Assembly: GCF_023516715.1 (NCBI RefSeq)
Contig: NZ_JAMGSI010000002.1
Location: forward strand, 62,001-126,000
DNA: 64,000 nt
Source of the DNA: Akkermansia massiliensis
Lineage (GTDB): Bacteria > Verrucomicrobiota > Verrucomicrobiia > Verrucomicrobiales > Akkermansiaceae
Direction of reading: 5' to 3'
Shown: positions 1 through 64,000 of the stretch, one piece after another
How the letters are laid out: every line of letters begins with the position of its first letter
Numbering within the stretch: position 1 is the stretch's first letter
The notes under the pieces: generated by a model
Database searches by the model: none
Told to the model about the DNA's origin: nothing
The model's input: only the letters and a program-made list of their open reading frames with translations
Translations under genes and position numbers: made by a program

Positions 1-833
1 TCCGGCGCCATTTCCTTCAGGGATTCGTCCTTCAAAAGCCGTTCATAGAGGTTCTGGGCCTCCGCGGTCTTTTTCAGCCTGGTTGCCAGCATGGCGGCCT
101 GAAGGGTGGCGATGCCCCGGTTCCTGTCATCCACGCCTGGCGTTTCCAGCACCTTGCGGTATTCGGAATAGGCTTCACCCAGACGGCCCGTATCCGCACA
201 CAGGGCGGCATACCCCATCCGGGACACCAAAACAAATTTCGCATCCGCTTCCGGATTGCCTATCACCGCGCAGAACATGGTGGCGGCGGCGTCCGGATTC
301 CCGCTGGCAAGAAACAGACGTCCCAGGCGGTACTGGGCGTCCACTTTCAAATCATTCTGTTCCGCATTGCGGACCACGAGCTGGTAATACTGGATAGCCT
401 TGTCCGTTTCCCCGGCAGCGGAGGCGTCCGTCGCCAGGCGGTAGGCGGAAGCGGCAACCAGAGCCGGGCCGCCCGTCTGGGTCAGCCTGCGGAACAGGGT
501 GTGCGCGTCCTCCTTCCTGCCGAGCTCCTCCAGGCACATGGCGGCGCGGTACTCCGCCAGGGGAGCCTGGGCGGACTGGGGGAAACGCTGGGCAAATTCA
601 AGATACTTGCGCAGGCTCAAATCAAGCAGGCGGCCATATTCCTGCCGGTTTGCCTTCGTCGCCGGTTCCTGGGCCTGCTTGTACAGCATGTCCGCCATGT
701 CCAGGGAATCCTGCTCCGGATTGGCGACCAGCGGACCGTCCGCAATGGGAGCGGCGTCCGGAATGTTTTCCTGCGCGGCGGCGAACGCCGCCAAAGTCAT
801 TAAACCTGCATTGATGAAAAGTAACGCTTTCAT
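1..833 (-). CDS. TPR-repeat exported protein (partial)
   Basis: The reading frame starts at ATG 833 and runs off the left edge, giving about 277 visible codons with no stop. The N-terminus is a signal peptide (hydrophobic residues 4-19, Ala-rich cleavage region near residue 20). The rest is helical with repeated Tyr/Ala/Leu spacing typical of tetratricopeptide repeats, for example segments around YLEFAQRFPQSAQAPLAEYR, AIQYYQLVVRNAEQ and AQYRLGRLFLASGNPDAA. The start overlaps the stop of the upstream exbD by 4 bases (ATGA), so the two are translationally coupled. Such TPR proteins commonly accompany Tol/Exb channels and act in the periplasm, like YbgF/CpoB; that role here is inferred from context. 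Part of the C-terminus is unseen. Confidence 0.8.
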   Translation of the reverse strand, partial: MKALLFINAGLMTLAAFAAAQENIPDAAPIADGPLVANPEQDSLDMADMLYKQAQEPATKANRQEYGRLLDLSLRKYLEFAQRFPQSAQAPLAEYRAAMCLEELGRKEDAHTLFRRLTQTGGPALVAASAYRLATDASAAGETDKAIQYYQLVVRNAEQNDLKVDAQYRLGRLFLASGNPDAAATMFCAVIGNPEADAKFVLVSRMGYAALCADTGRLGEAYSEYRKVLETPGVDDRNRGIATLQAAMLATRLKKTAEAQNLYERLLKDESLKEMAP

Positions 834-1276
834 GAAGCCTGGGGGTTGGGAACATTGACGGAAGAGGGAGCCGGAGGCCGCGTGGAGAAGGAAACATTGT
901 TCAGCCCGGCCTTCAGGCAGGCGTCCATCACATGCACCACCACGCCGGATTCCGCCTTCTCATCCACGCGGATGCGGACGAGCATGGTTTTATCCAGCCG
1001 GGCGACGGAAAGAAGCTTGTCCTCCAGCTGCGGCATGGTATACGCCTGGCGGTTGATCACCACGGTGCCGTCCTTCCGGATATTCACGATGATTTCATTG
1101 GAAACGTTTTCACCGGGCTTGGGAGTCTCCGCGGAGGGGAGGTTGATGGAAAGGTCCGGCTCGTCATCCTCAAACGTCTGGGTCACGATGAAAAACACCA
1201 GCAGCAGAAACACGATGTCCAGCATGGGCGCGAGCTGGAACCCGATGGGGCTGGGCATTTTATAGTGGAATTTCAT
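830..1276 (-). CDS. ExbD/TolR-family biopolymer transport protein
   Basis: A 148-residue protein with a short cytoplasmic N-terminus, one membrane segment (about residues 14-34) and a periplasmic C-terminal domain, the standard ExbD/TolR layout and length. Asp20, inside the motif APMLDIVFLLLVFF, matches the proton-path aspartate of the family. With ExbB it forms a proton-driven motor that energises TonB- or Tol-type envelope work. It lies 36 bases downstream of exbB and overlaps the TPR gene by 4 bases, so exbB-exbD-TPR is one operon. A TonB-family protein is encoded about 15 kb away (16579-17352), and nothing here ties the two together. ExbD versus TolR cannot be settled from sequence alone. 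Confidence 0.93.
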   Translation of the reverse strand: MKFHYKMPSPIGFQLAPMLDIVFLLLVFFIVTQTFEDDEPDLSINLPSAETPKPGENVSNEIIVNIRKDGTVVINRQAYTMPQLEDKLLSVARLDKTMLVRIRVDEKAESGVVVHVMDACLKAGLNNVSFSTRPPAPSSVNVPNPQAS

Positions 1277-1312
1277 ACGTTCTTCCGGTGTGGTGGGGAT
1301 GGCCGCTTCCGG

Positions 1313-2104
1313 CTAAAGCCCGCGCACGTCGCGCAGGGAGGTGGGGTCAACGGGAACCCTGGGAAGTTCTTCCTCATGGAAGGCTCCGGCTACGCCGGCA
1401 CGCGGCTTCTGGAGCTGGGTGGCTACTACGGAAACGCTGTGCGTCACGGCGGCTTCCAGGTCCCCCACGCGCTTGTGAACGCGGCTGCGGAAGTACACAT
1501 AGGCCAGGATGGCGGGGATCCCCAGCATCAGGCCGCCCGCGGTCGTAATCAGGGCTTCCGCCACGCCGCCCGCCATGTCGATGCGCTGCTTGCCGCCGGA
1601 GAAATCACCGTTGGCGATCTCAAAAAAGGTCTTCATCATCCCGACTACGGTTCCCAGCAGGCCCAGCATGGGAGCCAGGGCGCCGATGTCCGACAGCCAG
1701 GAAATCTGGCGGCTCAGGAAGCCCGCCTGGCGGCCGCCTTCCGCGGCGGCTATTTCCCTCACCTCCTCAAACTGGGCGGAAGGATTGCGCAGCATGAAAC
1801 TGGCCACCGTCAGCATTACGCGCGCGTAGCAGGAGTCCCCATCCTTGCAAAGGATGGAAAGGCCCGTATAATCCCTCTTGCGGATGAAGGATTCCGCCTG
1901 CTCCACCAGCTTGGTGGGCAGAACGGCGGAGGCGCGGGTGGAAAAACAGCACATGACCAGCACCACCACCCCGGCGATGGATAACAGGAGCAGCGGCCAC
2001 ATGATGAAGCCGCCTTTCATAAACAGCTCGGAGAGGGGATAATTTCTATCTCCCACCACAAAGTCCATGGCGGCAGCCAGCGTGGTAAACGGTACAGGAT
2101 TCAT
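1313..2104 (-). CDS. ExbB/TolQ/MotA-family proton channel protein
   Basis: A 263-residue inner-membrane protein. Three membrane segments are visible: about residues 33-55 (MWPLLLLSIAGVVVLVMCC), 142-165 (ALAPMLGLLGTVVGMMKTFF) and 185-207 (LITTAGGLMLGIPAILAYV). The last two carry the Gly- and Thr-rich signatures of the MotA/TolQ/ExbB channel domain. It forms a pentameric channel around ExbD and converts the proton gradient into work on outer-membrane partners. It is the first gene of exbB-exbD-TPR and has a plausible promoter at 2121-2148. The start ATG at 2104 leaves only a very short leader. Confidence 0.93.
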   Translation of the reverse strand: MNPVPFTTLAAAMDFVVGDRNYPLSELFMKGGFIMWPLLLLSIAGVVVLVMCCFSTRASAVLPTKLVEQAESFIRKRDYTGLSILCKDGDSCYARVMLTVASFMLRNPSAQFEEVREIAAAEGGRQAGFLSRQISWLSDIGALAPMLGLLGTVVGMMKTFFEIANGDFSGGKQRIDMAGGVAEALITTAGGLMLGIPAILAYVYFRSRVHKRVGDLEAAVTHSVSVVATQLQKPRAGVAGAFHEEELPRVPVDPTSLRDVRGL

Positions 2105-2120
2105 ACAAAAGACGTAGGGG

Positions 2121-2148
2121 ATTATACAGAAGAAGTCTTCCTAGGCAA
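2121..2148 (-). promoter_or_regulatory. Putative promoter of the exbB operon
   Basis: Read on the minus strand there is TTGCCT (2143-2148), a 16-base spacer and a perfect TATAAT (2121-2126). Transcription would begin near 2114, about 10 bases from the exbB ATG at 2104. The call is by consensus match only. Confidence 0.5.
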
Positions 2149-2216
2149 GCCAAGTAGCCGTAATGCAGTACGTTTCCGCAGTTTCATTTCTTGCCGCATA
2201 TGGCATAATAATCCCC

Positions 2217-3785
2217 GTGGCAGATCGTGAGAAACCATCTCTGAAGGAACTCTGGAGGCAAACTCCGCATAAACCCGGCGTTTACATCATGAAAGACGCC
2301 CTGGGGAATACCATTTACGTGGGCAAGGCCAAGGACCTCCACCGCCGCCTGGGCAACTACTTTTCCCCCACGGGGGCCACCCTGTCCAACCACAAGACAA
2401 GGGCGCTCATCAATGCCATTGCGTCATTCGACTACTTTGAAACCAGGAACGACCAGGAGGCTTTTCTGCTGGAAAGCAAGCTCATCAAGCAGTACCGCCC
2501 GCATTACAACATCCAGATGAAGGATGACAAGCGCTATCCCCTGCTGAAGATTCCCAAGGGGGAAAAACTGCCGCGCTTCCAGCTGGCGCGGGTGCGCAAG
2601 GACGACGGAGCGCGCTACTTCGGCCCCTTTGTCCACTCCCAGGCGCTTTACGCCACGCAGGAATGGCTGAACCGGCATTTCCGGCTGCGGACCTGCAAGG
2701 CCAAAAATCCGGGTCTCCACGAGTTCAAGCACTGCCATGCGGACGTGATACGCAACTGCTCCGCCCCGTGCATCGGGCGCATTTCCGTGAGCGACTATAA
2801 CCGGAACTTCGACCAGGCGGCGCGCCTGCTGGAGGGGACCGGCAAAAAAAGCACTCTGGACGAGCTCACCCGGGAAATGATGCAGGCCTCCGACGAGCTG
2901 GACTTCGAGCGCGCAGCGTACCTGCGGGACATCCGGGACAACCTGGTCAAGGTTCTGGAGCCCGCGCGGCGGTTCCAGAAGGGAACGCCCAACCTGCCCG
3001 GCACCGTGCGCCCGGAAGAAGACATGAAGGAACTGGGGCTGGCCCTGGGCCTGGAAGAGCCTCCAGCCATCATGGAATGTTTTGATATTTCCAACGTCTC
3101 CTCCAACCACATCGTGGCCTCCATGGTGCGCTTCACCAACGGCAAACCGGACAACAAGGCCTACCGCCGCTACCGCATCCGCACGGTGGACGGGCAGAAC
3201 GACTTCGCCTCCATGTCTGAAGTGATCCGGAGGCGCTACTCCCGCATTCTGGCGGAGAGCGACGCCGTAGCCTCACGGCCCGCAGACATGACCCTGTACC
3301 AGTGGCTCAAGAAGCTCAGCGGAGAAGGAAAAGCCCCCATCAAGGTTCCGGACCTGGTGGTGGTGGACGGCGGCAAAGGCCAGCTCTCCTCCGCCCTGGC
3401 CGATCTGGAAGCCATCGGACTGGGTGACATGCCCATCGTCGGCCTCGCCAAGCAGCGGGAGGAAATCTTCTTCCCCCACCAGCCACAGCCCCTCTGCCTG
3501 CCGCACAGCACGGGAGCCCTCAAGCTCATGCAGCGCATCCGCGACGAAGCCCACCGCTTCGCCAACGGCTATAACGAACTGCTTTACCGGAAGCGCATGC
3601 GGGAAAGCGCCCTGGACGACGCCCCGGGCATGAGCGCGGCAAAAAAAAGCATGCTGCTGGAAAAATTCAAGTCCGTGGCCGCCATCAAAAGGGCGGACCC
3701 GGCTTCCATCGCCGCCATCCGCGGCATTTCGGAAACCTGGGCCCGCAACCTGCTGAACTACCTCAATTCATCCTCCAACTCCTGA
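2217..3785 (+). CDS. uvrC: Excinuclease ABC subunit C
   Basis: UvrC makes both incisions in nucleotide excision repair with UvrA and UvrB. From the proposed GTG start at 2217 it is 522 residues. The GIY-YIG nuclease is at the N-terminus (GVYIMKDALGNTIYVGKAKD, about residues 21-40). Four cysteines follow in the spacing of the family's Fe-S site (RTC, KHC, RNC, APC, about 160-190). Then come a UVR UvrB-binding helix (about 220-255), the RNase H-like endonuclease (MECFDISNVSSNHIVASMV onward) and a C-terminal HhH pair. It is shorter than the usual 600 residues but has every domain. An upstream ATG at 2163 would add a hydrophobic stretch unlikely for a cytosolic nuclease, so GTG 2217 is preferred. 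rlmH follows after 6 bases. Confidence 0.95.
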   Translation: MADREKPSLKELWRQTPHKPGVYIMKDALGNTIYVGKAKDLHRRLGNYFSPTGATLSNHKTRALINAIASFDYFETRNDQEAFLLESKLIKQYRPHYNIQMKDDKRYPLLKIPKGEKLPRFQLARVRKDDGARYFGPFVHSQALYATQEWLNRHFRLRTCKAKNPGLHEFKHCHADVIRNCSAPCIGRISVSDYNRNFDQAARLLEGTGKKSTLDELTREMMQASDELDFERAAYLRDIRDNLVKVLEPARRFQKGTPNLPGTVRPEEDMKELGLALGLEEPPAIMECFDISNVSSNHIVASMVRFTNGKPDNKAYRRYRIRTVDGQNDFASMSEVIRRRYSRILAESDAVASRPADMTLYQWLKKLSGEGKAPIKVPDLVVVDGGKGQLSSALADLEAIGLGDMPIVGLAKQREEIFFPHQPQPLCLPHSTGALKLMQRIRDEAHRFANGYNELLYRKRMRESALDDAPGMSAAKKSMLLEKFKSVAAIKRADPASIAAIRGISETWARNLLNYLNSSSNS

Positions 3786-3791
3786 CTTCTC

Positions 3792-4229
3792 ATGCAATTC
3801 CTGATTCTGGCCGCAGGCAAGCCGGCCCTGGGCTATGCCCGGGAAGGCGTGGAACTCTACCTCAACCGCCTCAAGCCTTTCGGCAAGACGGAACTCAAAC
3901 TCGTCAAAGACGGAAGCTCCAAAGACGTTTCAGAACGCCTGCTGGCCGCCAGCGAGGGCTGCCTGCGCATCGCCATGGACGAACGCGGAGAACTCTGGAC
4001 CACGGAGAAGCTGGTCAAACTGGCGCGGGACTGGCAGATGCGTTCCGTGCGCCGCATCGCGTTCCTCATCGGGGCCTCGGACGGCCACACGGAAGAACTG
4101 CGTTCCCGGTGCGGCCATATCCTGGCCCTGAGCAAATTCACCCTCCAGCATGAGCTGGCGCTCGTCGTCCTGCTGGAACAGCTTTACCGCTGCCATACCA
4201 TTCTGGCGGGAACGCCGTACCACCGGTAA
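3792..4229 (+). CDS. rlmH: 23S rRNA (pseudouridine-1915-N3) methyltransferase RlmH
   Basis: A 145-residue SPOUT-class methyltransferase that methylates pseudouridine 1915 in helix 69 of 23S rRNA on the assembled ribosome. The AdoMet-binding trefoil knot appears as [14 protein letters not shown] (about residues 95-108), followed by the family's C-terminal block [20 protein letters not shown] and the terminal Tyr-His-Arg. Family members are about 155 residues, so it is complete. It begins 6 bases after uvrC and is probably cotranscribed. It converges on the membrane protein at 4234 with only 4 bases between the two stops. Confidence 0.95.
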
Positions 4230-4233
4230 ACGG

Positions 4234-4668
4234 CTAAAGCTTTCCTTGCTGCCGCGGTGAGTCCATCAAGGCTTTCACCGTCACGGAAACGGCCGCGAGC
4301 ACGGCCACACCCCATGCCATGGAGTCGCCCGCAATTCCCGTGGCAAACGCCGGAAAAGGATTGAACGCCACCGCAAGGGAACCAAACACCCAGCCCCAGC
4401 CGGGAAAGCCTTTCTTAAAGGCCACGTAAGCCAGATAGAAATACAAGGCCACGCCTGCAAATTGAAACAAAGGGAAAGCGGGACCGTATTCCACCTTCCT
4501 GAGGCCGGAGACATTGCCCGCCATGCGATGGGAATGTTTCAGAAAAGAGGCTATCACCAGAAAAAGCGGAGCAAGCAGTAAAGGAGCAATAGGGAAAACG
4601 CTTCTTTCCGTTTTTTCTTCTTCCGGAGAAGAATCCGGAATTCCGTCCTGCTGCCGACCTTCTTCCAT
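4234..4668 (-). CDS. Small multi-pass membrane protein of unknown function
   Basis: I do not recognise this 144-residue protein. The first 27 or so residues are charged and hydrophilic (MEEGRQQDG start). Four hydrophobic stretches follow: around FPIAPLLLAPLFLVIASFL, LFQFAGVALYFYLAYVAF, GWGWVFGSLAVAFNPF and MAWGVAVLAAVSVTVKAL. It is probably an inner-membrane protein with both ends inside. The ATG at 4668 is chosen because the in-frame ATG at 4689 would add seven residues from AT-rich DNA with intergenic character. It lies downstream of rplM-rpsI on the same strand, but the terminator at 4708-4740 separates them. Confidence 0.7.
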   Translation of the reverse strand: MEEGRQQDGIPDSSPEEEKTERSVFPIAPLLLAPLFLVIASFLKHSHRMAGNVSGLRKVEYGPAFPLFQFAGVALYFYLAYVAFKKGFPGWGWVFGSLAVAFNPFPAFATGIAGDSMAWGVAVLAAVSVTVKALMDSPRQQGKL

Positions 4669-4707
4669 AATAATTAATCGTAACAGCAACCAGCTTCCCC
4701 TGCAACG

Positions 4708-4740
4708 AAAAAGGAGTACTCCGCAGGGAGCACTCCTTTT
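4708..4740 (-). terminator. Rho-independent terminator after rplM-rpsI
   Basis: A 13-bp stem with one G-U pair (4710-4722 with 4727-4739) and a 4-base loop is followed, reading the minus strand, by a T-run. It sits 45 bases past the rpsI stop and ends the ribosomal protein transcript. Confidence 0.75.
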
Positions 4741-4785
4741 CCGAGAAAGAAATGGTAAAGCCAGTTCCTTCGCAGCCAGCCAAGC

Positions 4786-5181
4786 TTAGCGCTTGGAGAA
4801 CTGGTAACGCTTGCGGGCGCCGGGACGACCGGGCTTTTTACGTTCCTTCATGCGGGAATCACGGGTCAGAAGACCGAATTCACGCAGCTGGGCGCGGGAA
4901 GCTTCATCAACCTGAACCAGAGCGCGGGCAATCGCCATGCGGATGGCGCCCACCTGGCCGTGAATGCCGCCGCCCTTGGTGACGACGTTCACGTCGAATT
5001 TGTTCATGGTGTTGGTAACCTGGAAGGGCTGGAGAACGGCGTTCTGCAACTGGACGGTGGGAAGGTATTCTTCAAAACCGCGACGATTGATCGTGATGCG
5101 GCCGGCACCTTCAGTAAGCCAAGCGTGTGCAATGGCGGTCTTGCGGCGGCCGGTGGCGTTGTATGGGGTTGTCTGACTCAT
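4786..5181 (-). CDS. rpsI: 30S ribosomal protein S9
   Basis: 131 residues from the ATG at 5181 (MSQTTPYNATGRRKTAIAHA). Family marks are the N-terminal GRRKTA block, the GGGIHGQVGAIRMAIARAL segment and the basic C-terminal tail ending in Lys-Arg, which reaches the P-site tRNA. An upstream in-frame ATG at 5196 touches the rplM stop and is less likely. It is the second gene of the conserved rplM-rpsI operon, with a terminator just downstream. Confidence 0.97.
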   Translation of the reverse strand: MSQTTPYNATGRRKTAIAHAWLTEGAGRITINRRGFEEYLPTVQLQNAVLQPFQVTNTMNKFDVNVVTKGGGIHGQVGAIRMAIARALVQVDEASRAQLREFGLLTRDSRMKERKKPGRPGARKRYQFSKR

Positions 5182-5196
5182 GTCTGGGGAAATCAA

Positions 5197-5625
5197 TTAG
5201 AGAGTGATGGCAGTGGGCTGCTGGGCTTCATGAGGATGACCGGCGCCGGCATAAACCTTCAGCTTGGTCATTTGCTGACGGCCCAGGCGGGTGTGGGGCA
5301 CCATGCCCTTGACGGCCAGTTCCAGAAGAAGTTCGGGGCGGCGGGCGCGGATTTTCCGCGGAGTGTCCACCTGCTTGCCGCCGACGTATCCGGAGAAACG
5401 GGTGTAAATCTTGGCGTTTTCCTTGTTGCCGGTCAGCACCACCTTGTCCGCGTTCACGATAATGACAAAGTCGCCACAATCAACGTGGGGGGTGAAAATT
5501 GTCTTGTTCTTGCCACGCAAAATGTTAGCCGCTTCAACGGCAACACGGCCGAGCACCTTGTCGGCAGCGTCTATAACATACCATTTGCGCTCTACTTCTT
5601 GCGGTTTGGCTGAGAAGGTCTTCAT
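5197..5625 (-). CDS. rplM: 50S ribosomal protein L13
   Basis: 142 residues, the usual length. Recognisable segments are [20 protein letters not shown] at the N-terminus, [18 protein letters not shown], and the C-terminal [22 protein letters not shown]13 is an early-assembly protein of the large subunit. It is the first gene of rplM-rpsI. A TTGACA at 5710-5715 on the minus strand is a reasonable -35 element, but no strong -10 is visible at the right distance. Confidence 0.97.
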
Positions 5626-5806
5626 GGTTCAATTCTTCGTTCTCGTTTTTCGGCATCCTGCCGTAATCTTCCAATTCGGGGGCGCATTCCTAATGATTAT
5701 TCGCGTAAATGTCAAATACTTTTTCTCTTTTACTCCCCTTTTGCGGCCTTTTTTCCGTCCCTTCCGCAGAATCGCGGCTTAATTGCGGCGTTTCCACATT
5801 CAGGAC

Positions 5807-5834
5807 TTGCCCTCGTGGAAATATGGCCTATTAT
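5807..5834 (+). promoter_or_regulatory. Putative infA promoter
   Basis: TTGCCC (5807-5812), a 16-base spacer and TATTAT (5829-5834). The predicted transcript starts near 5841, leaving a leader of about 50 bases before the AAGGAG at 5880-5885. Its position supports translation of infA from 5892 rather than from deep inside the frame. Confidence 0.5.
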
Positions 5835-5879
5835 TCGCCTGCGCGAAAATTCGTACACGCGCGTTCATTTTAACCTTAC

Positions 5880-5894
5880 AAGGAGAATCCTATC
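5880..5894 (+). promoter_or_regulatory. Shine-Dalgarno and AUC start codon of infA
   Basis: A perfect AAGGAG (5880-5885) lies 6 bases before ATC at 5892-5894, the optimal spacing. The infA frame is closed upstream by TAA at 5871-5873. Between 5874 and 6209 the frame has no ATG, GTG, TTG or CTG codon. AUC is therefore the best-supported start. Confidence 0.65.
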
Positions 5895-6410
5895 AGCCCG
5901 AATCCAAGACCCAGCAACCGCCCCAGCGGCGGTCAGAATTCCCGCCCCGGCCCCAGGCCGGCAGGCAGCAGCACAAGACCGGCCGGCAACGCCAGCCGTC
6001 CCGGACAGCCCCGGCCCGCCGGGAGTGGCACCGGCCCGGCACGCCCGGCCGGACAGTCCGCTGGCCCGGGAGGCGCCAGAACAGGCGGAGGACCACGCCC
6101 CGGAGGCGGGCCCAACCGGCCGCGCCCGCAGGGAGGCGGGGGCCGCCACACCAAGGGCAGGAGGCATTTCAGCAAATCGGCCCCCAAGGAAGAAAACTCC
6201 GAAAGCGAAATTGAAGTGGAAGGCACCATCTGCGCTGTGCTGGCGGGCACCATGTTCAAGGTGCGCCTGCCCAACGGGCACGAAGTGCTGGCCCACATTT
6301 CCGGCAAGATGCGCAAGCGCTTCATCAAAATCGTTGTGGGCGACAAGGTGCGCATGGAAATGTCCCCCTACGACATGACCAAGGCGCGCATCACGTTCCG
6401 CATCGGTTAA
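5892..6410 (+). CDS. infA: Translation initiation factor IF-1 with long disordered N-terminal extension
   Basis: The C-terminal 70 or so residues are IF-1: [20 protein letters not shown], then [11 protein letters not shown] and the [13 protein letters not shown] end, an OB fold that binds the ribosomal A site. In the same frame upstream lie about 106 residues rich in Pro, Gly, Arg, Ser and Ala with no stop, so the whole protein is about 172 residues against a family norm of 72. The proposed start is an AUC codon at 5892 behind a perfect Shine-Dalgarno. In-frame GTG 6216 or ATT 6210 would trim the first beta strand and have no Shine-Dalgarno at a useful distance. The basic tail might bind RNA or ribosome; that is inference. 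A terminator follows at 6437-6471. Confidence 0.8.
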
Positions 6411-6436
6411 CCGCCCCCGGATTCACTCCTTTTGCG

Positions 6437-6471
6437 AAAAACCTTCTCCGGCTTGCAGGAGAAGGTTTTTT
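6437..6471 (+). terminator. Rho-independent terminator after infA
   Basis: A 13-bp stem (AAAACCTTCTCC-type arm at 6437-6449 with 6458-6470), an 8-base loop and a run of T on the plus strand. It separates infA from the NAD(P)HX repair gene at 6506. Confidence 0.85.
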
Positions 6472-6505
6472 AACGTACAGTGCACACTGATCCCATCAGC
6501 GCGCC

Positions 6506-7996
6506 ATGAAAGTTTGCTCCACGGAAAATATGCAGATCGCGGAACGCGAGCTCATCATCAACGGAACTCCGGCCAGAACCCTCATGAAGCTGGCTTCCGC
6601 CGGCATTGCGGAAGCCGTCATGCAGTTCTTTCCCGTCCCCGGGTTATGCATAGCCTACGTGGGGAAAGGCAACAACGGCGGAGACGCCCTCACCGTCCTC
6701 AATATCCTGAAACAGCATGGCTGGGAAACAGGTTTCCGCGCCGCCTACCCGCGCGCGGAATGGGGGGAACTGCCCGTGCGGCAGCTCGCTGAAATATCTC
6801 CTCCGCCCCAGGAATACCAGGAAGCGCCGCTGCCCCGTACGGGCAAGCCCATGATTCTGCTGGACGGCCTGCTGGGCATTGGAGCAAAAGGGCTGCTCCG
6901 CAAGGAAATCTCCGCCCTCTGCGCGGAAATGAACTACCTGCGGGACCGCTGCGGAGCTGTGCGCACGGTGGCGATCGACCTTCCCACCGGAGTTGACCCG
7001 GATACGGGGATGCCCCAGGAAAATGCCGTAGAGGCGGATTTCACGATGTGCATAGGAGCGGTCAAGCAGGGGCTGCTGGATGACGACGCCACCCTGCATG
7101 CGGGGCGCCTGGCCTGCATCGACCTTCCCGGCCTCTATGTGCAGGCGCTTCCCGCCACGGAACTCATCACCTCCTCCCGGCTCACTAAATTCCTCTCTGC
7201 AAGACCCTATACGGACTATAAGAACAAACGCGGGCACATCGGCGTCATTGCCGGATCGGAAGGAATGCTGGGCGCTGCCAGGCTCTGCTGTGAAGCCGCC
7301 CTCCGGGCCGGAGCCGGACTGGTGACGCTCCACGTCCACCGGAACGTCTATCCCCTCATAGCGCCGTCCATGCCGCCGGAAATCATGGTCAAACCCGTGG
7401 ACAGTTATGCGGACGTCTCCATCCGGACGTTCAGCGCCTTTCTCATTGGCCCCGGCATCGGCTCCGTATCGGAGGAAGACGCGGAAGCCATCCGCCTCAT
7501 TCTGGAAACCGGCACTCCCACCGTCCTGGATGCGGACGGCCTTAATCTGGCCGCCGCCATGCAATGGAGCCTGGGAGAACATATTCTGGCGACACCCCAC
7601 CATGGGGAAATCCGCCGTCTGCTGCCGGACGCGGACAACTGCGCCATCCGGGCGGACATCGCAGACTGCTTCCTGGCGGAGCATGAAGCGGCCCTGATTT
7701 ACAAAGGGGCCCGCACCATCGTCACCCAGCAGGGAAAACCTCTCTTCTACAACATCACCGGAGGCCCCGGCATGGCTACCGCCGGCCAGGGAGACGTGCT
7801 GGCAGGCGTCTGCGGCGGATTCATGGCCCAGGGGGAATCCCTGCTGGTCTCCGCCGTTCTGGGAACCTATCTCTGCGGGCGAGCTTCTGAAATAGCCATC
7901 TCCGCCGGAGATTCCACCCAGCAGACACTGACGGCGGGAGACACGCTGCGCCATCTGCCCGCCGCCATTCTTTCCACCTCACGTCTCTGTTACTAA
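6506..7996 (+). CDS. nnr: Bifunctional NAD(P)H-hydrate epimerase / ADP-dependent dehydratase
   Basis: A 496-residue fusion of the YjeF epimerase domain (about 1-215, motif GKGNNGGDALTVL near residue 52) and the CARKD dehydratase domain (about 225-490, motif GGPGMATAGQGDVLAG near residue 417). It repairs hydrated NADH and NADPH: the epimerase interconverts the R and S forms and the dehydratase restores the S form using ADP. The catalytic GD pair of the dehydratase is kept, though the usual GGTGD reads AGQGD. The ATG at 6506 follows a terminator, so the gene has its own promoter. radC starts one base after the stop and is probably cotranscribed. Confidence 0.94.
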   Translation: MKVCSTENMQIAERELIINGTPARTLMKLASAGIAEAVMQFFPVPGLCIAYVGKGNNGGDALTVLNILKQHGWETGFRAAYPRAEWGELPVRQLAEISPPPQEYQEAPLPRTGKPMILLDGLLGIGAKGLLRKEISALCAEMNYLRDRCGAVRTVAIDLPTGVDPDTGMPQENAVEADFTMCIGAVKQGLLDDDATLHAGRLACIDLPGLYVQALPATELITSSRLTKFLSARPYTDYKNKRGHIGVIAGSEGMLGAARLCCEAALRAGAGLVTLHVHRNVYPLIAPSMPPEIMVKPVDSYADVSIRTFSAFLIGPGIGSVSEEDAEAIRLILETGTPTVLDADGLNLAAAMQWSLGEHILATPHHGEIRRLLPDADNCAIRADIADCFLAEHEAALIYKGARTIVTQQGKPLFYNITGGPGMATAGQGDVLAGVCGGFMAQGESLLVSAVLGTYLCGRASEIAISAGDSTQQTLTAGDTLRHLPAAILSTSRLCY

Positions 7997-7997
7997 A

Positions 7998-8738
7998 ATG
8001 GCCTACCGAAAACTCCAGGATCTTCCCTTCCAATCCCTGCCGCGGGAAAAGCTGCTCCGCCAGGGAAGGCACAGCCTCAGCAATGCGGAACTGCTCGCCA
8101 TCTTCCTGCGGATGGGCATCAAGGGAAAAAACGTGCTGGACATGTCCTCGGACCTGATCCAGTCGGCAGGCTCTCTGGACGCCCTGGCCCACATGGAGGC
8201 CGCAGAAATAGCGGACATCTGCAAGGGAATAGGCATGGCGAAAGCGGCCACGCTGAGCGCCGCCTTTGAACTGGGAGCGCGGGCTCTCCGGGAAACGCTG
8301 GCCCGGCAACCTATCCAGACGCCGGAAGACGTCTATGACTACCTGGTAACAGCCATGCGCTGGAAGGACAAGGAGACGGTACTCGTCCTGCTGCTGGATA
8401 CCAAAAGCCGTCTCATCAAACCCGTGGAAATTTCCAGCGGCACCCTGAACGAATCCATCGCCCATCCGCGCGACATTCTGCGTCCCGCCGTCATCCACAA
8501 TGCCTACGGCTTCGTCCTGGCGCACAACCATCCCAGCGGGAACCCGGCACCCAGCCGTATGGACGACCTCCTGACCGAACGCGTGCGGGAATGCGCCAAG
8601 CTATTGGGCGTCCGGTTCCTGGACCACGTGATCATCGGAAAACCTACCGAAACCGTTCACAGAAACTATTACAGCTACAATCATCCCAACGGAGACCGGC
8701 TCCGGGAAGCCGACAAGGGTCTCCCTCTCTATCATTAA
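7998..8738 (+). CDS. radC: RadC family protein (JAB/MPN domain)
   Basis: 246 residues, the normal RadC length. The N-terminal half has an HhH-like region (LRQGRHSLSNAELLAIFLRM). The C-terminal half is a JAB1/MPN metalloprotease-like domain with the JAMM motif HNHPSGNPAPSRMDD near residues 175-190 and an upstream glutamate. The family is widespread and was named from a DNA-repair phenotype later attributed to another gene, so its true role is unsettled. It starts one base after the nnr stop, so the two likely share a transcript. Confidence 0.93.
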   Translation: MAYRKLQDLPFQSLPREKLLRQGRHSLSNAELLAIFLRMGIKGKNVLDMSSDLIQSAGSLDALAHMEAAEIADICKGIGMAKAATLSAAFELGARALRETLARQPIQTPEDVYDYLVTAMRWKDKETVLVLLLDTKSRLIKPVEISSGTLNESIAHPRDILRPAVIHNAYGFVLAHNHPSGNPAPSRMDDLLTERVRECAKLLGVRFLDHVIIGKPTETVHRNYYSYNHPNGDRLREADKGLPLYH

Positions 8739-8781
8739 ACAACGGTTCCCGCGAATTTCCTTCCGGAACGACGCCTGATAA

Positions 8782-8814
8782 AAACAAAAAACCCGTCTTG
8801 CGACGGGCTTTCTC
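8782..8814 (-). terminator. Terminator downstream of tRNA-Ser
   Basis: A CCCGTC/GACGGG stem with a TTGC loop (about 8790-8805) is followed on the minus strand by TTTTTTGTTTTT. The T-run orients it for the minus-strand tRNA-Ser transcript rather than for radC. Confidence 0.75.
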
Positions 8815-8825
8815 TTAAAAAAAAC

Positions 8826-8918
8826 TGGCGGAGAGAGTGGGATTCGAACCCACGGTGGGTTTTAAAGCCCACGTTCGATTTCGAGTCGAGTGCCTTAGAC
8901 CAGCTCAGCCATCTCTCC
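8826..8918 (-). tRNA. tRNA-Ser (anticodon CGA)
   Basis: 93 bases including an encoded CCA. The acceptor arm GGAGAGA pairs with TCTCTCC, the T arm is GTGGG/CCCAC around TTCGAAT, and a long variable arm (GTGGG/CCCAC) marks it as class II. The anticodon loop CTCGAAA gives CGA, reading UCG serine codons. The anticodon stem has four pairs and a C-A mismatch at 27-43. A terminator lies just downstream. Confidence 0.95.
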
Positions 8919-9000
8919 GCTTGGAAATCGGAAGCGTTTGTATCCGGTTTGCGGGATGCTGTAAAGAACAGAATCACCGCCAACCGTTATTTGAACGCCT

Positions 9001-9207
9001 TTAACGTCTTGGCGAAGCCAGCGGTCCCAGCGTAGCTTCCGCTTCAAATCTCTGGGTCTTGTTATGGGGAAGAGCGCTCTTTTCCGGGCCGGGGGGCGGC
9101 TGCGGAACACGCTCCCGTTCCTTCGGCTCCATCAGCCAGGAGCAGGAAGAGACCAGAAGAAGGGAGAAAGACGTAAGCAAAAGGGAGGCTGTGAATCGTT
9201 TCATCAT
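9001..9207 (-). CDS. Small lipoprotein
   Basis: 68 residues of unknown function. It begins with a basic start and a hydrophobic run and has a clear lipobox (LLVSSC, Cys about residue 22), so it should be lipid-anchored. The mature part of about 46 residues is Pro- and Glu-rich (PKERERVPQPPPGPEKS) and probably unstructured. It is downstream of the coiled-coil pair on the same strand, but the terminator at 9222-9261 separates them. It is short enough that its coding status rests mostly on the lipoprotein signal. Confidence 0.65.
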   Translation of the reverse strand: MMKRFTASLLLTSFSLLLVSSCSWLMEPKERERVPQPPPGPEKSALPHNKTQRFEAEATLGPLASPRR

Positions 9208-9221
9208 TTCCTTTTAAAAAG

Positions 9222-9261
9222 TTGAACCCCACTATGCCGGAGGGCACAGCGGGGTTCAAGG
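9222..9261 (-). terminator. Rho-independent terminator after the coiled-coil gene pair
   Basis: A perfect 9-bp stem TTGAACCCC/GGGGTTCAA (about 9226-9234 with 9253-9261), with an inner GTGCC/GGCAT pairing in the loop. A CTTTTT run follows on the minus strand. It lies about 20 bases after the stop of the gene ending at 9281. Confidence 0.75.
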
Positions 9262-9280
9262 AAAATACGCGGCAGAAACC

Positions 9281-10096
9281 TTATTTGGCGGACTGCAACG
9301 GACGCAGAAGCTGCACCATGTCGCCGGGCTGGATGCTCATGCCGGCAGGCACGCTGTCCTTGACGATGTCAGCCACCGTCTGGTTCTTTTCCAGGGAGGT
9401 CACCTTCAGTTTGCCGATGCTGCGGCCGTCACGGGTAACGAGCAGAACCGTATTCGGATCAATGTTGCTGCCCTGCCCGGCGCCAATCACCACAAAGCCC
9501 CACTGCGGGTCCACGGACAGAACGGGATATTCATCTCCATTCTTGGCGAGGGCGGCGCGGTATTCGGCCTGTTCCTTCTGGCGTCCGGCCAGCTCGGTAG
9601 CCTGCTCGGCACGCTTCTTGGCGGCCACTTCCGTAGCGCTCTTGATCTGGTCAATGTCTTCCTGAAGCTTCTTGTTGGAGGCTTCCATGGATTCCATCTT
9701 CGCCTGGATTTCCTGCACGCTGGAAACGCCGAAGTCGTTCAGCTTGGCCTTGAGCTCATCCATCTGCTTGTTGATCTTGGACAGGTCCGCATTCAGCTGG
9801 ACTTCTTCTTCCTTCAGCTCCGTTTCCTTGGAGAGCTGTTCGTCACGCTGCTGGGTCACGGAGGCCTTGTTGGAGGTCAGGCTCAGGTTTTCCTCCGCAG
9901 CCAAACCGCGGTTCTTGATCATGTCATTGCGCAATCCCGTCCAATTCCGGATTTCCTTGTCCAGAACCTTGCGGTAGGTGATCATCTCCTTGAAGTCCTG
10001 ATACTGGCCGTTGACGCCGAAGAGGCCGCTGAGACCGGAGAACCAGGCGCCCGCACCTGCTGCAAGAATCAATAAAACTACTAAGACAGTTTTCAT
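9281..10096 (-). CDS. Membrane-anchored coiled-coil protein, paralogue of its upstream neighbour
   Basis: 271 residues, not recognised as a named family. One N-terminal membrane anchor (residues 2-20) is followed by a long charged coiled coil (about 50-175, heptads rich in Lys, Glu, Gln and Leu). The C-terminal domain of about 75 residues is beta-rich, with VLLVTRDGRSIGKLKV, then a short helix, and ends in GDMVQLLRP. The RDGxxIGxLxV...GDxV pattern resembles small C-terminal domains seen in CsgG/FlgT-like envelope proteins; that comparison is from memory. The gene 47 bases upstream has the same three-part design, so the pair arose by tandem duplication. It is probably periplasmic, and its function is unknown. 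Confidence 0.8.
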   Translation of the reverse strand: MKTVLVVLLILAAGAGAWFSGLSGLFGVNGQYQDFKEMITYRKVLDKEIRNWTGLRNDMIKNRGLAAEENLSLTSNKASVTQQRDEQLSKETELKEEEVQLNADLSKINKQMDELKAKLNDFGVSSVQEIQAKMESMEASNKKLQEDIDQIKSATEVAAKKRAEQATELAGRQKEQAEYRAALAKNGDEYPVLSVDPQWGFVVIGAGQGSNIDPNTVLLVTRDGRSIGKLKVTSLEKNQTVADIVKDSVPAGMSIQPGDMVQLLRPLQSAK

Positions 10097-10143
10097 TGTG
10101 TATGTATGTGAGAGTGTATGGTGTGTATTGAACCGGGAAAGGA

Positions 10144-10995
10144 CTAGGGACGAACGGATACAACGACGTCTCCGGCTTCAACACGTTCGCCGGCGGTTAC
10201 CGTGCTGGGGAGAATGGTGGCCGTGGAAACACGGGATTCAACGGCGCTTACGTCAAGTTCGGCAATTTTGTTGCCGTCCCTCATCACGGCCAGCTTGGAG
10301 CCGGGCACTACGCCCAGGTCGGCAGCACCGCCGTCAATCACAACTACATTGAAATCATTAATCACCTGGGAAACCCGCGTTTTCAGATTGGGCGGGGAAA
10401 GGTGCGCATCCTGGTCCGCCTTGAGCTGGCGAAGGGCCGCATTGTTCACGACAAGCTGTTCCGTTTCAGCAACGATGGCGTCATGCTTGCCCTGCTCCGC
10501 CTGCTTGACTACTTCCAGCTGCTTGGATTCTTCTTCCAGTCCCTTGATCTTGTCCGCAATGGCCTGGATACTTTCCATGTCCTTGCTCTTGGACTGAAGT
10601 TCCGCCAAGGCTGTTTGTTGCGCCTGGAGGTCCGTCTTCTTGGCCTCATTGGCGGCGGCCAGCTCCTGGTTCTTGGCTTCCAGCTCGTCCTTCTGCTTGG
10701 TCAGGGCGTTGATATCGTTCGTCAAAGCCTCATTCTTCACCAGGAAGTCGACATATTTTGTCTTTTCTTCCGTAAACTCGCCGCGAAGACCGTTCAGGTT
10801 CTTATAACGGGAGACGCATTCCTTACGCTCCTTGGTTAGAGCTTCCTCGTTATCAAGATAATACATGGCTCCGCCGAGAAGAGCAATGACCAAGGCTGCT
10901 ATTGATACTTTGACCCACATAGGAAATAATAGAGATGAGAAGGTTCCTGTTACTTTTGTGAGATTGGCATGAACATTTTCAGATTTCAACATCAA
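10144..10995 (-). CDS. Membrane-anchored coiled-coil protein, paralogue of its downstream neighbour
   Basis: Up to 283 residues. A membrane segment (about 30-48, VSIAALVIALLGGAMYYL) precedes a coiled coil (about 55-200) and a C-terminal domain with LAVMRDGNKIAELDV and a terminal GDVVVSVRP, matching the protein encoded at 9281-10096. The start is uncertain. The ATG at 10995 or 10992 has a GAGG upstream, whereas ATG 10920 would begin right at the membrane anchor as in the paralogue, and the DNA between the two is AT-rich. It is transcribed divergently from dnaX and lies 47 bases from its paralogue, so the two form an operon. Confidence 0.78.
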   Translation of the reverse strand: MMLKSENVHANLTKVTGTFSSLLFPMWVKVSIAALVIALLGGAMYYLDNEEALTKERKECVSRYKNLNGLRGEFTEEKTKYVDFLVKNEALTNDINALTKQKDELEAKNQELAAANEAKKTDLQAQQTALAELQSKSKDMESIQAIADKIKGLEEESKQLEVVKQAEQGKHDAIVAETEQLVVNNAALRQLKADQDAHLSPPNLKTRVSQVINDFNVVVIDGGAADLGVVPGSKLAVMRDGNKIAELDVSAVESRVSTATILPSTVTAGERVEAGDVVVSVRP

Positions 10996-11139
10996 AATGT
11001 CATCCTCACTGTTTTCTTGATATTTTTTTCAGGGAAGCTCCGTAACAGGATACCGCAAGAGTTCTCTTATCAACATTTTAAAACAATTACGCTCTATTTT
11101 CTTTTCAAACACGGACTCATCTTCTAGTCTTTCTGAACC

Positions 11140-13305
11140 GTGAGTTACCAGGTCTTTGCCAGAAAATACCGTCCTCTGACATTCGATGACGTCCTTGGAC
11201 AGGATCATGTCGTCCAGACGTTGAAAAACGCCATTGAGCACAACCGCCTCGCCCACGCCTACCTTTTTGTAGGCCCCCGCGGAACGGGAAAAACATCTAC
11301 CGCCAGAATTTTTGCAAAAGCCCTGAATTGCAGCGGCGGTCCCAGGGTGGACTTTGACCCGCACGAAGACATCTGCGAGGAAATAGCGGAAGGGCGCAGC
11401 CTGGACGTCCTGGAAATAGACGGCGCATCCAACCGCGGCATCGACCACATCCGTGACCTGAGGGACAACGTGCGATTCGCTCCCAGCAGGGGCAATTTCC
11501 GCATCGTCTATATAGATGAAGTGCACATGCTCACCAAGGAGTCCTTCAACGCCCTGCTGAAAACGCTGGAGGAGCCGCCCCCCCACGTCAAATTCATTTT
11601 TGCGACTACGGAACCCCACAAGATTCTGCCGACCATCCTGTCGCGCTGCCAGCGCTTCGACCTGCGCCCCATTCCCTCTGAAATCATTGCGGAACACCTG
11701 CTTCACATCGCCTCTGCGGAAGGAGTGAGCCTGAGCCGGGAAGCGGCCTTTGCCGTCGCCAAGGTGGCGGACGGAGGCATGCGGGACGCGCAATCCATGC
11801 TGGACCAGCTTGTTTCCTTCTGCGGAGACCACATTGAAGAACAGCAGGTGCTTCACATCTTCGGCATCACGTCCCGGGAAACCGTAGCCCATGCGCTGGC
11901 GCTGATTCTGAACAAGGAGCTCCCCTCCCTCCTGCACCTCCTGCATGAACAGGCGGAAGCTGGAAGAGACATGGGCCAGTTCCTCTCTGAAATCATCTCC
12001 GCCGTGCGTGAAATCCTGGTCTCCAAGGTTGACCCGGAGGCCAGCTTCGATTCCCTGCCGGAATCCTCCAAGGAGGAACTTTCCGAACTCGTCAAACGCA
12101 CCCAGACGGACAAAATCCTGCGCCTGGTGGAAGTGCTGGCGGAAACGGAAGACAAGATGCGCTGGTCCACCAACAAAAGGCTGCATCTGGAAATGGGCCT
12201 GATCAAGGCCGTTCACGCTCTCGCGGAAGCCAGCATCAGCGATATTATCATGGCGCTGGAAGGCGCCCCCCTGGCATCCTCCGTCCCATCCTCCTCTCCG
12301 GCGCCCGCTCCGCGCCAGGAACAGGAGATGCCCGCGCCCGCCGCTCCGGTCCCTGCGCCGGAGCCTCCGGCAAACGCCCAGCCGCCCCTTCCTGCGGAAA
12401 AACCGGAGCCCGCTCCGGAAGAACACCTGATGGACCCGGTTCCGGACTTTTCCCCGGCCAACCCATTCCCGGCTCCCGCGGTACAGGCGAGCGAACCTGC
12501 CAGTGCGCAACCAGCCCCGGCTCCCGCAGAAGAACCCGAACCGCAGCCCACTGATCCCGCGCCGGAACCTCCCGTAACTGCTGCAAAATCCCCCTCCCCC
12601 GCCATTCCGCAGGAAGAGCCTTCCTGTCCCGCACCTGAACCGCGGCCGGAGCCCACTTCCGACACCCCGGAAGAGCCTCAACGTCCCGCCTCTGCCATCT
12701 CCGATGCCCCGGTGGCTCCTCCGGATTCTCCGGAACCCACTTTCATGGACCCTGAAGAAAACCTCCCGCCGGAAAGGCGCACCAGCAGCTTCTTTGACAA
12801 CCTGTTCGACACGGCAAGCGCTCCTTCCCGCACCCCTGCTCCCATGGTAAAAGAGGAACCGGAAGCCCCTGCCCCGCAATCCGGAAGAACCATCACGGAG
12901 GAGGACTGGAAAGCGGCGCTGGAACGTGCCGCCGCCAACTTCCCCCTCCAGGCGGACTTTCTGGCCAACAGCGTTTTCTCCGGCCATGACGGCGCATTCG
13001 TCGCCATCTCCTTTCATCCCTCCGACCATCAGGGAATGGACAGCCTCGGATCCGGCCCCCTGCGGGCGGCCCTGGAAGCGGACCTTTCCCAACGCGGCGG
13101 AGTCCCCGTCACCATTTCCATCCGCCAGGATTCCTCCGTGCCGGAGCCGGTTCAGGAAGAACTGGCCCCGCTGCCGGCGCCTCCCCCCCCGCGGCCTCCG
13201 CACCTTCTCCCAAACCCCAGGCGCCGCGGGAAAAACCCGCCGCAGCCGTTCAGGAACCCGCCCGGGAGAAAGATGAAGATAATTCCTACTATACGGACCC
13301 CCTGA
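11140..13305 (+). CDS. dnaX: DNA polymerase III subunit gamma/tau (zero-frame product)
   Basis: The clamp-loader ATPase of the replicative polymerase. GTG start at 11140. Walker A is GPRGTGKT (45-52), Walker B is IVYIDEVH (about 124-131), a sensor region FATTEPHKILPTILSRCQRF follows, and then lid and collar domains to about residue 365. The linker of about 210 residues is unusually rich in Pro, Glu and Ala, followed by a tau-type domain (TITEEDWKAALERAAANFPL). The zinc module after Walker A has lost most of its cysteines: only LNC and DIC remain where four are usual. The zero frame ends at 13305 in a low-quality basic tail, while the natural C-terminus lies in the -1 frame after a C8 run (13183-13190). 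The full protein is then 737 residues rather than 721. Confidence 0.9.
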   Translation: MSYQVFARKYRPLTFDDVLGQDHVVQTLKNAIEHNRLAHAYLFVGPRGTGKTSTARIFAKALNCSGGPRVDFDPHEDICEEIAEGRSLDVLEIDGASNRGIDHIRDLRDNVRFAPSRGNFRIVYIDEVHMLTKESFNALLKTLEEPPPHVKFIFATTEPHKILPTILSRCQRFDLRPIPSEIIAEHLLHIASAEGVSLSREAAFAVAKVADGGMRDAQSMLDQLVSFCGDHIEEQQVLHIFGITSRETVAHALALILNKELPSLLHLLHEQAEAGRDMGQFLSEIISAVREILVSKVDPEASFDSLPESSKEELSELVKRTQTDKILRLVEVLAETEDKMRWSTNKRLHLEMGLIKAVHALAEASISDIIMALEGAPLASSVPSSSPAPAPRQEQEMPAPAAPVPAPEPPANAQPPLPAEKPEPAPEEHLMDPVPDFSPANPFPAPAVQASEPASAQPAPAPAEEPEPQPTDPAPEPPVTAAKSPSPAIPQEEPSCPAPEPRPEPTSDTPEEPQRPASAISDAPVAPPDSPEPTFMDPEENLPPERRTSSFFDNLFDTASAPSRTPAPMVKEEPEAPAPQSGRTITEEDWKAALERAAANFPLQADFLANSVFSGHDGAFVAISFHPSDHQGMDSLGSGPLRAALEADLSQRGGVPVTISIRQDSSVPEPVQEELAPLPAPPPPRPPHLLPNPRRRGKNPPQPFRNPPGRKMKIIPTIRTP

Positions 13306-13352
13306 TTGACGCCGCCATGGAGATATTCCGCGCCCGCATCATTTCCCAATAA
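13183..13352 (+). other. dnaX: dnaX C8 slip site and -1 frame C-terminus
   Basis: Eight C at 13183-13190 are read in the zero frame as CCC CCC CCG. After a -1 shift at this run the frame stays open to TAA at 13350-13352. It encodes an Ala/Pro/Lys stretch ending in DPLIDAAMEIFRARIISQ, a well-formed terminal helix. The zero frame instead gives a Pro/Arg-rich tail ending at 13305. One extra C in the run would make the gene continuous. Either slippage or frameshifting produces the full subunit, or this is an indel or assembly error. Confidence 0.8.
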
Positions 13353-13386
13353 ACAACATCAACCCATACTTCCAAATACGACAGCC

Positions 13387-13701
13387 ATGAACATGATGAA
13401 AATGATGAAGCAGGTCCAGCAAATGCAGGCCGGACTTGCCGCCGCCCAGGAAAAGCTGGCCTCCCAGACCGTTGCCACGGAAGGCGCGGGCGGCAAGCTG
13501 AAAGTCACCGCCACCTGTGACGGAAACCTCACGGAGCTGGTGATTGATCCCTCCATCATCGACCCGTCCGATTCAGAATTCCTCCAGGACCTGCTCCTGC
13601 AAACCATCAATGCCGCCATAGCCAAGGGCAAGGAAACCGCGGCGGCGGAAATGAAAAAACTGACGGGCGGCATGGGCCTCCCTCCCGGCATGGGCTTTTA
13701 A
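13387..13701 (+). CDS. YbaB/EbfC nucleoid-associated protein
   Basis: 104 residues from ATG 13387 (MNMMKMMKQVQQMQAGLAAA). The fold is a long N-terminal helix, a three-stranded sheet (KLKVTATCDGNLTELVIDPS) and C-terminal helices ending in the Gly/Met/Pro-rich tail GGMGLPPGMGF, typical of the YbaB family. It binds DNA as a dimer. The dnaX-ybaB order is conserved in many bacteria, often with recR next, but recR is absent here. The start lies 34 bases after the -1 frame stop of dnaX. Confidence 0.92.
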   Translation: MNMMKMMKQVQQMQAGLAAAQEKLASQTVATEGAGGKLKVTATCDGNLTELVIDPSIIDPSDSEFLQDLLLQTINAAIAKGKETAAAEMKKLTGGMGLPPGMGF

Positions 13702-13713
13702 CCTACCACCACC

Positions 13714-14754
13714 GTGCATCGGCTCAGAAGACGCAAACATCTGGCGGAACCACTGCCAGCGTTATCCGGGGTCAACCACCTGGGAATAGCGCTGGGCGGC
13801 GTCTCTCTGTGCCTGTGGGTCATCGTCGTCACCATCTTCTGGACCGGTTCGGACACGATGGCCTTCATGACGTCACTGCCCACTTGGGCATGCTGCCTCA
13901 TCTTCTCCTTCCCGGCGCTTATTGCATGGCTGGTCTTCGGTTCCCGGATAGGCCTGCTTGGCGTCATTATCTGGTTTGCGTACGGCATCGTCATTACGGA
14001 CTTTCTTCCTCCCATTTCCAGAACGGGAATGGAGTATTACAAAATGCCGCCGGCTCCGGATGCCCGGCAAATCAGGGTTCTCACCCTGTACGGGGGTTGT
14101 GTGGAAAATCCGCCCATTGAACAAATCTCCAAACTCCGCGCAGACGTCATCTTCATCCAGGGATGCAGCAACCACAACCGGACACTCAAATTCGCCTACA
14201 GCATTTTCGGACGCACTTCCTACATCAAGCAGATAGGCAGCTGTGCCATCATCGTGCGGCACGGGCAGATTGGTCCGGCCCAAAGCATCACGGACACAGC
14301 CGGACTCATCGTGGACTGGATACCGGAAAATTCTTCCCTGGCGATACGGCTCATCAACATCAGCCTGGAGCCTTTTGAACACCGCTTTGACTTGTACTCC
14401 CCCGCCTGCTGGAAATACTTCCACACGCTCCGGTTCATTCACCGCAAACAGCTTCAATACCTGTTTGACACCCTGCGGGAGGTAGGAAGCCAGCACGGTG
14501 AACTGCCCATCATCCTGGCCGGAAACTTCAGCGCCGCGCCCCAATCCCCTATTTTCGCCAAGCTCAGCGCCGATTTTCAGGATTGCTTCAAACTGAAGGG
14601 AGCCGGATACGGAGCCACTCAACCCGTCAACTTCCCGCTGCTGCGCCTGGACCGTGTTTTCTGCACGCCGCCGCTCAAACCCGAGCGAGCCGCCACCGTG
14701 CTGATACCGGACACCGTCCGCCGCTCCATCCTGGCAGACATTGCCATGCCCTGA
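13714..14754 (+). CDS. Membrane protein with degenerate endonuclease/exonuclease/phosphatase fold
   Basis: 346 residues from GTG 13714. Two or three membrane segments occupy about residues 22-95 (ALGGVSLCLWVIVVTIF, WACCLIFSFPALIAWLVF, LLGVIIWFAYGIVITDF). The rest follows the EEP fold: IRVLTLYGG (usual vLTyN), RADVIFIQGCSN (usual pDvi.lQE), GELPIILAGNFSAAPQSP (usual GDFNatP.S) and LRLDRVFCTP (usual iDyif). The catalytic Asn, Glu and Asp/Asn positions are replaced, so enzyme activity is doubtful. The start follows ybaB by 12 bases, and a terminator lies at 14810-14835. Confidence 0.8.
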   Translation: MHRLRRRKHLAEPLPALSGVNHLGIALGGVSLCLWVIVVTIFWTGSDTMAFMTSLPTWACCLIFSFPALIAWLVFGSRIGLLGVIIWFAYGIVITDFLPPISRTGMEYYKMPPAPDARQIRVLTLYGGCVENPPIEQISKLRADVIFIQGCSNHNRTLKFAYSIFGRTSYIKQIGSCAIIVRHGQIGPAQSITDTAGLIVDWIPENSSLAIRLINISLEPFEHRFDLYSPACWKYFHTLRFIHRKQLQYLFDTLREVGSQHGELPIILAGNFSAAPQSPIFAKLSADFQDCFKLKGAGYGATQPVNFPLLRLDRVFCTPPLKPERAATVLIPDTVRRSILADIAMP

Positions 14755-14809
14755 TTCCCCTTTCCACACGGTCGCGCCATTCCGCTCCGGCAGAAGGAAT
14801 TTTTCCATC

Positions 14810-14835
14810 CGCCTCCCCAAACGGAGGCGCTTTTA
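14810..14835 (+). terminator. Rho-independent terminator after the EEP-like gene
   Basis: CGCCTCC (14810-14816) pairs with GGAGGCG (14823-14829) around a 6-base loop, followed by CTTTTACTT on the plus strand. Confidence 0.7.
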
Positions 14836-14865
14836 CTTTATGGGGAAAGAATTTTCTCCGGAAAC

Positions 14866-16557
14866 CTACAAGGTTTTCAGCGCACGGGAAATAGCCGGGA
14901 AAAGCTGCTTCTTGCGGCTGACCACATCGGCGGCGGAAAACAAGTTGGGGCCCAGCCGCTCGTACTCGATGTGCTCCAGCACCTCTTCATCCCCGACGGC
15001 CAGCAGCATGGAATCATGCGTGACAATGTCCGTGACCAACAGGCACGCCAGCTTCAATCCTTCCTCTTCCACCAGCTTCTGAAGCTCCTTCACCAGATCA
15101 TCCTGAACTTCCTTCAGGCCGAACATGCCTATTTCCTCAATCTGTGAAATGCTGATCTTGTGCCCGTACTCGGTAAAGGTTTTCCTGTCCGCCTGGACAA
15201 TCGCGGAGGGCGCCGTTTTGGAACGCAGCAGGGAACCGGTGGCAAAAAATTCCTCCGTGAACTTCTTGGCGTCTATCCTGGCAATGCCGGTCAGCCATTC
15301 CAGCATTTCCCGGTCCGCCCGCGCCGTCGTGGGAGACGTCAGGTTCAGCGTATCTGAAAGAATCCCGGCGCACAGGCAAATCGCCACCGCCTGCGAAGGC
15401 TCCGCATCACGGTGGTAAAACCTGCGCGCCACCAGGGTGGAAGTGGAGCCCACGGGTTCATTCAGGAAGCGGATCGGGTCCCGTGTGGAAAGCTGGGTGC
15501 CCAGGCGGTGGTGGTCCATCACCTCCACGATTTCCGCTTCCTCCACTCCCTTCACGGCTTGTGAAAACTCATTGTGGTCCACCAGGGCCACGCGCGTACG
15601 GGGCGGATCCACCAGATCCGTCTTGCTCAGCACGCCGATCATCTTGTTCGTCTTGATGCTCATCACGGGGAACAGCGCCTGCTTGCGCTTCACGGCGGCC
15701 TGCCTCAACTCGGGCAGCGGCATGTTCTCCGGGAAAACCGTGTAATCCTTGTGGACCTGTTCCCTCACCTTCCGGGAGCAGCGGATAAGCTGCCCCACGC
15801 TGGCCGTATCCCACGGGGTGCTTAAAATGCATGTACCCGTCGTCTGGGCCGTCTCAATAATATCCAGGGAAGGGAAAGCCCCGGACGTGGTCACCAGAGC
15901 GCGCACGCCGTGCTCCACGGCATACAGCTGGACATTCGGGCGGTCCCCGCAGATAACGATCAGATCGCGGACGATGCCCTTTCTCTTGTAATTGGCAAGC
16001 CTCGTCCGGACGCTCGGCTCGCTGGAAGCACCCACCAGAAGAATATTCTGCGTTTCCTCCTCGCTCAGGGTCTCCCCGGTCAGGCACTTGCCGTCAATGG
16101 TGGTGGCAATGTTGCTCAGGCTGGAAAAAACGGAGCGCACATTCATCTCCGTCATGTTCAGGGGCATCAGCAGGCTCAGCAAATCAAAATAACGCAGCAG
16201 GCCGTAAAGATTGTGGTCCGCGTCAATCACCGGAATGGTTTGAAGGGAGTTCTCCGTCATCCGGCGGTAAGCCGTCAGGAACGTGTCGTCCGGACTCACG
16301 CTGATCACGTCACGGCGGCAGATGGTTCCCGCGGTAGGCGTCACGTCATGAATCAGCACCGGTTCCGGCACCCCGGCTTTTTCCAGCACCCAGGATGTCC
16401 TCAGCGTCATCTCCCCGCATCTGGCGGCAACCGCGTCAGGTTCGCCATGGGTTCTTAAAAACTCCGCATTCCCTATGGCGGAACAAATGGCATCCGTATC
16501 CGGATTCTGGTGGCCGATCACGTAAATGGGCCTTTTCTCTATTTTCTCCGGAAGCAT
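14866..16557 (-). CDS. Manganese-dependent inorganic pyrophosphatase with CBS and DRTGG insert
   Basis: A 563-residue family II pyrophosphatase (DHH superfamily) that hydrolyses PPi to phosphate. The metal site shows GHQNPDTDAICSA near residue 15 and VMDHHRLGTQ near residue 345. The C-terminal DHHA2 domain follows. Between the two halves of the DHH domain sits a regulatory insert of about 250 residues with a CBS pair (for example ENSLQTIPVIDADHNLYGLLRY) around a DRTGG-like domain. Family II enzymes without it are about 310 residues. CBS domains in this class bind adenine nucleotides and tune activity. The TonB-family gene begins 21 bases upstream on the same strand. Confidence 0.93.
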   Translation of the reverse strand: MLPEKIEKRPIYVIGHQNPDTDAICSAIGNAEFLRTHGEPDAVAARCGEMTLRTSWVLEKAGVPEPVLIHDVTPTAGTICRRDVISVSPDDTFLTAYRRMTENSLQTIPVIDADHNLYGLLRYFDLLSLLMPLNMTEMNVRSVFSSLSNIATTIDGKCLTGETLSEEETQNILLVGASSEPSVRTRLANYKRKGIVRDLIVICGDRPNVQLYAVEHGVRALVTTSGAFPSLDIIETAQTTGTCILSTPWDTASVGQLIRCSRKVREQVHKDYTVFPENMPLPELRQAAVKRKQALFPVMSIKTNKMIGVLSKTDLVDPPRTRVALVDHNEFSQAVKGVEEAEIVEVMDHHRLGTQLSTRDPIRFLNEPVGSTSTLVARRFYHRDAEPSQAVAICLCAGILSDTLNLTSPTTARADREMLEWLTGIARIDAKKFTEEFFATGSLLRSKTAPSAIVQADRKTFTEYGHKISISQIEEIGMFGLKEVQDDLVKELQKLVEEEGLKLACLLVTDIVTHDSMLLAVGDEEVLEHIEYERLGPNLFSAADVVSRKKQLFPAISRALKTL

Positions 16558-16578
16558 CTCTCTTATCTCCTGCGCAGG

Positions 16579-17352
16579 TTAATCTATATTCAACCTGACG
16601 GGCACCACCACCTTGGAAGCAATGGGCGCGCCGTCTTTTTCTGCCGGATAGAAAGTCCAATTCTCTTTCACCCAGCGCATGAAAAGACGGTCCAGTTCCG
16701 CATTTCCCGTTGATTGAAGGAGATTGACGGATGAAGGTTCGCCACGGGGATTCACCCCCACCACTACTTTCACCACGGCATTCACCTTCCCGACTCTAGA
16801 AGAATTGACGGAATTGGGCAAGGACGGAGCATGTTTATAACGCACCTTTTTATCAGGAGTCACGTTCTCATCCGGGCTAGGCTGCCCCGGCAGGGAAACC
16901 GCCGGAGTCTTCACGGGACGCCTGGGCTTTACCTCCCTCATGGAAATCCGCATGCTGGAAAGCTCCTCCGGCAAATACTCCGTGGGAGTCTCCTCCGGAA
17001 GAAAATCCTTCATGTCGGAACAATCCTCATTCTCCGGCAGCTTCATCGCAAGCAGGTCTTCATCCGCGGAAATTTCCGGAACGGGGCTGACCGTGGAAGG
17101 GGCCGCGACCGGCTCTACGGGCACGGGCTGAACTTCCGCCAGCTCCTGAAGAACCTCCTCGGAAGGAGGCACAAACTCCATTTCCACCTCCCCGTTCTGC
17201 ACGGCGGGCAGCCACAGCTCCTGAAAATGAATGGCTACCAGCACGGCGCACAAAGCCACCTGAACGCCCACGGCCACCGCCACCGCAATCAGCATGGCGG
17301 ACTTGGAAGTGGAACGGGGCGTGAATCTTACAATTCCGGGCTTTTCATCCAT
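16579..17352 (-). CDS. TonB-family energy transducer
   Basis: 257 residues from ATG 17352. One N-terminal membrane anchor (about residues 18-38, MLIAVAVAVGVQVALCAVL) is followed by a Pro/Glu/Val-rich periplasmic spacer (VQPVPVEPVAAPSTVSPVPE) and a C-terminal TonB domain of about 85 residues (VVKVVVGVNPRGEPSSVNLL onward to the end). It would carry ExbB/ExbD motor energy to outer-membrane receptors. The in-frame ATG at 17430 would place 26 odd residues first and would span a hairpin, so 17352 is preferred. No Shine-Dalgarno is visible, and the T-run of a terminator-like hairpin abuts the start. Confidence 0.88.
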   Translation of the reverse strand: MDEKPGIVRFTPRSTSKSAMLIAVAVAVGVQVALCAVLVAIHFQELWLPAVQNGEVEMEFVPPSEEVLQELAEVQPVPVEPVAAPSTVSPVPEISADEDLLAMKLPENEDCSDMKDFLPEETPTEYLPEELSSMRISMREVKPRRPVKTPAVSLPGQPSPDENVTPDKKVRYKHAPSLPNSVNSSRVGKVNAVVKVVVGVNPRGEPSSVNLLQSTGNAELDRLFMRWVKENWTFYPAEKDGAPIASKVVVPVRLNID

Positions 17353-17353
17353 A

Positions 17354-17392
17354 AAAAACGGGCAGGGAGAAGGGCAGTGCCCGTTCAATATA
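17354..17392 (-). terminator. Terminator-like hairpin abutting the TonB-family start
   Basis: AACGGGCA/TGCCCGTT (about 17358-17365 with 17379-17386) with a 13-base loop. On the minus strand it is followed by TTTTTT and then directly by the ATG at 17352. It most simply ends the pyrF transcript, whose stop is about 90 bases upstream. Its placement would also let it act as an attenuator for the next gene. Confidence 0.6.
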
Positions 17393-17477
17393 CCAGCGCC
17401 CTTCCCTTTGACAAGCGCCTGCACCGCCATAAGCAGCCCGTTATCATTTTGTTATCTGCCGGAAAAACGCATGGACA

Positions 17478-18272
17478 TCAATAACCCAATGCCTCCCGGA
17501 TGCTCTGGGCGAATCTGCCGGCCTTTTCCGCAAAGCCAAGCTCCGGATTCTGGTACATGATGCCGCGGGACACGTTAATCAGGGGGGGGGCCGCATGGCC
17601 GGAACCGCTCAGGCTGGAAAGATCGCCGCCCTGGGCTCCCAGGCCGGGAATCAGCAGGGGAGCGTCCGGAATGCGCTCCAGAATGGAGGAATCCGCATTG
17701 GTCAGCCCCACCACCATGCCTACGGAAGTTTTGCGCCCTTCCTGCATGGAACGGCGCACCATGTCCCCCACCAGTTCATAAACCCTGCGGCCGTCGGCCA
17801 GCTCCTGCCTCTCCACGTCCGCGGAACCGGGATTGGAAGTGACCGCCAGCAGATAAATGCCCTTCTCTTCATAATTCAGAAAAGGCTCCAGCGTATCATA
17901 ACCCATGAAGGGACTCAATGTGACGGCATCCACGCCCAGGCGTTCAAAATACGCCTGCGCATAATACTTCTGCGTCTCCCCGATGTCGCCGCGCTTGGCG
18001 TCCAGCACCACGGGCACATCCTCCGGCATATCCGGGAGCAATTCCTCAAGCATCTCCAGGCCGCGCAGGCCCATGGCCTCAAAATACGCGATATTCGGCT
18101 TGAACGCCGCCGCATACGGAGCGGTTTCTTCCACGACCTTCCTCAACAGGGAGGGAACCGACTGCAAATCATCCATGACGGGGCGCGGGTCCAGCCCCAC
18201 GCACAGGGCGGAACCGGTCTTTCTGATGCGGGCGGCAAGTTTATCCGTAAAAGATTGGCTCATGCCGTTCAT
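17478..18272 (-). CDS. pyrF: Orotidine 5'-phosphate decarboxylase (type 2)
   Basis: Decarboxylates OMP to UMP, the last step of de novo pyrimidine synthesis. 264 residues from ATG 18272, or three fewer from ATG 18263. Motifs are ALCVGLDPRP near residue 20, DAKRGDIGETQKYYAQAYF near 90 (the catalytic Lys-Asp set, in the type 2 form DxKRGDIG) and a phosphate-binding end LIPGLGAQGGDL and INVSRGIMY. The ORF extends to 18365 but that part is not family-like. It is divergent from the OPT transporter gene. Confidence 0.95.
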   Translation of the reverse strand: MNGMSQSFTDKLAARIRKTGSALCVGLDPRPVMDDLQSVPSLLRKVVEETAPYAAAFKPNIAYFEAMGLRGLEMLEELLPDMPEDVPVVLDAKRGDIGETQKYYAQAYFERLGVDAVTLSPFMGYDTLEPFLNYEEKGIYLLAVTSNPGSADVERQELADGRRVYELVGDMVRRSMQEGRKTSVGMVVGLTNADSSILERIPDAPLLIPGLGAQGGDLSSLSGSGHAAPPLINVSRGIMYQNPELGFAEKAGRFAQSIREALGY

Positions 18273-18384
18273 TAAACCACGGGCTCCACGGGCAGGCAAG
18301 CCCCAAGCGGGGGGCGTTCCGGAGGAAAGGAAAAGGCAGATACGGCTTTTCCACCGCGCCCGCACATGCTATGTTCCGGCCCGT

Positions 18385-20253
18385 ATGGCACCAACGGAAT
18401 CCCAGTCTTCCCCCGCTCCTCTCTCCTGCCTGGAAAAGCCGCTGCCCCTGGACGGCTTCCGGGGCACGCCGGATGAAATCGAACAGCAATGGTATGACCG
18501 TGTCTACCTGGGCTCCGGAGACAGAATGAAGCAGCTTACCTGGAGAGCCGTCATCGTAGGAATGCTCCTCGGCTCCATCCTCTCCCTCACCAACCTGTAC
18601 GCCAACCTTAAGATGGGATGGTCCTTCGGGGTGGCCCTGACGGCGGGCATCATCTCCTTTGCCCTGTGGAACGCCTTCGTGCGCCTGGGCATCTCCAAAT
18701 CCCCCATGACCATTCTGGAAAACACGTGCATGCAGTCCGCCGCCAGCTCCGCGGGCTACTCCACGGGAGGCACGCTCACCTCCGCCGTGGCCGCCCTGCT
18801 CCTGCTGACGGGGCAGCACATGCCGCTGGGCGTCACCTTCGCCTGGATATTCTTCATTGCCGTGCTGGGCGTCACGATGGCCATTCCGATGAAGCGCCAG
18901 ATGATCAACATTGAGCAAATCAGGTTTCCGGACAGCATCGCCACGGCGGAAACCCTCAAGGTGCTCTATTCAGAAGGCAAAAAGGCGGCTGGACAGGCCA
19001 AAGCGCTCCTTTACTCCGCCCTCTTCGCCTCCGCCAACGCCATCGCCATGGCGGCGGGAGGGGAACAATGGCTGGGCGCCGCCCAGCAGCAAATCCTGGG
19101 CAACTGGTACCAGCGCACCATTTTCTTCAAATGGGACCTCATGTTCGTGGGCGCGGGCGCGCTGGTAGGCATGAAAACTTCCCTCAGCCTCTTCATCGGG
19201 GGCACGGTCTGCTGGGCGCTTTACGTACCGTGGCTGGAAAGCCAGGGACTGCTTCCCGCGGGAGCGGGCTACCGGGATAGCGTAGGCTGGACCCTGTGGG
19301 GAGGAACCGCCTGCATGGTCGTCGCCAGCATCGTGGCCTTCCTGTTCCAATGGAAAAGCATCGCCCGCTCCTTCTCCTCCCTGGGCGCCATGTTTTCCCT
19401 GACCAAAAGGCGTGAGCTGACGGACGTGGAAAAAATAGAAACGCCCATGAGCTGGTTCCTGGCAGGGCAGCTCGTCTCCCTGGCGGCCCTCGGCTACCTG
19501 GCCCATGTCACCTTTGACGTTCCGTACTGGATGAGCTGCATTGCAGTAGTCATCTCCTTCTTCCTGGCGCTGGTCGTCTGCCGGATCACCGGGGAGGCCA
19601 ACATCACGCCCACCGGAGCCATGGGGAAAGTCACGCAGCTCATCTTCGGCGGAATCGCGCCGGGACACGTGACGGCCAACCTGATGGCGGCCAACATCAC
19701 CTCCGGAGCCTCCAGTTCTTCGGCAGACCTGCTCGTGGACCTCAAGGTGGGCTACCTGCTGGGGGCCAATCCCCGCAAGCAATTCATCGCCCAGTTTTCC
19801 GGAATCTTCCTGGGAACCCTCGTCTCCGTGCTGGCCTTCCGCTCCATGGTCCCAGACGTGGACGCGCTTCAGGCCTTCAATGCTCCTGGAGCCAGAACAT
19901 GGGCGGCCACGGCGGAAGCGCTGGGCATGGGCTTCAGCCACCTGCACAGCATCAAGGTTCTCTCCATCATCGCGGGCGGCATCCTCGGCCTCATTCTGGT
20001 GCTTGTCCCCCGCTACCTTCCCGCCGCGGGAAAATGGCTCCCCACCCCCATCGGCTTCGGGCTGGCCTGGGCCATCCAGTGGAACGACTCCTTCCTCTTC
20101 TTTGCAGGGGCCGTGCTCGGCTGGGCCGCGGACCGCTTTTTCAAGGCCAAATCCAAGGAATATAAAATCCCCACCGCCTCCGGCATCATTGCCGGCGCGG
20201 CCCTGACGGGCATGGCCATCCTGATGTTCAGCATTTACCAGGCGGCACGCTAA
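18385..20253 (+). CDS. OPT family oligopeptide transporter
   Basis: 622 residues from ATG 18385, a polytopic inner-membrane protein with about 14-16 hydrophobic segments. Family features are the first membrane block LGSILSLTNLYANLKMGWSFG, the NTCMQSAASSAGYSTGGTL segment and the Gly/Ser-rich GEANITPTGAMGKVTQLIFGG loop. Such OPT members import small peptides or peptide-like siderophores by proton symport. The substrate is not predictable. The frame is open further upstream, but that region overlaps pyrF antisense. It converges with the GH89 gene, 70 bases between stops. Confidence 0.9.
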   Translation: MAPTESQSSPAPLSCLEKPLPLDGFRGTPDEIEQQWYDRVYLGSGDRMKQLTWRAVIVGMLLGSILSLTNLYANLKMGWSFGVALTAGIISFALWNAFVRLGISKSPMTILENTCMQSAASSAGYSTGGTLTSAVAALLLLTGQHMPLGVTFAWIFFIAVLGVTMAIPMKRQMINIEQIRFPDSIATAETLKVLYSEGKKAAGQAKALLYSALFASANAIAMAAGGEQWLGAAQQQILGNWYQRTIFFKWDLMFVGAGALVGMKTSLSLFIGGTVCWALYVPWLESQGLLPAGAGYRDSVGWTLWGGTACMVVASIVAFLFQWKSIARSFSSLGAMFSLTKRRELTDVEKIETPMSWFLAGQLVSLAALGYLAHVTFDVPYWMSCIAVVISFFLALVVCRITGEANITPTGAMGKVTQLIFGGIAPGHVTANLMAANITSGASSSSADLLVDLKVGYLLGANPRKQFIAQFSGIFLGTLVSVLAFRSMVPDVDALQAFNAPGARTWAATAEALGMGFSHLHSIKVLSIIAGGILGLILVLVPRYLPAAGKWLPTPIGFGLAWAIQWNDSFLFFAGAVLGWAADRFFKAKSKEYKIPTASGIIAGAALTGMAILMFSIYQAAR

Positions 20254-20323
20254 ATACCTTGACGGACTCCGGCTCTCCGGAAAAAAGCATATTCCGAAGG
20301 TCCAGCCCAGGGCCGATGGCGCG

Positions 20324-22882
20324 TCAGCGGGCTTTCTTCTTCAACGTCATTTCCCCCTTGGAATCTCCTGGGGAAACGCCGCTCACCTCCGCCTTCAGGA
20401 TATAGGAATCCAGGTTGGTGCGGTACTTCTTCAGATCAAGCCTGTAGGAATTATCCTTATTCTCCACGCCGGTCCAGCCTTCATGGTTATCTGCGGCCAC
20501 CTCCCTGTTCCCCTCGTACAACTTGACGGAATGAATCTTCAGGGCGCTGGGGCCGTTCTTCCACTGGAAGGTGGCGGTGTACGTGCCTGGTCCGGTTACC
20601 TGGTCCGTCACGTTAAATTGCAGCGGGGATCCCTGCTGGAGGTCCCACGGAGTTCCCGTGGAATGTCTTTCTTCCGCGCTCAGGGCGTCCAGCATTTCCC
20701 GGTGGGCATTCATCACGCGGTTGGCGACGGCCAGAGCATCCCCGGACGACTTCGTGGAATACACCTTTCCATTTCCGGCAAAGGCCAATTCCTCCCGGAC
20801 CGTCTTATCCATGAAGGCGGCCTGGGCGGCGGCACGGTCCTTCTTTCCAGTCAGCACATCCAGCTGGGATTCAAAAAAATTCTTCCAGCGGGGCAGATAA
20901 AAATCGGCCACAAGCCCGGCCCACTGGCGGTTGGAATAATCATTCAGCGCGCGGGGAGCCTGGTCAATCCACGTGGTAATAAGCATCTTGGCGGACTTGT
21001 CCATCAAGGCCTTCTCCTGCCGGGTGCTCCCCCAATCCAGCGCCTTCTTCTGCCAGGTTCCCAGCAGGAACTGGCTGTCCGTCGCCAGGAGGGCGTCCAT
21101 ATCCGAAACCAGGGACAGGAAAAGCTTCACCTGCTTCCTGTAGGCAGGTACGTCTCCGGCGTCAAAAGCGCTCCTGACCCGCTGGAGCTGGTAAAAAGCG
21201 GCGTCCGCGAGCGCCTGGCGGACGACATCCACCAAATCATAGCGGAAGGTCTCCTCCTTCACCAGGGACGGCTGGTCATTGGCCGCCTTCAAATAACCGC
21301 GGGCCGCTTTAACGATGTCGCCCAAATGGTAATACCTCTCTCCGCTGGACCACGTGGAGGCCTTGCGGACGTCCCAGGACGGACGGGCGCAGATAATGGA
21401 CTCCGTACACCCCTCCTGCGAACGGGCGGGATTGTAAATGGAGGAAGACAGGATTTCCAAAGCCCGCACAACCGCTGCCGGAGCGGCGCCGTAACGCTGG
21501 CGCGCATACTTCCTTAGCCAGTCCCGGACGGGAATATCCTCCGCCGTCCATAAACGGTCGCTGAAGAGGGCGTAATGCAGGGGATTCGTTTCCAGCCCTT
21601 CGGACAAGGTGCCCATTCCCACCAGGCCCTTATCCCTGTAGCCGGCCAAATCACTCCCCAGCCGGGACAGAAGGGGAACCCCTCCGTATAGTCCCGTATT
21701 GCCGCCGAAGTTGGCCAGCTCGCACCAGACCCAGGGAATGCCGTCAAAAGTCCTCAAATTCTTCCCACCGTCAGCCATGTCCTTGGTGAGCTGCAGCACA
21801 AGAGCATGCTTCGGGTCCGTACCGGCCAGCAGCTCGCGGGAAGGATTGCCTCCCCAGGCCTGGATCACCCAGGAAGAACCCGGTGAAGCCTTCTGCATGG
21901 CGCCCTGCACCGCCTGTGCCGCGCGCGTCACGTTAATGTCGCCCTTGCAGCCGCCTTCATGGAACAAATCCCCGCCGAACATCTTTCCGGAAATGCCGTA
22001 TACCTTGCGGAGAGCCTTGTACCAGTCCGCGGACAGCTTCGGAAAAGCCTCGCAAGTGGGGTCCACAACCCATGGCCTTTTGAAATTGACCCATTCCCCC
22101 TGCGGGATAAGCTTCAGGCCCTTCATCCGCACGTTCTCCGCAAAATCCGCAGGCACAAACCCCACATAACCCTGAAGCACGGGCGTCATGCCCAGCTGCT
22201 CCATGCGGGATACGATGCGCCTCCCCAGCTGCGCCATCCTGTCAATCTGCTGCTGGGTCAGCGGTCCTCCGTGTCCTTCCAGGTTGCCCATATTCCACCA
22301 GGCGGCAAAAGCGGGATTGGGGATGAAGCGGAGAGCCTTTTCACGGGGATATCCCAAGCCAATGAGGAAATCCTCCCAGGTCTTCTCCAGGCCTGCCGTC
22401 ACCAGCGCGTGCGTAAACCCGCTCAGAGCCAGAAAATCAATCTCGCGCTGCCAGCGGTTCCAGTCCCAGAAAGCCGCCGTATAGGACAGCGTGCAGTAAT
22501 TATACGCAAAAACGGTATTCCACGGGGACTCAATCGTGACAGGGGTGGACGGAGCAGGCAGGGGTGAGGGAAGCGTCAGGCGGTCTCCGTTCCATGAAAA
22601 ATGCACCTTGGCAATATTTTTCAGATACCATCCGTACCCCGCTACCAGACGGCGCACGTCAGATGCTTCCACCCGGATGCCACCAGGAGCGCCAGAAATA
22701 GTAATCTTGTTGCCCATGGCCGGATTCAAGCGGAACGACACGGCGCCTTTTGCAGATGGAGTCACACGAGCCACCACGCTTTCAGCGGCCGCTACGGGAG
22801 ACATTTCCGCGGCAGAGACGCAAACAAGCGGGGACATGACCGTTCCCAGAACCGAACCGACTGCAAAAGCATGTGAAAGCAT
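20324..22882 (-). CDS. Alpha-N-acetylglucosaminidase (GH89, NAGLU-like)
   Basis: 852 residues from ATG 22882, exported by an N-terminal signal peptide (VLGTVMSPLVCVSAAEM). The three NAGLU domains are visible: a small N-terminal alpha/beta domain (about 25-130), the TIM barrel starting with WNTVFAYNYCTLSYTAAFWDW (about 135-470), and a helical C-terminal domain (about 480-740). The family motif WWNMGNLEGHGGPL is present near residue 235. The last 90 residues form a beta-rich add-on not found in the minimal enzyme. It removes terminal alpha-linked GlcNAc, as on gastric mucin O-glycans, which fits a mucin-degrading lifestyle. A TTG at 22933 is an alternative start. It is a single gene with no partner. 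Confidence 0.93.
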   Translation of the reverse strand: MLSHAFAVGSVLGTVMSPLVCVSAAEMSPVAAAESVVARVTPSAKGAVSFRLNPAMGNKITISGAPGGIRVEASDVRRLVAGYGWYLKNIAKVHFSWNGDRLTLPSPLPAPSTPVTIESPWNTVFAYNYCTLSYTAAFWDWNRWQREIDFLALSGFTHALVTAGLEKTWEDFLIGLGYPREKALRFIPNPAFAAWWNMGNLEGHGGPLTQQQIDRMAQLGRRIVSRMEQLGMTPVLQGYVGFVPADFAENVRMKGLKLIPQGEWVNFKRPWVVDPTCEAFPKLSADWYKALRKVYGISGKMFGGDLFHEGGCKGDINVTRAAQAVQGAMQKASPGSSWVIQAWGGNPSRELLAGTDPKHALVLQLTKDMADGGKNLRTFDGIPWVWCELANFGGNTGLYGGVPLLSRLGSDLAGYRDKGLVGMGTLSEGLETNPLHYALFSDRLWTAEDIPVRDWLRKYARQRYGAAPAAVVRALEILSSSIYNPARSQEGCTESIICARPSWDVRKASTWSSGERYYHLGDIVKAARGYLKAANDQPSLVKEETFRYDLVDVVRQALADAAFYQLQRVRSAFDAGDVPAYRKQVKLFLSLVSDMDALLATDSQFLLGTWQKKALDWGSTRQEKALMDKSAKMLITTWIDQAPRALNDYSNRQWAGLVADFYLPRWKNFFESQLDVLTGKKDRAAAQAAFMDKTVREELAFAGNGKVYSTKSSGDALAVANRVMNAHREMLDALSAEERHSTGTPWDLQQGSPLQFNVTDQVTGPGTYTATFQWKNGPSALKIHSVKLYEGNREVAADNHEGWTGVENKDNSYRLDLKKYRTNLDSYILKAEVSGVSPGDSKGEMTLKKKAR

Positions 22883-23095
22883 AGCACCAACTATACATGC
22901 AAAATCCGCGGCGTCTTTCAAGGAGTAATGCAATGGCGGGAAAAGCTGGATAGCCCCCCTATTAATTTTCTACCGAAGAGCTTGGAGGAAGCAAAGGCGC
23001 GACGGCTCGGACAGGCGGCATGTACCAAATATTCCTTTTAGCAAAGTATAGGAAGAGAAGGAGATTCAAGATCGCGCCATCAAGAAAACGAACAA

Positions 23096-23123
23096 GCCCC
23101 GCCAGTTGAGGAACTGGCGGGGC
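23096..23123 (-). terminator. rrn operon terminator
   Basis: A perfect 12-bp GC-rich stem GCCCCGCCAGTT/AACTGGCGGGGC with a 4-base loop, followed on the minus strand by TTGTTCGTTTTCTT. It lies 15 bases beyond the end of 5S rRNA. Confidence 0.88.
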
Positions 23124-23137
23124 CTGATGAAAAAAAA

Positions 23138-23254
23138 TCCCGGCGGCGACCTACTCTTGCGGGACCTATCGTCCGACTACCATTGGCGCGGCAGCGTTTC
23201 ACTTCCGGGTTCGGAACGGGACCGGGTGGGACCACTGCGCTCTGGCCACCGGGC
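23138..23254 (-). rRNA. rrf: 5S ribosomal RNA
   Basis: About 117 bases. The 5' end (GCCCGGTGGCC) and the 3' end (GCCGCCGGGA) pair as helix I. The internal CCGTTCCGAACCCGGAAGTGAA block is the conserved loop region. It is the last gene of the rrn operon, downstream of 23S. Ends are estimated to within a few bases. Confidence 0.93.
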
Positions 23255-23489
23255 TTCAGGGGGAAGAGTTTTTCATTTTCTTCATCCTGCCTGCCCGGGA
23301 GCCCTTGGGGGGGCTTTGAGGGGGATTTTTTAAGGGTTGTTGTGTGTGTGGCTAAGAAGATTTCCTCTCGTTACGAGGGGAAGGAATCAGCGTAAACTGA
23401 CATCTGCGTGGCTGGTGGTGTTACTTTTAAACATACATCCAATGAACAAGACAACAGCAAGTTGTTATTCACGAACGGGAGTGATGTAA

Positions 23490-26335
<2,846 letters not shown>

Positions 26336-26536
26336 AAGTTTTTTACCACTTCCACAATACCACAAAGCCCTTTCGTGACTTACTGTATTGTCTTATTTCT
26401 TGGTATGCATGTTTTAAATTGTGTATTGTAGTTGTTTTTCAACTACCCACTTTGTTGGAAAGCAATTGCTTCTCAGCAATTGTTTTCTTTGCCACGCAGA
26501 TGTCAATTTTCGCTTTCCCTCAATAATCGATTTTTT

Positions 26537-26613
26537 TGGTGGGCCTGACAGGACTTGAACCTGTGACCCCGCGCTTATCAAGCGCGTGCTCTAACCAACT
26601 GAGCTACAGGCCC
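26537..26613 (-). tRNA. tRNA-Ile (anticodon GAU)
   Basis: 77 bases including encoded CCA in the 16S-23S spacer. Acceptor GGGCCTG/CAGGCCC, anticodon stem GCGCT/AGCGC with loop TTGATAA giving GAU, T arm ACAGG/CCTGT with TTCAAGT. It is cotranscribed and excised from the rRNA precursor. Confidence 0.97.
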
Positions 26614-26695
26614 GGCTTTGGGTCTCTGAGAGACAGTTACCAAATACTAAAGTTTAGTTACTAAAGTTTTCCGGCTCCCGCCTTCTTACCGAAAC

Positions 26696-26771
26696 TGGTG
26701 GAGGCACGGGGACTCGAACCCCGGACATCCAGCTTGCAAAGCTGGCGCTCTACCAACTGAGCTATACCCCC
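26696..26771 (-). tRNA. tRNA-Ala (anticodon UGC)
   Basis: 76 bases including encoded CCA in the 16S-23S spacer. Acceptor GGGGGTA/TGCCTCC, anticodon stem CAGCT/AGCTG with loop TTTGCAA giving UGC, T arm CGGGG/CCCCG with TTCGAGT. The order 16S, tRNA-Ala, tRNA-Ile, 23S is the reverse of the E. coli Ile-Ala order. Confidence 0.97.
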
Positions 26772-26938
26772 AGTTGCGGTTCTTTTTGAAAAAAGGTCGT
26801 CACGCACGTCGTGCCTAGTTTCGCTCCAAGCGAACTGGCTGTTTACACATCTTTGGTTCGTTGCGGGCCCTCGCGGGTTCCGCTCTCTCTTCCCTCGGGA
26901 AGAGATCCGACCTGTGCATTTTTCATGCACTTTCTCCA

Positions 26939-28454
<1,516 letters not shown>

Positions 28455-28838
28455 TATAATTTTTGAAATTGCTGGACCAAATGGAATCTTTCGATTTCAT
28501 CTGCGCCATGCTTCAGTCAGCTCTTCCCTCAAGTTGTGTCTCTTGAAGTCCTCTTCGCTCTGCCAAGCACGGCGCGCGTCACGACCTTTTTTCTTTCCCC
28601 TTGCTTCTACCAATCCGCCCCTCTCGGAGCTAGGTCGCTCCTTTGGGTTTTTTCTCCCTCACACGTCTCTCGACGCATTCGGGAAAACCCTCGGCGGGTT
28701 CGGTAGTCATTCCCTTGAAATCTTCTTATCGGCCCCTTTAATGAGGCTCTTCCGGGTGGCCGGCCCCGGCTTCATTCAGGCCCTCTTTCGAGTCCCTCCT
28801 GCCGCCGGGCTTTTCATCCCGTCGCCGTGTTGGCGTGC
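28455..28838 (-). other. 16S rRNA leader region
   Basis: About 380 bases between the predicted rrn start site and 16S. On the transcribed strand it should hold antitermination and processing signals, and none could be placed with confidence. ORFs in this stretch have no family features and are Ser/Phe/Pro-rich on the plus strand, as expected for non-coding DNA. Confidence 0.5.
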
Positions 28839-28843
28839 CGAGA

Positions 28844-28871
28844 AGTCTACCATTTTCACCTCCCTTGTCAA
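28844..28871 (-). promoter_or_regulatory. rrn operon promoter
   Basis: On the minus strand a perfect TTGACA (28866-28871), a 16-base spacer and TAGACT (28844-28849). An A-rich tract sits just upstream of the -35, as in many rRNA promoters. Initiation is predicted near 28837. Confidence 0.6.
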
Positions 28872-29345
28872 TTTTTTTCGAGTCGTTTTTTGTGAGAGTC
28901 TTTCACCCATTTTATCACGTCCATTCATAACTTCCAATTTATAAAATAGTTAGGCTTTTGTCATACTCCCCCTTCTTCGTGCCATTTTTTTGAACATTTT
29001 CTTTTCAGATGGCGCAGCAGTCTTCCCAAAGGTCCAGGAGCCCTTCCCTTTGCCGGCGAGAACGAGAGGGGGGGTTCTTCCTTTTTACGATATCGGCGCC
29101 CCGGAGAAAAGAAGGAGGGAAGAAGGGCTGGCCGAGCGAGGAGTTTCAACAGCTCAAGGGGGAAGAGGTTTTCTTTTTTCCTTTTACAAGGGCCGACGGC
29201 TCGCCTTCTTTGCCGATACCTTTATTTCTATCCCTTACTTTCTTTTTCTCCAAGGCCACGCACGGACGGAGATTCTTTTTTCCGCGACCTGTCTCACTTA
29301 ACCCTTCCCATGAACAATCCCCGCCTGAATTTTGTCTAATCGCGC
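28872..29345. other. Intergenic region upstream of rrn and of the 29346 gene
   Basis: About 470 bases between the divergent rrn promoter and the gene at 29346. Pyrimidine-rich tracts are common on the plus strand (for example 29165-29260). No RNA gene, convincing ORF or hairpin was found. ORFs overlapping 28990-29458 are frame shadows with atypical composition. Confidence 0.5.
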
Positions 29346-29909
29346 ATGAAGAATCAGGAAATCCACTTGCCAACGCCCGACCCCGAGCATCCTTATGGAG
29401 GAGGGAACGGACGTTACCGTTTTCCGGATATCAACGGCATGAATTTGCTGGGGGATAACGTTTCCCTTCCACCCATCGTGCCTAAAAGCTTCCATATCAT
29501 GCTGACCGTTTTTCATCCGGAAACCCTGTACAGCATGAAGAAGTGGCTTCCGTTCTGCGAAGACCTCCGCAAGCAGTACAAGCATACGCCCACCCCGGTG
29601 GAGTACAATATTCTGCTGGTCCTGCAGCCGCCTCCCATTGAGGGGGACGTTCCCGCCTTTACACAGGCCCTGGGGGATATTCCGGATTTCTACATGAAGA
29701 CCAATTCCCTTATTTCCTATTACGACCAGGCTTTCGTGCGCCGCAGGCTTTCCCTCCACAAGAAGGCGGAGACCGCGATTGTACTGCTGGACGGCAACGG
29801 CAATATCATCTGGAAGGATGACGGCGGCTTTACGCCTGCACGCGCGGAACATTTAAAGGTTATTCTGGAAACCCTTTCCCCGCTGGCGCCTAAGACAAGG
29901 ACGCATTAG
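29346..29909 (+). CDS. Thioredoxin-fold-like protein of unknown function
   Basis: 187 residues with no signal peptide. The middle and C-terminal parts resemble a redoxin: PPIVPKSFHIMLTVFHPETLYSM as a strand with an active-site-like helix start, and AIVLLDGNGNIIWKDDGGFTP near residue 145, which is like the last strand pair of AhpC/TSA proteins. There is no CxxC, and the only cysteine (WLPFCEDL, about residue 61) lies within the helix region, so ordinary thioredoxin chemistry is not supported. It precedes aroB by 75 bases on the same strand. The redoxin reading is a guess from pattern alone. Confidence 0.65.
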   Translation: MKNQEIHLPTPDPEHPYGGGNGRYRFPDINGMNLLGDNVSLPPIVPKSFHIMLTVFHPETLYSMKKWLPFCEDLRKQYKHTPTPVEYNILLVLQPPPIEGDVPAFTQALGDIPDFYMKTNSLISYYDQAFVRRRLSLHKKAETAIVLLDGNGNIIWKDDGGFTPARAEHLKVILETLSPLAPKTRTH

Positions 29910-29984
29910 AGGCGGATTGCATCTTCTTTGCCTCCTTCGCACTTTCCGTTTGAGCTTCCTTCCGGAATGCCTCATACTGGCCCC

Positions 29985-31097
29985 ATGCCTACCATTTCTC
30001 TTGCTCTCGGGGAACGTTCCTACGATATCCACGTGGAAAACGGCGCGCTGGACCGCGTGGGTGAGTTTGCCTACCGCGCCGGACTGGACGGCAAGATTGC
30101 GATTATTACGGATACCTGCGTAGCCCCGCTTTATGCGGAACGCGTGATGAAGTCCCTGGAGAGCGCTGGGTTCATGCCCAGCCTGCATGTGGTGGATGCC
30201 GGAGAAGCGTCCAAGAATATGCTGCAGGCCCAGGAACTGTGTTCCGAGCTGGTACGGGCGGGCATTGACCGCACCGGGTGCATTGCCGCCCTGGGCGGCG
30301 GCGTGGTGGGAGACCTGGCCGGCTTCGTAGCTTCCATTTATTACCGCGGCATTCCTTTCATGCAGATTCCTACGACGGTAGTCGCCCAGGTGGACAGTTC
30401 CGTAGGGGGCAAGACTGCCGTCAATATTCCGGAAGGGAAAAACCTGGCAGGCGCGTTCCATCAGCCGGCCGTTGTCGTGATCGACCCCACCACACTGGTG
30501 ACCCTGGACCGCCGCACGCTGGCGGAAGGCCTGGCGGAAGCCGCCAAGCACGCGGCCATCCGGGATGCTTCCATGCTCCATGAATTGAAAGGCCTGGGAC
30601 CGGAGCTTTCCATCGGCTTTTCCCTGAATACCATCGCCAAACTCCCCGATCTAATTGCCCGGAACGTGGCGATCAAGGCCCGCATCGTGGAGAATGATGA
30701 ATTGGAAACACTGGATATCCGCGCCCTGCTCAATTTCGGCCATACCATCGGCCACGGCATTGAAGCCGCTGTTCCCTACGGCACCATCCTGCACGGGGAA
30801 GCCGTGGCGCTCGGCATGCGCGCCGCCCTGTTCCTGAGCGAACGGAAAGCCGGGTTGAGCTCTTCCGACGCCAAGAAGATTCTTTGCACCCTCCAGGCTC
30901 TGGAACTTCCCCTGGTTCTCCCGGATGACATTGATACGGAAACGGTTCTCAAGAAGACAGCGTCCGACAAGAAGTTCCGGGCCGGAACCATCCGCTTCGT
31001 TCTGCTTTCCAAGGCGGGGGAAGCAGGCATTTCCAAGAAGATTACGCGGGAAGATATGGCGGAAGCCATTGAAGAATTGCGCCGCCCCCTGCCCTGA
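29985..31097 (+). CDS. aroB: 3-dehydroquinate synthase
   Basis: Converts DAHP to 3-dehydroquinate, step two of the shikimate pathway, using NAD and zinc. 370 residues from ATG 29985. Motifs are GGGVVGDLAGFVASIYYRG (about residues 103-121), TTVVAQVDSSVGGKTAVNIP (NAD and substrate loop), and the metal ligands in ALLNFGHTIGHGIE and LHGEAVALGM. An upstream ATG at 29928 adds 19 residues not typical of the family and is disfavoured. No other aro genes are adjacent. Confidence 0.96.
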   Translation: MPTISLALGERSYDIHVENGALDRVGEFAYRAGLDGKIAIITDTCVAPLYAERVMKSLESAGFMPSLHVVDAGEASKNMLQAQELCSELVRAGIDRTGCIAALGGGVVGDLAGFVASIYYRGIPFMQIPTTVVAQVDSSVGGKTAVNIPEGKNLAGAFHQPAVVVIDPTTLVTLDRRTLAEGLAEAAKHAAIRDASMLHELKGLGPELSIGFSLNTIAKLPDLIARNVAIKARIVENDELETLDIRALLNFGHTIGHGIEAAVPYGTILHGEAVALGMRAALFLSERKAGLSSSDAKKILCTLQALELPLVLPDDIDTETVLKKTASDKKFRAGTIRFVLLSKAGEAGISKKITREDMAEAIEELRRPLP

Positions 31098-31377
31098 GCT
31101 TCCTTTTTACGGCGTTGCCCCATCAGCCGGGCAAAAAAATTCCGGAGAACGGAAGGGGAGCATCTTTCCGCTCCTTTTCCTCCAGCATGTTTTTCCAGCA
31201 GGAGAAAGATTCAGAGTGTTTCCCTGAACCGCAGAAAAACCGTCCCCTCCGGAACAGCCTGGAAGCCGGGACATTTATTTTCCGTATCCGGCGCCCGAAA
31301 AGCAACGCCTCTCCCTTCCCGGAAGAACGGGATGGGAAAGGCGCAGAAACAGTCCATCGTTTCCCGGCACGGGGAAT

Positions 31378-31800
31378 TTACTTTTTCGGCTCGTCCGGGG
31401 TAGGTTCAAAGCCATCCACGTCCAGAGGCACGCTGCCCGTGTATTCCCCGGCGTCAAACTGGATGCCCTTCAAGGCGTCTTCCAGGGACAGGGAGCCATA
31501 GCATTCCCGGCTGGCCAGACGGAGCAGTTCATTCATGATGTTCACGCTTTCTTGATGGGGAATGTCCTTGGGAAGGGCCACGGCCAGCTCCTTCACCTCC
31601 GCCGCATGGGCGTTTGCCGTAGCCTGGTCCTGAATAAGAAGGAGAACGGCCAGGATTTTTTCTCCCGGCGTTTTGGGAACGGCCTGTTCGCTGGCGGCAG
31701 AGGCATCCGGGGATTGATCCTGTTTTTTGCCGCCGTCACAGGAAACAAGGGCAAATGCCGCCAAAACCGCTGTAAAAGGAATGAGATTTTGCTTCATCAT
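31378..31800 (-). CDS. Lipoprotein of unknown function
   Basis: 140 residues from ATG 31800. The signal peptide ends in the lipobox ALVSC (Cys21). The mature protein starts with a charged, Gly/Lys/Gln linker (GGKKQDQSPDAS), then a mostly helical domain of about 100 residues without known motifs. The C-terminus is acidic (TPDEPKK end). The in-frame ATG at 31866 would add a Pro-rich stretch before the signal and is unlikely. It stands alone and converges on aroB. The 280-base gap at 31098-31377 holds only imperfect inverted repeats. Confidence 0.75.
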   Translation of the reverse strand: MMKQNLIPFTAVLAAFALVSCDGGKKQDQSPDASAASEQAVPKTPGEKILAVLLLIQDQATANAHAAEVKELAVALPKDIPHQESVNIMNELLRLASRECYGSLSLEDALKGIQFDAGEYTGSVPLDVDGFEPTPDEPKK

Positions 31801-31933
31801 GATGATTGGTTGGAAAGCCGGAGGCCTCATTGGATTTATCATGAACACTGGGGATTCCGGAGTCAAATCAGTTTTTTACTCTCACGAAATGTTTTTTCAG
31901 ACAAAATATTCCGCAGCGTGCGCTTTGCTTTCT

Positions 31934-32038
31934 GAACAGGGGGAGTAGCCCTGTTCAACCTAATAGCCAGAATATAGTGCATTCATTGGTTCCCTCAGTA
32001 GACGCAATTTCCGGAAACGGAGGTTGCGTCTACTTTTT
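31934..32038 (+). ncRNA. Tandem hairpins ending in a plus-strand terminator (possible small RNA)
   Basis: GAACAGGG (31934-31941) pairs perfectly with CCCTGTTC (31949-31956). Downstream GTAGACGCAA (31998-32007) pairs with TTGCGTCTAC (32024-32033), with an inner CTCCG-type pairing, followed by TTTTT (32034-32038). That is a complete plus-strand terminator, yet no plus-strand gene precedes it between 31097 and 31934. A small RNA is one explanation. No convincing promoter was found upstream. Confidence 0.35.
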
Positions 32039-32061
32039 GCGTCACCATTTCAATACAGCGT

Positions 32062-32089
32062 TTGATTCCATGGGCTGACGCCGTATAAT
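32062..32089 (+). promoter_or_regulatory. Putative promoter of the Gfo/Idh/MocA gene
   Basis: TTGATT (32062-32067), a 16-base spacer and a perfect TATAAT (32084-32089). Initiation is expected at about 32096-32097, only two or three bases before the ATG at 32099, implying a leaderless or nearly leaderless mRNA. Confidence 0.5.
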
Positions 32090-32098
32090 TCCGCTGAG

Positions 32099-33376
32099 AT
32101 GGGTTACCCTATTTGGAACAGACGCCGTTTTTTGAGAACCGCCGCTGGAACGGCCGGGTTCCTGGCAGCCATGCCCTGTCTGAACGCCGCGGAAGCCCTG
32201 ACGGACGCAAGACCGCTCAAGGTGGGCCTGGTAGGCTGCGGAGGCCGCGGCCTGGGCGCCATGAAGAACGCGCTGGACGCCGACCCCGGAACGGTAGTCT
32301 GGGCGCTGGCGGACGTGTTTCGGGAACGGATTGATTTCGGCTCCAATTTGCTGACGGAACAGTACGGCAGCCGCGTCCAGCTGGACAAGAGCCGCCTGTT
32401 CGACGGCCTGGACGGTTACAAGAAGCTGCTTCAAACGGATATTGACGTGGTGCTGCTCTGCACGCCTCCCGCCTTCCGTCCGGAGCATCTGGCGGCGGCC
32501 ATTGACGCCGGCAAGCACATTTATGCGGAGAAGCCCGTGGCGGTGGACGTTCCCGGCGTGCTTTCCGTGCTGGAGTCCGCGCGTCTGGCAAAGCTTAAAA
32601 ATCTGGTGATTCTGGACGGGTTCTGCTGGCGCTATGACAAGGCGAATGAGGAAGCCCACCGCAAGCTTTCCTCCGGAGAACTGGGACGCGTGCTTTCCTT
32701 TGACGGGCTGTATTACACCACGCCCCCCAAATCCCCGCTGGCTCTGGATTCCCGCCCTTCCTCGGATACGGACGTGGCGTGGGCCCTCCGCAACTGGACC
32801 GCCTGGAACTGGCTGAGCGGCGGCCAGTTCGTGGAACAGATCGTCCACACGATCGACGGCATGGTATGGTCCATGAACGAGCAGCTTCCGCTGGCGGCCT
32901 TCGGCTCCGGAGGACGCGCCCAGCGCCGGGACGACGGCGACGTGTGGGACCATTACGACGTTTATTTCGAGTACGACCACAACGTGGCCGCCCACATTTC
33001 ATGCAGGCAGTGGGTAGGCTGCCACGGGGAGATCGTGGACCGGACGGTTTGTGAAAAAGGGATGCTGGTCACCCCGTACCGCCCCCATATCCAGGCGGAT
33101 AAGCGCTGGCGTTTCCGCGGGGAACGGGGCAATATGTACGCGGACACGCACGTGGCCTTTTACCGTTTCCTCCGCTCCGGAACCTGGAAACAAACGCTGG
33201 AAAGCGCGGCCAATAAAACGCTGGTCGCCATCATGGGGCGTGAAGCGGCCCATACCGGGCAGCGCATCACCTGGGAACAGATTAAGAAGAGCGCCACGCG
33301 GCTGGTGCCTGAAGACCTGACGATGGATACGCCTCTGCCTCCCGCCCGCATTCCGCGGCCGGGCAGAGCGGCCTGA
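32099..33376 (+). CDS. Tat-exported Gfo/Idh/MocA family oxidoreductase
   Basis: 425 residues. The N-terminus NRRRFLRTAAGTAGFLAAM is a twin-arginine signal, so the protein should be exported folded with its cofactor. A Rossmann fold follows (VGLVGCGGRGLGAM near residue 40), with the family EKPV motif near residue 143 and the catalytic-domain GGQFVEQIVHTID block near residue 240. Relatives oxidise sugars, inositol or sugar acids with NAD(P), and some are GH109 glycosidases that use bound NAD. GH109 is possible but I see nothing decisive. The cytochrome gene starts 32 bases downstream, so a shared transcript is plausible. Confidence 0.85.
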   Translation: MGYPIWNRRRFLRTAAGTAGFLAAMPCLNAAEALTDARPLKVGLVGCGGRGLGAMKNALDADPGTVVWALADVFRERIDFGSNLLTEQYGSRVQLDKSRLFDGLDGYKKLLQTDIDVVLLCTPPAFRPEHLAAAIDAGKHIYAEKPVAVDVPGVLSVLESARLAKLKNLVILDGFCWRYDKANEEAHRKLSSGELGRVLSFDGLYYTTPPKSPLALDSRPSSDTDVAWALRNWTAWNWLSGGQFVEQIVHTIDGMVWSMNEQLPLAAFGSGGRAQRRDDGDVWDHYDVYFEYDHNVAAHISCRQWVGCHGEIVDRTVCEKGMLVTPYRPHIQADKRWRFRGERGNMYADTHVAFYRFLRSGTWKQTLESAANKTLVAIMGREAAHTGQRITWEQIKKSATRLVPEDLTMDTPLPPARIPRPGRAA

Positions 33377-33408
33377 CGGCGGGTCCCGCCTTTTCTCTCT
33401 ACCGGACC

Positions 33409-34113
33409 ATGGCCAACATCTTTCCACCCAATACCAACAGGCGCTTTTACGGAGGCGTCGCGCTGATTGCGCTCGCCGCCGCGCTGGCGCTGGGTGGGGT
33501 GTATTACGTCAATTTCCAGATTCCGGAGTATGAACCCGTGCAGCCGGTGCGTTTTTCCCACAAGCTCCACGCCGGAGACCTGAAGATGAGCTGCACGGCC
33601 TGCCACAGCGCCGCCCAGCGCTCTCCCAGGGCCGGCATTCCGGATACGAAGTCCTGCCTGGGCTGCCACCAGCATATTCTCCCGGACAGCCCGCTCATCG
33701 CTCCGCTGCGAGCGGCGGCGGACCCCCAATTTCCCGGCTATACGGGGGAACCGGTCCGCTGGGTCATGGTCAACCGCCTGTCCGGCCATGCCTATTTCAA
33801 CCACATGGCCCACCTGAACCGCGGCATCGGCTGCACTTCCTGCCATGGGGACGTGGCAGGCATGGAACGCATCAGCGCTCCGCGCGATGCCCGCATGCAG
33901 TGGTGCCTGGACTGCCACCGCGACCCCGCCCCGCACCTGCGCCCGCTGGAGGAGACGGCCAGCTCCCATTATTCCGCCGCGGATTACCTTCGCACGCATT
34001 CCATCCGGGACGGGGAGGGAAACCGCATCCAAACTCCGCTTCAATTGGGAGATTTCCTGAAACACCAGTGGAAGATTCAGCCAAGAATGGACTGCACCGC
34101 CTGCCACCATTGA
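33409..34113 (+). CDS. Pentaheme cytochrome c, ActA-like
   Basis: 234 residues with one N-terminal membrane anchor (about 15-35) and five CxxCH heme sites: CTACH, CLGCH, CTSCH, CLDCH and the C-terminal CTACHH. Additional histidines (FSHKLHAG, YFNHMAHL) are spaced as distal ligands. The anchor plus five hemes match subunit A of alternative complex III, a quinol-oxidising complex. An ActB-like protein is encoded 0.76 kb downstream, supporting that identity, though a small unrelated gene lies between them. Generic NapC/NrfH or cytochrome c7-type proteins are the alternative. Confidence 0.88.
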   Translation: MANIFPPNTNRRFYGGVALIALAAALALGGVYYVNFQIPEYEPVQPVRFSHKLHAGDLKMSCTACHSAAQRSPRAGIPDTKSCLGCHQHILPDSPLIAPLRAAADPQFPGYTGEPVRWVMVNRLSGHAYFNHMAHLNRGIGCTSCHGDVAGMERISAPRDARMQWCLDCHRDPAPHLRPLEETASSHYSAADYLRTHSIRDGEGNRIQTPLQLGDFLKHQWKIQPRMDCTACHH

Positions 34114-34182
34114 CCACCGGGCGCAGGCCGGCTCCCGGCAAACATGCCTTTCCAGTCATCATACCTTCCATTTTCGCGATAG

Positions 34183-34794
34183 ATGAATGCCGGACCGTTA
34201 CTGTATGATGAAGTTATGGAATTGGACCTCGGCATTGTTTACTCCTGCCCTCCGGAAGAAGCGGTCCCGCATATTCTGGCTTATTTTCAGCAGGAATTTT
34301 CCAACCCCTTCCCCGCCCCCAAACCTGTTTCGCATGAAGAAGAACTTCTCCTGGAACAAATAGATTCCGCCTTTGACGGCGTCATTCTGGAAGACGGCAT
34401 CGGCCTGATGACGACGGAACTCATCGACATGTACGCCCCCAGGGAAACCTGTGACGCCATCGGTCCCTGTGAAGAGCGGACCGACTGGCGCCGCATCACC
34501 CCTTCCATGATCCGGGCATGCCGGGACGCCCTGGTTTTTACCGATCCAAAGGGATACCGTTTTCTCCTGCCGGCATGGCTGACGCTGGACCTCCGCGGCC
34601 AGCTTGAAACCTGCGACGCCATGGACTACCTTCCCCTCGTTCCGGAAAATTGCGGGGATTATGAATCCAGGGCCATCCTGCTGAACGATCCCCAGCTTGA
34701 GGCCGTAATGAATTACATTGGATACCGTCAAAAAAAGGACGGATGCCCTTTTTCCACGGACTTCCGCTGCCCTGAAGATGGGTGCAGCCGGTAA
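34183..34794 (+). CDS. Uncharacterised cytosolic protein between actA- and actB-like genes
   Basis: 203 residues from ATG 34183, or 192 from ATG 34216 (MELDLGIVYS). It has no signal peptide and no membrane segment. It is acidic, with blocks such as ILEDGIGLMTTELIDMYAP, ITPSMIRACRDALVFTDPKG and YRFLLPAWLTLDL. The last recalls small proteins of the DUF6714 kind, but I cannot confirm this. Nine cysteines are spread through the chain, three of them in the last 20 residues (DGCPF, FRCPEDGC). It interrupts an otherwise ActA-ActB order. Confidence 0.75.
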   Translation: MNAGPLLYDEVMELDLGIVYSCPPEEAVPHILAYFQQEFSNPFPAPKPVSHEEELLLEQIDSAFDGVILEDGIGLMTTELIDMYAPRETCDAIGPCEERTDWRRITPSMIRACRDALVFTDPKGYRFLLPAWLTLDLRGQLETCDAMDYLPLVPENCGDYESRAILLNDPQLEAVMNYIGYRQKKDGCPFSTDFRCPEDGCSR

Positions 34795-34871
34795 TCACCG
34801 CTTGATTTCACCTTCCGGATTGCCTAAAACAAGCCGTTCCCATTTCCCGTTAATCCACATCATCCTCCGGT

Positions 34872-37841
34872 TTGACTCCCCTTCCCCCATTTCACCAGAA
34901 TGAAGCTCCCCAGGGCCACCCCGCTTTTCTTCCGGAAGAAGAGCGGGAAATGACACGGCGCTCCTTCATGAAATGGATGGGCGCGGGCGCAGTCCTGGTG
35001 GGGGTGGGGCTTCCGGCCTGCCGCCGTGTGGAAAAATACCTGGTTCCCTATAATGAAGGACCGGAATGGTCCGTGCCCGGCGTGGAAACGGCTTACGCCA
35101 CCTGCCTGGCCATGGGCGGGAGCGCGCTGCCCGTGCTGGCCGCCTGTTATGAAGGGCGTCCCGTCAAGCTGCTTCCCTCCCTGCAATATCCGGAAGGCCC
35201 GGGCTTGCCGGCCACGGCCCAGGCTTCCATTCTGGACCTTTACGACCCAGGCCGCAGCAAGCATATCCTCTTTAACGGCAAGCCGGCTTCCGGGGACGAA
35301 TTCCGCGGAGCCTTTTCCTCCTGGTCCCGCAACCTGCGGGACGGCGGCCATATCGGCATCCTTCTTCCCGCCACGGATTCTCCCCTGATGCACTCCATGC
35401 TGGAGGAAATCGGCAGGAAAAACCCCGGCGTGCGGATTTACCGCTATTCTCCCGTTCCCACGCCGGGCTCCGGCATGCAGGCAGGCTTGCCGCAGAAGGC
35501 CCGCTTCCGCGTGCGTTTCGCACGCGCCAAACGCATCCTTGCCCTGGATTGCGATTTCCTTCATGAGAATCCCTACGGCAATACGCGTGATTTCATTGCC
35601 GCCCGTTCCCCGGAGGGCCTCCATTACAAGGAAGAAAACCGGAACCGCACGCGCCTTTACGCCGTGGAGGGCCGCGTTTCCCTGACCGGAGCCCATGCCG
35701 ACCACAGGCTGCCCGTTTCCCCCGCGCGCCTGGCGGTCTTTCTGGAGGAATTGTTCCGCTATCTCTCCGGTAAAAAAACCTCCCTTCAGACGCTAGAGCC
35801 TCCCCGGCAGACGGACCGCTCCCTGACGGAAAGGGAATTCACCTGGCTCCGCCACTGCGCGGACGATTTATCCAGCCATCCCGGAGAAAGCGTGGTCCTG
35901 CTGGGGGACAATCATCCGGAACTGTCCGCAAGCGTCTGGAAGCTCAACCTCCTTCTCGGCTCTATCGGAACGTGCGTCCAGTTGTTGAAGGCTCCGTCCA
36001 CGCCGCCCCACGGAACGCTGGAGGATTTCATCCGGGATATCCGGAAGAAAGAGGTGGATATCGCCTTCCTGCTGGATTCGGGAAATCCCGTGCTGGATTC
36101 CGGGCACGGCTCCGCACTGGCGGAAGCCCTGAACGGAACGGAGAGCATTCATCTGGGGATGTATGAGGATGAAACCTCACGCGCCTGCCGATGGCATTTG
36201 CCGGCGGCCCATTTTCTGGAATCATGGGGAGTGGAACGGGACTGCCGCGGCAGATTCTGCTACCGCCAGCCCGTCATTCTTCCCCTGTACGGGGGCATTT
36301 CTGCGGAAGAAGTGCTTTCCGGGCTGCTTTCCACCAAGGGACACCTCATCACGGCGGACAATTCGCCCACGCACCTTTCCCCCGTTTACCACCGGGCGCG
36401 CAAATGTTTTGAACGCGCCGTGAATCCGGAAAACAAGACTGCGGCCTGGACACAGGCGCTCCAGCACGGCTATTCGGAAGAAACGGCTTATCCCCCCCTG
36501 TCCCCGCAGGAAGAAACAGCCCTCGGAACCGCCATGGAGCAAGCGCCCGTTGCTCCCTCCGGCAACGGCGGAAGCGGATTGGAAAACGGCCTGCTGGAAC
36601 TGCAATTCTGCCCGGATTATTCCATCGGGGACGGCCGCTGGAAGCGCAACGCCTGGATGCAGGAATGCCCGGACCCCGTAACGGGCGTCAGCTGGGCGGC
36701 GTCCGCACAGGTTTCCCCCGCCACCTTCCGGCGGCTGGGAGGCGTGGATTCCGGGCCGATGCTCTGCACTCTGACCGTCCCCGGCGGACGGATGGAAGCC
36801 ATCCTTTGCCCCATTCCCGGAGTGGCGGAGAATCTGATGGTTCTTCCCCTGGGGTATGGCGGCATGAACCACGTAGCGGAGAGGCAGGAGAATTCCGACG
36901 GTTATGCATTCCGCAGTCAGGTGAAAAAAACGGCAGGCTGTGGAATTTCCCCGGAACAGGCCGCCCTGCGCGCCCTTCCGGAACGTACGGAAGCTGTTCA
37001 AAGCCCCGTCGTGCAGCCCTCCCCCTTCGCCCTTCAGTCCGGCGCCTCTCCGGCTCCGTTCACGCCGTCCGGCGCGGAGGGCGTGTACCAATGGAGGATG
37101 GCGATCGACACGTCCCGCTGCATCGGCTGCAATGCCTGCGTGATCGCCTGCCGGGCGGAAAATAACATTCCCGTGGTGGGCCGTGACCAGATGGCGAAGG
37201 GACGCGCGCTGGACTGGATTCGCATTGACCGGTATTTCACGGAGGCAGGGGCACTCACCGCCATTCCCGTGGCCTGCCAGCAGTGCGGCAAGGCCCCGTG
37301 CGAGTCCGTGTGCCCCGTGAACGCCACCGTCCATACCACGGAGGGCCTGAACGCCATGGTATATGCCCGGTGCTGGGGTACCCGGTACTGCGCCACCAAC
37401 TGCCCGTACAAGGCGCGCCGCTTCAACTTTTTTGATTATGCCAAGGCCTCCGGGGAAGCCACGCGCCTCCAGCGCAATCCGAACGTGACCGTCCGCTCCC
37501 GCGGCGTCATGGAAAAATGCACCTACTGCGTCCAGATGGTGGAACGCGCCAAAATCAGGCACAAATCCCGCCTGATGAAGGAACACCCGGGCCAGCCCTC
37601 CACTTCCATCCACGTGACGGAGAAAGACCTGCTCCTGCCGGACGGCGCGGCGCAAACAGCCTGCCAGCTCGCCTGCCCTATGGGCGCCATCACCTTCGGC
37701 AACGTGCTGGACCCCGCCGCCGCCGTCTCCCGCGCCAAATCCCTGCCGCGCCACAGGAGCCTTCTTTCCTCCCTGGGCACGGACCCCGGAACGGGATACC
37801 TGGCCCCGGCCGGGAATCCCAACCCCGCCATGGAAGCATGA
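34872..37841 (+). CDS. Molybdopterin-type/iron-sulfur protein, ActB-like
   Basis: 989 residues from TTG 34872, or 963 from ATG 34950. A Tat-like signal (RRSFMKWMGAGAVLVGVGL) is followed by a large domain related to molybdopterin oxidoreductases (about 60-600, with ILDLYDPGRSKHILFNG) but without an obvious metal-ligand Cys or Sec. The C-terminal quarter is a four-cluster ferredoxin domain: CIGCNACVIAC (about 750), CQQCGKAPCESVCP (about 802), CWGTRYCATNCP (about 835), CTYC (about 883) and CQLACP (about 931). That fusion and size define ActB of alternative complex III. The membrane NrfD-like subunit ActC and ActD-F, which normally follow, are absent: a hairpin at 37890-37913 and a minus-strand gene come next. 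Confidence 0.88.
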   Translation: MTPLPPFHQNEAPQGHPAFLPEEEREMTRRSFMKWMGAGAVLVGVGLPACRRVEKYLVPYNEGPEWSVPGVETAYATCLAMGGSALPVLAACYEGRPVKLLPSLQYPEGPGLPATAQASILDLYDPGRSKHILFNGKPASGDEFRGAFSSWSRNLRDGGHIGILLPATDSPLMHSMLEEIGRKNPGVRIYRYSPVPTPGSGMQAGLPQKARFRVRFARAKRILALDCDFLHENPYGNTRDFIAARSPEGLHYKEENRNRTRLYAVEGRVSLTGAHADHRLPVSPARLAVFLEELFRYLSGKKTSLQTLEPPRQTDRSLTEREFTWLRHCADDLSSHPGESVVLLGDNHPELSASVWKLNLLLGSIGTCVQLLKAPSTPPHGTLEDFIRDIRKKEVDIAFLLDSGNPVLDSGHGSALAEALNGTESIHLGMYEDETSRACRWHLPAAHFLESWGVERDCRGRFCYRQPVILPLYGGISAEEVLSGLLSTKGHLITADNSPTHLSPVYHRARKCFERAVNPENKTAAWTQALQHGYSEETAYPPLSPQEETALGTAMEQAPVAPSGNGGSGLENGLLELQFCPDYSIGDGRWKRNAWMQECPDPVTGVSWAASAQVSPATFRRLGGVDSGPMLCTLTVPGGRMEAILCPIPGVAENLMVLPLGYGGMNHVAERQENSDGYAFRSQVKKTAGCGISPEQAALRALPERTEAVQSPVVQPSPFALQSGASPAPFTPSGAEGVYQWRMAIDTSRCIGCNACVIACRAENNIPVVGRDQMAKGRALDWIRIDRYFTEAGALTAIPVACQQCGKAPCESVCPVNATVHTTEGLNAMVYARCWGTRYCATNCPYKARRFNFFDYAKASGEATRLQRNPNVTVRSRGVMEKCTYCVQMVERAKIRHKSRLMKEHPGQPSTSIHVTEKDLLLPDGAAQTACQLACPMGAITFGNVLDPAAAVSRAKSLPRHRSLLSSLGTDPGTGYLAPAGNPNPAMEA

Positions 37842-37887
37842 AATCCCGCCGGAAGACTTGTTAAAGACGCCTTTCCCACCAAAGAAT

Positions 37888-37915
37888 AAGGCCGCTCCTT
37901 TCAGGGAGCGGCCCT
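37888..37915. terminator. Bidirectional hairpin between actB-like gene and the 37946 gene
   Basis: GGCCGCTCC pairs with GGAGCGGCC around CTTTCAG (about 37891-37913). No long T-run follows on either strand, so termination may be factor-assisted. It lies between convergent genes. Confidence 0.55.
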
Positions 37916-37945
37916 ACCAGTCAAAGGTCTTTACAAGCTGATCAT

Positions 37946-38389
37946 TTAGTCTTCCACAATTTGTTCCACGGTCGTAATCGTTTCCACCACTTCAATGTTG
38001 GCGGCGTCAGCGAAATTGTTCACCGCCTTGAGCAGGGCGGGCGTCATGAGCTTGTCCTTCTGAATGCGTTCGCAATTTTCCAGCATGTCCACGATGGTAT
38101 CCTGGGCATCTCCGTTCAGTTTGGTGATCCGGATGGCCTGTTCGGAAGTGAGCTTCATTTTTTCCATGGCCTTGTCCAATTGCTTGGCCTGCTGGGTCAG
38201 GGCATTGAGCTGCTTGATGGCGATTTCAACCGCCGCATTGTCCTTCACGTCGTCCAGAACCTTGTTGGCGGACGAAATCAGGTCGACATTCTGCTTAACC
38301 ATCTGCACGGGATCGGCAGCGTTCTGAGCAAGAGCGGAGGCGGAGCATACGATGGCCACCACGGGGAGTATTTGGTACGTTTGAATCAT
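37946..38389 (-). CDS. Exported helical protein of unknown function
   Basis: 147 residues from ATG 38389. The signal peptide is MIQTYQILPVVAIVCSASALAQ, with probable cleavage near residue 20. The mature part is almost wholly helical and charged, with heptad-like spacing (LNALTQQAKQLDKAMEKMKL) and an acidic C-terminus ending VEQIVED. No cysteine motif or known domain is visible. The in-frame ATG at 38482 precedes a stretch unlike a signal peptide and is not used. It lies downstream of recG on the same strand with about 140 bases between. Confidence 0.75.
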   Translation of the reverse strand: MIQTYQILPVVAIVCSASALAQNAADPVQMVKQNVDLISSANKVLDDVKDNAAVEIAIKQLNALTQQAKQLDKAMEKMKLTSEQAIRITKLNGDAQDTIVDMLENCERIQKDKLMTPALLKAVNNFADAANIEVVETITTVEQIVED

Positions 38390-38527
38390 TGTTTTATCGG
38401 CGTTCGGGTTGAAGAAGAAATATCTTCTTTGCCTCTTTAGATTCATTCCAAGAGAGAAACCGTTGCACCCCATATCTGTCATACAGTCCTTACCGTCTGA
38501 CTGTCAGCAAACGGCAGGAAGACAATC

Positions 38528-40627
38528 TTACCCCGTCACACGTTTTTCCTCCCCGTTTTCCAGCAGAAAACGGAGGGGGCGGTACTTGGCGGATTCCAGA
38601 TTGGGGTCCTCCGCCAGAATGGCCTCCGCCAGCTCCCGCCCGCGGTGAATCAGGCGCGCGTCCAGCAGCCATTCCTCAAAGCGCACGCCCTTCAGGCCGC
38701 TCTGGGAAGTGCCCAGCACGTCCCCGGGACCGCGGAGCTTCAAATCCTGTTCCGCCAGGTCAAAACCGTTGGCCGTGGTTTCCACAATATGCAGCTTTTC
38801 CCATTGTTCATCCTCCGGCCGGGCCTCCGTCATCAGGATGCAGTAGGACTTGTGCGCCCCGCGGCCTATGCGCCCGCGGAGCTGGTGGAGCTGGGAGAGC
38901 CCGAAACTCTCCGCATTATTGATAATCATGACCGTAGCATTCGGCACATCCACCCCCACCTCCACCACCGTGGTAGCTACCAGCACGCTGATGCGGTTGG
39001 CGCGGAAGTCCTTCATCACCGCCTCCTTTTCCTCGGAGGACATCCTGCCGTGCAGCAGTCCCACATCCACATGCGGCAGCAGCGCCTTCCACTCGTCCAG
39101 CTCCTTTGTCACGGCTTTCCCTTTCCGGGAATCCTCCCCGTCAATGAGAGGGGAAACCACGTAAACCTGCCTGCCTTCCTCCAACTGGCTCCGGACGAAC
39201 TTCAATACCTTTTCCTGGTCCTTCTCCGTGCGGATGGCCGTAACCACCGCGCCACGGCCTCCGGGAACGCCGTCCAGGATGGAAACGTCCAGCTCCCCGT
39301 AAAAAGTCAGCGTCAGCGTGCGGGGAATGGGGGTGGCGGTCATCACCAGCACGTCGGGGCGCTCTTCGCGGTCAATCAGCTTTTCCCGCTGGTTCACGCC
39401 GAATTTGTGCTGCTCGTCAATCACGACCAGGCCCACACGTTCCGGCACGTTCTTCCCGTACAGCAGGGCATGCGTTCCGACCACAATCCCCCCCTGCTTC
39501 CCGAAGGATACGTGGGATTCCTCCTTCCTGTCCGCCGTCACCAGGGACACGGGAACGTCCAGCTTGTCCAGCATCTGCCGGAACTTCAAATAATGCTGTT
39601 CCGCCAGAATCTGGGTGGGGGCCATCATCACGGCGGAATACCCGTGTTCCACAGCCAGCAGCATCGCGCACAGGGCCACCAGCGTCTTTCCGGACCCTAC
39701 ATCCCCCTGGAGCAGGCGGTTCATGGAACGGGGCGCCTTCATATCCCGGTAAATCTCCCTCACGCAGCGCTTCTGGGCCTCCGTCAGCTCAAACGGCAGT
39801 GAATCCGCCAAATCCTTCACCAGATGGCTGGAGCCTGCCGTCTGCATGCCGGGCACTTCATCCGCTCGCCTTCTCCTGTAAGCCACGTTCAACTGCTGCG
39901 CCAGGCACTCCTCCAGCGCAAACCGCCGCCTGGTCCGGTCGCGCACTTCCGCGGTCTCCGGAAAATGGAGGTCCCTCAACGCCGTTTTGCACGGGATGTC
40001 CGGCACAAACTCGTAAATCTCCGGTTCCGGAGCCGGGGAAAGCCGGGCCAGAGCCTCCCACACGATTTCCCGCAGCCTGCGCACGGCAATCCCCATGCGG
40101 CCGCTGTAAACGGGAACAATGCGGTTCAAATGGATGGACTGGTCGTCCCCTTCCCGGATGATCTCAAAATCCGGATGGACGATGCTGAGCTTCTTCCCAT
40201 ACGGCTTCACGCGCCCGTACACGATCATCTCCTGCCCGGCGCACAGCATCCTGGCTATGCCCGGCATGCTGAACCACAGGCAGGAAAAACGGGCCTGCCC
40301 CAAAGATTGCTCATCCACCAGCACGGCTTCCACATACCGCCCGCGGCCCTTGCCGCCCTTCCCTCCCCAGCCTTTCCAGCCCACGTCCACCACCCGCCCC
40401 CTCAGGCAGACAGGCGCACCGGATGACAGGGAATCATAACGGTCAAACATGCGGCGGTCCTCATACCTGCGCGGCAGCATGAACAGCAAATCCCGCACGG
40501 AGGCCATTCCCGCCGCCTGCATGGCCGCCAGCTCCCTGGGGCGGATGAAGGCGCACTCCTCCAGGGGGGACGTTAAAAGCAGCTCTCCGGCCATGGGTCC
40601 AGGCGTATTCCTCACAGATCGCATCAT
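38528..40627 (-). CDS. recG: ATP-dependent DNA helicase RecG
   Basis: 699 residues, the usual length. RecG remodels stalled replication forks and branched recombination intermediates. The N-terminal wedge domain (about 60-230, OB fold) is followed by helicase motifs I (GDVGSGKT, near residue 307), II (DEQH, near residue 405), III (TATPIPRTL) and VI ([18 protein letters not shown]), plus the TRG region after them. The ATGs at 40627 and 40624 are adjacent; either could start. The amidase lipoprotein gene 13 bases upstream is on the same strand, so the two may be cotranscribed. Confidence 0.95.
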
Positions 40628-40640
40628 GCCTGCGCGCCCG

Positions 40641-41312
40641 TCAGAGAGCGGCGGCGGGGCGGGTTTCCAGACAGCGCCTGTAATAATCCACGCGGGAGAC
40701 GAACCAGCTCCATTTATGCCCCGGGCGGCCGTTGGTCAGCAGCGGGGCCGGGCAGTTCTTGCCCGTCCAGTAATAATGGGGCACCACATTGCGGAGGGGA
40801 ATGTTGTACTGCTTCATCAGCACCGCCGTCAGCTTGGCGGAACGGTTCCAGGTGACGATGGGGTTGTGGCTCCTCACCTCCCCCATCTCAATCCCGATGG
40901 AATACATGTCTCCGGGACCGCCGCGGTCCGCATGGCGCCCCGTCTCGTTCAGCGGAATATGCTGGATGGCCCGGTACTGGTCCACCGTAAAATGCCAGTT
41001 CAGGGAACCCATGGCCCCCCTTTTCAGCGCACGGGCATGCGCCGCGGCGTCTCCCGTGGGGTTGGCCGTGCTGTGGATGGTGATGAAGCGCGGATGCATG
41101 GAATGGGAGGCGCGCCGCGCGCGGGAGCGCGGGGACATGAAATCGCGGCTGATGTGCACTTCCCGGGACATCTGGGACATGGTGCGCGGCACGGGGGGAA
41201 CGTTCTGAATCTTGAAGCTGACGGCGGGCGGGCGCGAGGCGTCCGAACACGCCGCCAGCAGGGCCGGCAGCACCAGAAACACCGCATTTGCCATCAACGT
41301 TCTAACATTCAT
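40641..41312 (-). CDS. N-acetylmuramoyl-L-alanine amidase, lipoprotein
   Basis: 223 residues. A signal with lipobox ALLAAC (Cys about 22) anchors it to a membrane. The domain is amidase_2 (PGRP-like): zinc ligands are suggested by FITIHSTAN (His about 80), the WHFTVD block near 105 and [16 protein letters not shown] near 177, where the family has H.....K.CPG. It cleaves the bond between MurNAc and L-Ala in peptidoglycan, for remodelling or recycling. It precedes recG by 13 bases. Long antisense ORFs over it are shadows. Confidence 0.9.
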
Positions 41313-41526
41313 GATTCTTCCCTAGACTATCCGGCGCGAGCTGGCAAGCAGATTTCCAGTCAAAACAGGCTTTTTCACCCTTCCCGGAGCACAGCAGCGG
41401 GGAAACGGGAGCCCCCGCGGAACGCTCCGGAGCGGCCACCGCCGGAATCAGGGCAACGCCTTCCCCTGCACGGGGTTTCCCCTCCGGGAGCAACCAAACC
41501 GCCCCATAAAAAGCCGCACGGGAGAC

Positions 41527-41555
41527 TTGCCAACGGCCATTTCCGTGCATACACT
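41527..41555 (+). promoter_or_regulatory. Putative pckG promoter
   Basis: TTGCCA (41527-41532), a 17-base spacer and TACACT (41550-41555). Initiation near 41562 would leave a leader of about three bases before the ATG at 41565. No Shine-Dalgarno precedes the ATG. Confidence 0.5.
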
Positions 41556-41564
41556 ATTTCCACC

Positions 41565-43391
41565 ATGAGTACCACTCACGAAGCAGCTAAGAAGTGGGTC
41601 GACGAAATCGCCCAGCTTTGCCAACCCGACTCCATCTATTGGTGCAACGGCTCTCAGGAAGAAAATGATGAGCTTTGCAACATGATGGTAGAAAAGGGCA
41701 CCTTTATCAAATTGAACCCCGAGAAGCGCCCCGGATGCTTCCTCGCCCGTTCCACCCCTTCCGATGTGGCCCGTGTGGAAGACCGCACGTTCATCTGCAG
41801 CGAGAAGGAAGAAGACGCAGGCCCGACCAACCACTGGGCCGACCCCGTTGAAATGAAGGCCAAACTGAAGGGCTTCTTCAAGGGCTGCATGAAGGGCCGT
41901 ACCATGTACGTGATCCCCTTCTGCATGGGTCCCCTGGACTCCCCCCTGGCCAAGATCGGCATTGAAATCACGGACTCCCCCTACGTCGTGGTCAACATGC
42001 GCATCATGACCAAGATGGGCGAAACCGTTCTCAAGCGTCTGGAAGACGAAGTCAAGGGCGGCGGCAACCCGAAGCGCGACGGCTACGGAACCTTCGTTCC
42101 CTGCCTCCACACCGTGGGCGCCCCGCTTGCAGACGGCCAGATCGACGTGCCGTGGCCCTGCAACGAAGAAAAATACATCTGCCACTTCCCGGAAACGGAA
42201 GAAATCTGGTCCTTCGGTTCCGGTTACGGCGGCAACGCCCTGCTCGGCAAGAAGTGCCTGGCCCTGCGCATCGCCTCCGCCATCGCCCGCAAGAACAAGT
42301 GGATGGCCGAACACATGCTCCTTCTGGGCATTGAATCCCCGGACGGCACGAAGGCCTATGTGGGCGGCGCATTCCCGTCCGCCTGCGGCAAGACCAACCT
42401 GGCCATGCTCGTTCCCCCCGCCTCCTACCGTGAAGCCGGCTGGAAGACCTCCATCATCGGTGACGACATCGCCTGGATCTGGCCCCATGAAGACGGCACC
42501 TTCCACGCCATCAACCCGGAAAACGGCTACTTCGGCGTGGCTCCCGGCACGTCCTACAAGACGAATCCGATCGCCATGGACACCATCAAGGAAAATGTCA
42601 TCTTCACCAACGTAGGCTTGACCGACGACGGCGACGTCTGGTGGGAAGGCATGGACGGCCCCGCTCCCGCCCACGCCATCGACTGGCAGGGCAATGACTG
42701 GACCCCGGACTGTGGCCGCAAGTGCGCTCACCCGAACGCACGCTTCACCGCTCCCGCCGCCCAGTGCCCGACGATCGACCCCGAATGGCAGAACCCGGAA
42801 GGCGTTTCCCTCTCCGCGATCCTGTTCGGCGGCCGCCGCGCCACCACCATGCCCCTCGTCTTCCAGTCCCGCGACTGGACGCACGGCGTATACGTCGGCG
42901 CTACGATGGGTTCCGAAATGACCGCCGCCGCCTTCGGCAACATCGGCCAGGTCCGCCGCGACCCGATGGCCATGCTTCCCTTCATCGGCTACAACGTGGG
43001 CGACTACTGGCAGCACTGGCTGGACATGGGCAAGACCGTTGCCAATCCTCCGCTGATCTTCAACGTGAACTGGTTCCGCAAGGACAAGGACGGCAACTTC
43101 ATCTGGCCGGGCTTTGGCGACAACATGCGCGTCCTCGACTGGATCCTCCGCCGCGCCAAGGGCAAGGCGGAAGGCCAGAAGACCGTGCTGGGCGTCTCCC
43201 CGACCTACGACGAACTGGACAAGACCGGCATCGACTACAGCGAAGAACAGTTCAACGCCAACATGGCTCTCAACCCGAGCGAATGGAAGGCTGAACTGGA
43301 AAGCCAGACCGAACTGTTCGACAAGGTGGGCAAAAAGCTCCCGGCCGAACTGGAAGAACAGCGCCAGATCCTCATCAAGAGCTTCTCCTAA
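41565..43391 (+). CDS. pckG: Phosphoenolpyruvate carboxykinase (GTP)
   Basis: 608 residues, the length of the GTP-dependent class. It interconverts oxaloacetate + GTP with PEP + CO2 + GDP, at the branch between glycolysis, gluconeogenesis and the reductive route to succinate and propionate. Motifs are the P-loop [12 protein letters not shown] with the reactive Cys (near residue 270), the kinase-2 region [10 protein letters not shown] and the substrate-binding [13 protein letters not shown]. Codon use is very biased to C and G in third positions, suggesting high expression. The frame is open upstream to 40449, but that part lies antisense to the amidase and recG genes. A strong terminator follows at 43426-43459. 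Confidence 0.97.
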
Positions 43392-43425
43392 GCGGAACTC
43401 CTGACTGAGCGTCAACTCAACAGCA

Positions 43426-43459
43426 GAGGCTGTCCCATCCGCGGGACAGCCTCTTTTTT
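43426..43459 (+). terminator. Rho-independent terminator after pckG
   Basis: GAGGCTGTCCC (43426-43436) pairs perfectly with GGGACAGCCTC (43443-43453), 6-base loop, then TTTTTT. It lies 35 bases past the pckG stop. Confidence 0.92.
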
Positions 43460-44077
43460 ATTCCCCCGCATCTTCTCCAAACACGCTCATGGAGCGCCGC
43501 GCGCCCTTGCGGCAACTGGCATAAACAGGGAGCTTACAAAAAGAAGTGGAATTTGAATGACGGGACGCTGCACGTACGAATCCTGAAGCTCAGGAAGATG
43601 CCGGGGGATTCACCCATGCAGCCAGCTCACTCTTACGGCATGGTCAAAAATCTCCAACAGCCATCGGATACCGATTAAAAGATCGTGGAAATCCGTGTCC
43701 TTTCCATGTTATGGGTACGTGGAAAATGAAGGGCTTAAAGAGTTGTAATGATACTGCATGGATAGAAAAGCAAAAATCGTTTTCTTCCTGAGTAAAATAT
43801 TCAGCAATCTTGTGGGTTGCAGTTTTATTTTTACTTGAGCCGCTATTTTTATTCCGGGTTCTTCTGAAAGAAAGAAATCGAAAAACGGGTATAGTAAGAA
43901 TATGTCCAACCGTGTGTTTTGATGGAATTTTATGGCCGCGGCATGTGTTGCTGGGTCATTCCCGGCATGATGCCGCGGCCACTTATCCCTCCGCATTCAT
44001 CCGGGACGGCTTGCATAGTACCCGGTTCAATAGGGTCATGATATATAAGGAAACGGCATTTCAAGGATGTTAAAGAG
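43460..44077. other. Intergenic region with a long hairpin
   Basis: About 620 bases of lower GC between pckG and the carbohydrate triad. It contains a long inverted repeat, GGCCGCGGCAT (43934-43944) with ATGCCGCGGCC (43970-43980), and an inner TGCTGGG/CCCGGCA pairing. The only sizeable ORF (43709-43996, minus) has no start context, spans the hairpin and is not believed. Confidence 0.55.
43934..43980. repeat. Long inverted repeat (hairpin)
   Basis: Outer arms of 11 perfect base pairs, an inner 7-bp stem with one G-T pair, and a 5-base TCATT loop. No T-run follows on either strand, so it is not a standard terminator. It could be a repeat-family element, a protein site or a structured RNA; I see no second copy in the window. 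Confidence 0.7.
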
Positions 44078-45127
44078 ATGAAATTAAGCTTCATTATACT
44101 GAGCCTGGTCAGCGGACTGGCGCTCTCCGCCCCTCCCCGCGAGCTTTCCTTTTATGTCGTCAGCCCGGTTGAGGGAAAAGCGCCGGTGGTCGACGGCTGC
44201 CTGAACGAGGCAGCCTGGGAAAAAGCGGCCGTATTCCGTCATTATTATGTTTACAATTGCGCGGAGCCGACTCCGGGAAAACTCAAGACGGAATTCCGTA
44301 TGCTGTATGATGAAAAAGGAATCTACCTGGGCATCATCAATTTCGAGGAGCATCCGGAAAAATTGAGGAAGATCATTACCGACTTTGACAACGCCGCCAT
44401 TTGGACCGACGACTGCGCCGAAATCTTTTTCGATGCCAGGGCCAATGGAATAAGCTACCATTGTTTCAAGGTCAATTGCATCGGAACGCGCGCCGATTTC
44501 CGCCGCCGGGACGCCGCCGTTTATCAGAATGACTGGAGCGGCACCGACTGGACCGCCCGGACCTCCATCGGCAAGGACCGCTGGACGATTGAAGCGTTTT
44601 TCCCCTGGAGCGACCTGCCCGCCAAAGCGGAAACGTCCGATATCTGGATGTTCTGCCACGTCCGTTATGCCTACTCCGGCGGAAATTTTGCCGGAGCCGC
44701 CAGTTCGGTGCTGGGCGGATATTCGAGCCCGCGCAACTTCGGCTATATTTACTTCCAGGGAGCAAATGACACCGTCTCGCCGGAAAAGATATCCGCCCTG
44801 CTGTCGCGTTCCGCGGAAGAGCCATGGTGCGCCATGGCTGGCGACACCCTGATCCTGCGAGATAAAGGTAAAAGTGTCCTTACGGAACCCGGCCAGGTGA
44901 AGAACAATGAATTCGCGGAAATTGAAAAGCTATCAGCCGAACTGGCACGGGCCTGCGGGAAATCCGCTTTTAAAAAGTACCGGGAAGAACTGGATGCGAT
45001 CAACCGTGAATGCCGTGTTCTGGAGAAAGAAAAAACCACGGTCAGCGGATTAAGGCGCCTTTACGTCCTGAAAGAGCGCTGCCGGGCGCTCAAATGGAAA
45101 ATTGCCCTGGAAGAAAGCCTGAATTAA
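44078..45127 (+). CDS. Exported CBM9-like carbohydrate-binding protein
   Basis: 349 residues with a signal peptide (residues 1-17, ending LALSAPP). Residues about 30-225 resemble the CBM9/DOMON-like domain: PVVDGCLNEAAWEKAAVF, FRMLYDEKGIYLGI, DDCAEIFFDARANG, and the closing IEAFFPWSDLPA. Such domains bind sugar chain ends and often sit on secreted glycoside hydrolases. The last 70 residues form a charged helical segment (IEKLSAELARACG onward). It is the first gene of a three-gene run with the GH42-like protein, 24 bases apart. Codon use is less G/C-extreme than in pckG, which hints at a different history. Confidence 0.82.
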   Translation: MKLSFIILSLVSGLALSAPPRELSFYVVSPVEGKAPVVDGCLNEAAWEKAAVFRHYYVYNCAEPTPGKLKTEFRMLYDEKGIYLGIINFEEHPEKLRKIITDFDNAAIWTDDCAEIFFDARANGISYHCFKVNCIGTRADFRRRDAAVYQNDWSGTDWTARTSIGKDRWTIEAFFPWSDLPAKAETSDIWMFCHVRYAYSGGNFAGAASSVLGGYSSPRNFGYIYFQGANDTVSPEKISALLSRSAEEPWCAMAGDTLILRDKGKSVLTEPGQVKNNEFAEIEKLSAELARACGKSAFKKYREELDAINRECRVLEKEKTTVSGLRRLYVLKERCRALKWKIALEESLN

Positions 45128-45151
45128 CTCAAAAAAGAAAGATACCAATTG

Positions 45152-48100
45152 ATGAAACGGTTACCGCTATTGCTCTGCATCCTGCTGACGGGCCTTGTTG
45201 CTCCCGTATTCGGCAAACTGGACGGCACTTACATTAATGAGGCCGGAATGACCCTGAAAACGCCCCATGCCGCATGGGATGAAAAAGGCGAGCTTCCCCA
45301 TAAGAAAATACTTTTTATCATGCAGCAGACGGCCTCGCGCGAGATCATTGAGCTGGTCCAGCGCTTCCCGGGCTTTGAATATGAAGTGGTTCTCACAGCC
45401 AATGAACATAGCATCGGAGCGGACGATATTTACAGCAATCCGATTGCGGGGCTGAGCACCGCCGACAAACGCCAGGAACTGGCCGCCAAACTGGCAAAGG
45501 ATTATGATCTGGTGGTCGTGGCAAACGTCGATTTTGCGGTCCTGCCGGATGAGCAGAAATTCCGCCTGATGTCGATGGTGCGGAACGGAACCGGCCTGGT
45601 CCGGATTCAATCCGGCGAACCCTGGTCCGAACTTAAGAAACTGCCTTATAAAAAACCGTACGCCAAGCCGTTGCCCCGGCCGGAATGGGTTGCCGGAAGC
45701 AACAGCCTTCCCGGAACCAGGCCTAAAAACTTTGAATCGCGTATTTTCAACGCCTGGCAGTTCGGCAATGGCCGGATCGTTGAAGTCGATTACGGCGCGG
45801 GCTACCGGCCAGGGGTGGGGCTGACGCCGTATTTCAGCTACACCACGGACTGGTTCTTCCTCTATGAAACGTCTCAGGCTTTTCTGGCCCAGGTGCTCTA
45901 TTACGCCAGCGGAGTGGAACTGCCGGCATTCTCAGTACGGCAGGACAACGGCAAATTTGCCGTAACCCCTCCGGAAAAAACCGTTGCTGTGGGCCGTATC
46001 CGGCAGGCGGATAATTCCGTCATCCGGAACAGCCTTGATTTCACGAACCTTCCGGCGGGAAGATATACCGCAGACGTATTGGTCCGCCGGGATGGCGCGC
46101 TGGTCAACTTCGGCGCCTTTCCCTTTACGGTGGAATCCGCTTTCGGGGCCGTATCAGTGGAAACGCCCAGGCTGGTGCAGGACCGCGGCCCCTTCTCCGT
46201 CACGTTGAAACTGGCTTCACCCGCGCAGGACGGTTATTCCGCCAAAGTGGAGCTGATGGACGCTCCCTACCGCAATGTATGGTTCAGCAAGACCCTTCCT
46301 TTGGAAGCCGGAAAGAAAGAGCTTTCATTCGACCTTGAAAATTACCGGATGCCGACCATCGGCGGTTATCTGCGGTGCACCGTTTACGATGCCCGGGGCA
46401 ATGCGGCACATGCTGAAAATCCGGTGATTTTCCCGGATTATTCCCTGGAGGATTATCTCCAGCTTACCTGGGGCCAGGTTGGCTGCACCTTCAACCCGGC
46501 CTTCGGGGAACGGATCATTGACCGCCTCGGCTGGAACGTATCCCTGCAATTTTTCACCAAGGGAGATATTGAAAACGCCCTGCGGAACGAAAAACTGTGT
46601 CCGTACATCTGCCGGATCGGGATGGAAGCCGGGCCGAACAATGAAACCAGGGTATTGCGCAAGCTGTGGTCCGAACAGAAAGAAAATATGGAGCAGCTGG
46701 GTACGTTGAACGGTGACGAATCATTCTACCATCCATTGGTCCGGAAACTTTGGAGCGACGATCTGCGACGCCAGGCAGAATACCTGAAAGACCTGAGCCC
46801 CATGCTGTACAACCTGGGCGACGAAAATTTTTACACTTACGACGCCGGGTTCGGAGAATCGGATAAACAGCCGTTCGCCGATTTCCTGCGGCAGAAGTAC
46901 CAGACCATGGAAAACTTGAACCTTGAATACGGCGCCTCCTATGCCGGATTCGGTGAAGTGCCCCACCTCCGGCTGGACGCGGCCAAAAAAACGGGAAATC
47001 TGGTCGCTTACAATGACCACCGGGAATATATTGAAAAAATGTACGTGGACATGCATCATTTCCTGGCGGCGGAAATCAAAAAGGTTCATCCCGGAGCCCG
47101 GGTAGGCGCGGAAGGCTCCCCTCCCGGCAACCTTGAAGAAATGATTAAAGGGCTGGACTTCTGGGGCCCTTACAGCGGCATGCAGGAGAACGAGGCATTG
47201 CGCGCATTCGGCGCGGACCGGGTCCGGACCATCTGGTGGGGCGGGTATTGCTCGGAGCGTTCATCCTATCCATACAAACTTTGGGAACACCTGCTGCAGG
47301 GAGCGATCAACGGCCACGCCTGGTTCCTGATCAACCCCGCCCTGGGAGAAACCAGCCATTCCGGCGATCTCTCCGAGGCGGAATACCTGCGCCAGTACAT
47401 GCCCTATCTTGATGACTTGAACTACGGCCTCGCACAGCTGCTGATCAAAACCCCGTTTCCGGATACCGGCATCCTGTTCTACTACAGCCACACCTCCAAT
47501 TCCGCCGCCCAGGCGGACAGCCGCTGCGTCAAGCCGGACGCCAGCATGAATCCGCTGCTCCGGTATTGCTACCAGCGCGGGCTGGGCTTCAATTTCGTCT
47601 CGCCCAATACCCTGGAACGCCTGAAAAACGCACGGCTCCTCTTCCTCTGCGGAGCTTCCTCCCTGAGCGACAAAGAGTGCGCGGCCATTCTGGATTTCGT
47701 CAAATCCGGCGGCACCGTACTGGCTGACGCCAATATCGCCATCCTGAACGAAAACCTGAAAAAACGCACTGTGAACCCCCTGGGCGAACTTTTCGGGAAC
47801 CTGACGTTCGGCCAGGCGAAAGAGCTCGAAATCCAGCCTTATGAAAGCACAAGCGGAGCCCTGGCCCTGGCGGGAGAAAAGGCCCATGCAGTCCACGGCA
47901 ATCCGGGCCTGCAGCTCCGCAAGGCCGGCAAAGGAAACGCCATCCTGCTGAATGCCTCCCTCTCCGTTCTGGAAAATAATTCCCTGCCCGGCTCCTCCCT
48001 GAACACGTTCCTTGACCAGGTGGTGAAAAACGCCGGAGTCCGTCCTCTGGCCGTCATCCCCGATTTCAGCGACACCCTGATGGTCCGTCCGCGGAAGGCC

Positions 48101-48559
48101 GGAGAATTCGAACTGCTGGGCGCCCTCGGCCAGGAAAAGGACCTCGGCAAATCATTCACCGCCAAATTGCCGGAAGAAAAATACATCTATGAGTGCCGCA
48201 AAGGACTGGTGGGGAAATCAGACAAGCTTGTCTTTAAATTCTCCAATGCGCCGTTCCGCTGCTTTGCCCTGTTTGACCGGGAGCAGCAGCCGCCCGTGGT
48301 AACCGCTCCGGCCCAGGTGGCCAAAGGCGCCCGGGCCCTGCTTAAGATTTCCGGACCGGCCAATCCCCGGGAACGCGCGTACCGGATTACGGTAACGGCC
48401 CCGGACGGCAGGGAAATTCTGCACCGCAGCAAAACCATTTACGGCAAGACGGAATACCCGCTGGATTTCGCCTTTAACGATCTTCCCGGCGCATACCGCA
48501 TCACCATTGAAGACGCGGCTACAGGCTTGAATACCCAACACGAAATAGAGGTAAAATAA
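45152..48559 (+). CDS. Large exported GH42-like glycoside hydrolase
   Basis: 1135 residues from ATG 45152 with a signal peptide (ends near VAPVFGK). An N-terminal Rossmann-like domain (about 45-200, LVVVANVDFAVLPDEQKFRL) is followed by Ig-like beta domains (about 230-440). A TIM-barrel region (about 440-760) carries the GH42-like signature GDENFYTYDAGFG with a candidate acid/base Glu and the LRQKYQTMENLNLEYGASY helix. A class I glutaminase-like trimerisation domain (about 770-990, RLLFLCGASSLSDKE) and a C-terminal beta domain follow. GH42 enzymes are mostly beta-galactosidases. The substrate here is unknown and the two-domain N-terminus is not standard. The nucleophile could not be placed. 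Confidence 0.78.
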   Translation: MKRLPLLLCILLTGLVAPVFGKLDGTYINEAGMTLKTPHAAWDEKGELPHKKILFIMQQTASREIIELVQRFPGFEYEVVLTANEHSIGADDIYSNPIAGLSTADKRQELAAKLAKDYDLVVVANVDFAVLPDEQKFRLMSMVRNGTGLVRIQSGEPWSELKKLPYKKPYAKPLPRPEWVAGSNSLPGTRPKNFESRIFNAWQFGNGRIVEVDYGAGYRPGVGLTPYFSYTTDWFFLYETSQAFLAQVLYYASGVELPAFSVRQDNGKFAVTPPEKTVAVGRIRQADNSVIRNSLDFTNLPAGRYTADVLVRRDGALVNFGAFPFTVESAFGAVSVETPRLVQDRGPFSVTLKLASPAQDGYSAKVELMDAPYRNVWFSKTLPLEAGKKELSFDLENYRMPTIGGYLRCTVYDARGNAAHAENPVIFPDYSLEDYLQLTWGQVGCTFNPAFGERIIDRLGWNVSLQFFTKGDIENALRNEKLCPYICRIGMEAGPNNETRVLRKLWSEQKENMEQLGTLNGDESFYHPLVRKLWSDDLRRQAEYLKDLSPMLYNLGDENFYTYDAGFGESDKQPFADFLRQKYQTMENLNLEYGASYAGFGEVPHLRLDAAKKTGNLVAYNDHREYIEKMYVDMHHFLAAEIKKVHPGARVGAEGSPPGNLEEMIKGLDFWGPYSGMQENEALRAFGADRVRTIWWGGYCSERSSYPYKLWEHLLQGAINGHAWFLINPALGETSHSGDLSEAEYLRQYMPYLDDLNYGLAQLLIKTPFPDTGILFYYSHTSNSAAQADSRCVKPDASMNPLLRYCYQRGLGFNFVSPNTLERLKNARLLFLCGASSLSDKECAAILDFVKSGGTVLADANIAILNENLKKRTVNPLGELFGNLTFGQAKELEIQPYESTSGALALAGEKAHAVHGNPGLQLRKAGKGNAILLNASLSVLENNSLPGSSLNTFLDQVVKNAGVRPLAVIPDFSDTLMVRPRKAGEFELLGALGQEKDLGKSFTAKLPEEKYIYECRKGLVGKSDKLVFKFSNAPFRCFALFDREQQPPVVTAPAQVAKGARALLKISGPANPRERAYRITVTAPDGREILHRSKTIYGKTEYPLDFAFNDLPGAYRITIEDAATGLNTQHEIEVK

Positions 48560-48561
48560 TC

Positions 48562-49632
48562 ATGCAGAAACTCACCCTGACCGTACTGGCCGGATTGTGC
48601 ACCACACTGCTGTACGCCGCCCCCTCCATTGAAAAGAAAGAAGAGAAATTTGACCGCAAGGGAACTCCCGTCCTTGTGACCCGCCATACCGTCAACCTTG
48701 GCAACGGAAAAATCAATTACCACACCGTTACCAATCCCAATGACAACAAGCCGGTTCAGCAGGAATGGGGGGATTTCAGATTCGGCATCGAATATTGGAG
48801 GAACCCCAATACTCCCGGAAGCTGGAGTCCCGTCAATTTCCTTGCCGTGATCGGCAAGGACGGCAAAACACTGCTGGACCGGAAAGTCGCGGAAAAAATT
48901 GACACCGTAGAAAACGGCAAGATGGAAATGGCCGTATTCACGTTCCGCCCGGAAAACAGTGTTCTGGACGTCAGGATAGCGCAGTTCAAGGATCGCCCGG
49001 ACTGGCTGTTCGTCAAGGTCAGTTATCCCGGACAACTGTATGAAGTCTGGGCGTCGCCGGTTCACGGTTACGGGAAGCCGGAACTGAAGTCGCAATTCGC
49101 CCTGAAAGAAGGAGACGGGGAAAAACCATGCGGAAAGCCGGACTGGGTTCTGACGAAAACAACCGGGGGAAACGGGGTAATGAACTTCAACCGCTATGCT
49201 TACAAGGAGTTCGGCACGTTCATCGTTTTTGAAAAAGAATCCCTCCGCCAGATCCGGATTCATGGAGATGATATCAAATTTGAGCTGAAGCCGGAGTCGG
49301 ACAGCTTCAGTTTTGCCATAAGTTATTTCAAAGACCGGAAGCCGGAGGAGGTGCGCCCGGAATTCTTCAACGTGACGGTTCCGGAGGTGGAGAGCTTCCT
49401 GAAGTCCATCAATTGGAGCCCGATCCCCGACCGGAAGACGTTTTCAGAGCTTGCGGATGAAACCCGGAAAAACATCTCCATCCTGAAAAGGGATGGCGGC
49501 CATGCGGCGGACTATGAAAAGAGAGTGAAAGAACTGGAAACCGATTTTTCCGAAGCGCCGAGTTTTGAAACTCTGGCCGCCCTCCGCGAACTGAATAGGG
49601 AAGTCATCAAGAAGAACCTTGAAAACCTGTAG
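48562..49632 (+). CDS. Exported protein of unknown function, third gene of the carbohydrate triad
   Basis: 356 residues starting two bases after the GH42-like stop, with GAGGT as Shine-Dalgarno. The signal peptide ends at about residue 20 (LLYAAP). The mature part is beta-rich to about residue 275 (for example WGDFRFGIEYWRNPNTPGSW, WLFVKVSYPGQLYEVWAS) and ends in a charged helical tail of about 70 residues (FSELADETRKN onward). I do not recognise the family. The tail is similar in type to that of the CBM9-like protein two genes upstream, so the two may dock to a common partner. Overall it looks like a lectin- or lyase-like accessory protein, but this is speculation. Confidence 0.78.
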   Translation: MQKLTLTVLAGLCTTLLYAAPSIEKKEEKFDRKGTPVLVTRHTVNLGNGKINYHTVTNPNDNKPVQQEWGDFRFGIEYWRNPNTPGSWSPVNFLAVIGKDGKTLLDRKVAEKIDTVENGKMEMAVFTFRPENSVLDVRIAQFKDRPDWLFVKVSYPGQLYEVWASPVHGYGKPELKSQFALKEGDGEKPCGKPDWVLTKTTGGNGVMNFNRYAYKEFGTFIVFEKESLRQIRIHGDDIKFELKPESDSFSFAISYFKDRKPEEVRPEFFNVTVPEVESFLKSINWSPIPDRKTFSELADETRKNISILKRDGGHAADYEKRVKELETDFSEAPSFETLAALRELNREVIKKNLENL

Positions 49633-49770
49633 GAACACGGTATTCATCGGCGCCGCTGGCAAGGCATCCTGTAGAAATTTCCTGGGCTCAGGACCCGGTA
49701 TGTTCCAGCCGGCTTTGGTTCAGGGAAAACGGTCCCGGGAGCGGCCAAGGCTTGCGGCGATTCTGAAGCG

Positions 49771-50172
49771 TCAGGAAAATTCCGGGGCTTCGGCAAGGGC
49801 GATGACGGCGGCTGCGGCGCTCAGGCGGGAATGGGTCATGGTCAGGAACCAGCCCGTGACGCCCTGCTCCCGGGCCGTCACTCCGGCTGTGCCGTGCAGC
49901 AGGATGGAGGGAGCGCCCGCATCATTGCGCACCACTTCCACATCCGTAAAAGCGCATTTTTCCCCTATTCCCGTTCCCAGGGCCTTCGCCACGGCCTCCT
50001 TGGCCGCAAAACGGGCCGCCAGGCTCGGCACGGGGTCCGCATGCTTCCGGCAATAGGCCCATTCATCCGGGGTGCAGATACGCAGGGCAAATGCCTCCCC
50101 GTTTTTCTGGAGGGCCTGGCGCACGCGGTCCAGGTCGATCAAATCCATTCCCAATCCTGCAATACGGCTCAT
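49771..50172 (-). CDS. acpS: Holo-[acyl-carrier-protein] synthase
   Basis: 133 residues. It transfers 4'-phosphopantetheine from CoA to acyl carrier protein. The magnesium-binding motifs are GMDLIDLDR (Asp9) near the start and RFAAKEAVAKALGTG near residue 55, and the C-terminal half carries WFLTMTHSRLSAAAAVIA. It is the third gene of purH-pdxJ-acpS with gaps of about 40 bases, and pdxJ-acpS neighbourhood is common in bacteria. Confidence 0.95.
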   Translation of the reverse strand: MSRIAGLGMDLIDLDRVRQALQKNGEAFALRICTPDEWAYCRKHADPVPSLAARFAAKEAVAKALGTGIGEKCAFTDVEVVRNDAGAPSILLHGTAGVTAREQGVTGWFLTMTHSRLSAAAAVIALAEAPEFS

Positions 50173-50209
50173 GTTCCTGCAACCGGGGGTTAAAGTTGAA
50201 ACGGGAATA

Positions 50210-50950
50210 TCAGCTCAGGCGGTCGATCGCCTGGCGCATTTCCCTCACGGCCTGCTCCATCCCCACAAAGAGGGCGCGGGCTACGATCGTATGGCCTATG
50301 TTCAGCTCATGCAGGTAAGGCACGCCGTCCATCAGCTGTTCCAGATTCTGGTAGTTGATGCCATGGCCTGCATTCACCTGGATGCCCAGGGAGTGGGCCA
50401 GCTCCGCGGCGCGTTTCAAACGGGCCAGCTCCGCCGTGCGTTCCTTCCCGGCGTGGTTGGCAAAGCATCCGGTATGAAGCTCCACCATGGGCGCTCCCAG
50501 ACGGGCGGCGGCGTCCACCTGGGCCAGCTCCGGATCAATGAACAGGCTCACCTGAATGCCGTTGTCAGCCATTCTTGCCATGGTGGGGGCCAGTTCCTTT
50601 TCATGAAAGACGGCGTCCAGGCCGCCTTCCGTAGTAATTTCCTCACGCTTTTCCGGAACCATGCAGACATAGTCCGGTTTCAGCCGAAGGGCAAAGTCCA
50701 CCATCTCCGGGGTATTCCCCATTTCCAGGTTCAGGGGAAGGGCCACGCTCTCACGGACGCTCAGGGCGTCCGCATCCTGCATGTGGCGGCGGTCCCCCCG
50801 GACGTGGAGGGTGATGGAATCCGCCCCGCCCCTTTGCGCCGCGTAGGCGGCGTCCAAAACGCTCGGCTCCACGTTGAAGGAATCAAGCATGGTCGCATAG
50901 CGGGCCTGCCTCAGCGTGGCGATGTGGTCTATATTTACACCTAGCAACAT
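50210..50950 (-). CDS. pdxJ: Pyridoxine 5'-phosphate synthase
   Basis: 246 residues. It condenses 1-deoxy-D-xylulose 5-phosphate with 3-amino-2-oxopropyl phosphate to pyridoxine 5'-phosphate. The N-terminal signature is LGVNIDHIATLRQAR, with DSITLHVRGDRRHMQD near residue 45 and GIQVNAGHGINYQNL near residue 190. It is between purH and acpS in one minus-strand operon. The DXP-dependent B6 route implies that DXP is made, in line with ispE at 61663-62511. Confidence 0.96.
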   Translation of the reverse strand: MLLGVNIDHIATLRQARYATMLDSFNVEPSVLDAAYAAQRGGADSITLHVRGDRRHMQDADALSVRESVALPLNLEMGNTPEMVDFALRLKPDYVCMVPEKREEITTEGGLDAVFHEKELAPTMARMADNGIQVSLFIDPELAQVDAAARLGAPMVELHTGCFANHAGKERTAELARLKRAAELAHSLGIQVNAGHGINYQNLEQLMDGVPYLHELNIGHTIVARALFVGMEQAVREMRQAIDRLS

Positions 50951-50989
50951 ATCGGTTTTAAGACAAGGGGACGGGGCCGATCATTCAAA

Positions 50990-52537
50990 TTAATGGAGGA
51001 AATGGCGGTGCCCCGTGAACACCATGGCAATCCCCGCGGCGTCCGCAGCGGCGATCACTTCCTCGTCCCGGATGGAACCGCCGGGCTGGATGCAGGCGGT
51101 GGCCCCGGCGTCAATGGCTACCTGGAGGCCGTCCGCAAACGGGAACATGGCGTCGGAAGCCACCACGCTGCCCTTCAGGTCCAGGCCGGCCTGTCCGGCC
51201 TTCCAGACGGCAATGCGGGCGGAATCCACCCGGCTCATCTGCCCGGCGCCGATGCCGAGCGTGCGGTCCGTGCCGCCGAAGACGATGGCGTTGGAGTGCA
51301 CCTGCTTCACGACGCGCCAGTTGAAGCGCATGGCGGTAAGTTCTTCTTCCGTCGGGGGGCGCTTGGTCACAACCTTGGCTTCCAGATTGTCCAGGCCCAT
51401 CACGTCCGTATCCCGCTTCATGGTCATGAAGCCGCCGGGAGCGGAGCGGATGATGGGTTCGCGGCGCGCCTTCATCCAGGCTTCCGTGTTCATGCGGATG
51501 ATGCGGCAGTTTTTCTTCTTCTGGAGAAGGGCGCGGGCTTCCGCATCGTATTCCGGGGCGATGATGACGTCCGTGAAAATGGCGCTCAGCACGCGGGCCA
51601 GGCCTTCCGTCATCGGACGGTTGACCACGATCACGCCGCCGAAGGGGGCCTGCGTGTCCGTTTCAAAGGCTTTCTGCCAGGCGTTGCGCAGGTCCTCGTC
51701 ATCCTGGCCCACGCCGCAGGGGTTCGTGTGCTTCAGGATGCCCACCGTCGGGCGGCGGAACTGGGTGATCAGCTCGGCGGCGCCTTCGATGTCCAGCACG
51801 TTCGTGTAGGAAAGCTCCTTGCCCTGGAGCTGGTTGAAAATGTCCCCGAAGCTGCCGTACAGGCTGGCTTCCTGGTGGGGGTTGTCCCCGTAGCGCAGTT
51901 CCTGGTACAGGGGCGCGCAGATGCAGAAGCTGCCCTTGGTGCTTTCCGCGCTTTGGTGGCCCAGGTAGTTGGTAATGGCGTTGTCGTAATTGGAGGTGCG
52001 CATGAACACCTTCACTGCCAGGTTTTCGCGGGTTTTCAGGGTCGTGTCTCCCTTGTGGGTCTGCATTTCATCCAGAATGCGCGCGTAGTCCGCGGGATCG
52101 GACACGACGGTGACGGAGGCGTAGTTCTTGGCGGCGGAACGGAGCATGGACGGGCCGCCGATGTCGATCTTTTCAATCGCTTCTTCCAGCGTGACGTCCG
52201 GCTTGGCGACGGTTTCCTCAAAGGGGTACAGGTTCACGCAGACCAGGTCAATGGGCTTGATGCCGTTTTCCTTCGCCTGGCGCACATGCTCTTCATTGTC
52301 GCGGCGGTGCAGCAGGCCCCCGTGCACCATGGGGTGAAGCGTCTTCAGGCGTCCTTCAAACAATTCCGGTTCCCCGGTATAGTCGGAAATTTCAATCACC
52401 GGAAGGCCCAGGCCTTTCAGGAAAGCGGCGGTGCCGCCGGTGGAAATAAGCTCTACTCCAAACTCGTGCAGGCCCTTGGCAAACTCCTCCAGGCCGGTCT
52501 TGTCGGAAACGGATATCAATGCGCGCTGAATAGCCAT
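50990..52537 (-). CDS. purH: Bifunctional AICAR formyltransferase / IMP cyclohydrolase
   Basis: 515 residues. It performs the last two steps of de novo purine synthesis. The IMP cyclohydrolase domain comes first (ALISVSDKTGLEEFAKGL, IDIGGPSMLRSAAKNY near 125) and the formyltransferase second (KHTNPCG near 265, FGGTDRTLGIGAGQMSRVDS, SDAMFPFADG near 465). It heads the purH-pdxJ-acpS set, transcribed away from rplI. About 245 bases separate the two start codons and hold the promoters for both. Confidence 0.97.
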   Translation of the reverse strand: MAIQRALISVSDKTGLEEFAKGLHEFGVELISTGGTAAFLKGLGLPVIEISDYTGEPELFEGRLKTLHPMVHGGLLHRRDNEEHVRQAKENGIKPIDLVCVNLYPFEETVAKPDVTLEEAIEKIDIGGPSMLRSAAKNYASVTVVSDPADYARILDEMQTHKGDTTLKTRENLAVKVFMRTSNYDNAITNYLGHQSAESTKGSFCICAPLYQELRYGDNPHQEASLYGSFGDIFNQLQGKELSYTNVLDIEGAAELITQFRRPTVGILKHTNPCGVGQDDEDLRNAWQKAFETDTQAPFGGVIVVNRPMTEGLARVLSAIFTDVIIAPEYDAEARALLQKKKNCRIIRMNTEAWMKARREPIIRSAPGGFMTMKRDTDVMGLDNLEAKVVTKRPPTEEELTAMRFNWRVVKQVHSNAIVFGGTDRTLGIGAGQMSRVDSARIAVWKAGQAGLDLKGSVVASDAMFPFADGLQVAIDAGATACIQPGGSIRDEEVIAAADAAGIAMVFTGHRHFLH

Positions 52538-52721
52538 AAGATCAAATATCTGTAATGTACCCGCGGGCGAACCCTCCTCTCCGGGAGCGAACGCGACAAA
52601 TGCGGTTCCTTTCCCTACATACTACCGCCCCGTGAAGCAAGCGCAATGTCACCTATCATGACAGCCGGGGGGATTTTTTCCTCCCAAAACATAAAAAAAC
52701 GCCCTTTTTATCGCTCTTGTC

Positions 52722-52750
52722 TTGACATTCGGGCGAATACTTACTACTTC
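52722..52750 (+). promoter_or_regulatory. Possible rplI promoter
   Basis: A perfect TTGACA (52722-52727) lies 17 bases from TACTTC (52745-52750), a weak -10 match. The predicted leader is about 25 bases. Only the -35 is strong. Confidence 0.35.
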
Positions 52751-52782
52751 AACCGCTCACAAATAACCATTTCTTTTTAGCC

Positions 52783-53238
52783 ATGGCAACGATGGAAGTA
52801 ATTCTCGCAACAAAAATTGAAGGACTCGGCGCGGAAGCCGACCTGGTGACCGTTAAGGCTGGCTATGGCCGCAACTACCTCATCCCCCAGGGTCTCGCCC
52901 ACGAAGCAACGGCCTCCAACCGCCGTTTCATCGCCAATCTTCAGGCCGCCCGCGCCAAGCGTGAAGCGGAAGAACTCAGCGCCGCCCAGGAAGTGGCCGC
53001 CAAAATCAACGGATTGACCGTAGACCTTACCCTTGAAGTGGGTCAGGGCGGCAAGGCGTTCGGCGCCATCACCAACCAGAACATTCACGATGCCCTGACC
53101 GCTCAGGGAGTGGAAGTGGACCGCCGCGCGATTGAGCTTGAAAAGCCGATCAAGAGCGAAGGCGAACACGAAGTCGCCATCAAGGTGCATCCCCAGGTGG
53201 AAGCCACGCTCAAGGTGGTCGTCAAGGAAAACGCCTAA
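52783..53238 (+). CDS. rplI: 50S ribosomal protein L9
   Basis: 151 residues. The N-terminal RNA-binding domain reads MATMEVILATKIEGLGAEAD and VKAGYGRNYLIPQGLAHEAT, followed by the long central helix (about 45-75) and the C-terminal domain (GKAFGAITNQNIHDALTAQG). It binds domain V of 23S rRNA. No Shine-Dalgarno is seen before the ATG (TTTTTAGCC). A perfect 13-bp terminator follows at 53268-53304. It stands alone, whereas many genomes place it in the rpsF-ssb-rpsR operon. Confidence 0.96.
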   Translation: MATMEVILATKIEGLGAEADLVTVKAGYGRNYLIPQGLAHEATASNRRFIANLQAARAKREAEELSAAQEVAAKINGLTVDLTLEVGQGGKAFGAITNQNIHDALTAQGVEVDRRAIELEKPIKSEGEHEVAIKVHPQVEATLKVVVKENA

Positions 53239-53267
53239 GCGGCGCGCATCCCTTTCTTTTTTCCGGC

Positions 53268-53304
53268 AGGCCCGGTTCCCACCTTGGGAACCGGGCCTCT
53301 TTTT
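53268..53304 (+). terminator. Rho-independent terminator after rplI
   Basis: AGGCCCGGTTCCC (53268-53280) pairs perfectly with GGGAACCGGGCCT (53286-53298), 5-base loop, then CTCTTTTT. Confidence 0.92.
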
Positions 53305-53413
53305 GTCACCCTTTTTACTTCCCTTCCCTGTACAAACAAGGCATCATGCCCGCGTTGGGTGTCACTCGACATCATGCACGGCATCGTTCCATCCCCCCAC
53401 CGAAATCAACGGC

Positions 53414-54406
53414 ATGATTCGACTCTATCGTCAAACCCCGGAAGGCATTGAGCGCACCACCCAGGTGGATGCGGCTGAACAGAACTTGGACTCCGTCTTC
53501 TGGATTGACCTCCTTACCCCTGAACCGGCGGAAATCAAGTTTGTGGAACGCCTCTGCGGGCTGGAGATGCCCACCTACGACGAGATGAGGGAAATTGAGG
53601 CCACCAGCCGCCTGTACACGGAAGACGGCGCCCGCTTCATGACCACCACGGTGCTCAGCCGCGTGGATACGGAATCCCCCTCCTTGTCGGAAATCACCTT
53701 CGTCCTCATGGGGGCCAAGATCATCACCATCCGCCACTCGGACTCCTACTCCTTCCGTGTCTTCTCCCACCAGCTCCTGCGCCAGAAGCAGATCAGCCGG
53801 GACCAGGTTTTCACCGGACTGCTGGAAACCATCGTGGACCGCCAGGCGGACGTCCTGGAACGCTTCGGCGCGGAACTGGACCGCCTTTCCAAAAACATCT
53901 TCCGCAGGGACGAACCGGAAGGCAAGGCCAGCAAGCGCGTACCCGTCTCCAGCGCCCTGCGCCTCACGCTCCAGGACCTGGGCCGCGTGGGGGACCTGCT
54001 CACCCGCCAGCGGGACTGCCTGGTCAACCTTCTGCGCCTGCTCACGTACGCCAGCAATGAAGAGGCCCTGGACGACACCAACTCCACCCTGTACATCAAG
54101 CTGCGCCCCCTGAGCCGCGACGTCACGTCCCTCTCGGAATACGCCAACTTTCTTTCCAGCAACGTGAACTTCATGCTGGACGCCGTTCTGGGCCTCATCA
54201 ACATCGAGCAGAACGAAATCGTCAAAATCTTCACCGTGGCGGCCGTGGTCTTCATGCCCCCCACCCTCATCGCCAGCATCTACGGAATGAACTTCTCCCA
54301 CATGCCCGGCCTGGAAAACGAATACGGCTATTACATCTCCCTGGTCGTCATGCTCGTTTCCATCATTCTTCCCCTGGTTTATTTCAGGAGCAGGCGCCTG
54401 CTTTGA
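53414..54406 (+). CDS. corA: CorA family magnesium/cobalt transporter
   Basis: 330 residues from ATG 53414. A large cytoplasmic funnel domain of alpha/beta and long helices (to about 265) is followed by two C-terminal membrane segments (VAAVVFMPPTLIASIYG and GYYISLVVMLVSIILPLVYF). The family YGMNF selectivity motif lies between them (about residue 290). Pentameric channel for Mg2+ and related divalent ions. The frame is open further upstream, but that part overlaps rplI and has no family match. argB follows 56 bases downstream on the same strand. Confidence 0.93.
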   Translation: MIRLYRQTPEGIERTTQVDAAEQNLDSVFWIDLLTPEPAEIKFVERLCGLEMPTYDEMREIEATSRLYTEDGARFMTTTVLSRVDTESPSLSEITFVLMGAKIITIRHSDSYSFRVFSHQLLRQKQISRDQVFTGLLETIVDRQADVLERFGAELDRLSKNIFRRDEPEGKASKRVPVSSALRLTLQDLGRVGDLLTRQRDCLVNLLRLLTYASNEEALDDTNSTLYIKLRPLSRDVTSLSEYANFLSSNVNFMLDAVLGLINIEQNEIVKIFTVAAVVFMPPTLIASIYGMNFSHMPGLENEYGYYISLVVMLVSIILPLVYFRSRRLL

Positions 54407-54462
54407 ACGGCCCCTGCCGCGGACTCCCTCCCTCTCTTTTTGTCAACCACTCCTACCGTTTC

Positions 54463-55365
54463 ATGATTGATATGGACTCCAAAATCACCCGCCTGATTGA
54501 ACAGGCCTCCGTCATTGTCGGCGCCCTCCCCTACCTCCAGGCCTACCGGGACAAGACATTCCTCATCAAATTCGGCGGCAGCGCCATGGACGACGCCCGC
54601 CTGGTCAAGAAGCTCATGCGCGACATCGTTCTGCTGGAAGTCCTGGGCTTCAACCCCGTGATCGTCCACGGCGGCGGCAAGGCCATCTCCAAGGCCATGG
54701 CGGAAGCCGGGCTGGAGGCCCGCTTCATCAACGGTCTGCGCGTCACGACGCCGGAAGCCATTTCCATCGTGGAACGCACCCTCTCCGGAACCATCAATCC
54801 CGGCCTCGTCCAGATGTTCCGCGACTACGGAGGCAAGGGCGTAGGCATTCCCGGCACGGAAATCTTCGTGGGGGAACGCATCCAGGAAAAGGACGAACAG
54901 GGCAACCCCGTGGACATCGGTGAAGTAGGCAACGTCATCGGCTGCCTGACAGACCGCATCACGGAAGCGCTGGAACTCCAGATCACCCCCATCGTCTCCC
55001 CCCTGGCGAAAGAGCTGGGCACCCACAAGCCGCTCAACGTGAACGCGGACCTGGCGGCGGCGGCCCTTGCCAAGGAGCTCAAGCCGGTCAAGCTTATCTA
55101 CATTTCCGACGTTCCCGGCATCATGAAGGACCCCGCGGACCCGTCCACCCTCATCAAATCCGTCACGCGCACGGAAGCCCTGGACCTCATTGAAGACGGC
55201 ACCGTTTCCGGCGGCATGATTCCCAAAATCCACTCCGCCATTGACGCCCTGAACGCGGGCGTGCGCAAGGTGCACTTCATTGACGGACGCCTGCCCCACA
55301 CCCTGCTGCTGGAAATCTTCACTCCGGACGGCATCGGTACGGAAGTCATCAGGGAACAGCGCTGA
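54463..55365 (+). CDS. argB: Acetylglutamate kinase
   Basis: 300 residues from ATG 54463 (ATG 54472 also possible). It phosphorylates N-acetylglutamate in arginine synthesis. Motifs are FLIKFGGSAMDD near residue 31, VIVHGGGKAIS near 67, LNVNADLAAAALAKEL near 190 and the closing SGGMIPKIHSAIDAL near 248, all of the amino-acid kinase family. The ORF start at 54403 overlaps corA by four bases, but the extra residues are Pro/Arg-rich and unlike the family. No other arg genes are adjacent. Confidence 0.96.
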   Translation: MIDMDSKITRLIEQASVIVGALPYLQAYRDKTFLIKFGGSAMDDARLVKKLMRDIVLLEVLGFNPVIVHGGGKAISKAMAEAGLEARFINGLRVTTPEAISIVERTLSGTINPGLVQMFRDYGGKGVGIPGTEIFVGERIQEKDEQGNPVDIGEVGNVIGCLTDRITEALELQITPIVSPLAKELGTHKPLNVNADLAAAALAKELKPVKLIYISDVPGIMKDPADPSTLIKSVTRTEALDLIEDGTVSGGMIPKIHSAIDALNAGVRKVHFIDGRLPHTLLLEIFTPDGIGTEVIREQR

Positions 55366-55377
55366 CCACCCGCCGCC

Positions 55378-55743
55378 ATGCGCCTTTTCCTCCTTCTTCC
55401 GGCCCTCTCACTGGCGGCGGCCTCCTGCTCCATGCAGCCCACTCCGTCCAGCCTTTCCGGCTCCTGGACCCAGCCCGTCCCCGGACAGCCGGGGCACGTG
55501 CAGGGAATGCAGCTCCTGCCGGACGGCAGGGCGAGATCCATCAACATGCGCACGCTTCTCTACCGGAGCTGGCAACTGGACGGCAAGCGCCTGACCCTGA
55601 CGGGGAAAAGCATAGGCAACGGGAACTCCTCCCTCTTCACCACAACCTCCACCATTGACAGACTCAGCAGAACCACGCTGATTCTGAACACGGACGGAAA
55701 CCGGGAGGTCTACACCCGCACGCCGGACGCGGCCGGAAGGTAA
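55378..55743 (+). CDS. Small lipoprotein with lipocalin-like character
   Basis: 121 residues starting 12 bases after argB. The lipobox is LAAASC (Cys17). The mature part is short and beta-rich with SGSWTQPVPG, GMQLLPDGRARSIN and WQLDGKRLTLTGKSIGNG, the pattern of small lipocalin-type DUFs that begin with a GxW motif. It probably shares the argB transcript, but a functional link is not implied. No enzyme signature is visible. Confidence 0.75.
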   Translation: MRLFLLLPALSLAAASCSMQPTPSSLSGSWTQPVPGQPGHVQGMQLLPDGRARSINMRTLLYRSWQLDGKRLTLTGKSIGNGNSSLFTTTSTIDRLSRTTLILNTDGNREVYTRTPDAAGR

Positions 55744-55761
55744 GCATCCCGGCGCCTTCCG

Positions 55762-56046
55762 CTATTCATCCTCCAGAAGGGACTTGTTGGCCGCTTTCGC
55801 CAGCTCGCAATTCGGGCATTTGTCAATCAGGCGGTCCATCAGGGCTTCAATGCGGGCGTCCTTCGCCATCAACTGCTCATCCTTCTTCTTGAGCAGGTTC
55901 AGCGTATAATTCACGGCAATCGTCAGAACGCCCAGGCCGCCGATGGCTCCGGCGGAAGATACGGCCGTATCTGCGGAAATATTGCCCAGGATCGTCGTGC
56001 ACCCGCCTATGGAAAACAAGCACTTAGCTATGGAAAAATTCATCAT
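55762..56046 (-). CDS. Small membrane protein of unknown function
   Basis: 94 residues. A hydrophobic N-terminal half (about residues 8-50, Gly/Ala/Ser-rich, probably one or two membrane passes) precedes a charged helix (LLKKKDEQLMAKDARIEALMD) and a CPNC pair near residue 77. The layout, hydrophobic segment plus short coiled coil, is reminiscent of phage holin-like proteins, but nothing else phage-like is nearby, so I make no such claim. It converges on the lipoprotein at 55378 with 18 bases between. Confidence 0.55.
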   Translation of the reverse strand: MMNFSIAKCLFSIGGCTTILGNISADTAVSSAGAIGGLGVLTIAVNYTLNLLKKKDEQLMAKDARIEALMDRLIDKCPNCELAKAANKSLLEDE

Positions 56047-56049
56047 GGG

Positions 56050-56385
56050 TTCCGTCTAGCAAACCGCTTCCCCGTCTGCATCACGCCCAATCCGTCCACA
56101 TCCGCCGCGCGGCACGCCTGGGCGGCACGGCGCGGCAGCCAAATTCCCGCCGGATACACTCGGAGAAAACGCGCTCCCCCTCCCCCGGAAAGGCGCTATT
56201 GCCGGGGAACACGGTCCACCGGACCCGCGCAGGGAGCAAGGCCGCGCGGCGCGGGGAAAATACTTATACCCGTTGCCGCATTTCCTTCTTCGGCTTTGCG
56301 GTGTTTGTGCTAAAGTGGCGCCAATCTGCCCGGTCCGGGGCTCTTACCAATACTTCACTTCATCCAATAGAAAGACACAAACATC
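56050..56385. other. Intergenic region upstream of cbiM
   Basis: About 335 bases of GC-rich DNA with short imperfect inverted repeats. I looked for a cobalamin or nickel/cobalt riboswitch upstream of the metal transporter and did not see a recognisable core. An ORF across 56199-57026 is a shadow of cbiM in another frame. Confidence 0.5.
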
Positions 56386-57432
56386 ATGCATATGGCGGAC
56401 GGCTTCATTTCACCGGCGGTAGGCTGCACCATGTGGGCGGCTTCCGCCGCGATCACGGCGCTCTGCGCGCGCAAGGTCAGGCAGGAAAAGGAAGTGCGGC
56501 TCGTCCCGCTCATGGGCGTTCTGGGAGCCTTCATCTTCGCCTGCCAGATGCTGAACTTCACCATTCCGGGCACCGGGTCCAGCGGCCATCTGGGCGGCGG
56601 CCTCATCCTGGCGGTCCTGCTGGGGCCGTATGCGGGCTTCCTGGTCATGGCGGCCATCCTGGCGGTGCAGGCGCTTTTCTTTGCGGACGGAGGGCTGCTG
56701 GCCCTGGGCTGCAACATCTTCAACATGGGCTTCTTCTCCTGCCTGGTAGCCTACCCCTTCATTTACAGGCCCCTGGCCGGGAAAAACCCCGGCACGGGCC
56801 GAATCACGCTGGCCAGCATCACCGCCGCCGTCATCGGGCTCCAGCTGGGGGCCTTCTCCGTCGTGCTGGAAACGACGGCCTCCGGCATCTCCGCGCTGCC
56901 CTTCGCCCAGTTCGTGGAACTGATGCTTCCCATCCATCTGGCCATCGGCGTGGTGGAAGGACTCGCCACGGCGGCCATCGTCATCTTCATCAGCAAGGCC
57001 CAGCCCTCCCTGCTGCGCCCGGCTGATCTGGAAACCGGCCCCGTCAAAAAAGCCTCCTTCACCGTTCTGGGCATCTTTGCGGTAGCGGCCCTGCTCTGCG
57101 GGGCGGCCCTTTCCTGGTTCGCCTCCGCCTACCCGGACGGCCTGGAATGGTCCGTGGCCGGCGTCACCGGGTCGGAAGAAACCAGCCTGGCGGAGCCTTC
57201 CTCCCTCCACCGCAGCCTGGAATCCGTACAGGCATCCACCGCCATCATGCCGGACTACGCCCTCCCCGCCGCGGAGGAAACAGCCTCCTCCGGAGAGACG
57301 GAGAGAGCCTCCTCCATCGTCAACCCTGAAACCAGCCTGGCCGGCGTGCTGGGGAGCGTCATCATTGCCGCCCTGGTCTTTGCGGCCGGCTTCCTGTTCG
57401 GCAGAAAACCGCACAGCCACTGCCCCCGCTGA
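56386..57432 (+). CDS. Cobalt/nickel ECF transporter substrate-specific component CbiMN fusion
   Basis: 348 residues. The N-terminus begins MHMADGF, matching the CbiM/NikM start in which Met1-His2 bind the metal, and has about six membrane segments (to about 215). A second membrane segment (FTVLGIFAVAALLCGAALSWF) with the PDGLEW motif near residue 250 corresponds to the CbiN/PDGLE part, fused to CbiM here. The C-terminal tail is Ser/Thr/Glu-rich and ends with one more membrane helix. It imports Co2+ (for B12) or Ni2+. Cotranscribed with cbiQ (6 bases) and cbiO (overlap). Confidence 0.9.
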   Translation: MHMADGFISPAVGCTMWAASAAITALCARKVRQEKEVRLVPLMGVLGAFIFACQMLNFTIPGTGSSGHLGGGLILAVLLGPYAGFLVMAAILAVQALFFADGGLLALGCNIFNMGFFSCLVAYPFIYRPLAGKNPGTGRITLASITAAVIGLQLGAFSVVLETTASGISALPFAQFVELMLPIHLAIGVVEGLATAAIVIFISKAQPSLLRPADLETGPVKKASFTVLGIFAVAALLCGAALSWFASAYPDGLEWSVAGVTGSEETSLAEPSSLHRSLESVQASTAIMPDYALPAAEETASSGETERASSIVNPETSLAGVLGSVIIAALVFAAGFLFGRKPHSHCPR

Positions 57433-57438
57433 CCCCCC

Positions 57439-58251
57439 ATGCCCCTGTTCACGGACGCCGCGCGGCAATTCCGCCAGATGGACCGGTTTTCCTGCGGAAA
57501 CACCGGATTCCACCGTCTGGACGCCCGTATTAAAATAGGGGCCTTCCTCGTCTTTCAAATCTGCGTGCTCTCCTGGCCGCCGCAGGAAATCACGGGGCTG
57601 CTGCCCTTCTTCCTGTTCCCGGTCTGCGTCATCCGCATGGCGGGGCTCCCCCTGGGCTACCTGCTGAAGCGCACCCTGTGGCTGCTGCCCGTCGCCGTCA
57701 TGATCGGCCTCTTCAACCCGCTGGTGGACAGGACGCCGGCGGGAGAATGGTTCGGCATTCCCGTCACACAGGGCATCATCTCCTTCATCTCCATCATCCT
57801 GCGGTGCATGCTCACCATCCTGGGAGCCTTCACGCTGCTGGCCTCCACGGGCTTCGCTCCGCTCTGCCGGGGCCTGAGGCAGCTCGGCGCGCCGCGCATC
57901 CTGATCACGCTCCTGGCCTTCCTGTACCGGTACGCCTTCATCCTGATGGATGAATTCCAGAACATGCTGATGGCGTTCCGCTCCCGGAGGGGAGGCTCCG
58001 GTTCCGTCCCCCTTTCCACCTGGGGGGCCATGACCGGCCAGCTCCTGCTGCGCACCTTCGGTCGCGCGGAACGCATTTACCAGGCCGTCCTGTGCCGGGG
58101 AGGGGAAGACCCCGAATTCGTCAGCGCCCCCGGCGTCATCACCATGCGCGGCGTGGCGGGCGGCATTCTCTTCTGCGCCCTCGTCATCCTGTTCCGCTGC
58201 TTTAACGTCACCATGCTGGCGGGCCAGTGCGCCCGCAGCCTCCTCTCATGA
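57439..58251 (+). CDS. ECF transporter transmembrane subunit CbiQ
   Basis: 270 residues with about five membrane segments (for example LLPVAVMIGLFNPLVD, MLTILGAFTLLASTG). The conserved coupling helix region of the T component is present (LITLLAFLYRYAFILMDEFQNM, FRSRRGG, near residues 155-190). It couples the CbiO ATPase to the CbiM substrate protein. It is separated from cbiM by 6 bases, and its stop overlaps the cbiO start in ATGA. Confidence 0.9.
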   Translation: MPLFTDAARQFRQMDRFSCGNTGFHRLDARIKIGAFLVFQICVLSWPPQEITGLLPFFLFPVCVIRMAGLPLGYLLKRTLWLLPVAVMIGLFNPLVDRTPAGEWFGIPVTQGIISFISIILRCMLTILGAFTLLASTGFAPLCRGLRQLGAPRILITLLAFLYRYAFILMDEFQNMLMAFRSRRGGSGSVPLSTWGAMTGQLLLRTFGRAERIYQAVLCRGGEDPEFVSAPGVITMRGVAGGILFCALVILFRCFNVTMLAGQCARSLLS

Positions 58252-59018
58252 GCCACCACCTTGTAGAAACCATCGACCTGTGCTTCAGCTACCCCGATTC
58301 TCCTCCGGCGCTGAACCGCGTCTCCCTGCGCATCACCCACGGGGAATCCGTTGCCGTCGTGGGCGGGAACGGAGCGGGAAAATCCACCCTGCTCCTGCAC
58401 CTCAACGGCCTGCTGGAGCCCTCCTCCGGACAGGTGCGGGTGGGGGACATCCCCGTCACGCCCAAAACCGTCGCCCGCGTCCGGGAAAGCGTGGGAATGG
58501 TATTCCAGCAGGCGGACGACCAGCTTTTCATGCCTACCGTCCGGGAGGACGTGGCCTTCGGCCCGCTCAACATGGGCCTCCCTCCGGAAGAAGTCAGCCG
58601 CCGCGTGCGGCAGGCTCTGCGGGACGTCCATGCGGAAGCCCTGGCGGACAAGATGACCCACCACCTTTCCGGCGGGGAAAAACGCGCCGTCTCCATCGCC
58701 ACCGTCCTCTCCATGACCCCGGACATCCTGGTTCTGGACGAACCCAGCGCGAACCTGGACCCGGCCTCCCGCCGCACCCTCATCAGCCTCCTGCGCCAAT
58801 TCTCCCATACCAAAATCATCGCCACCCATGACCTGGACATGGTCATGGACCTGTGCACCCGCTGCATCGTGATGAAGGATGGATCCATTCTGGCGGACGC
58901 GCCCGTTCCGGACATTTTCGCCGACTGCGCTTTGCTGGAAGAAGCGCGCCTGGAACAACCCCTCAGCTACCGCCTGATGCAGTACGGCAGGGAGAGGGAG
59001 AACTCCGGCCAATTTTAA
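58248..59018 (+). CDS. ECF transporter ATP-binding subunit CbiO
   Basis: 256 residues from ATG 58248, which overlaps the cbiQ stop by four bases. Walker A is GGNGAGKST (near residue 38), the signature LSGGEKRAVSIATVL is near 140 and Walker B is ILVLDEPSANLDP near 160. It powers the CbiM-CbiQ importer from the cytoplasmic side. The stop converges on dinG, and a 6-bp hairpin covers both stop codons (59017-59034). Confidence 0.92.
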   Translation: MSHHLVETIDLCFSYPDSPPALNRVSLRITHGESVAVVGGNGAGKSTLLLHLNGLLEPSSGQVRVGDIPVTPKTVARVRESVGMVFQQADDQLFMPTVREDVAFGPLNMGLPPEEVSRRVRQALRDVHAEALADKMTHHLSGGEKRAVSIATVLSMTPDILVLDEPSANLDPASRRTLISLLRQFSHTKIIATHDLDMVMDLCTRCIVMKDGSILADAPVPDIFADCALLEEARLEQPLSYRLMQYGRERENSGQF

Positions 59019-59034
59019 GGAGGAAAAACTCCTT
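59017..59034. terminator. Hairpin spanning the convergent stops of cbiO and dinG
   Basis: AAGGAG (59017-59022) pairs with CTCCTT (59029-59034) around a six-base A-rich loop. It includes part of the TAA stops of both genes. It may act as a compact bidirectional terminator, though it is short. Confidence 0.4.
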
Positions 59035-61018
59035 ACACAAACTCCAGACGGGCATCCGGCAGGGACTTGATGAACCGCGCCCCGTACCTCTTGGTGGCTA
59101 CGCGGGGGTCCAGGATCACCACCATGCCGGAATCGCTCCTGGTGCGGATCAGCCGCCCCACCCCCTGCCGCAGCTTCAGAATGGCTACGGGCACGGAATA
59201 CTCGTAAAACGGGTTCCCCCCGCGCGCCCTGATGCTCTCAAAGCGGGATTCCACCAGCGGGTGGTCCGGCACCTCAAACGGCAGGCGCGTCACAATAACA
59301 TTGGAAAGGGCCTCTCCGGGCACGTCCACCCCGGTCCAGAAACTGTCCGTGCCGAAGAGCACGCTGTTCACATCCTTCCGGAACGCCTCCAGCATGGCAT
59401 GCCGCTGCATGTCCTGCCCCTGCACGTACAAGGACCATCCCTGTTCTTCACAGAACGGGCGCACCTTTTCCGCCACCTGCACCATCAGCCGGTAGCTGGT
59501 GAACAGCACGAAGGCCCTGCCGCGGGACTCCGCCAGATACCTTTTAATCCATTCCGGCAGCACTTCCGCATACTCCGGCTGGTCCGGCTCCGGCATGGAG
59601 CGGGCCACGATCAGCCTCATCTGCTCCCGGTAATTGAACGGACTGCCTATCTGGAGCTTCCGGACGCTTTCCGCACCCACGCGCCCCGCAAAGTAGCCCA
59701 TGTCCGCATCCCCCGTCCCCAGCGTAGCGGAGGTCAGAATGGCGGAACGCCCGGCGGAAAACAGGCGCTCCCTCAGGATATCGCCCACCTCCACGGGGGC
59801 GGAGCACACGCTCATGTTCCTTCCCTCCGGACCGGACCGCTCCGCCCAGTACACGTGCCCCTCCTCCGTCATGTCCATCAGCACCTTCAGGGAGGCCTGC
59901 GCCTCCTCCATGCGGGCGGCCATGTCCGCCAGTTCATCCTTCACGGCCACGTTTTCCTCCTGCTTCGCGCCCTCCCTCTTCAATTCTCCGATCAATTCCG
60001 CCAGAGGCAGGGAAAGAATGTCCTGGGACCATTCCGGCTGGAGAATGCGGACAATCTTGCCGGAACCCGCAAACCCCAGGTCATCCCGCGCATTCTGGAA
60101 AAACAGGCCTGAAGCGTCAATCACGTCCTGCACCCGCTGGAACAGGGCCGGATTGTTCAGCGGTTTCAGCAGGCCCTTGTGCGTGCGCGGATTGAACATC
60201 CGCAGCAGTTCATAATTGAGATGCGGTTCCGAGAGCTGCACGCCCAGCTGCCGGGCAGCGATGTTCTCAATCATGTGGGCCTCATCCAGAACCACAAAAT
60301 CCCCGGGAAAAACGAACCCCGCCTCCTCGGAATCCTCCGCCTGGGCCATCAGGCCGAAAAACAGGGTATGGTTCAGCACCACCACCTTGGCCTCCAGCAC
60401 CCTCTTGCGGGCCACCTGGTACGGACAGGAGGGGCCGCAATGGCGCATACTGCACGCATGCGGTTCACTGCACACCATGGCCCATACCTTGGGAGACGGA
60501 CGGAACGCCATGTCGCTCAGGGTGCCGTCCTGCGTTCTCAGCGCCCAGTCCTGAATCCGCGTCAGCTCCGCGGCTTCCCCCTGCGTAAACAGGGAATCCA
60601 TCTGGGCCAGCGCGCGCCGCAGGCGGGTATGGCACAGGTAATTCTGCCTGCCTTTCAGCAGGGCGGCGGAAAAATCAATCCCCAGGGCGGCGCGCAGCAG
60701 CGGAATATCCTTGTTGAACAACTGCTCCTGCAAATTGATGGTATGCGTGGAAATGACCGCTTTCCGGTCAAAATCCAGCGCAAACTTCACGGCCGGCAGC
60801 AGATAGCCCAGGGACTTGCCTACGCCCGTTCCGGCCTCCACCAGCAGCGGGGCGTCCACCTGGAGAGCCCTCGCTACGGCCAGGGCCATATTCTGCTGCT
60901 CCGCCCGGTATTCAAAATCCCTGGCGCGGGAGAACAACCCGTCCGGGGCAAATGCCCGGTGGACATAAGCCTCAAAGGCGCTAACGCCTTCCACGTCATC
61001 TGCCCCGGCGCCATTCAT
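59033..61018 (-). CDS. DinG/Rad3-family ATP-dependent helicase
   Basis: 661 residues. The Walker A motif EAGTGVGKS lies near residue 61, DEAH (VVLDEAHMIENIA) near 238, and helicase motif VI (RQGVGRLIRTRSDSG) near 625. Between I and II four cysteines (LCHTRL; MVCSEPHAC, RHCGPSC) fit the Fe-S cluster site of XPD/DinG enzymes. It unwinds DNA 5' to 3' and is commonly linked to repair of R-loops or stalled forks. The exported protein gene 14 bases upstream is on the same strand. Confidence 0.92.
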   Translation of the reverse strand: MNGAGADDVEGVSAFEAYVHRAFAPDGLFSRARDFEYRAEQQNMALAVARALQVDAPLLVEAGTGVGKSLGYLLPAVKFALDFDRKAVISTHTINLQEQLFNKDIPLLRAALGIDFSAALLKGRQNYLCHTRLRRALAQMDSLFTQGEAAELTRIQDWALRTQDGTLSDMAFRPSPKVWAMVCSEPHACSMRHCGPSCPYQVARKRVLEAKVVVLNHTLFFGLMAQAEDSEEAGFVFPGDFVVLDEAHMIENIAARQLGVQLSEPHLNYELLRMFNPRTHKGLLKPLNNPALFQRVQDVIDASGLFFQNARDDLGFAGSGKIVRILQPEWSQDILSLPLAELIGELKREGAKQEENVAVKDELADMAARMEEAQASLKVLMDMTEEGHVYWAERSGPEGRNMSVCSAPVEVGDILRERLFSAGRSAILTSATLGTGDADMGYFAGRVGAESVRKLQIGSPFNYREQMRLIVARSMPEPDQPEYAEVLPEWIKRYLAESRGRAFVLFTSYRLMVQVAEKVRPFCEEQGWSLYVQGQDMQRHAMLEAFRKDVNSVLFGTDSFWTGVDVPGEALSNVIVTRLPFEVPDHPLVESRFESIRARGGNPFYEYSVPVAILKLRQGVGRLIRTRSDSGMVVILDPRVATKRYGARFIKSLPDARLEFV

Positions 61019-61032
61019 ACGGGAACGCTTCC

Positions 61033-61599
61033 CTACTGGCCCACGGGAAGCTGGCGGGAGGAAACCGGCGGCAGATTCACCTTTTCCGGCAGGTCATAGA
61101 ACATGGAGCGCAGGGCATTCGCATTCATCTTGGAAGCATCAATGAACGTCCAGGGCCCCTTGTCCTTCAAATCCTTCACCAGCACCAGAACGCCTGTATT
61201 CTCTATCTTTACAGGCATCCCGTCCGGACGCTTCATGGAAATGACCATCCGCGTGGGGAGCACCACCAGCACCTCGTCTCCATTCTTCACCAGATGTTCC
61301 GCCGTAGGCTGGCCTATTTCATACGTCTCCACCACCATGCCGCGCTCTTTCATCACGGCGGCGGCTCCCTGCATCTTTTCCCTCATGGTCTTCATGAAGG
61401 CGGCCTCCCCTCCCGGGAAGGAAGAAACAAGCTGCTTCTTCATGGGAGCGTACATCTTCTCAATCATCCACATCATGTCCCCCGTTTTCACCGCTCCGGA
61501 AAGCTCCCGGGCGGCCTGGACGGCGCTGTCTCCGTATTCACCGGCCTGGACGGCGCACGCAGCCGCCACCATCACACCTGCAAACAAACTTTTAATCAT
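61033..61599 (-). CDS. Exported protein of unknown function
   Basis: 188 residues from ATG 61599, with a signal peptide (MIKSLFAGVMVAAACAVQA). The mature part is mixed alpha/beta (EKMYAPMKKQLVSSFPGG, VVETYEIGQPTAEH, VLVVLPTRMVISMKRPDG, GVLVLVKDLKDKGPWTFID), a pattern seen in NTF2-like or DUF-type periplasmic proteins. I recognise no specific family. It lies between ispE and dinG on the same strand with short gaps, so it may be in their transcript. Confidence 0.75.
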   Translation of the reverse strand: MIKSLFAGVMVAAACAVQAGEYGDSAVQAARELSGAVKTGDMMWMIEKMYAPMKKQLVSSFPGGEAAFMKTMREKMQGAAAVMKERGMVVETYEIGQPTAEHLVKNGDEVLVVLPTRMVISMKRPDGMPVKIENTGVLVLVKDLKDKGPWTFIDASKMNANALRSMFYDLPEKVNLPPVSSRQLPVGQ

Positions 61600-61662
61600 G
61601 GACGGAGTGTAACGGCATGCATCCCCCGCCGTCAAGGCAAGGCCTCCTGCACAACCATGTTT

Positions 61663-62511
61663 TTACCGGGCGCCCTCCCGCATCACAAGCCCGGACCACA
61701 TCCACAGCGTGGGGTCCAGTTCCCGCGCGGCGTCCTCCATCAACTTGCAGGCCGCTTCTTCATCCTCCGCCACGGCGAACATGGTGGAGCCGGAGCCGGA
61801 CATCATGGCGCCGCGCACGCCGGGCCTCTCCAGCAGCCATCGCTTCATCTCCGCCAGGAACAAATGCTTCTCAAACACGGGCCTTTCCAGATCATTCACC
61901 AGCACATGGCCGTCCACCCGCTGCTCCCCGTACGGTATGCCCGGCAATTCCCGTGAACCCGCCCAGCGGCGGTAGGCGTCCGGCGTGGAAACGCCGAACG
62001 ACGGCTTCAGCAGAACGATCCAGGGGCGCCATTCCCTCCATTCCGGCAGGGGCTCCACCTTTTCCCCGCGTCCGGTGCAGCGGCACGCCATTCCATAAAT
62101 GAAAAATCCCACATCGGAACCGATCTCCCCGGCCAGCTCCGCCAGACGCCTCCGGGACAGGCCGCCGTGTTCCAGCTCATTCAGGGCGGACAGCACGCAC
62201 GCGGCGTCGCTGCTGCCGCCGCCCAGCCCCGCGCCATGGGGCACGTTCTTGACCAGGCGCACATGCCACGGCATGGGCCGTCCCAGCTCCCGCTCCATCA
62301 GCCGCCCCGCCTTCATGACCAGGTTGCTTTCATCCAGCGGAACTCCCGGGGCGTCGCAGCTCATTTCCAGGCCGTCCGCCGGGAAAAACTCCAGCACGTC
62401 GCACAATTCCAGGGGAACCATCACGGTATCCACTTCATGGAAACCGTCCGCCCTCTTACCCAGAACGCGGAGGGAAACGTTCACCTTGCACGGAGCCTTG
62501 CAACTGATCAT
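61663..62511 (-). CDS. ispE: 4-diphosphocytidyl-2-C-methyl-D-erythritol kinase
   Basis: 282 residues from ATG 62511. It phosphorylates CDP-ME in the MEP isoprenoid pathway. GHMP motifs are the N-terminal [39 protein letters not shown] near residue 90, and the C-terminal [17 protein letters not shown] near 240. The ORF extends to 62595 but that stretch is not family-like. It is divergent from the parE-type gene at 62637. Downstream on the same strand lie the exported protein and dinG. Confidence 0.95.
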
Positions 62512-62588
62512 ACGCCATGGATTCCACCAAGGGACGGCCTCCGGGTCAAGCCCCCATTGGGCGCAAATGGACGGGCACGCATTTTTTC

Positions 62589-62617
62589 TTCGCAAATTCC
62601 GGGGGCTCCGCTATAAT
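62589..62617 (+). promoter_or_regulatory. Putative promoter of the parE-type gene
   Basis: TTCGCA (62589-62594), a 17-base spacer and a perfect TATAAT (62612-62617). Transcription would start near 62624, leaving a leader of about 13 bases before the ATG at 62637. Confidence 0.5.
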
Positions 62618-62636
62618 AGGCGCGACCCCGCTGCAC

Positions 62637-64000
62637 ATGGCCTACGACGAAAACAGCATTAAAACCCTGGACTGGAGGGAGCATATCCGCATGCGTCCGG
62701 GGATGTACATCGGCAAACTGGGCGACGGAACCTCTCCGGATGACGGCATTTACGTCCTGCTGAAGGAAGTCATTGACAACTCGATTGACGAATTCGTCAT
62801 GGGCTTCGGCAAAAAAATCACCATTGACGTGACTCCGGACGGCCTGTGCGAGGTGCGCGACTTCGGACGCGGCATTCCGCTGGGCAAACTGCTGGACTGC
62901 GCCGCGAAAATCAATACCGGAGCCAAGTACGACAGCGACGCCTTCAAGAAATCCGTAGGGCTTAACGGCGTAGGCATCAAGGCGGTGAACGCCCTTTCCG
63001 ACTTTTTTGAAATCCAGGCCTACCGCGACGGGGAAACGCGCTCCTACCAGTTCTGCCGCGGGAAGGAACTCCCCAAAGGACGGAAGGACGGCGCCACGGA
63101 GGAGCCCAACGGCACCCGCACGGCGTTCCACGCAGACCCGGACATTTTCCCCGTAACCACGCAGTTCCGTCCGGAATACATTGAAAAAATGTGCCGGTAC
63201 TACTCCTACCTCAACAAGGGGCTGGCCCTGCACTTCAACGGACGCCGCTACGTCTCCAAAAACGGCCTGCTGGACCTGCTTACGGAGGCAATGAGCGAGG
63301 AACCGCTGTACCCCATCATCCATCTGGAAGGGCACGACATCGAGGTGGCCTTCACCCATGGCGGCCAGTATGGGGAGGAGCACTACTCCTTCGTCAACGG
63401 GCAGCACACCACGCAGGGGGGCACCCACCAGACGGCCTTCCGGGAGGCCATCGTCAAAACCCTGAGGGACTTTTTCAAGAAAAACTATGAGGCCGGGGAC
63501 ATCCGTTCCTCCCTCGTGGCCGCCATCTCCATCAAGGTAAAGGAACCCGTCTTCGAATCCCAGACCAAGACCAAGCTGGGATCCAATACCATCAGCCCGG
63601 AAGGGGAAACCATCCGCACCTTCGTAGGCAACTTCATCGCCAGGGAGCTGGACAACTACCTGCACAAAAACCCGGAGACGGCCAAAGCCCTGGAAGCCAA
63701 GATCAAAGACTCCGAGCGGGACCGCAAGGAACTCTCCGGCATCCAGAAGCTGGCGAAGGAAAACGCCCGCAAGGCCAAAATCCACAACAAGAACCTCCGG
63801 GACTGCCGCGTGCACTACAACTCCAAGCACGCCCGCGCGGGGGAAACCACCCTCTTCATCACGGAAGGCATCTCCGCCTCCGGCTCCATCACCACGGCGC
63901 GGGATGCGGAAATCCAGGCGGTCTTCTCCCTGCGCGGCAAGCCGCTGAACTCCTTCGGCATGAGCCGCAAGGTCGTCTATGAAAACGAGGAATTCAACTT
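62637..64000 (+). CDS. parE: DNA topoisomerase IV subunit B-like (ParE), partial
   Basis: 454 codons from ATG 62637 to the right edge, with no stop in the window. The GHKL ATPase domain is complete: [14 protein letters not shown] near residue 20, [14 protein letters not shown] (catalytic-region Glu/Asp/Asn block) near 45, and [16 protein letters not shown] near 105. The transducer domain follows and the Toprim start is [13 protein letters not shown] near 420, where the usual EGDSA reads EGISA. The short, Bacteroidetes/Verrucomicrobia-like ParE form fits better than GyrB. It starts 126 bases from ispE, which is divergent. The Toprim completion and C-terminus are beyond the window. Confidence 0.88.

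Follow-up and report, generated by a model that had tools for sequence, protein, structure and literature searches.

The dnaX gene of the window, a 64,000-nucleotide stretch of the Akkermansia massiliensis genome, is interrupted by a one-base frame break at a run of eight cytosines (C8) close to its 3' end. The break is best explained as a private, non-programmed loss of one C from a C9 run by slipped-strand replication, a reading that we hold at a probability of about 0.55. To judge from sequence conservation, the -1 frame beyond the run is the one that carries the true, ancestral DnaX C-terminus. Programmed frameshifting in this gene is very unlikely.

The dnaX gene of the window and its two frames

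The gene is identified as dnaX by family matches to TIGR02397 (E 5.5e-130), PF13177, and PF12169, in agreement with the initial annotation. The features of the region are as follows.

11140..13305, + strand: dnaX zero frame, 721 aa, with a GTG start at 11140, a stop at 13303-13305, and the DnaX family matches
13183..13190, + strand: C8 run, the site of the frame break, with codons CCC CCC CCG in a Pro-rich linker
13191..13305, + strand: zero-frame Pro/Arg-rich tail, an out-of-frame translation without a family match
13191..13352, + strand: conserved DnaX C-terminal tail, found in the -1 frame only, AASAPS...YYTDPLIDAAMEIFRARIISQ, with the stop TAA at 13350-13352
13219..13247, + strand: stable RNA stem beginning 28 nt after C8, z about -2
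13387..13701, + strand: next gene, a putative ybaB-like reading frame, named from sequence recognition

Past the run, the zero frame reads CCC CCC CCG CGG CCT and onward; it meets no stop at the run and stays open for ~110 nt. From the run onward, the -1 frame has no stop before its TAA, and a product shifted by -1 at the run has 737 residues versus 721 for the zero frame. The run, the ends of both frames, and the two lengths had been given correctly in the initial annotation. The codon-usage score switches frame exactly at the run, with values of 16.5 before and 13.7 after and a shift of -1. DEDNSYYTDPLIDAAMEIFR is an example of a peptide from the -1 tail. A comparison of gene orders found that dnaX and the following gene, which we take to be ybaB-like, stand in the same order as in E. 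coli. Another frame change was flagged at 31085 of the window and was rejected because it is a gene end.

The C-terminus in relatives

In the nearest relative (G010), dnaX is a single frame of 737 residues that ends in YYTDPLIDAAMEIFRARIISQ. The window and G010 products are 100% identical across the 101-residue domain directly before the run. The -1 tail of the window differs from the zero-frame C-terminus of G010 by 4 substitutions in 53 residues, with 0 in the last 21, and this number is too small for a relaxed-selection test on the tail. The terminal motif YYTDPLIDAAMEIFRARIISQ lies in the zero frame in 59 of the 60 other readable dnaX tails of the genus, where it is preceded by a more variable linker, and the exception is G012. 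The count leaves out two loci that are cut off before the tail (L007 and L096) and seven fetched stretches without a match. One continuous dnaX frame is present in 10 of the 11 readable close relatives and in all 49 distant members of the genus. Among the other families of the class that were examined, most have a similar ending, (F/Y)xxDPLIxxALExF. The near identity to G010, the conserved motif, and the frame switch of the codon-usage score show that the open -1 frame does not reflect chance. Because the motif is kept in the zero frame across the genus and a similar ending recurs in the class, the -1 frame of the window is taken to be the ancestral C-terminus, as had been proposed from the window sequence by itself. 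The zero-frame Pro/Arg tail is out-of-frame translation.

L007 lies at a contig start (G044:C34) in the short-read assembly of a close relative, and that assembly breaks exactly in the proline-codon C stretch of dnaX.

AlphaFold2, run on the domain of a relative with only four sequences, predicted a folded domain, a disordered linker, and a terminal helix. In E. coli tau, the alpha-binding tail comprises residues 611-636 (PMC11470591), and the terminal helix of the Akkermansia protein may be its counterpart. That the C-terminal region is homologous to tau domain V is only weakly indicated. Pfam DnaX_C matches 4 of 58 relatives, with a best E of 0.0014, and the Foldseek matches to 2aya and 5fkv reach an E of about 0.1 only. 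The hhalign probability for the region versus E. coli tau domain V is 2%, and sequence searches of solved structures returned no relative of the region.

The cytosine run in relatives

At the position of the run, G010 has CCT-C5-GG, and G004-G006 have interrupted codons. G007-G009 have CCC CCG CCC CC(C/G), which encodes four prolines, as C9 would. G001 has a C8 run, and its tail is nevertheless in frame. Five distant members (L021, L024, L028, L102, and L103) have C8 or C10 near the 3' end with intact frames. The run thus varies among relatives (C5, C6, C8, C10, or interrupted), a long C run is absent in most, and the stretch appears to be a shifting set of proline codons that occasionally turns into a long homopolymer. 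Such variation is expected of a mutable stretch and favors a contraction. Scans for the dnaX locus in genome contigs recovered solely species already in the set, and viral contigs scanned for further copies held nothing related. Since the relatives keep intact dnaX frames, the break in the window has the appearance of an ordinary indel at the strain level or of a sequencing error left in the assembly. The initial annotation had rightly named an indel or an assembly error as the main competitor to its own frameshifting proposal, and that proposal is contradicted by the continuous frames of the relatives, most of them without a long C run.

Long coding runs in the window genome and in G012

The leading alternative is that the run length was miscalled, in which case the chromosome would have C9 (or C6) and an intact dnaX. 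Residual base-calling errors occur in long C runs, which counts against a real contraction. A break in an essential gene is also unlikely a priori, and the tail is otherwise undamaged. Every C/G run of at least 8 in the window genome (G000) was fetched and judged where the coding signal was clear on both sides. All 19 other coding C/G runs of 8 or more are in frame. When the test is widened to any base and to lengths of at least 7 in the same stretches, all 33 other coding runs are in frame as well. Inspection by eye of the runs near gene ends found nearly all of them intact, including C9/G9 runs in pyrF and in a cysteine-desulfurase-like gene. The break in dnaX is the sole clear one among the long runs of this genome.

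Two of the runs stand apart. In a hydrolase-like gene, a C9 at the 3' end (L037, about base 1501; G000:C1:33770-33778) may alter the C-terminus of the product. By eye, a G11 (L062, about base 1501; G000:C1:1479784-1479794) lies in what appears to be a rearranged gene fragment, in which a piece of ATP synthase beta is fused to an RHS-like repeat frame.

The same test gave a different result for G012, a single-contig assembly. Here, 7 of the 19 long C/G runs in coding sequence carry one extra base and break the frame, and the run in tyrS is one of the 7; examples are L182, L187, L188, L206, L208, L210, and L211. The test thus has the power to detect error-prone assemblies, and some assemblies, as G012 shows, contain many errors of this kind. 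Apart from the window genome, a broken dnaX tail occurs in G012 only, at a C10. With 7 of 19 runs out of frame, G012 is an error-prone assembly, and its dnaX break was rejected as an independent second case. Frameshifts should not be argued from the G012 sequence.

Because all other long coding runs are in frame, homopolymers in the window genome are generally well called, and a real one-base contraction is somewhat likelier than an assembly error. The preference for a real indel is moderate and not decisive, and a miscalled run is the main alternative, at a somewhat lower probability than the contraction.

A proposed private one-base contraction

In the proposed course of events, the ancestral DnaX would have been read in one continuous frame that ended in the conserved terminal helix. 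Slipped-strand replication would then have dropped one C from a C9 run, which encoded four linker proline codons, in the sequenced lineage or isolate, and the change from C9 to C8 would have moved the conserved tail into the -1 frame. An ancestral C9 fits because G007-G009 have four prolines at the same place; C6 with a gain of two is also conceivable but would be a larger step. The contraction presupposes that the missing base is real and is not a base-calling error. It also presupposes that the cell tolerates the break, either because some full-length protein would form via slippage at C_CCC_CCG or because the tail would not be strictly essential. In E. coli, DnaX is essential and tau-tail mutants are sick (PMC11470591, PMC11869525), so a fixed loss would be unexpected, which weighs against the contraction.

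Real indels in G8-G10 runs have been documented in Akkermansia, in Amuc_1413 (PMC13055324). The G9 of this gene resembles the window in genus, in the one-base change within a C/G run of eight to ten, and in being private to some genomes. Amuc_1413 differs in that it is a surface-polysaccharide gene for which mixed reads and lost mucin binding were demonstrated, whereas dnaX is a replication gene that is broken near its C-terminus.

Possible slippage at the run

The initial annotation had suggested that C8 is able to slip. This part holds, as C_CCC_CCG permits -1 re-pairing, and in E. coli heptamers made up of C alone are prone to shifting (PMC4066793). Even without a stimulator, a small amount of shifting is possible at this site, and some full-length protein may therefore form if C8 is real. 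The further step to functional frameshifting is not supported, as the run is not conserved.

If C8 is both real and long kept, transcriptional or ribosomal slippage might restore enough full-length DnaX, as has been proposed for Blochmannia (PMC3017870). The unchanged last 21 residues of the tail agree with such a rescue. However, C8 is known from one genome of the species, the tail has too few substitutions for a test of selection, and documented cases of rescue involve A/T runs. Blochmannia dnaX shares with the window a one-base homopolymer frame break in the tau-only part of an otherwise intact gene (PMC3017870). In Blochmannia, the run is poly-A/T, the hosts of the gene are AT-rich endosymbionts, and two species share the break, whereas the window has poly-C in one genome only. 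Our analysis makes a maintained rescue improbable. It is more improbable still that C8 is real and fixed in the species and that poly-C slippage makes two DnaX forms that are alike except in the terminal helix, so that just one of the two would make the contact that this helix serves, perhaps with the polymerase.

A probable slippage-type dnaX elsewhere in the class

In some genomes of the class, DnaX has only ~380 residues: the gene reaches an A10 run that is soon followed by a stop, and over 100 further codons of tail are open in another frame. In the order of G138 (L149, L155, L168-L171, and L212-L239), 28 of 30 dnaX loci have A9-A11 at about codon 370-380. Of these 28, 13 have the tail in the -1 frame, 6 in the +1 frame, and 9 in the zero frame. 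In 19 of them, the zero frame stops shortly after the A run and a tail of 100-180 codons continues. From the sequences, this looks like a slippage-expressed dnaX (gamma/tau) that is conserved through the order with an interchangeable tail frame. A conserved run with a changing frame is what transcriptional slippage would allow.

The pattern fits a two-ORF dnaX type with A10 runs that has been reported in other groups (PMC3711429). This GeneTack type resembles the window gene in that the N-terminal part and a conserved C-terminus are in different frames, the latter shifted by -1. In the GeneTack type, A7-A10 is conserved among species (PMC3711429), whereas the C8 of the window is not conserved and its zero frame continues past the run. 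An A9-A10 run near codon 370-450, as in Thermus or the two-ORF type, is absent from the window dnaX. This contrast with the other order supports the view that C8 is an indel.

Programmed -1 frameshifting as an improbable alternative

The least probable explanation is the one first suggested, in which programmed -1 frameshifting would yield two DnaX forms in a set ratio. The gene is the classic one for this mechanism, C8 is a possible slippery site, and another order of the class has a genuine A10 version. Neither the run nor the frame break is conserved even in the nearest species (C5 in G010), which tells against it. Rfam gave no dnaX element match at the window gene. A stem at the E. coli spacing of 5-8 nt downstream is absent: only a 4-bp hairpin abuts the run, and the stable stem 28 nt downstream is too far off for a typical stimulator. 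A Shine-Dalgarno-like element ~10 nt upstream is also absent, the sole AGGA being ~25 nt upstream. In E. coli and Thermus dnaX, slippage occurs far upstream and gives a much shorter gamma. In the window, the zero frame has no stop at the run, and the two products are nearly equal in length, with no short gamma. E. coli dnaX therefore shares with the window the gene and the direction of the shift, but the site is different, and the window lacks A_AAA_AAG, the spaced stem, the Shine-Dalgarno stimulator, a truncated gamma, and conservation. A literature search found no paper on dnaX frameshifting in Akkermansia.

Implications

The case serves mainly as a caution: a broken frame, even in the gene best known for frameshifting, is not necessarily programmed. 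A genome-wide check of long runs tells a well-called assembly, such as that of the window genome, from a poor one, such as G012. The gene model of the window dnaX is corrected, in that the natural DnaX C-terminus is the one encoded in the -1 frame. Should the indel prove real and be retained, it would be a natural experiment on the dispensability of the DnaX tail in Akkermansia.

Follow-up and report, generated by a model that had tools for sequence, protein, structure and literature searches.

Three adjacent genes in the window, the whole stretch of 64,000 nucleotides of Akkermansia massiliensis DNA that was analysed, make up an ancient conserved cassette. We read this trio as a horizontally acquired, extracytoplasmic glycan-cutting cassette, in which gene 2 would encode an enzyme using substrate-assisted catalysis and genes 1 and 3 its predicted binding partners; taken as a whole, this reading falls just short of an even chance. 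What is new here concerns gene 2: its GH42-type fold is known, and it is the residues of the active site that leave the family unplaced. No recognisable description of the trio was found in the open-licence literature that was searched.

A compact locus for three putatively exported proteins

Gene 1 (44078..45127, 349 aa), gene 2 (45152..48559, 1135 aa) and gene 3 (48562..49632, 356 aa) are all intact open reading frames on the + strand, flanked by pckG and acpS. The gap between genes 1 and 2 is of 24 bases (45128-45151, assuming that gene 2 starts at the ATG at 45152; an alternative TTG lies one codon upstream) and that between genes 2 and 3 of 2 bases (48560-48561), exactly the tight run described in an earlier, sequence-only reading of this DNA. 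An ordinary-looking signal peptide, read by eye from the sequence, stands at the start of each protein, making all three putatively exported. Downstream of pckG lies a terminator-like stem-loop of 12 pairs with a T-rich tail (43425..43454, + strand), found by a pattern scan that is in itself no evidence of function; given this pattern, the trio is probably a transcription unit of its own. Six flanking genes were scanned (recG, an amidase gene, pckG, acpS, pdxJ and purH), and there was no SusC/SusD pair among them.

Protein 1 had been called CBM9-like, and rightly so: it scores 31.6 bits against Pfam CBM9_1 (cut-off 23.4, E 1.9e-7), as members of the family do, and 27.3 bits against CBM9_2 (cut-off 25). 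It ends in a charged tail of about 75 residues. Charged residues make up 0.41 of the last 75 residues of protein 1 (0.27 overall) and 0.37 of those of protein 3 (0.30 overall), where the model places helices at 291-355, so that the enrichment reported for both tails is real. The further suggestion, that both tails dock to a common partner or surface, found no support: hhalign of one tail against the other gives a probability of 35%, three relatives (L112-L114, 296-299 aa) lack the gene 3 tail although gene 1 in these loci is not shortened, and seven of nine Akkermansia carriers have a broken gene 1 and yet retain gene 3.

An ancient cassette and its probable arrival in Akkermansia

Relatives of gene 2 occur in 80 of 387 genomes of the phylum (E <= 0.001); many are partial, and the full-length ones are mostly found in Lentisphaerota. 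We compared 43 gene 2 loci, 4 of them from Akkermansia. All three genes are present in 24 of the 39 non-Akkermansia loci (gene 3 in 27, gene 1 in 27, neither in 9), and in 21 of the 32 that have at least 1.1 kb on each side. The loci with gene 2 but neither of the others are the five from Armatimonadota/Zipacnadia, without exception, and four from Lentisphaerota (L131, L132, L133 and L135). The usual gene order is 1-2-3, with 2-3-1 in L138. In L137, from the Kiritimatiellae, genes 1 and 2 form a single open reading frame of 1391 codons, in which the gene 1 profile covers 12-293 and the gene 2 profile 334-1391; because of this fusion, a physical or functional link between the CBM9-like domain and the enzyme is likely in that lineage. 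What suggests a partnership for gene 3 is gene order and joint retention. The trio had been proposed to be a single secreted carbohydrate-related module, a proposal for which its authors considered a lack of co-occurrence elsewhere to be fatal; co-occurrence in many genomes and the fusion in L137 both speak for it.

Among the neighbours scanned in the loci of relatives, 10/89 are GntR-type regulators and 15/89 are pilin-like proteins with an N-methylation motif. Several Lentisphaerota loci encode, within the cassette or right next to it, a pilin-like protein with the N-terminal motif FTLIELL: its gene stands between genes 1 and 2 in L108-L111, and in the Victivallales locus L103 the pilin-like gene (8055-8768) follows a regulator and immediately precedes the trio. 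In the window, the DNA 5' of gene 1 was searched for anything left of the regulator or the pilin-like gene of Victivallales, with no match better than E 0.2. In two loci from different bins (L124 and L129), gene 3 is followed by two open reading frames of equal sizes, 456 and 1145 aa. Two divergent relatives of gene 2 share one locus in L130 (2627-6163 and 9890-13450) and in L138 (912-4424 and 8078-11638), and in the latter a second gene 1-like frame follows the second copy.

Within the class, gene 3 was found in 9/285 genomes searched, all nine from the same genus, and in 3/59 genomes of a nearer sample; over both samples, it is present in 9/51 genomes of the genus, and gene 2 in the same nine. 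In the maximum-likelihood tree of gene 2, the Akkermansia copies are sister to the Victivallales locus L103 (64% identity) with support 100/100, and the pair lies inside Lentisphaerota. The same pairing is recovered for gene 1 (support 100/100) and for gene 3 by a quick tree (SH-aLRT 99) in which L103 is represented by only 174 residues, cut off by the end of a contig. In two closely related species, G084 and G148, pckG adjoins acpS without the trio. Congruent trees and an empty pckG-acpS site together support the acquisition that the sequence-only reading had suspected. That suspicion was founded on codon use, which turns out to be a weak sign: third-position GC is 0.65-0.69 in genes 1-3 versus 0.75-0.83 in recG, purH and the frame containing pckG (a long one, 40449-43391, that includes sequence 5' of the pckG start at 41565), but several further frames of the window have values as low as these, and in codon usage the trio (distances 0.05-0.09) stays within the range of the window.

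The simplest reading of these data is that this group of Akkermansia gained the trio once, at a single site. Since the Akkermansia copies are nested inside Lentisphaerota, the donors would have been Lentisphaerota-like bacteria. The pckG genes of the two empty-site genomes are 95-96% identical at the DNA level. In a pckG tree that left out G036, they group with those of the carriers in an order that the tree leaves unresolved (supports 27-67 at the relevant forks), and for this reason G084 and G148 may have lost the trio rather than never having had it. The empty site of G084 (locus L180, G084:C1, about 3546-3685) also contains a second, decayed pckG 3' end (99 bases at 89% and 49 bases at 82%), and G025 has an extra piece of the pckG 3' end similar to it. 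Such repeated ends may be the traces of earlier insertions at pckG.

Once in Akkermansia, the three genes have fared differently. Genes 2 and 3 are intact in 9/9 carriers and under purifying selection there, with a median dN/dS of 0.17 for gene 2 and 0.19 for gene 3 (36 pairs each). Gene 1 is intact in the window genome and in G093 only. It lies in pieces in G004, G199, G109 and G102, with shared or nearly shared breaks (window 44610-44650, and 45007 or 45022 onward), has suffered a separate deletion from about 44116/44128 to 45042 in G036 and G136, and is split between two frames in G121. Since gene 1 has been broken in 7/9 carriers, in three or more distinct ways, Akkermansia can do without the CBM9-like partner, whereas genes 2 and 3 are held.

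A GH42-type fold with a different active site

The model of protein 2 (pLDDT 88.8) comprises an N-terminal alpha/beta domain at about 50-252, which is the unusual Rossmann-like domain pointed out beforehand, beta domains at about 261-428, a (beta/alpha)8 barrel at about 430-730, GH42-type domains up to about 1042 and a C-terminal beta domain. Residues 429-1042 match the GH42 beta-galactosidase structure 5e9a with a VIA Z score of 24.7 (rmsd 3.5 over 564 residues). Barrel, trimerisation-type domain and beta domain are thus common to protein 2 and GH42, whereas the N-terminal alpha/beta and beta domains are additional, and the protein itself stays below the Pfam cut-off for GH42 (PF02449, 18.1 bits for a cut-off of 21); 34/37 of its relatives match PF02449 at E <= 0.01, the best at E 4.5e-12. 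Against the PDB, the family profile found GH167 best (E 6e-14), then a beta-1,2-glucosyltransferase, GH164 and GH42. The matches to GH167 exo-carrageenases (9whd, E 6e-14; 6ptm, E 3.6e-13) cover only about 90 residues. GH167 is described as GH42-like in PMC6923384. By fold, the beta-mannosidase Bs164 of GH164 comes close as well (6t5o, Z 21.4; another Bs164 entry, Z 21.7), sharing the three-domain GH42-type architecture; like GH164, GH167 scores slightly below GH42 in the fold comparison. Matches in BFVD, with TM-scores of 0.06-0.09 of the query and resembling phage beta domains, were uninformative and set aside.

The active site tells another story. Barrel strand 4 ends in Y-x-L-G-D-E, the last two residues of which, Asp557 and Glu558 (codons 46820..46825, + strand), are a candidate catalytic pair, invariant in 37/37 relatives at identities down to 25%. 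More distant relatives, among those listed, mostly keep GDE, with GDD in one row. A profile comparison with GH42 aligns Glu558 with the acid/base of that family and Asp557 with the Asn that precedes it. In 31 open reading frames from GH42 loci of the phylum (the longest per locus, trimmed to the first Met), the two columns hold N in 26 and E in 27, with 3 rows gapped, counts lowered by a few frames that look incomplete or wrong (L205, L217, L218 and L222, 154-571 aa). The Asn-Glu pair of GH42 is therefore an Asp-Glu pair in the gene 2 family. Strand 7, located by means of the model's secondary structure, ends at residue 695, and it is at the end of this strand that enzymes of clan GH-A have their nucleophile; across residues 692-699 (RTIWWGGY, codons 47225..47248, + strand) an acidic residue occurs in 0/37 relatives, and Arg692, Trp695 and Gly697 are invariant. 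Profile alignments with GH42 disagreed on the position of strand 7 and were dropped, so that this point is taken from the modelled secondary structure. Elsewhere in or beside the barrel, Asp522, Glu654 (strand 5), Glu662 and Asp739 are acidic residues invariant among the 37, and Tyr674 is invariant too.

The nearest families place their nucleophile where protein 2 has none. In BovGH167, the acid/base is given as E295 and the nucleophile as E472 (PMC6923384), and the strand-7 nucleophile of GH167 is missing from protein 2; likewise, the nucleophile reported for Bs164, Glu-297 on strand 7 (PMC7105311), is without counterpart. The label GH42-like that the protein had been given thus stands for the fold and falls for the active site, from which both the Asn-Glu pair and the strand-7 glutamate are missing. 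As judged from model and alignments, gene 2 is a member of the GH42 neighbourhood by fold that fails the active-site tests for GH42, GH164 and GH167.

Discussion

An adjacent Asp-Glu pair at the end of strand 4 is also a feature of GH20 and GH123 enzymes. In GH20, the pair is part of a GGDE motif, also at strand 4, in which the Asp positions the substrate's 2-acetamido group and the Glu acts as the acid/base. A DE motif is likewise described for GH123 and its relatives, where the Asp stabilises the 2-acetamido group and the Glu is the acid/base (PMC11087588). Because protein 2 has such a pair and no acidic residue at the end of strand 7, and GH20/GH123-type enzymes use the pair without a protein nucleophile, substrate-assisted chemistry is favoured. 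The likeness to these families would be one of mechanism and extends to a two-residue motif only, on a protein whose fold matches are GH42-type: neither Pfam nor the PDB matches listed contain a sequence match of the gene 2 protein or its relatives to GH20 or GH123, and both families are absent from the matches listed in the PDB fold searches.

By this analogy, the gene 2 protein would be a secreted glycosidase with a GH42-type barrel and additional N-terminal domains, in which Glu558 would be the general acid/base, with no glutamate nucleophile on strand 7, and Asp557, the counterpart of an Asn in clan GH-A, would orient the N-acetyl group of the substrate so that this group attacks the anomeric carbon. 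The enzyme would then be beta-N-acetylhexosaminidase-like, and proteins 1 and 3 could be exported sugar-binding partners that hold the glycan, or hold the enzyme near it. We infer the catalytic mechanism, the N-acetyl substrate and the physical partnership in this way, as we do the direction of transfer. Substrate-assisted cleavage of N-acetylhexosaminides is, in our judgement, the most likely activity of the gene 2 enzyme, at a probability somewhat under even odds.

The invariant Asp522, Glu654, Glu662 or Asp739 could serve as nucleophile or base, and this argues against substrate assistance. The main rival builds on such a residue: gene 2 could encode a classical retaining glycosidase of clan GH-A that acts on a neutral glycan, with Glu558 as acid/base and a nucleophile relocated to Glu654, at the end of strand 5, or to Asp522, after strand 3. 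Both residues are invariant in 37/37 relatives, and the nearest structures (GH42, GH164 and GH167) are of retaining enzymes. However, in all three families the nucleophile sits on strand 7, strand 5 would be an uncommon place for it to have moved to, and the change from Asn to Asp beside the acid/base would be left without explanation, so we regard this alternative as unlikely, although it deserves to be taken seriously. It could also be that the scaffold is dead, and that protein 2 is a non-enzymatic glycan binder in a trio that captures and does not cut. The absence of the strand-7 nucleophile from all 37 relatives would agree with this, as would the resemblance of proteins 1 and 3 to binding proteins. 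Yet the Asp-Glu pair, Glu654, Tyr674, Arg692 and Trp695, invariant at identities of at least 25%, resemble a working active site, and most of the distant relatives listed, save the row with GDD, keep the DE position; we consider a dead scaffold improbable.

A comparable question arises for protein 3, which the sequence-only reading had described as beta-rich, exported and unrecognised. It has no match in Pfam, NCBIfam or PDB sequences, and 28/29 of its relatives are without any Pfam family, the remaining one matching DUF4961; an unrelated housekeeping family, the finding that would have spoken against the module, did not turn up in the profile search. The model (pLDDT 85.1) is a galactose-mutarotase-like beta-supersandwich followed by a helical C-terminal part. 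Its best VIA match, with Z 15.4 and an rmsd of 3.0 over 207 residues, is the alpha-N-acetylgalactosaminidase 5wzn; lyases, GH38 enzymes and galactose mutarotases follow closely, the last at Z about 14, including the mutarotase-like chains 3os7 and 3ty1 at 14.2 each. Since matches of such differing function score so closely, the modelled fold is clear and yet does not give the function. The mutarotase-like matches would be expected of a sugar epimerase (mutarotase) acting on the sugar once it is released, but the supersandwich fold is also that of many glycosidases, lyases and other enzymes. Galactose mutarotases have conserved catalytic His and acid residues, whereas the invariant and nearly invariant residues of 29 gene 3 relatives (M1, G75, G86, W88, F93, W148, P166, F268 and W285) include neither a His nor an acid. 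This is evidence against an epimerase, a role that we find very improbable.

Returning to substrate assistance, a broader account would be that of an unplaced glycosidase family in which a GH42 scaffold exchanged Asn-Glu for Asp-Glu, lost its strand-7 nucleophile and switched from covalent double displacement to substrate-assisted catalysis, and which works with two dedicated exported partners (one of them from an unnamed family) and has spread from Lentisphaerota to mucus-living Akkermansia. Such a chain of events is possible, and we hold it only tentatively, at less than an even chance. If the substrate carries an N-acetyl group, mucin would be a fitting one in Akkermansia. The cassette itself is older than the mucus niche of the genus, as its relatives come from rumen and gut bins as well as from other settings.

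If the mechanism is true, the gene 2 family would illustrate a step in how a fold of clan GH-A can change its catalytic chemistry, and a defined set of enzyme and partners would be available for testing. The family of gene 3, which has no Pfam entry, now has a predicted fold and a gene partnership. For Akkermansia, the cassette would be a putative glycan-use trait limited to some species of the genus (9/51 genomes), which could help to explain differences between them.
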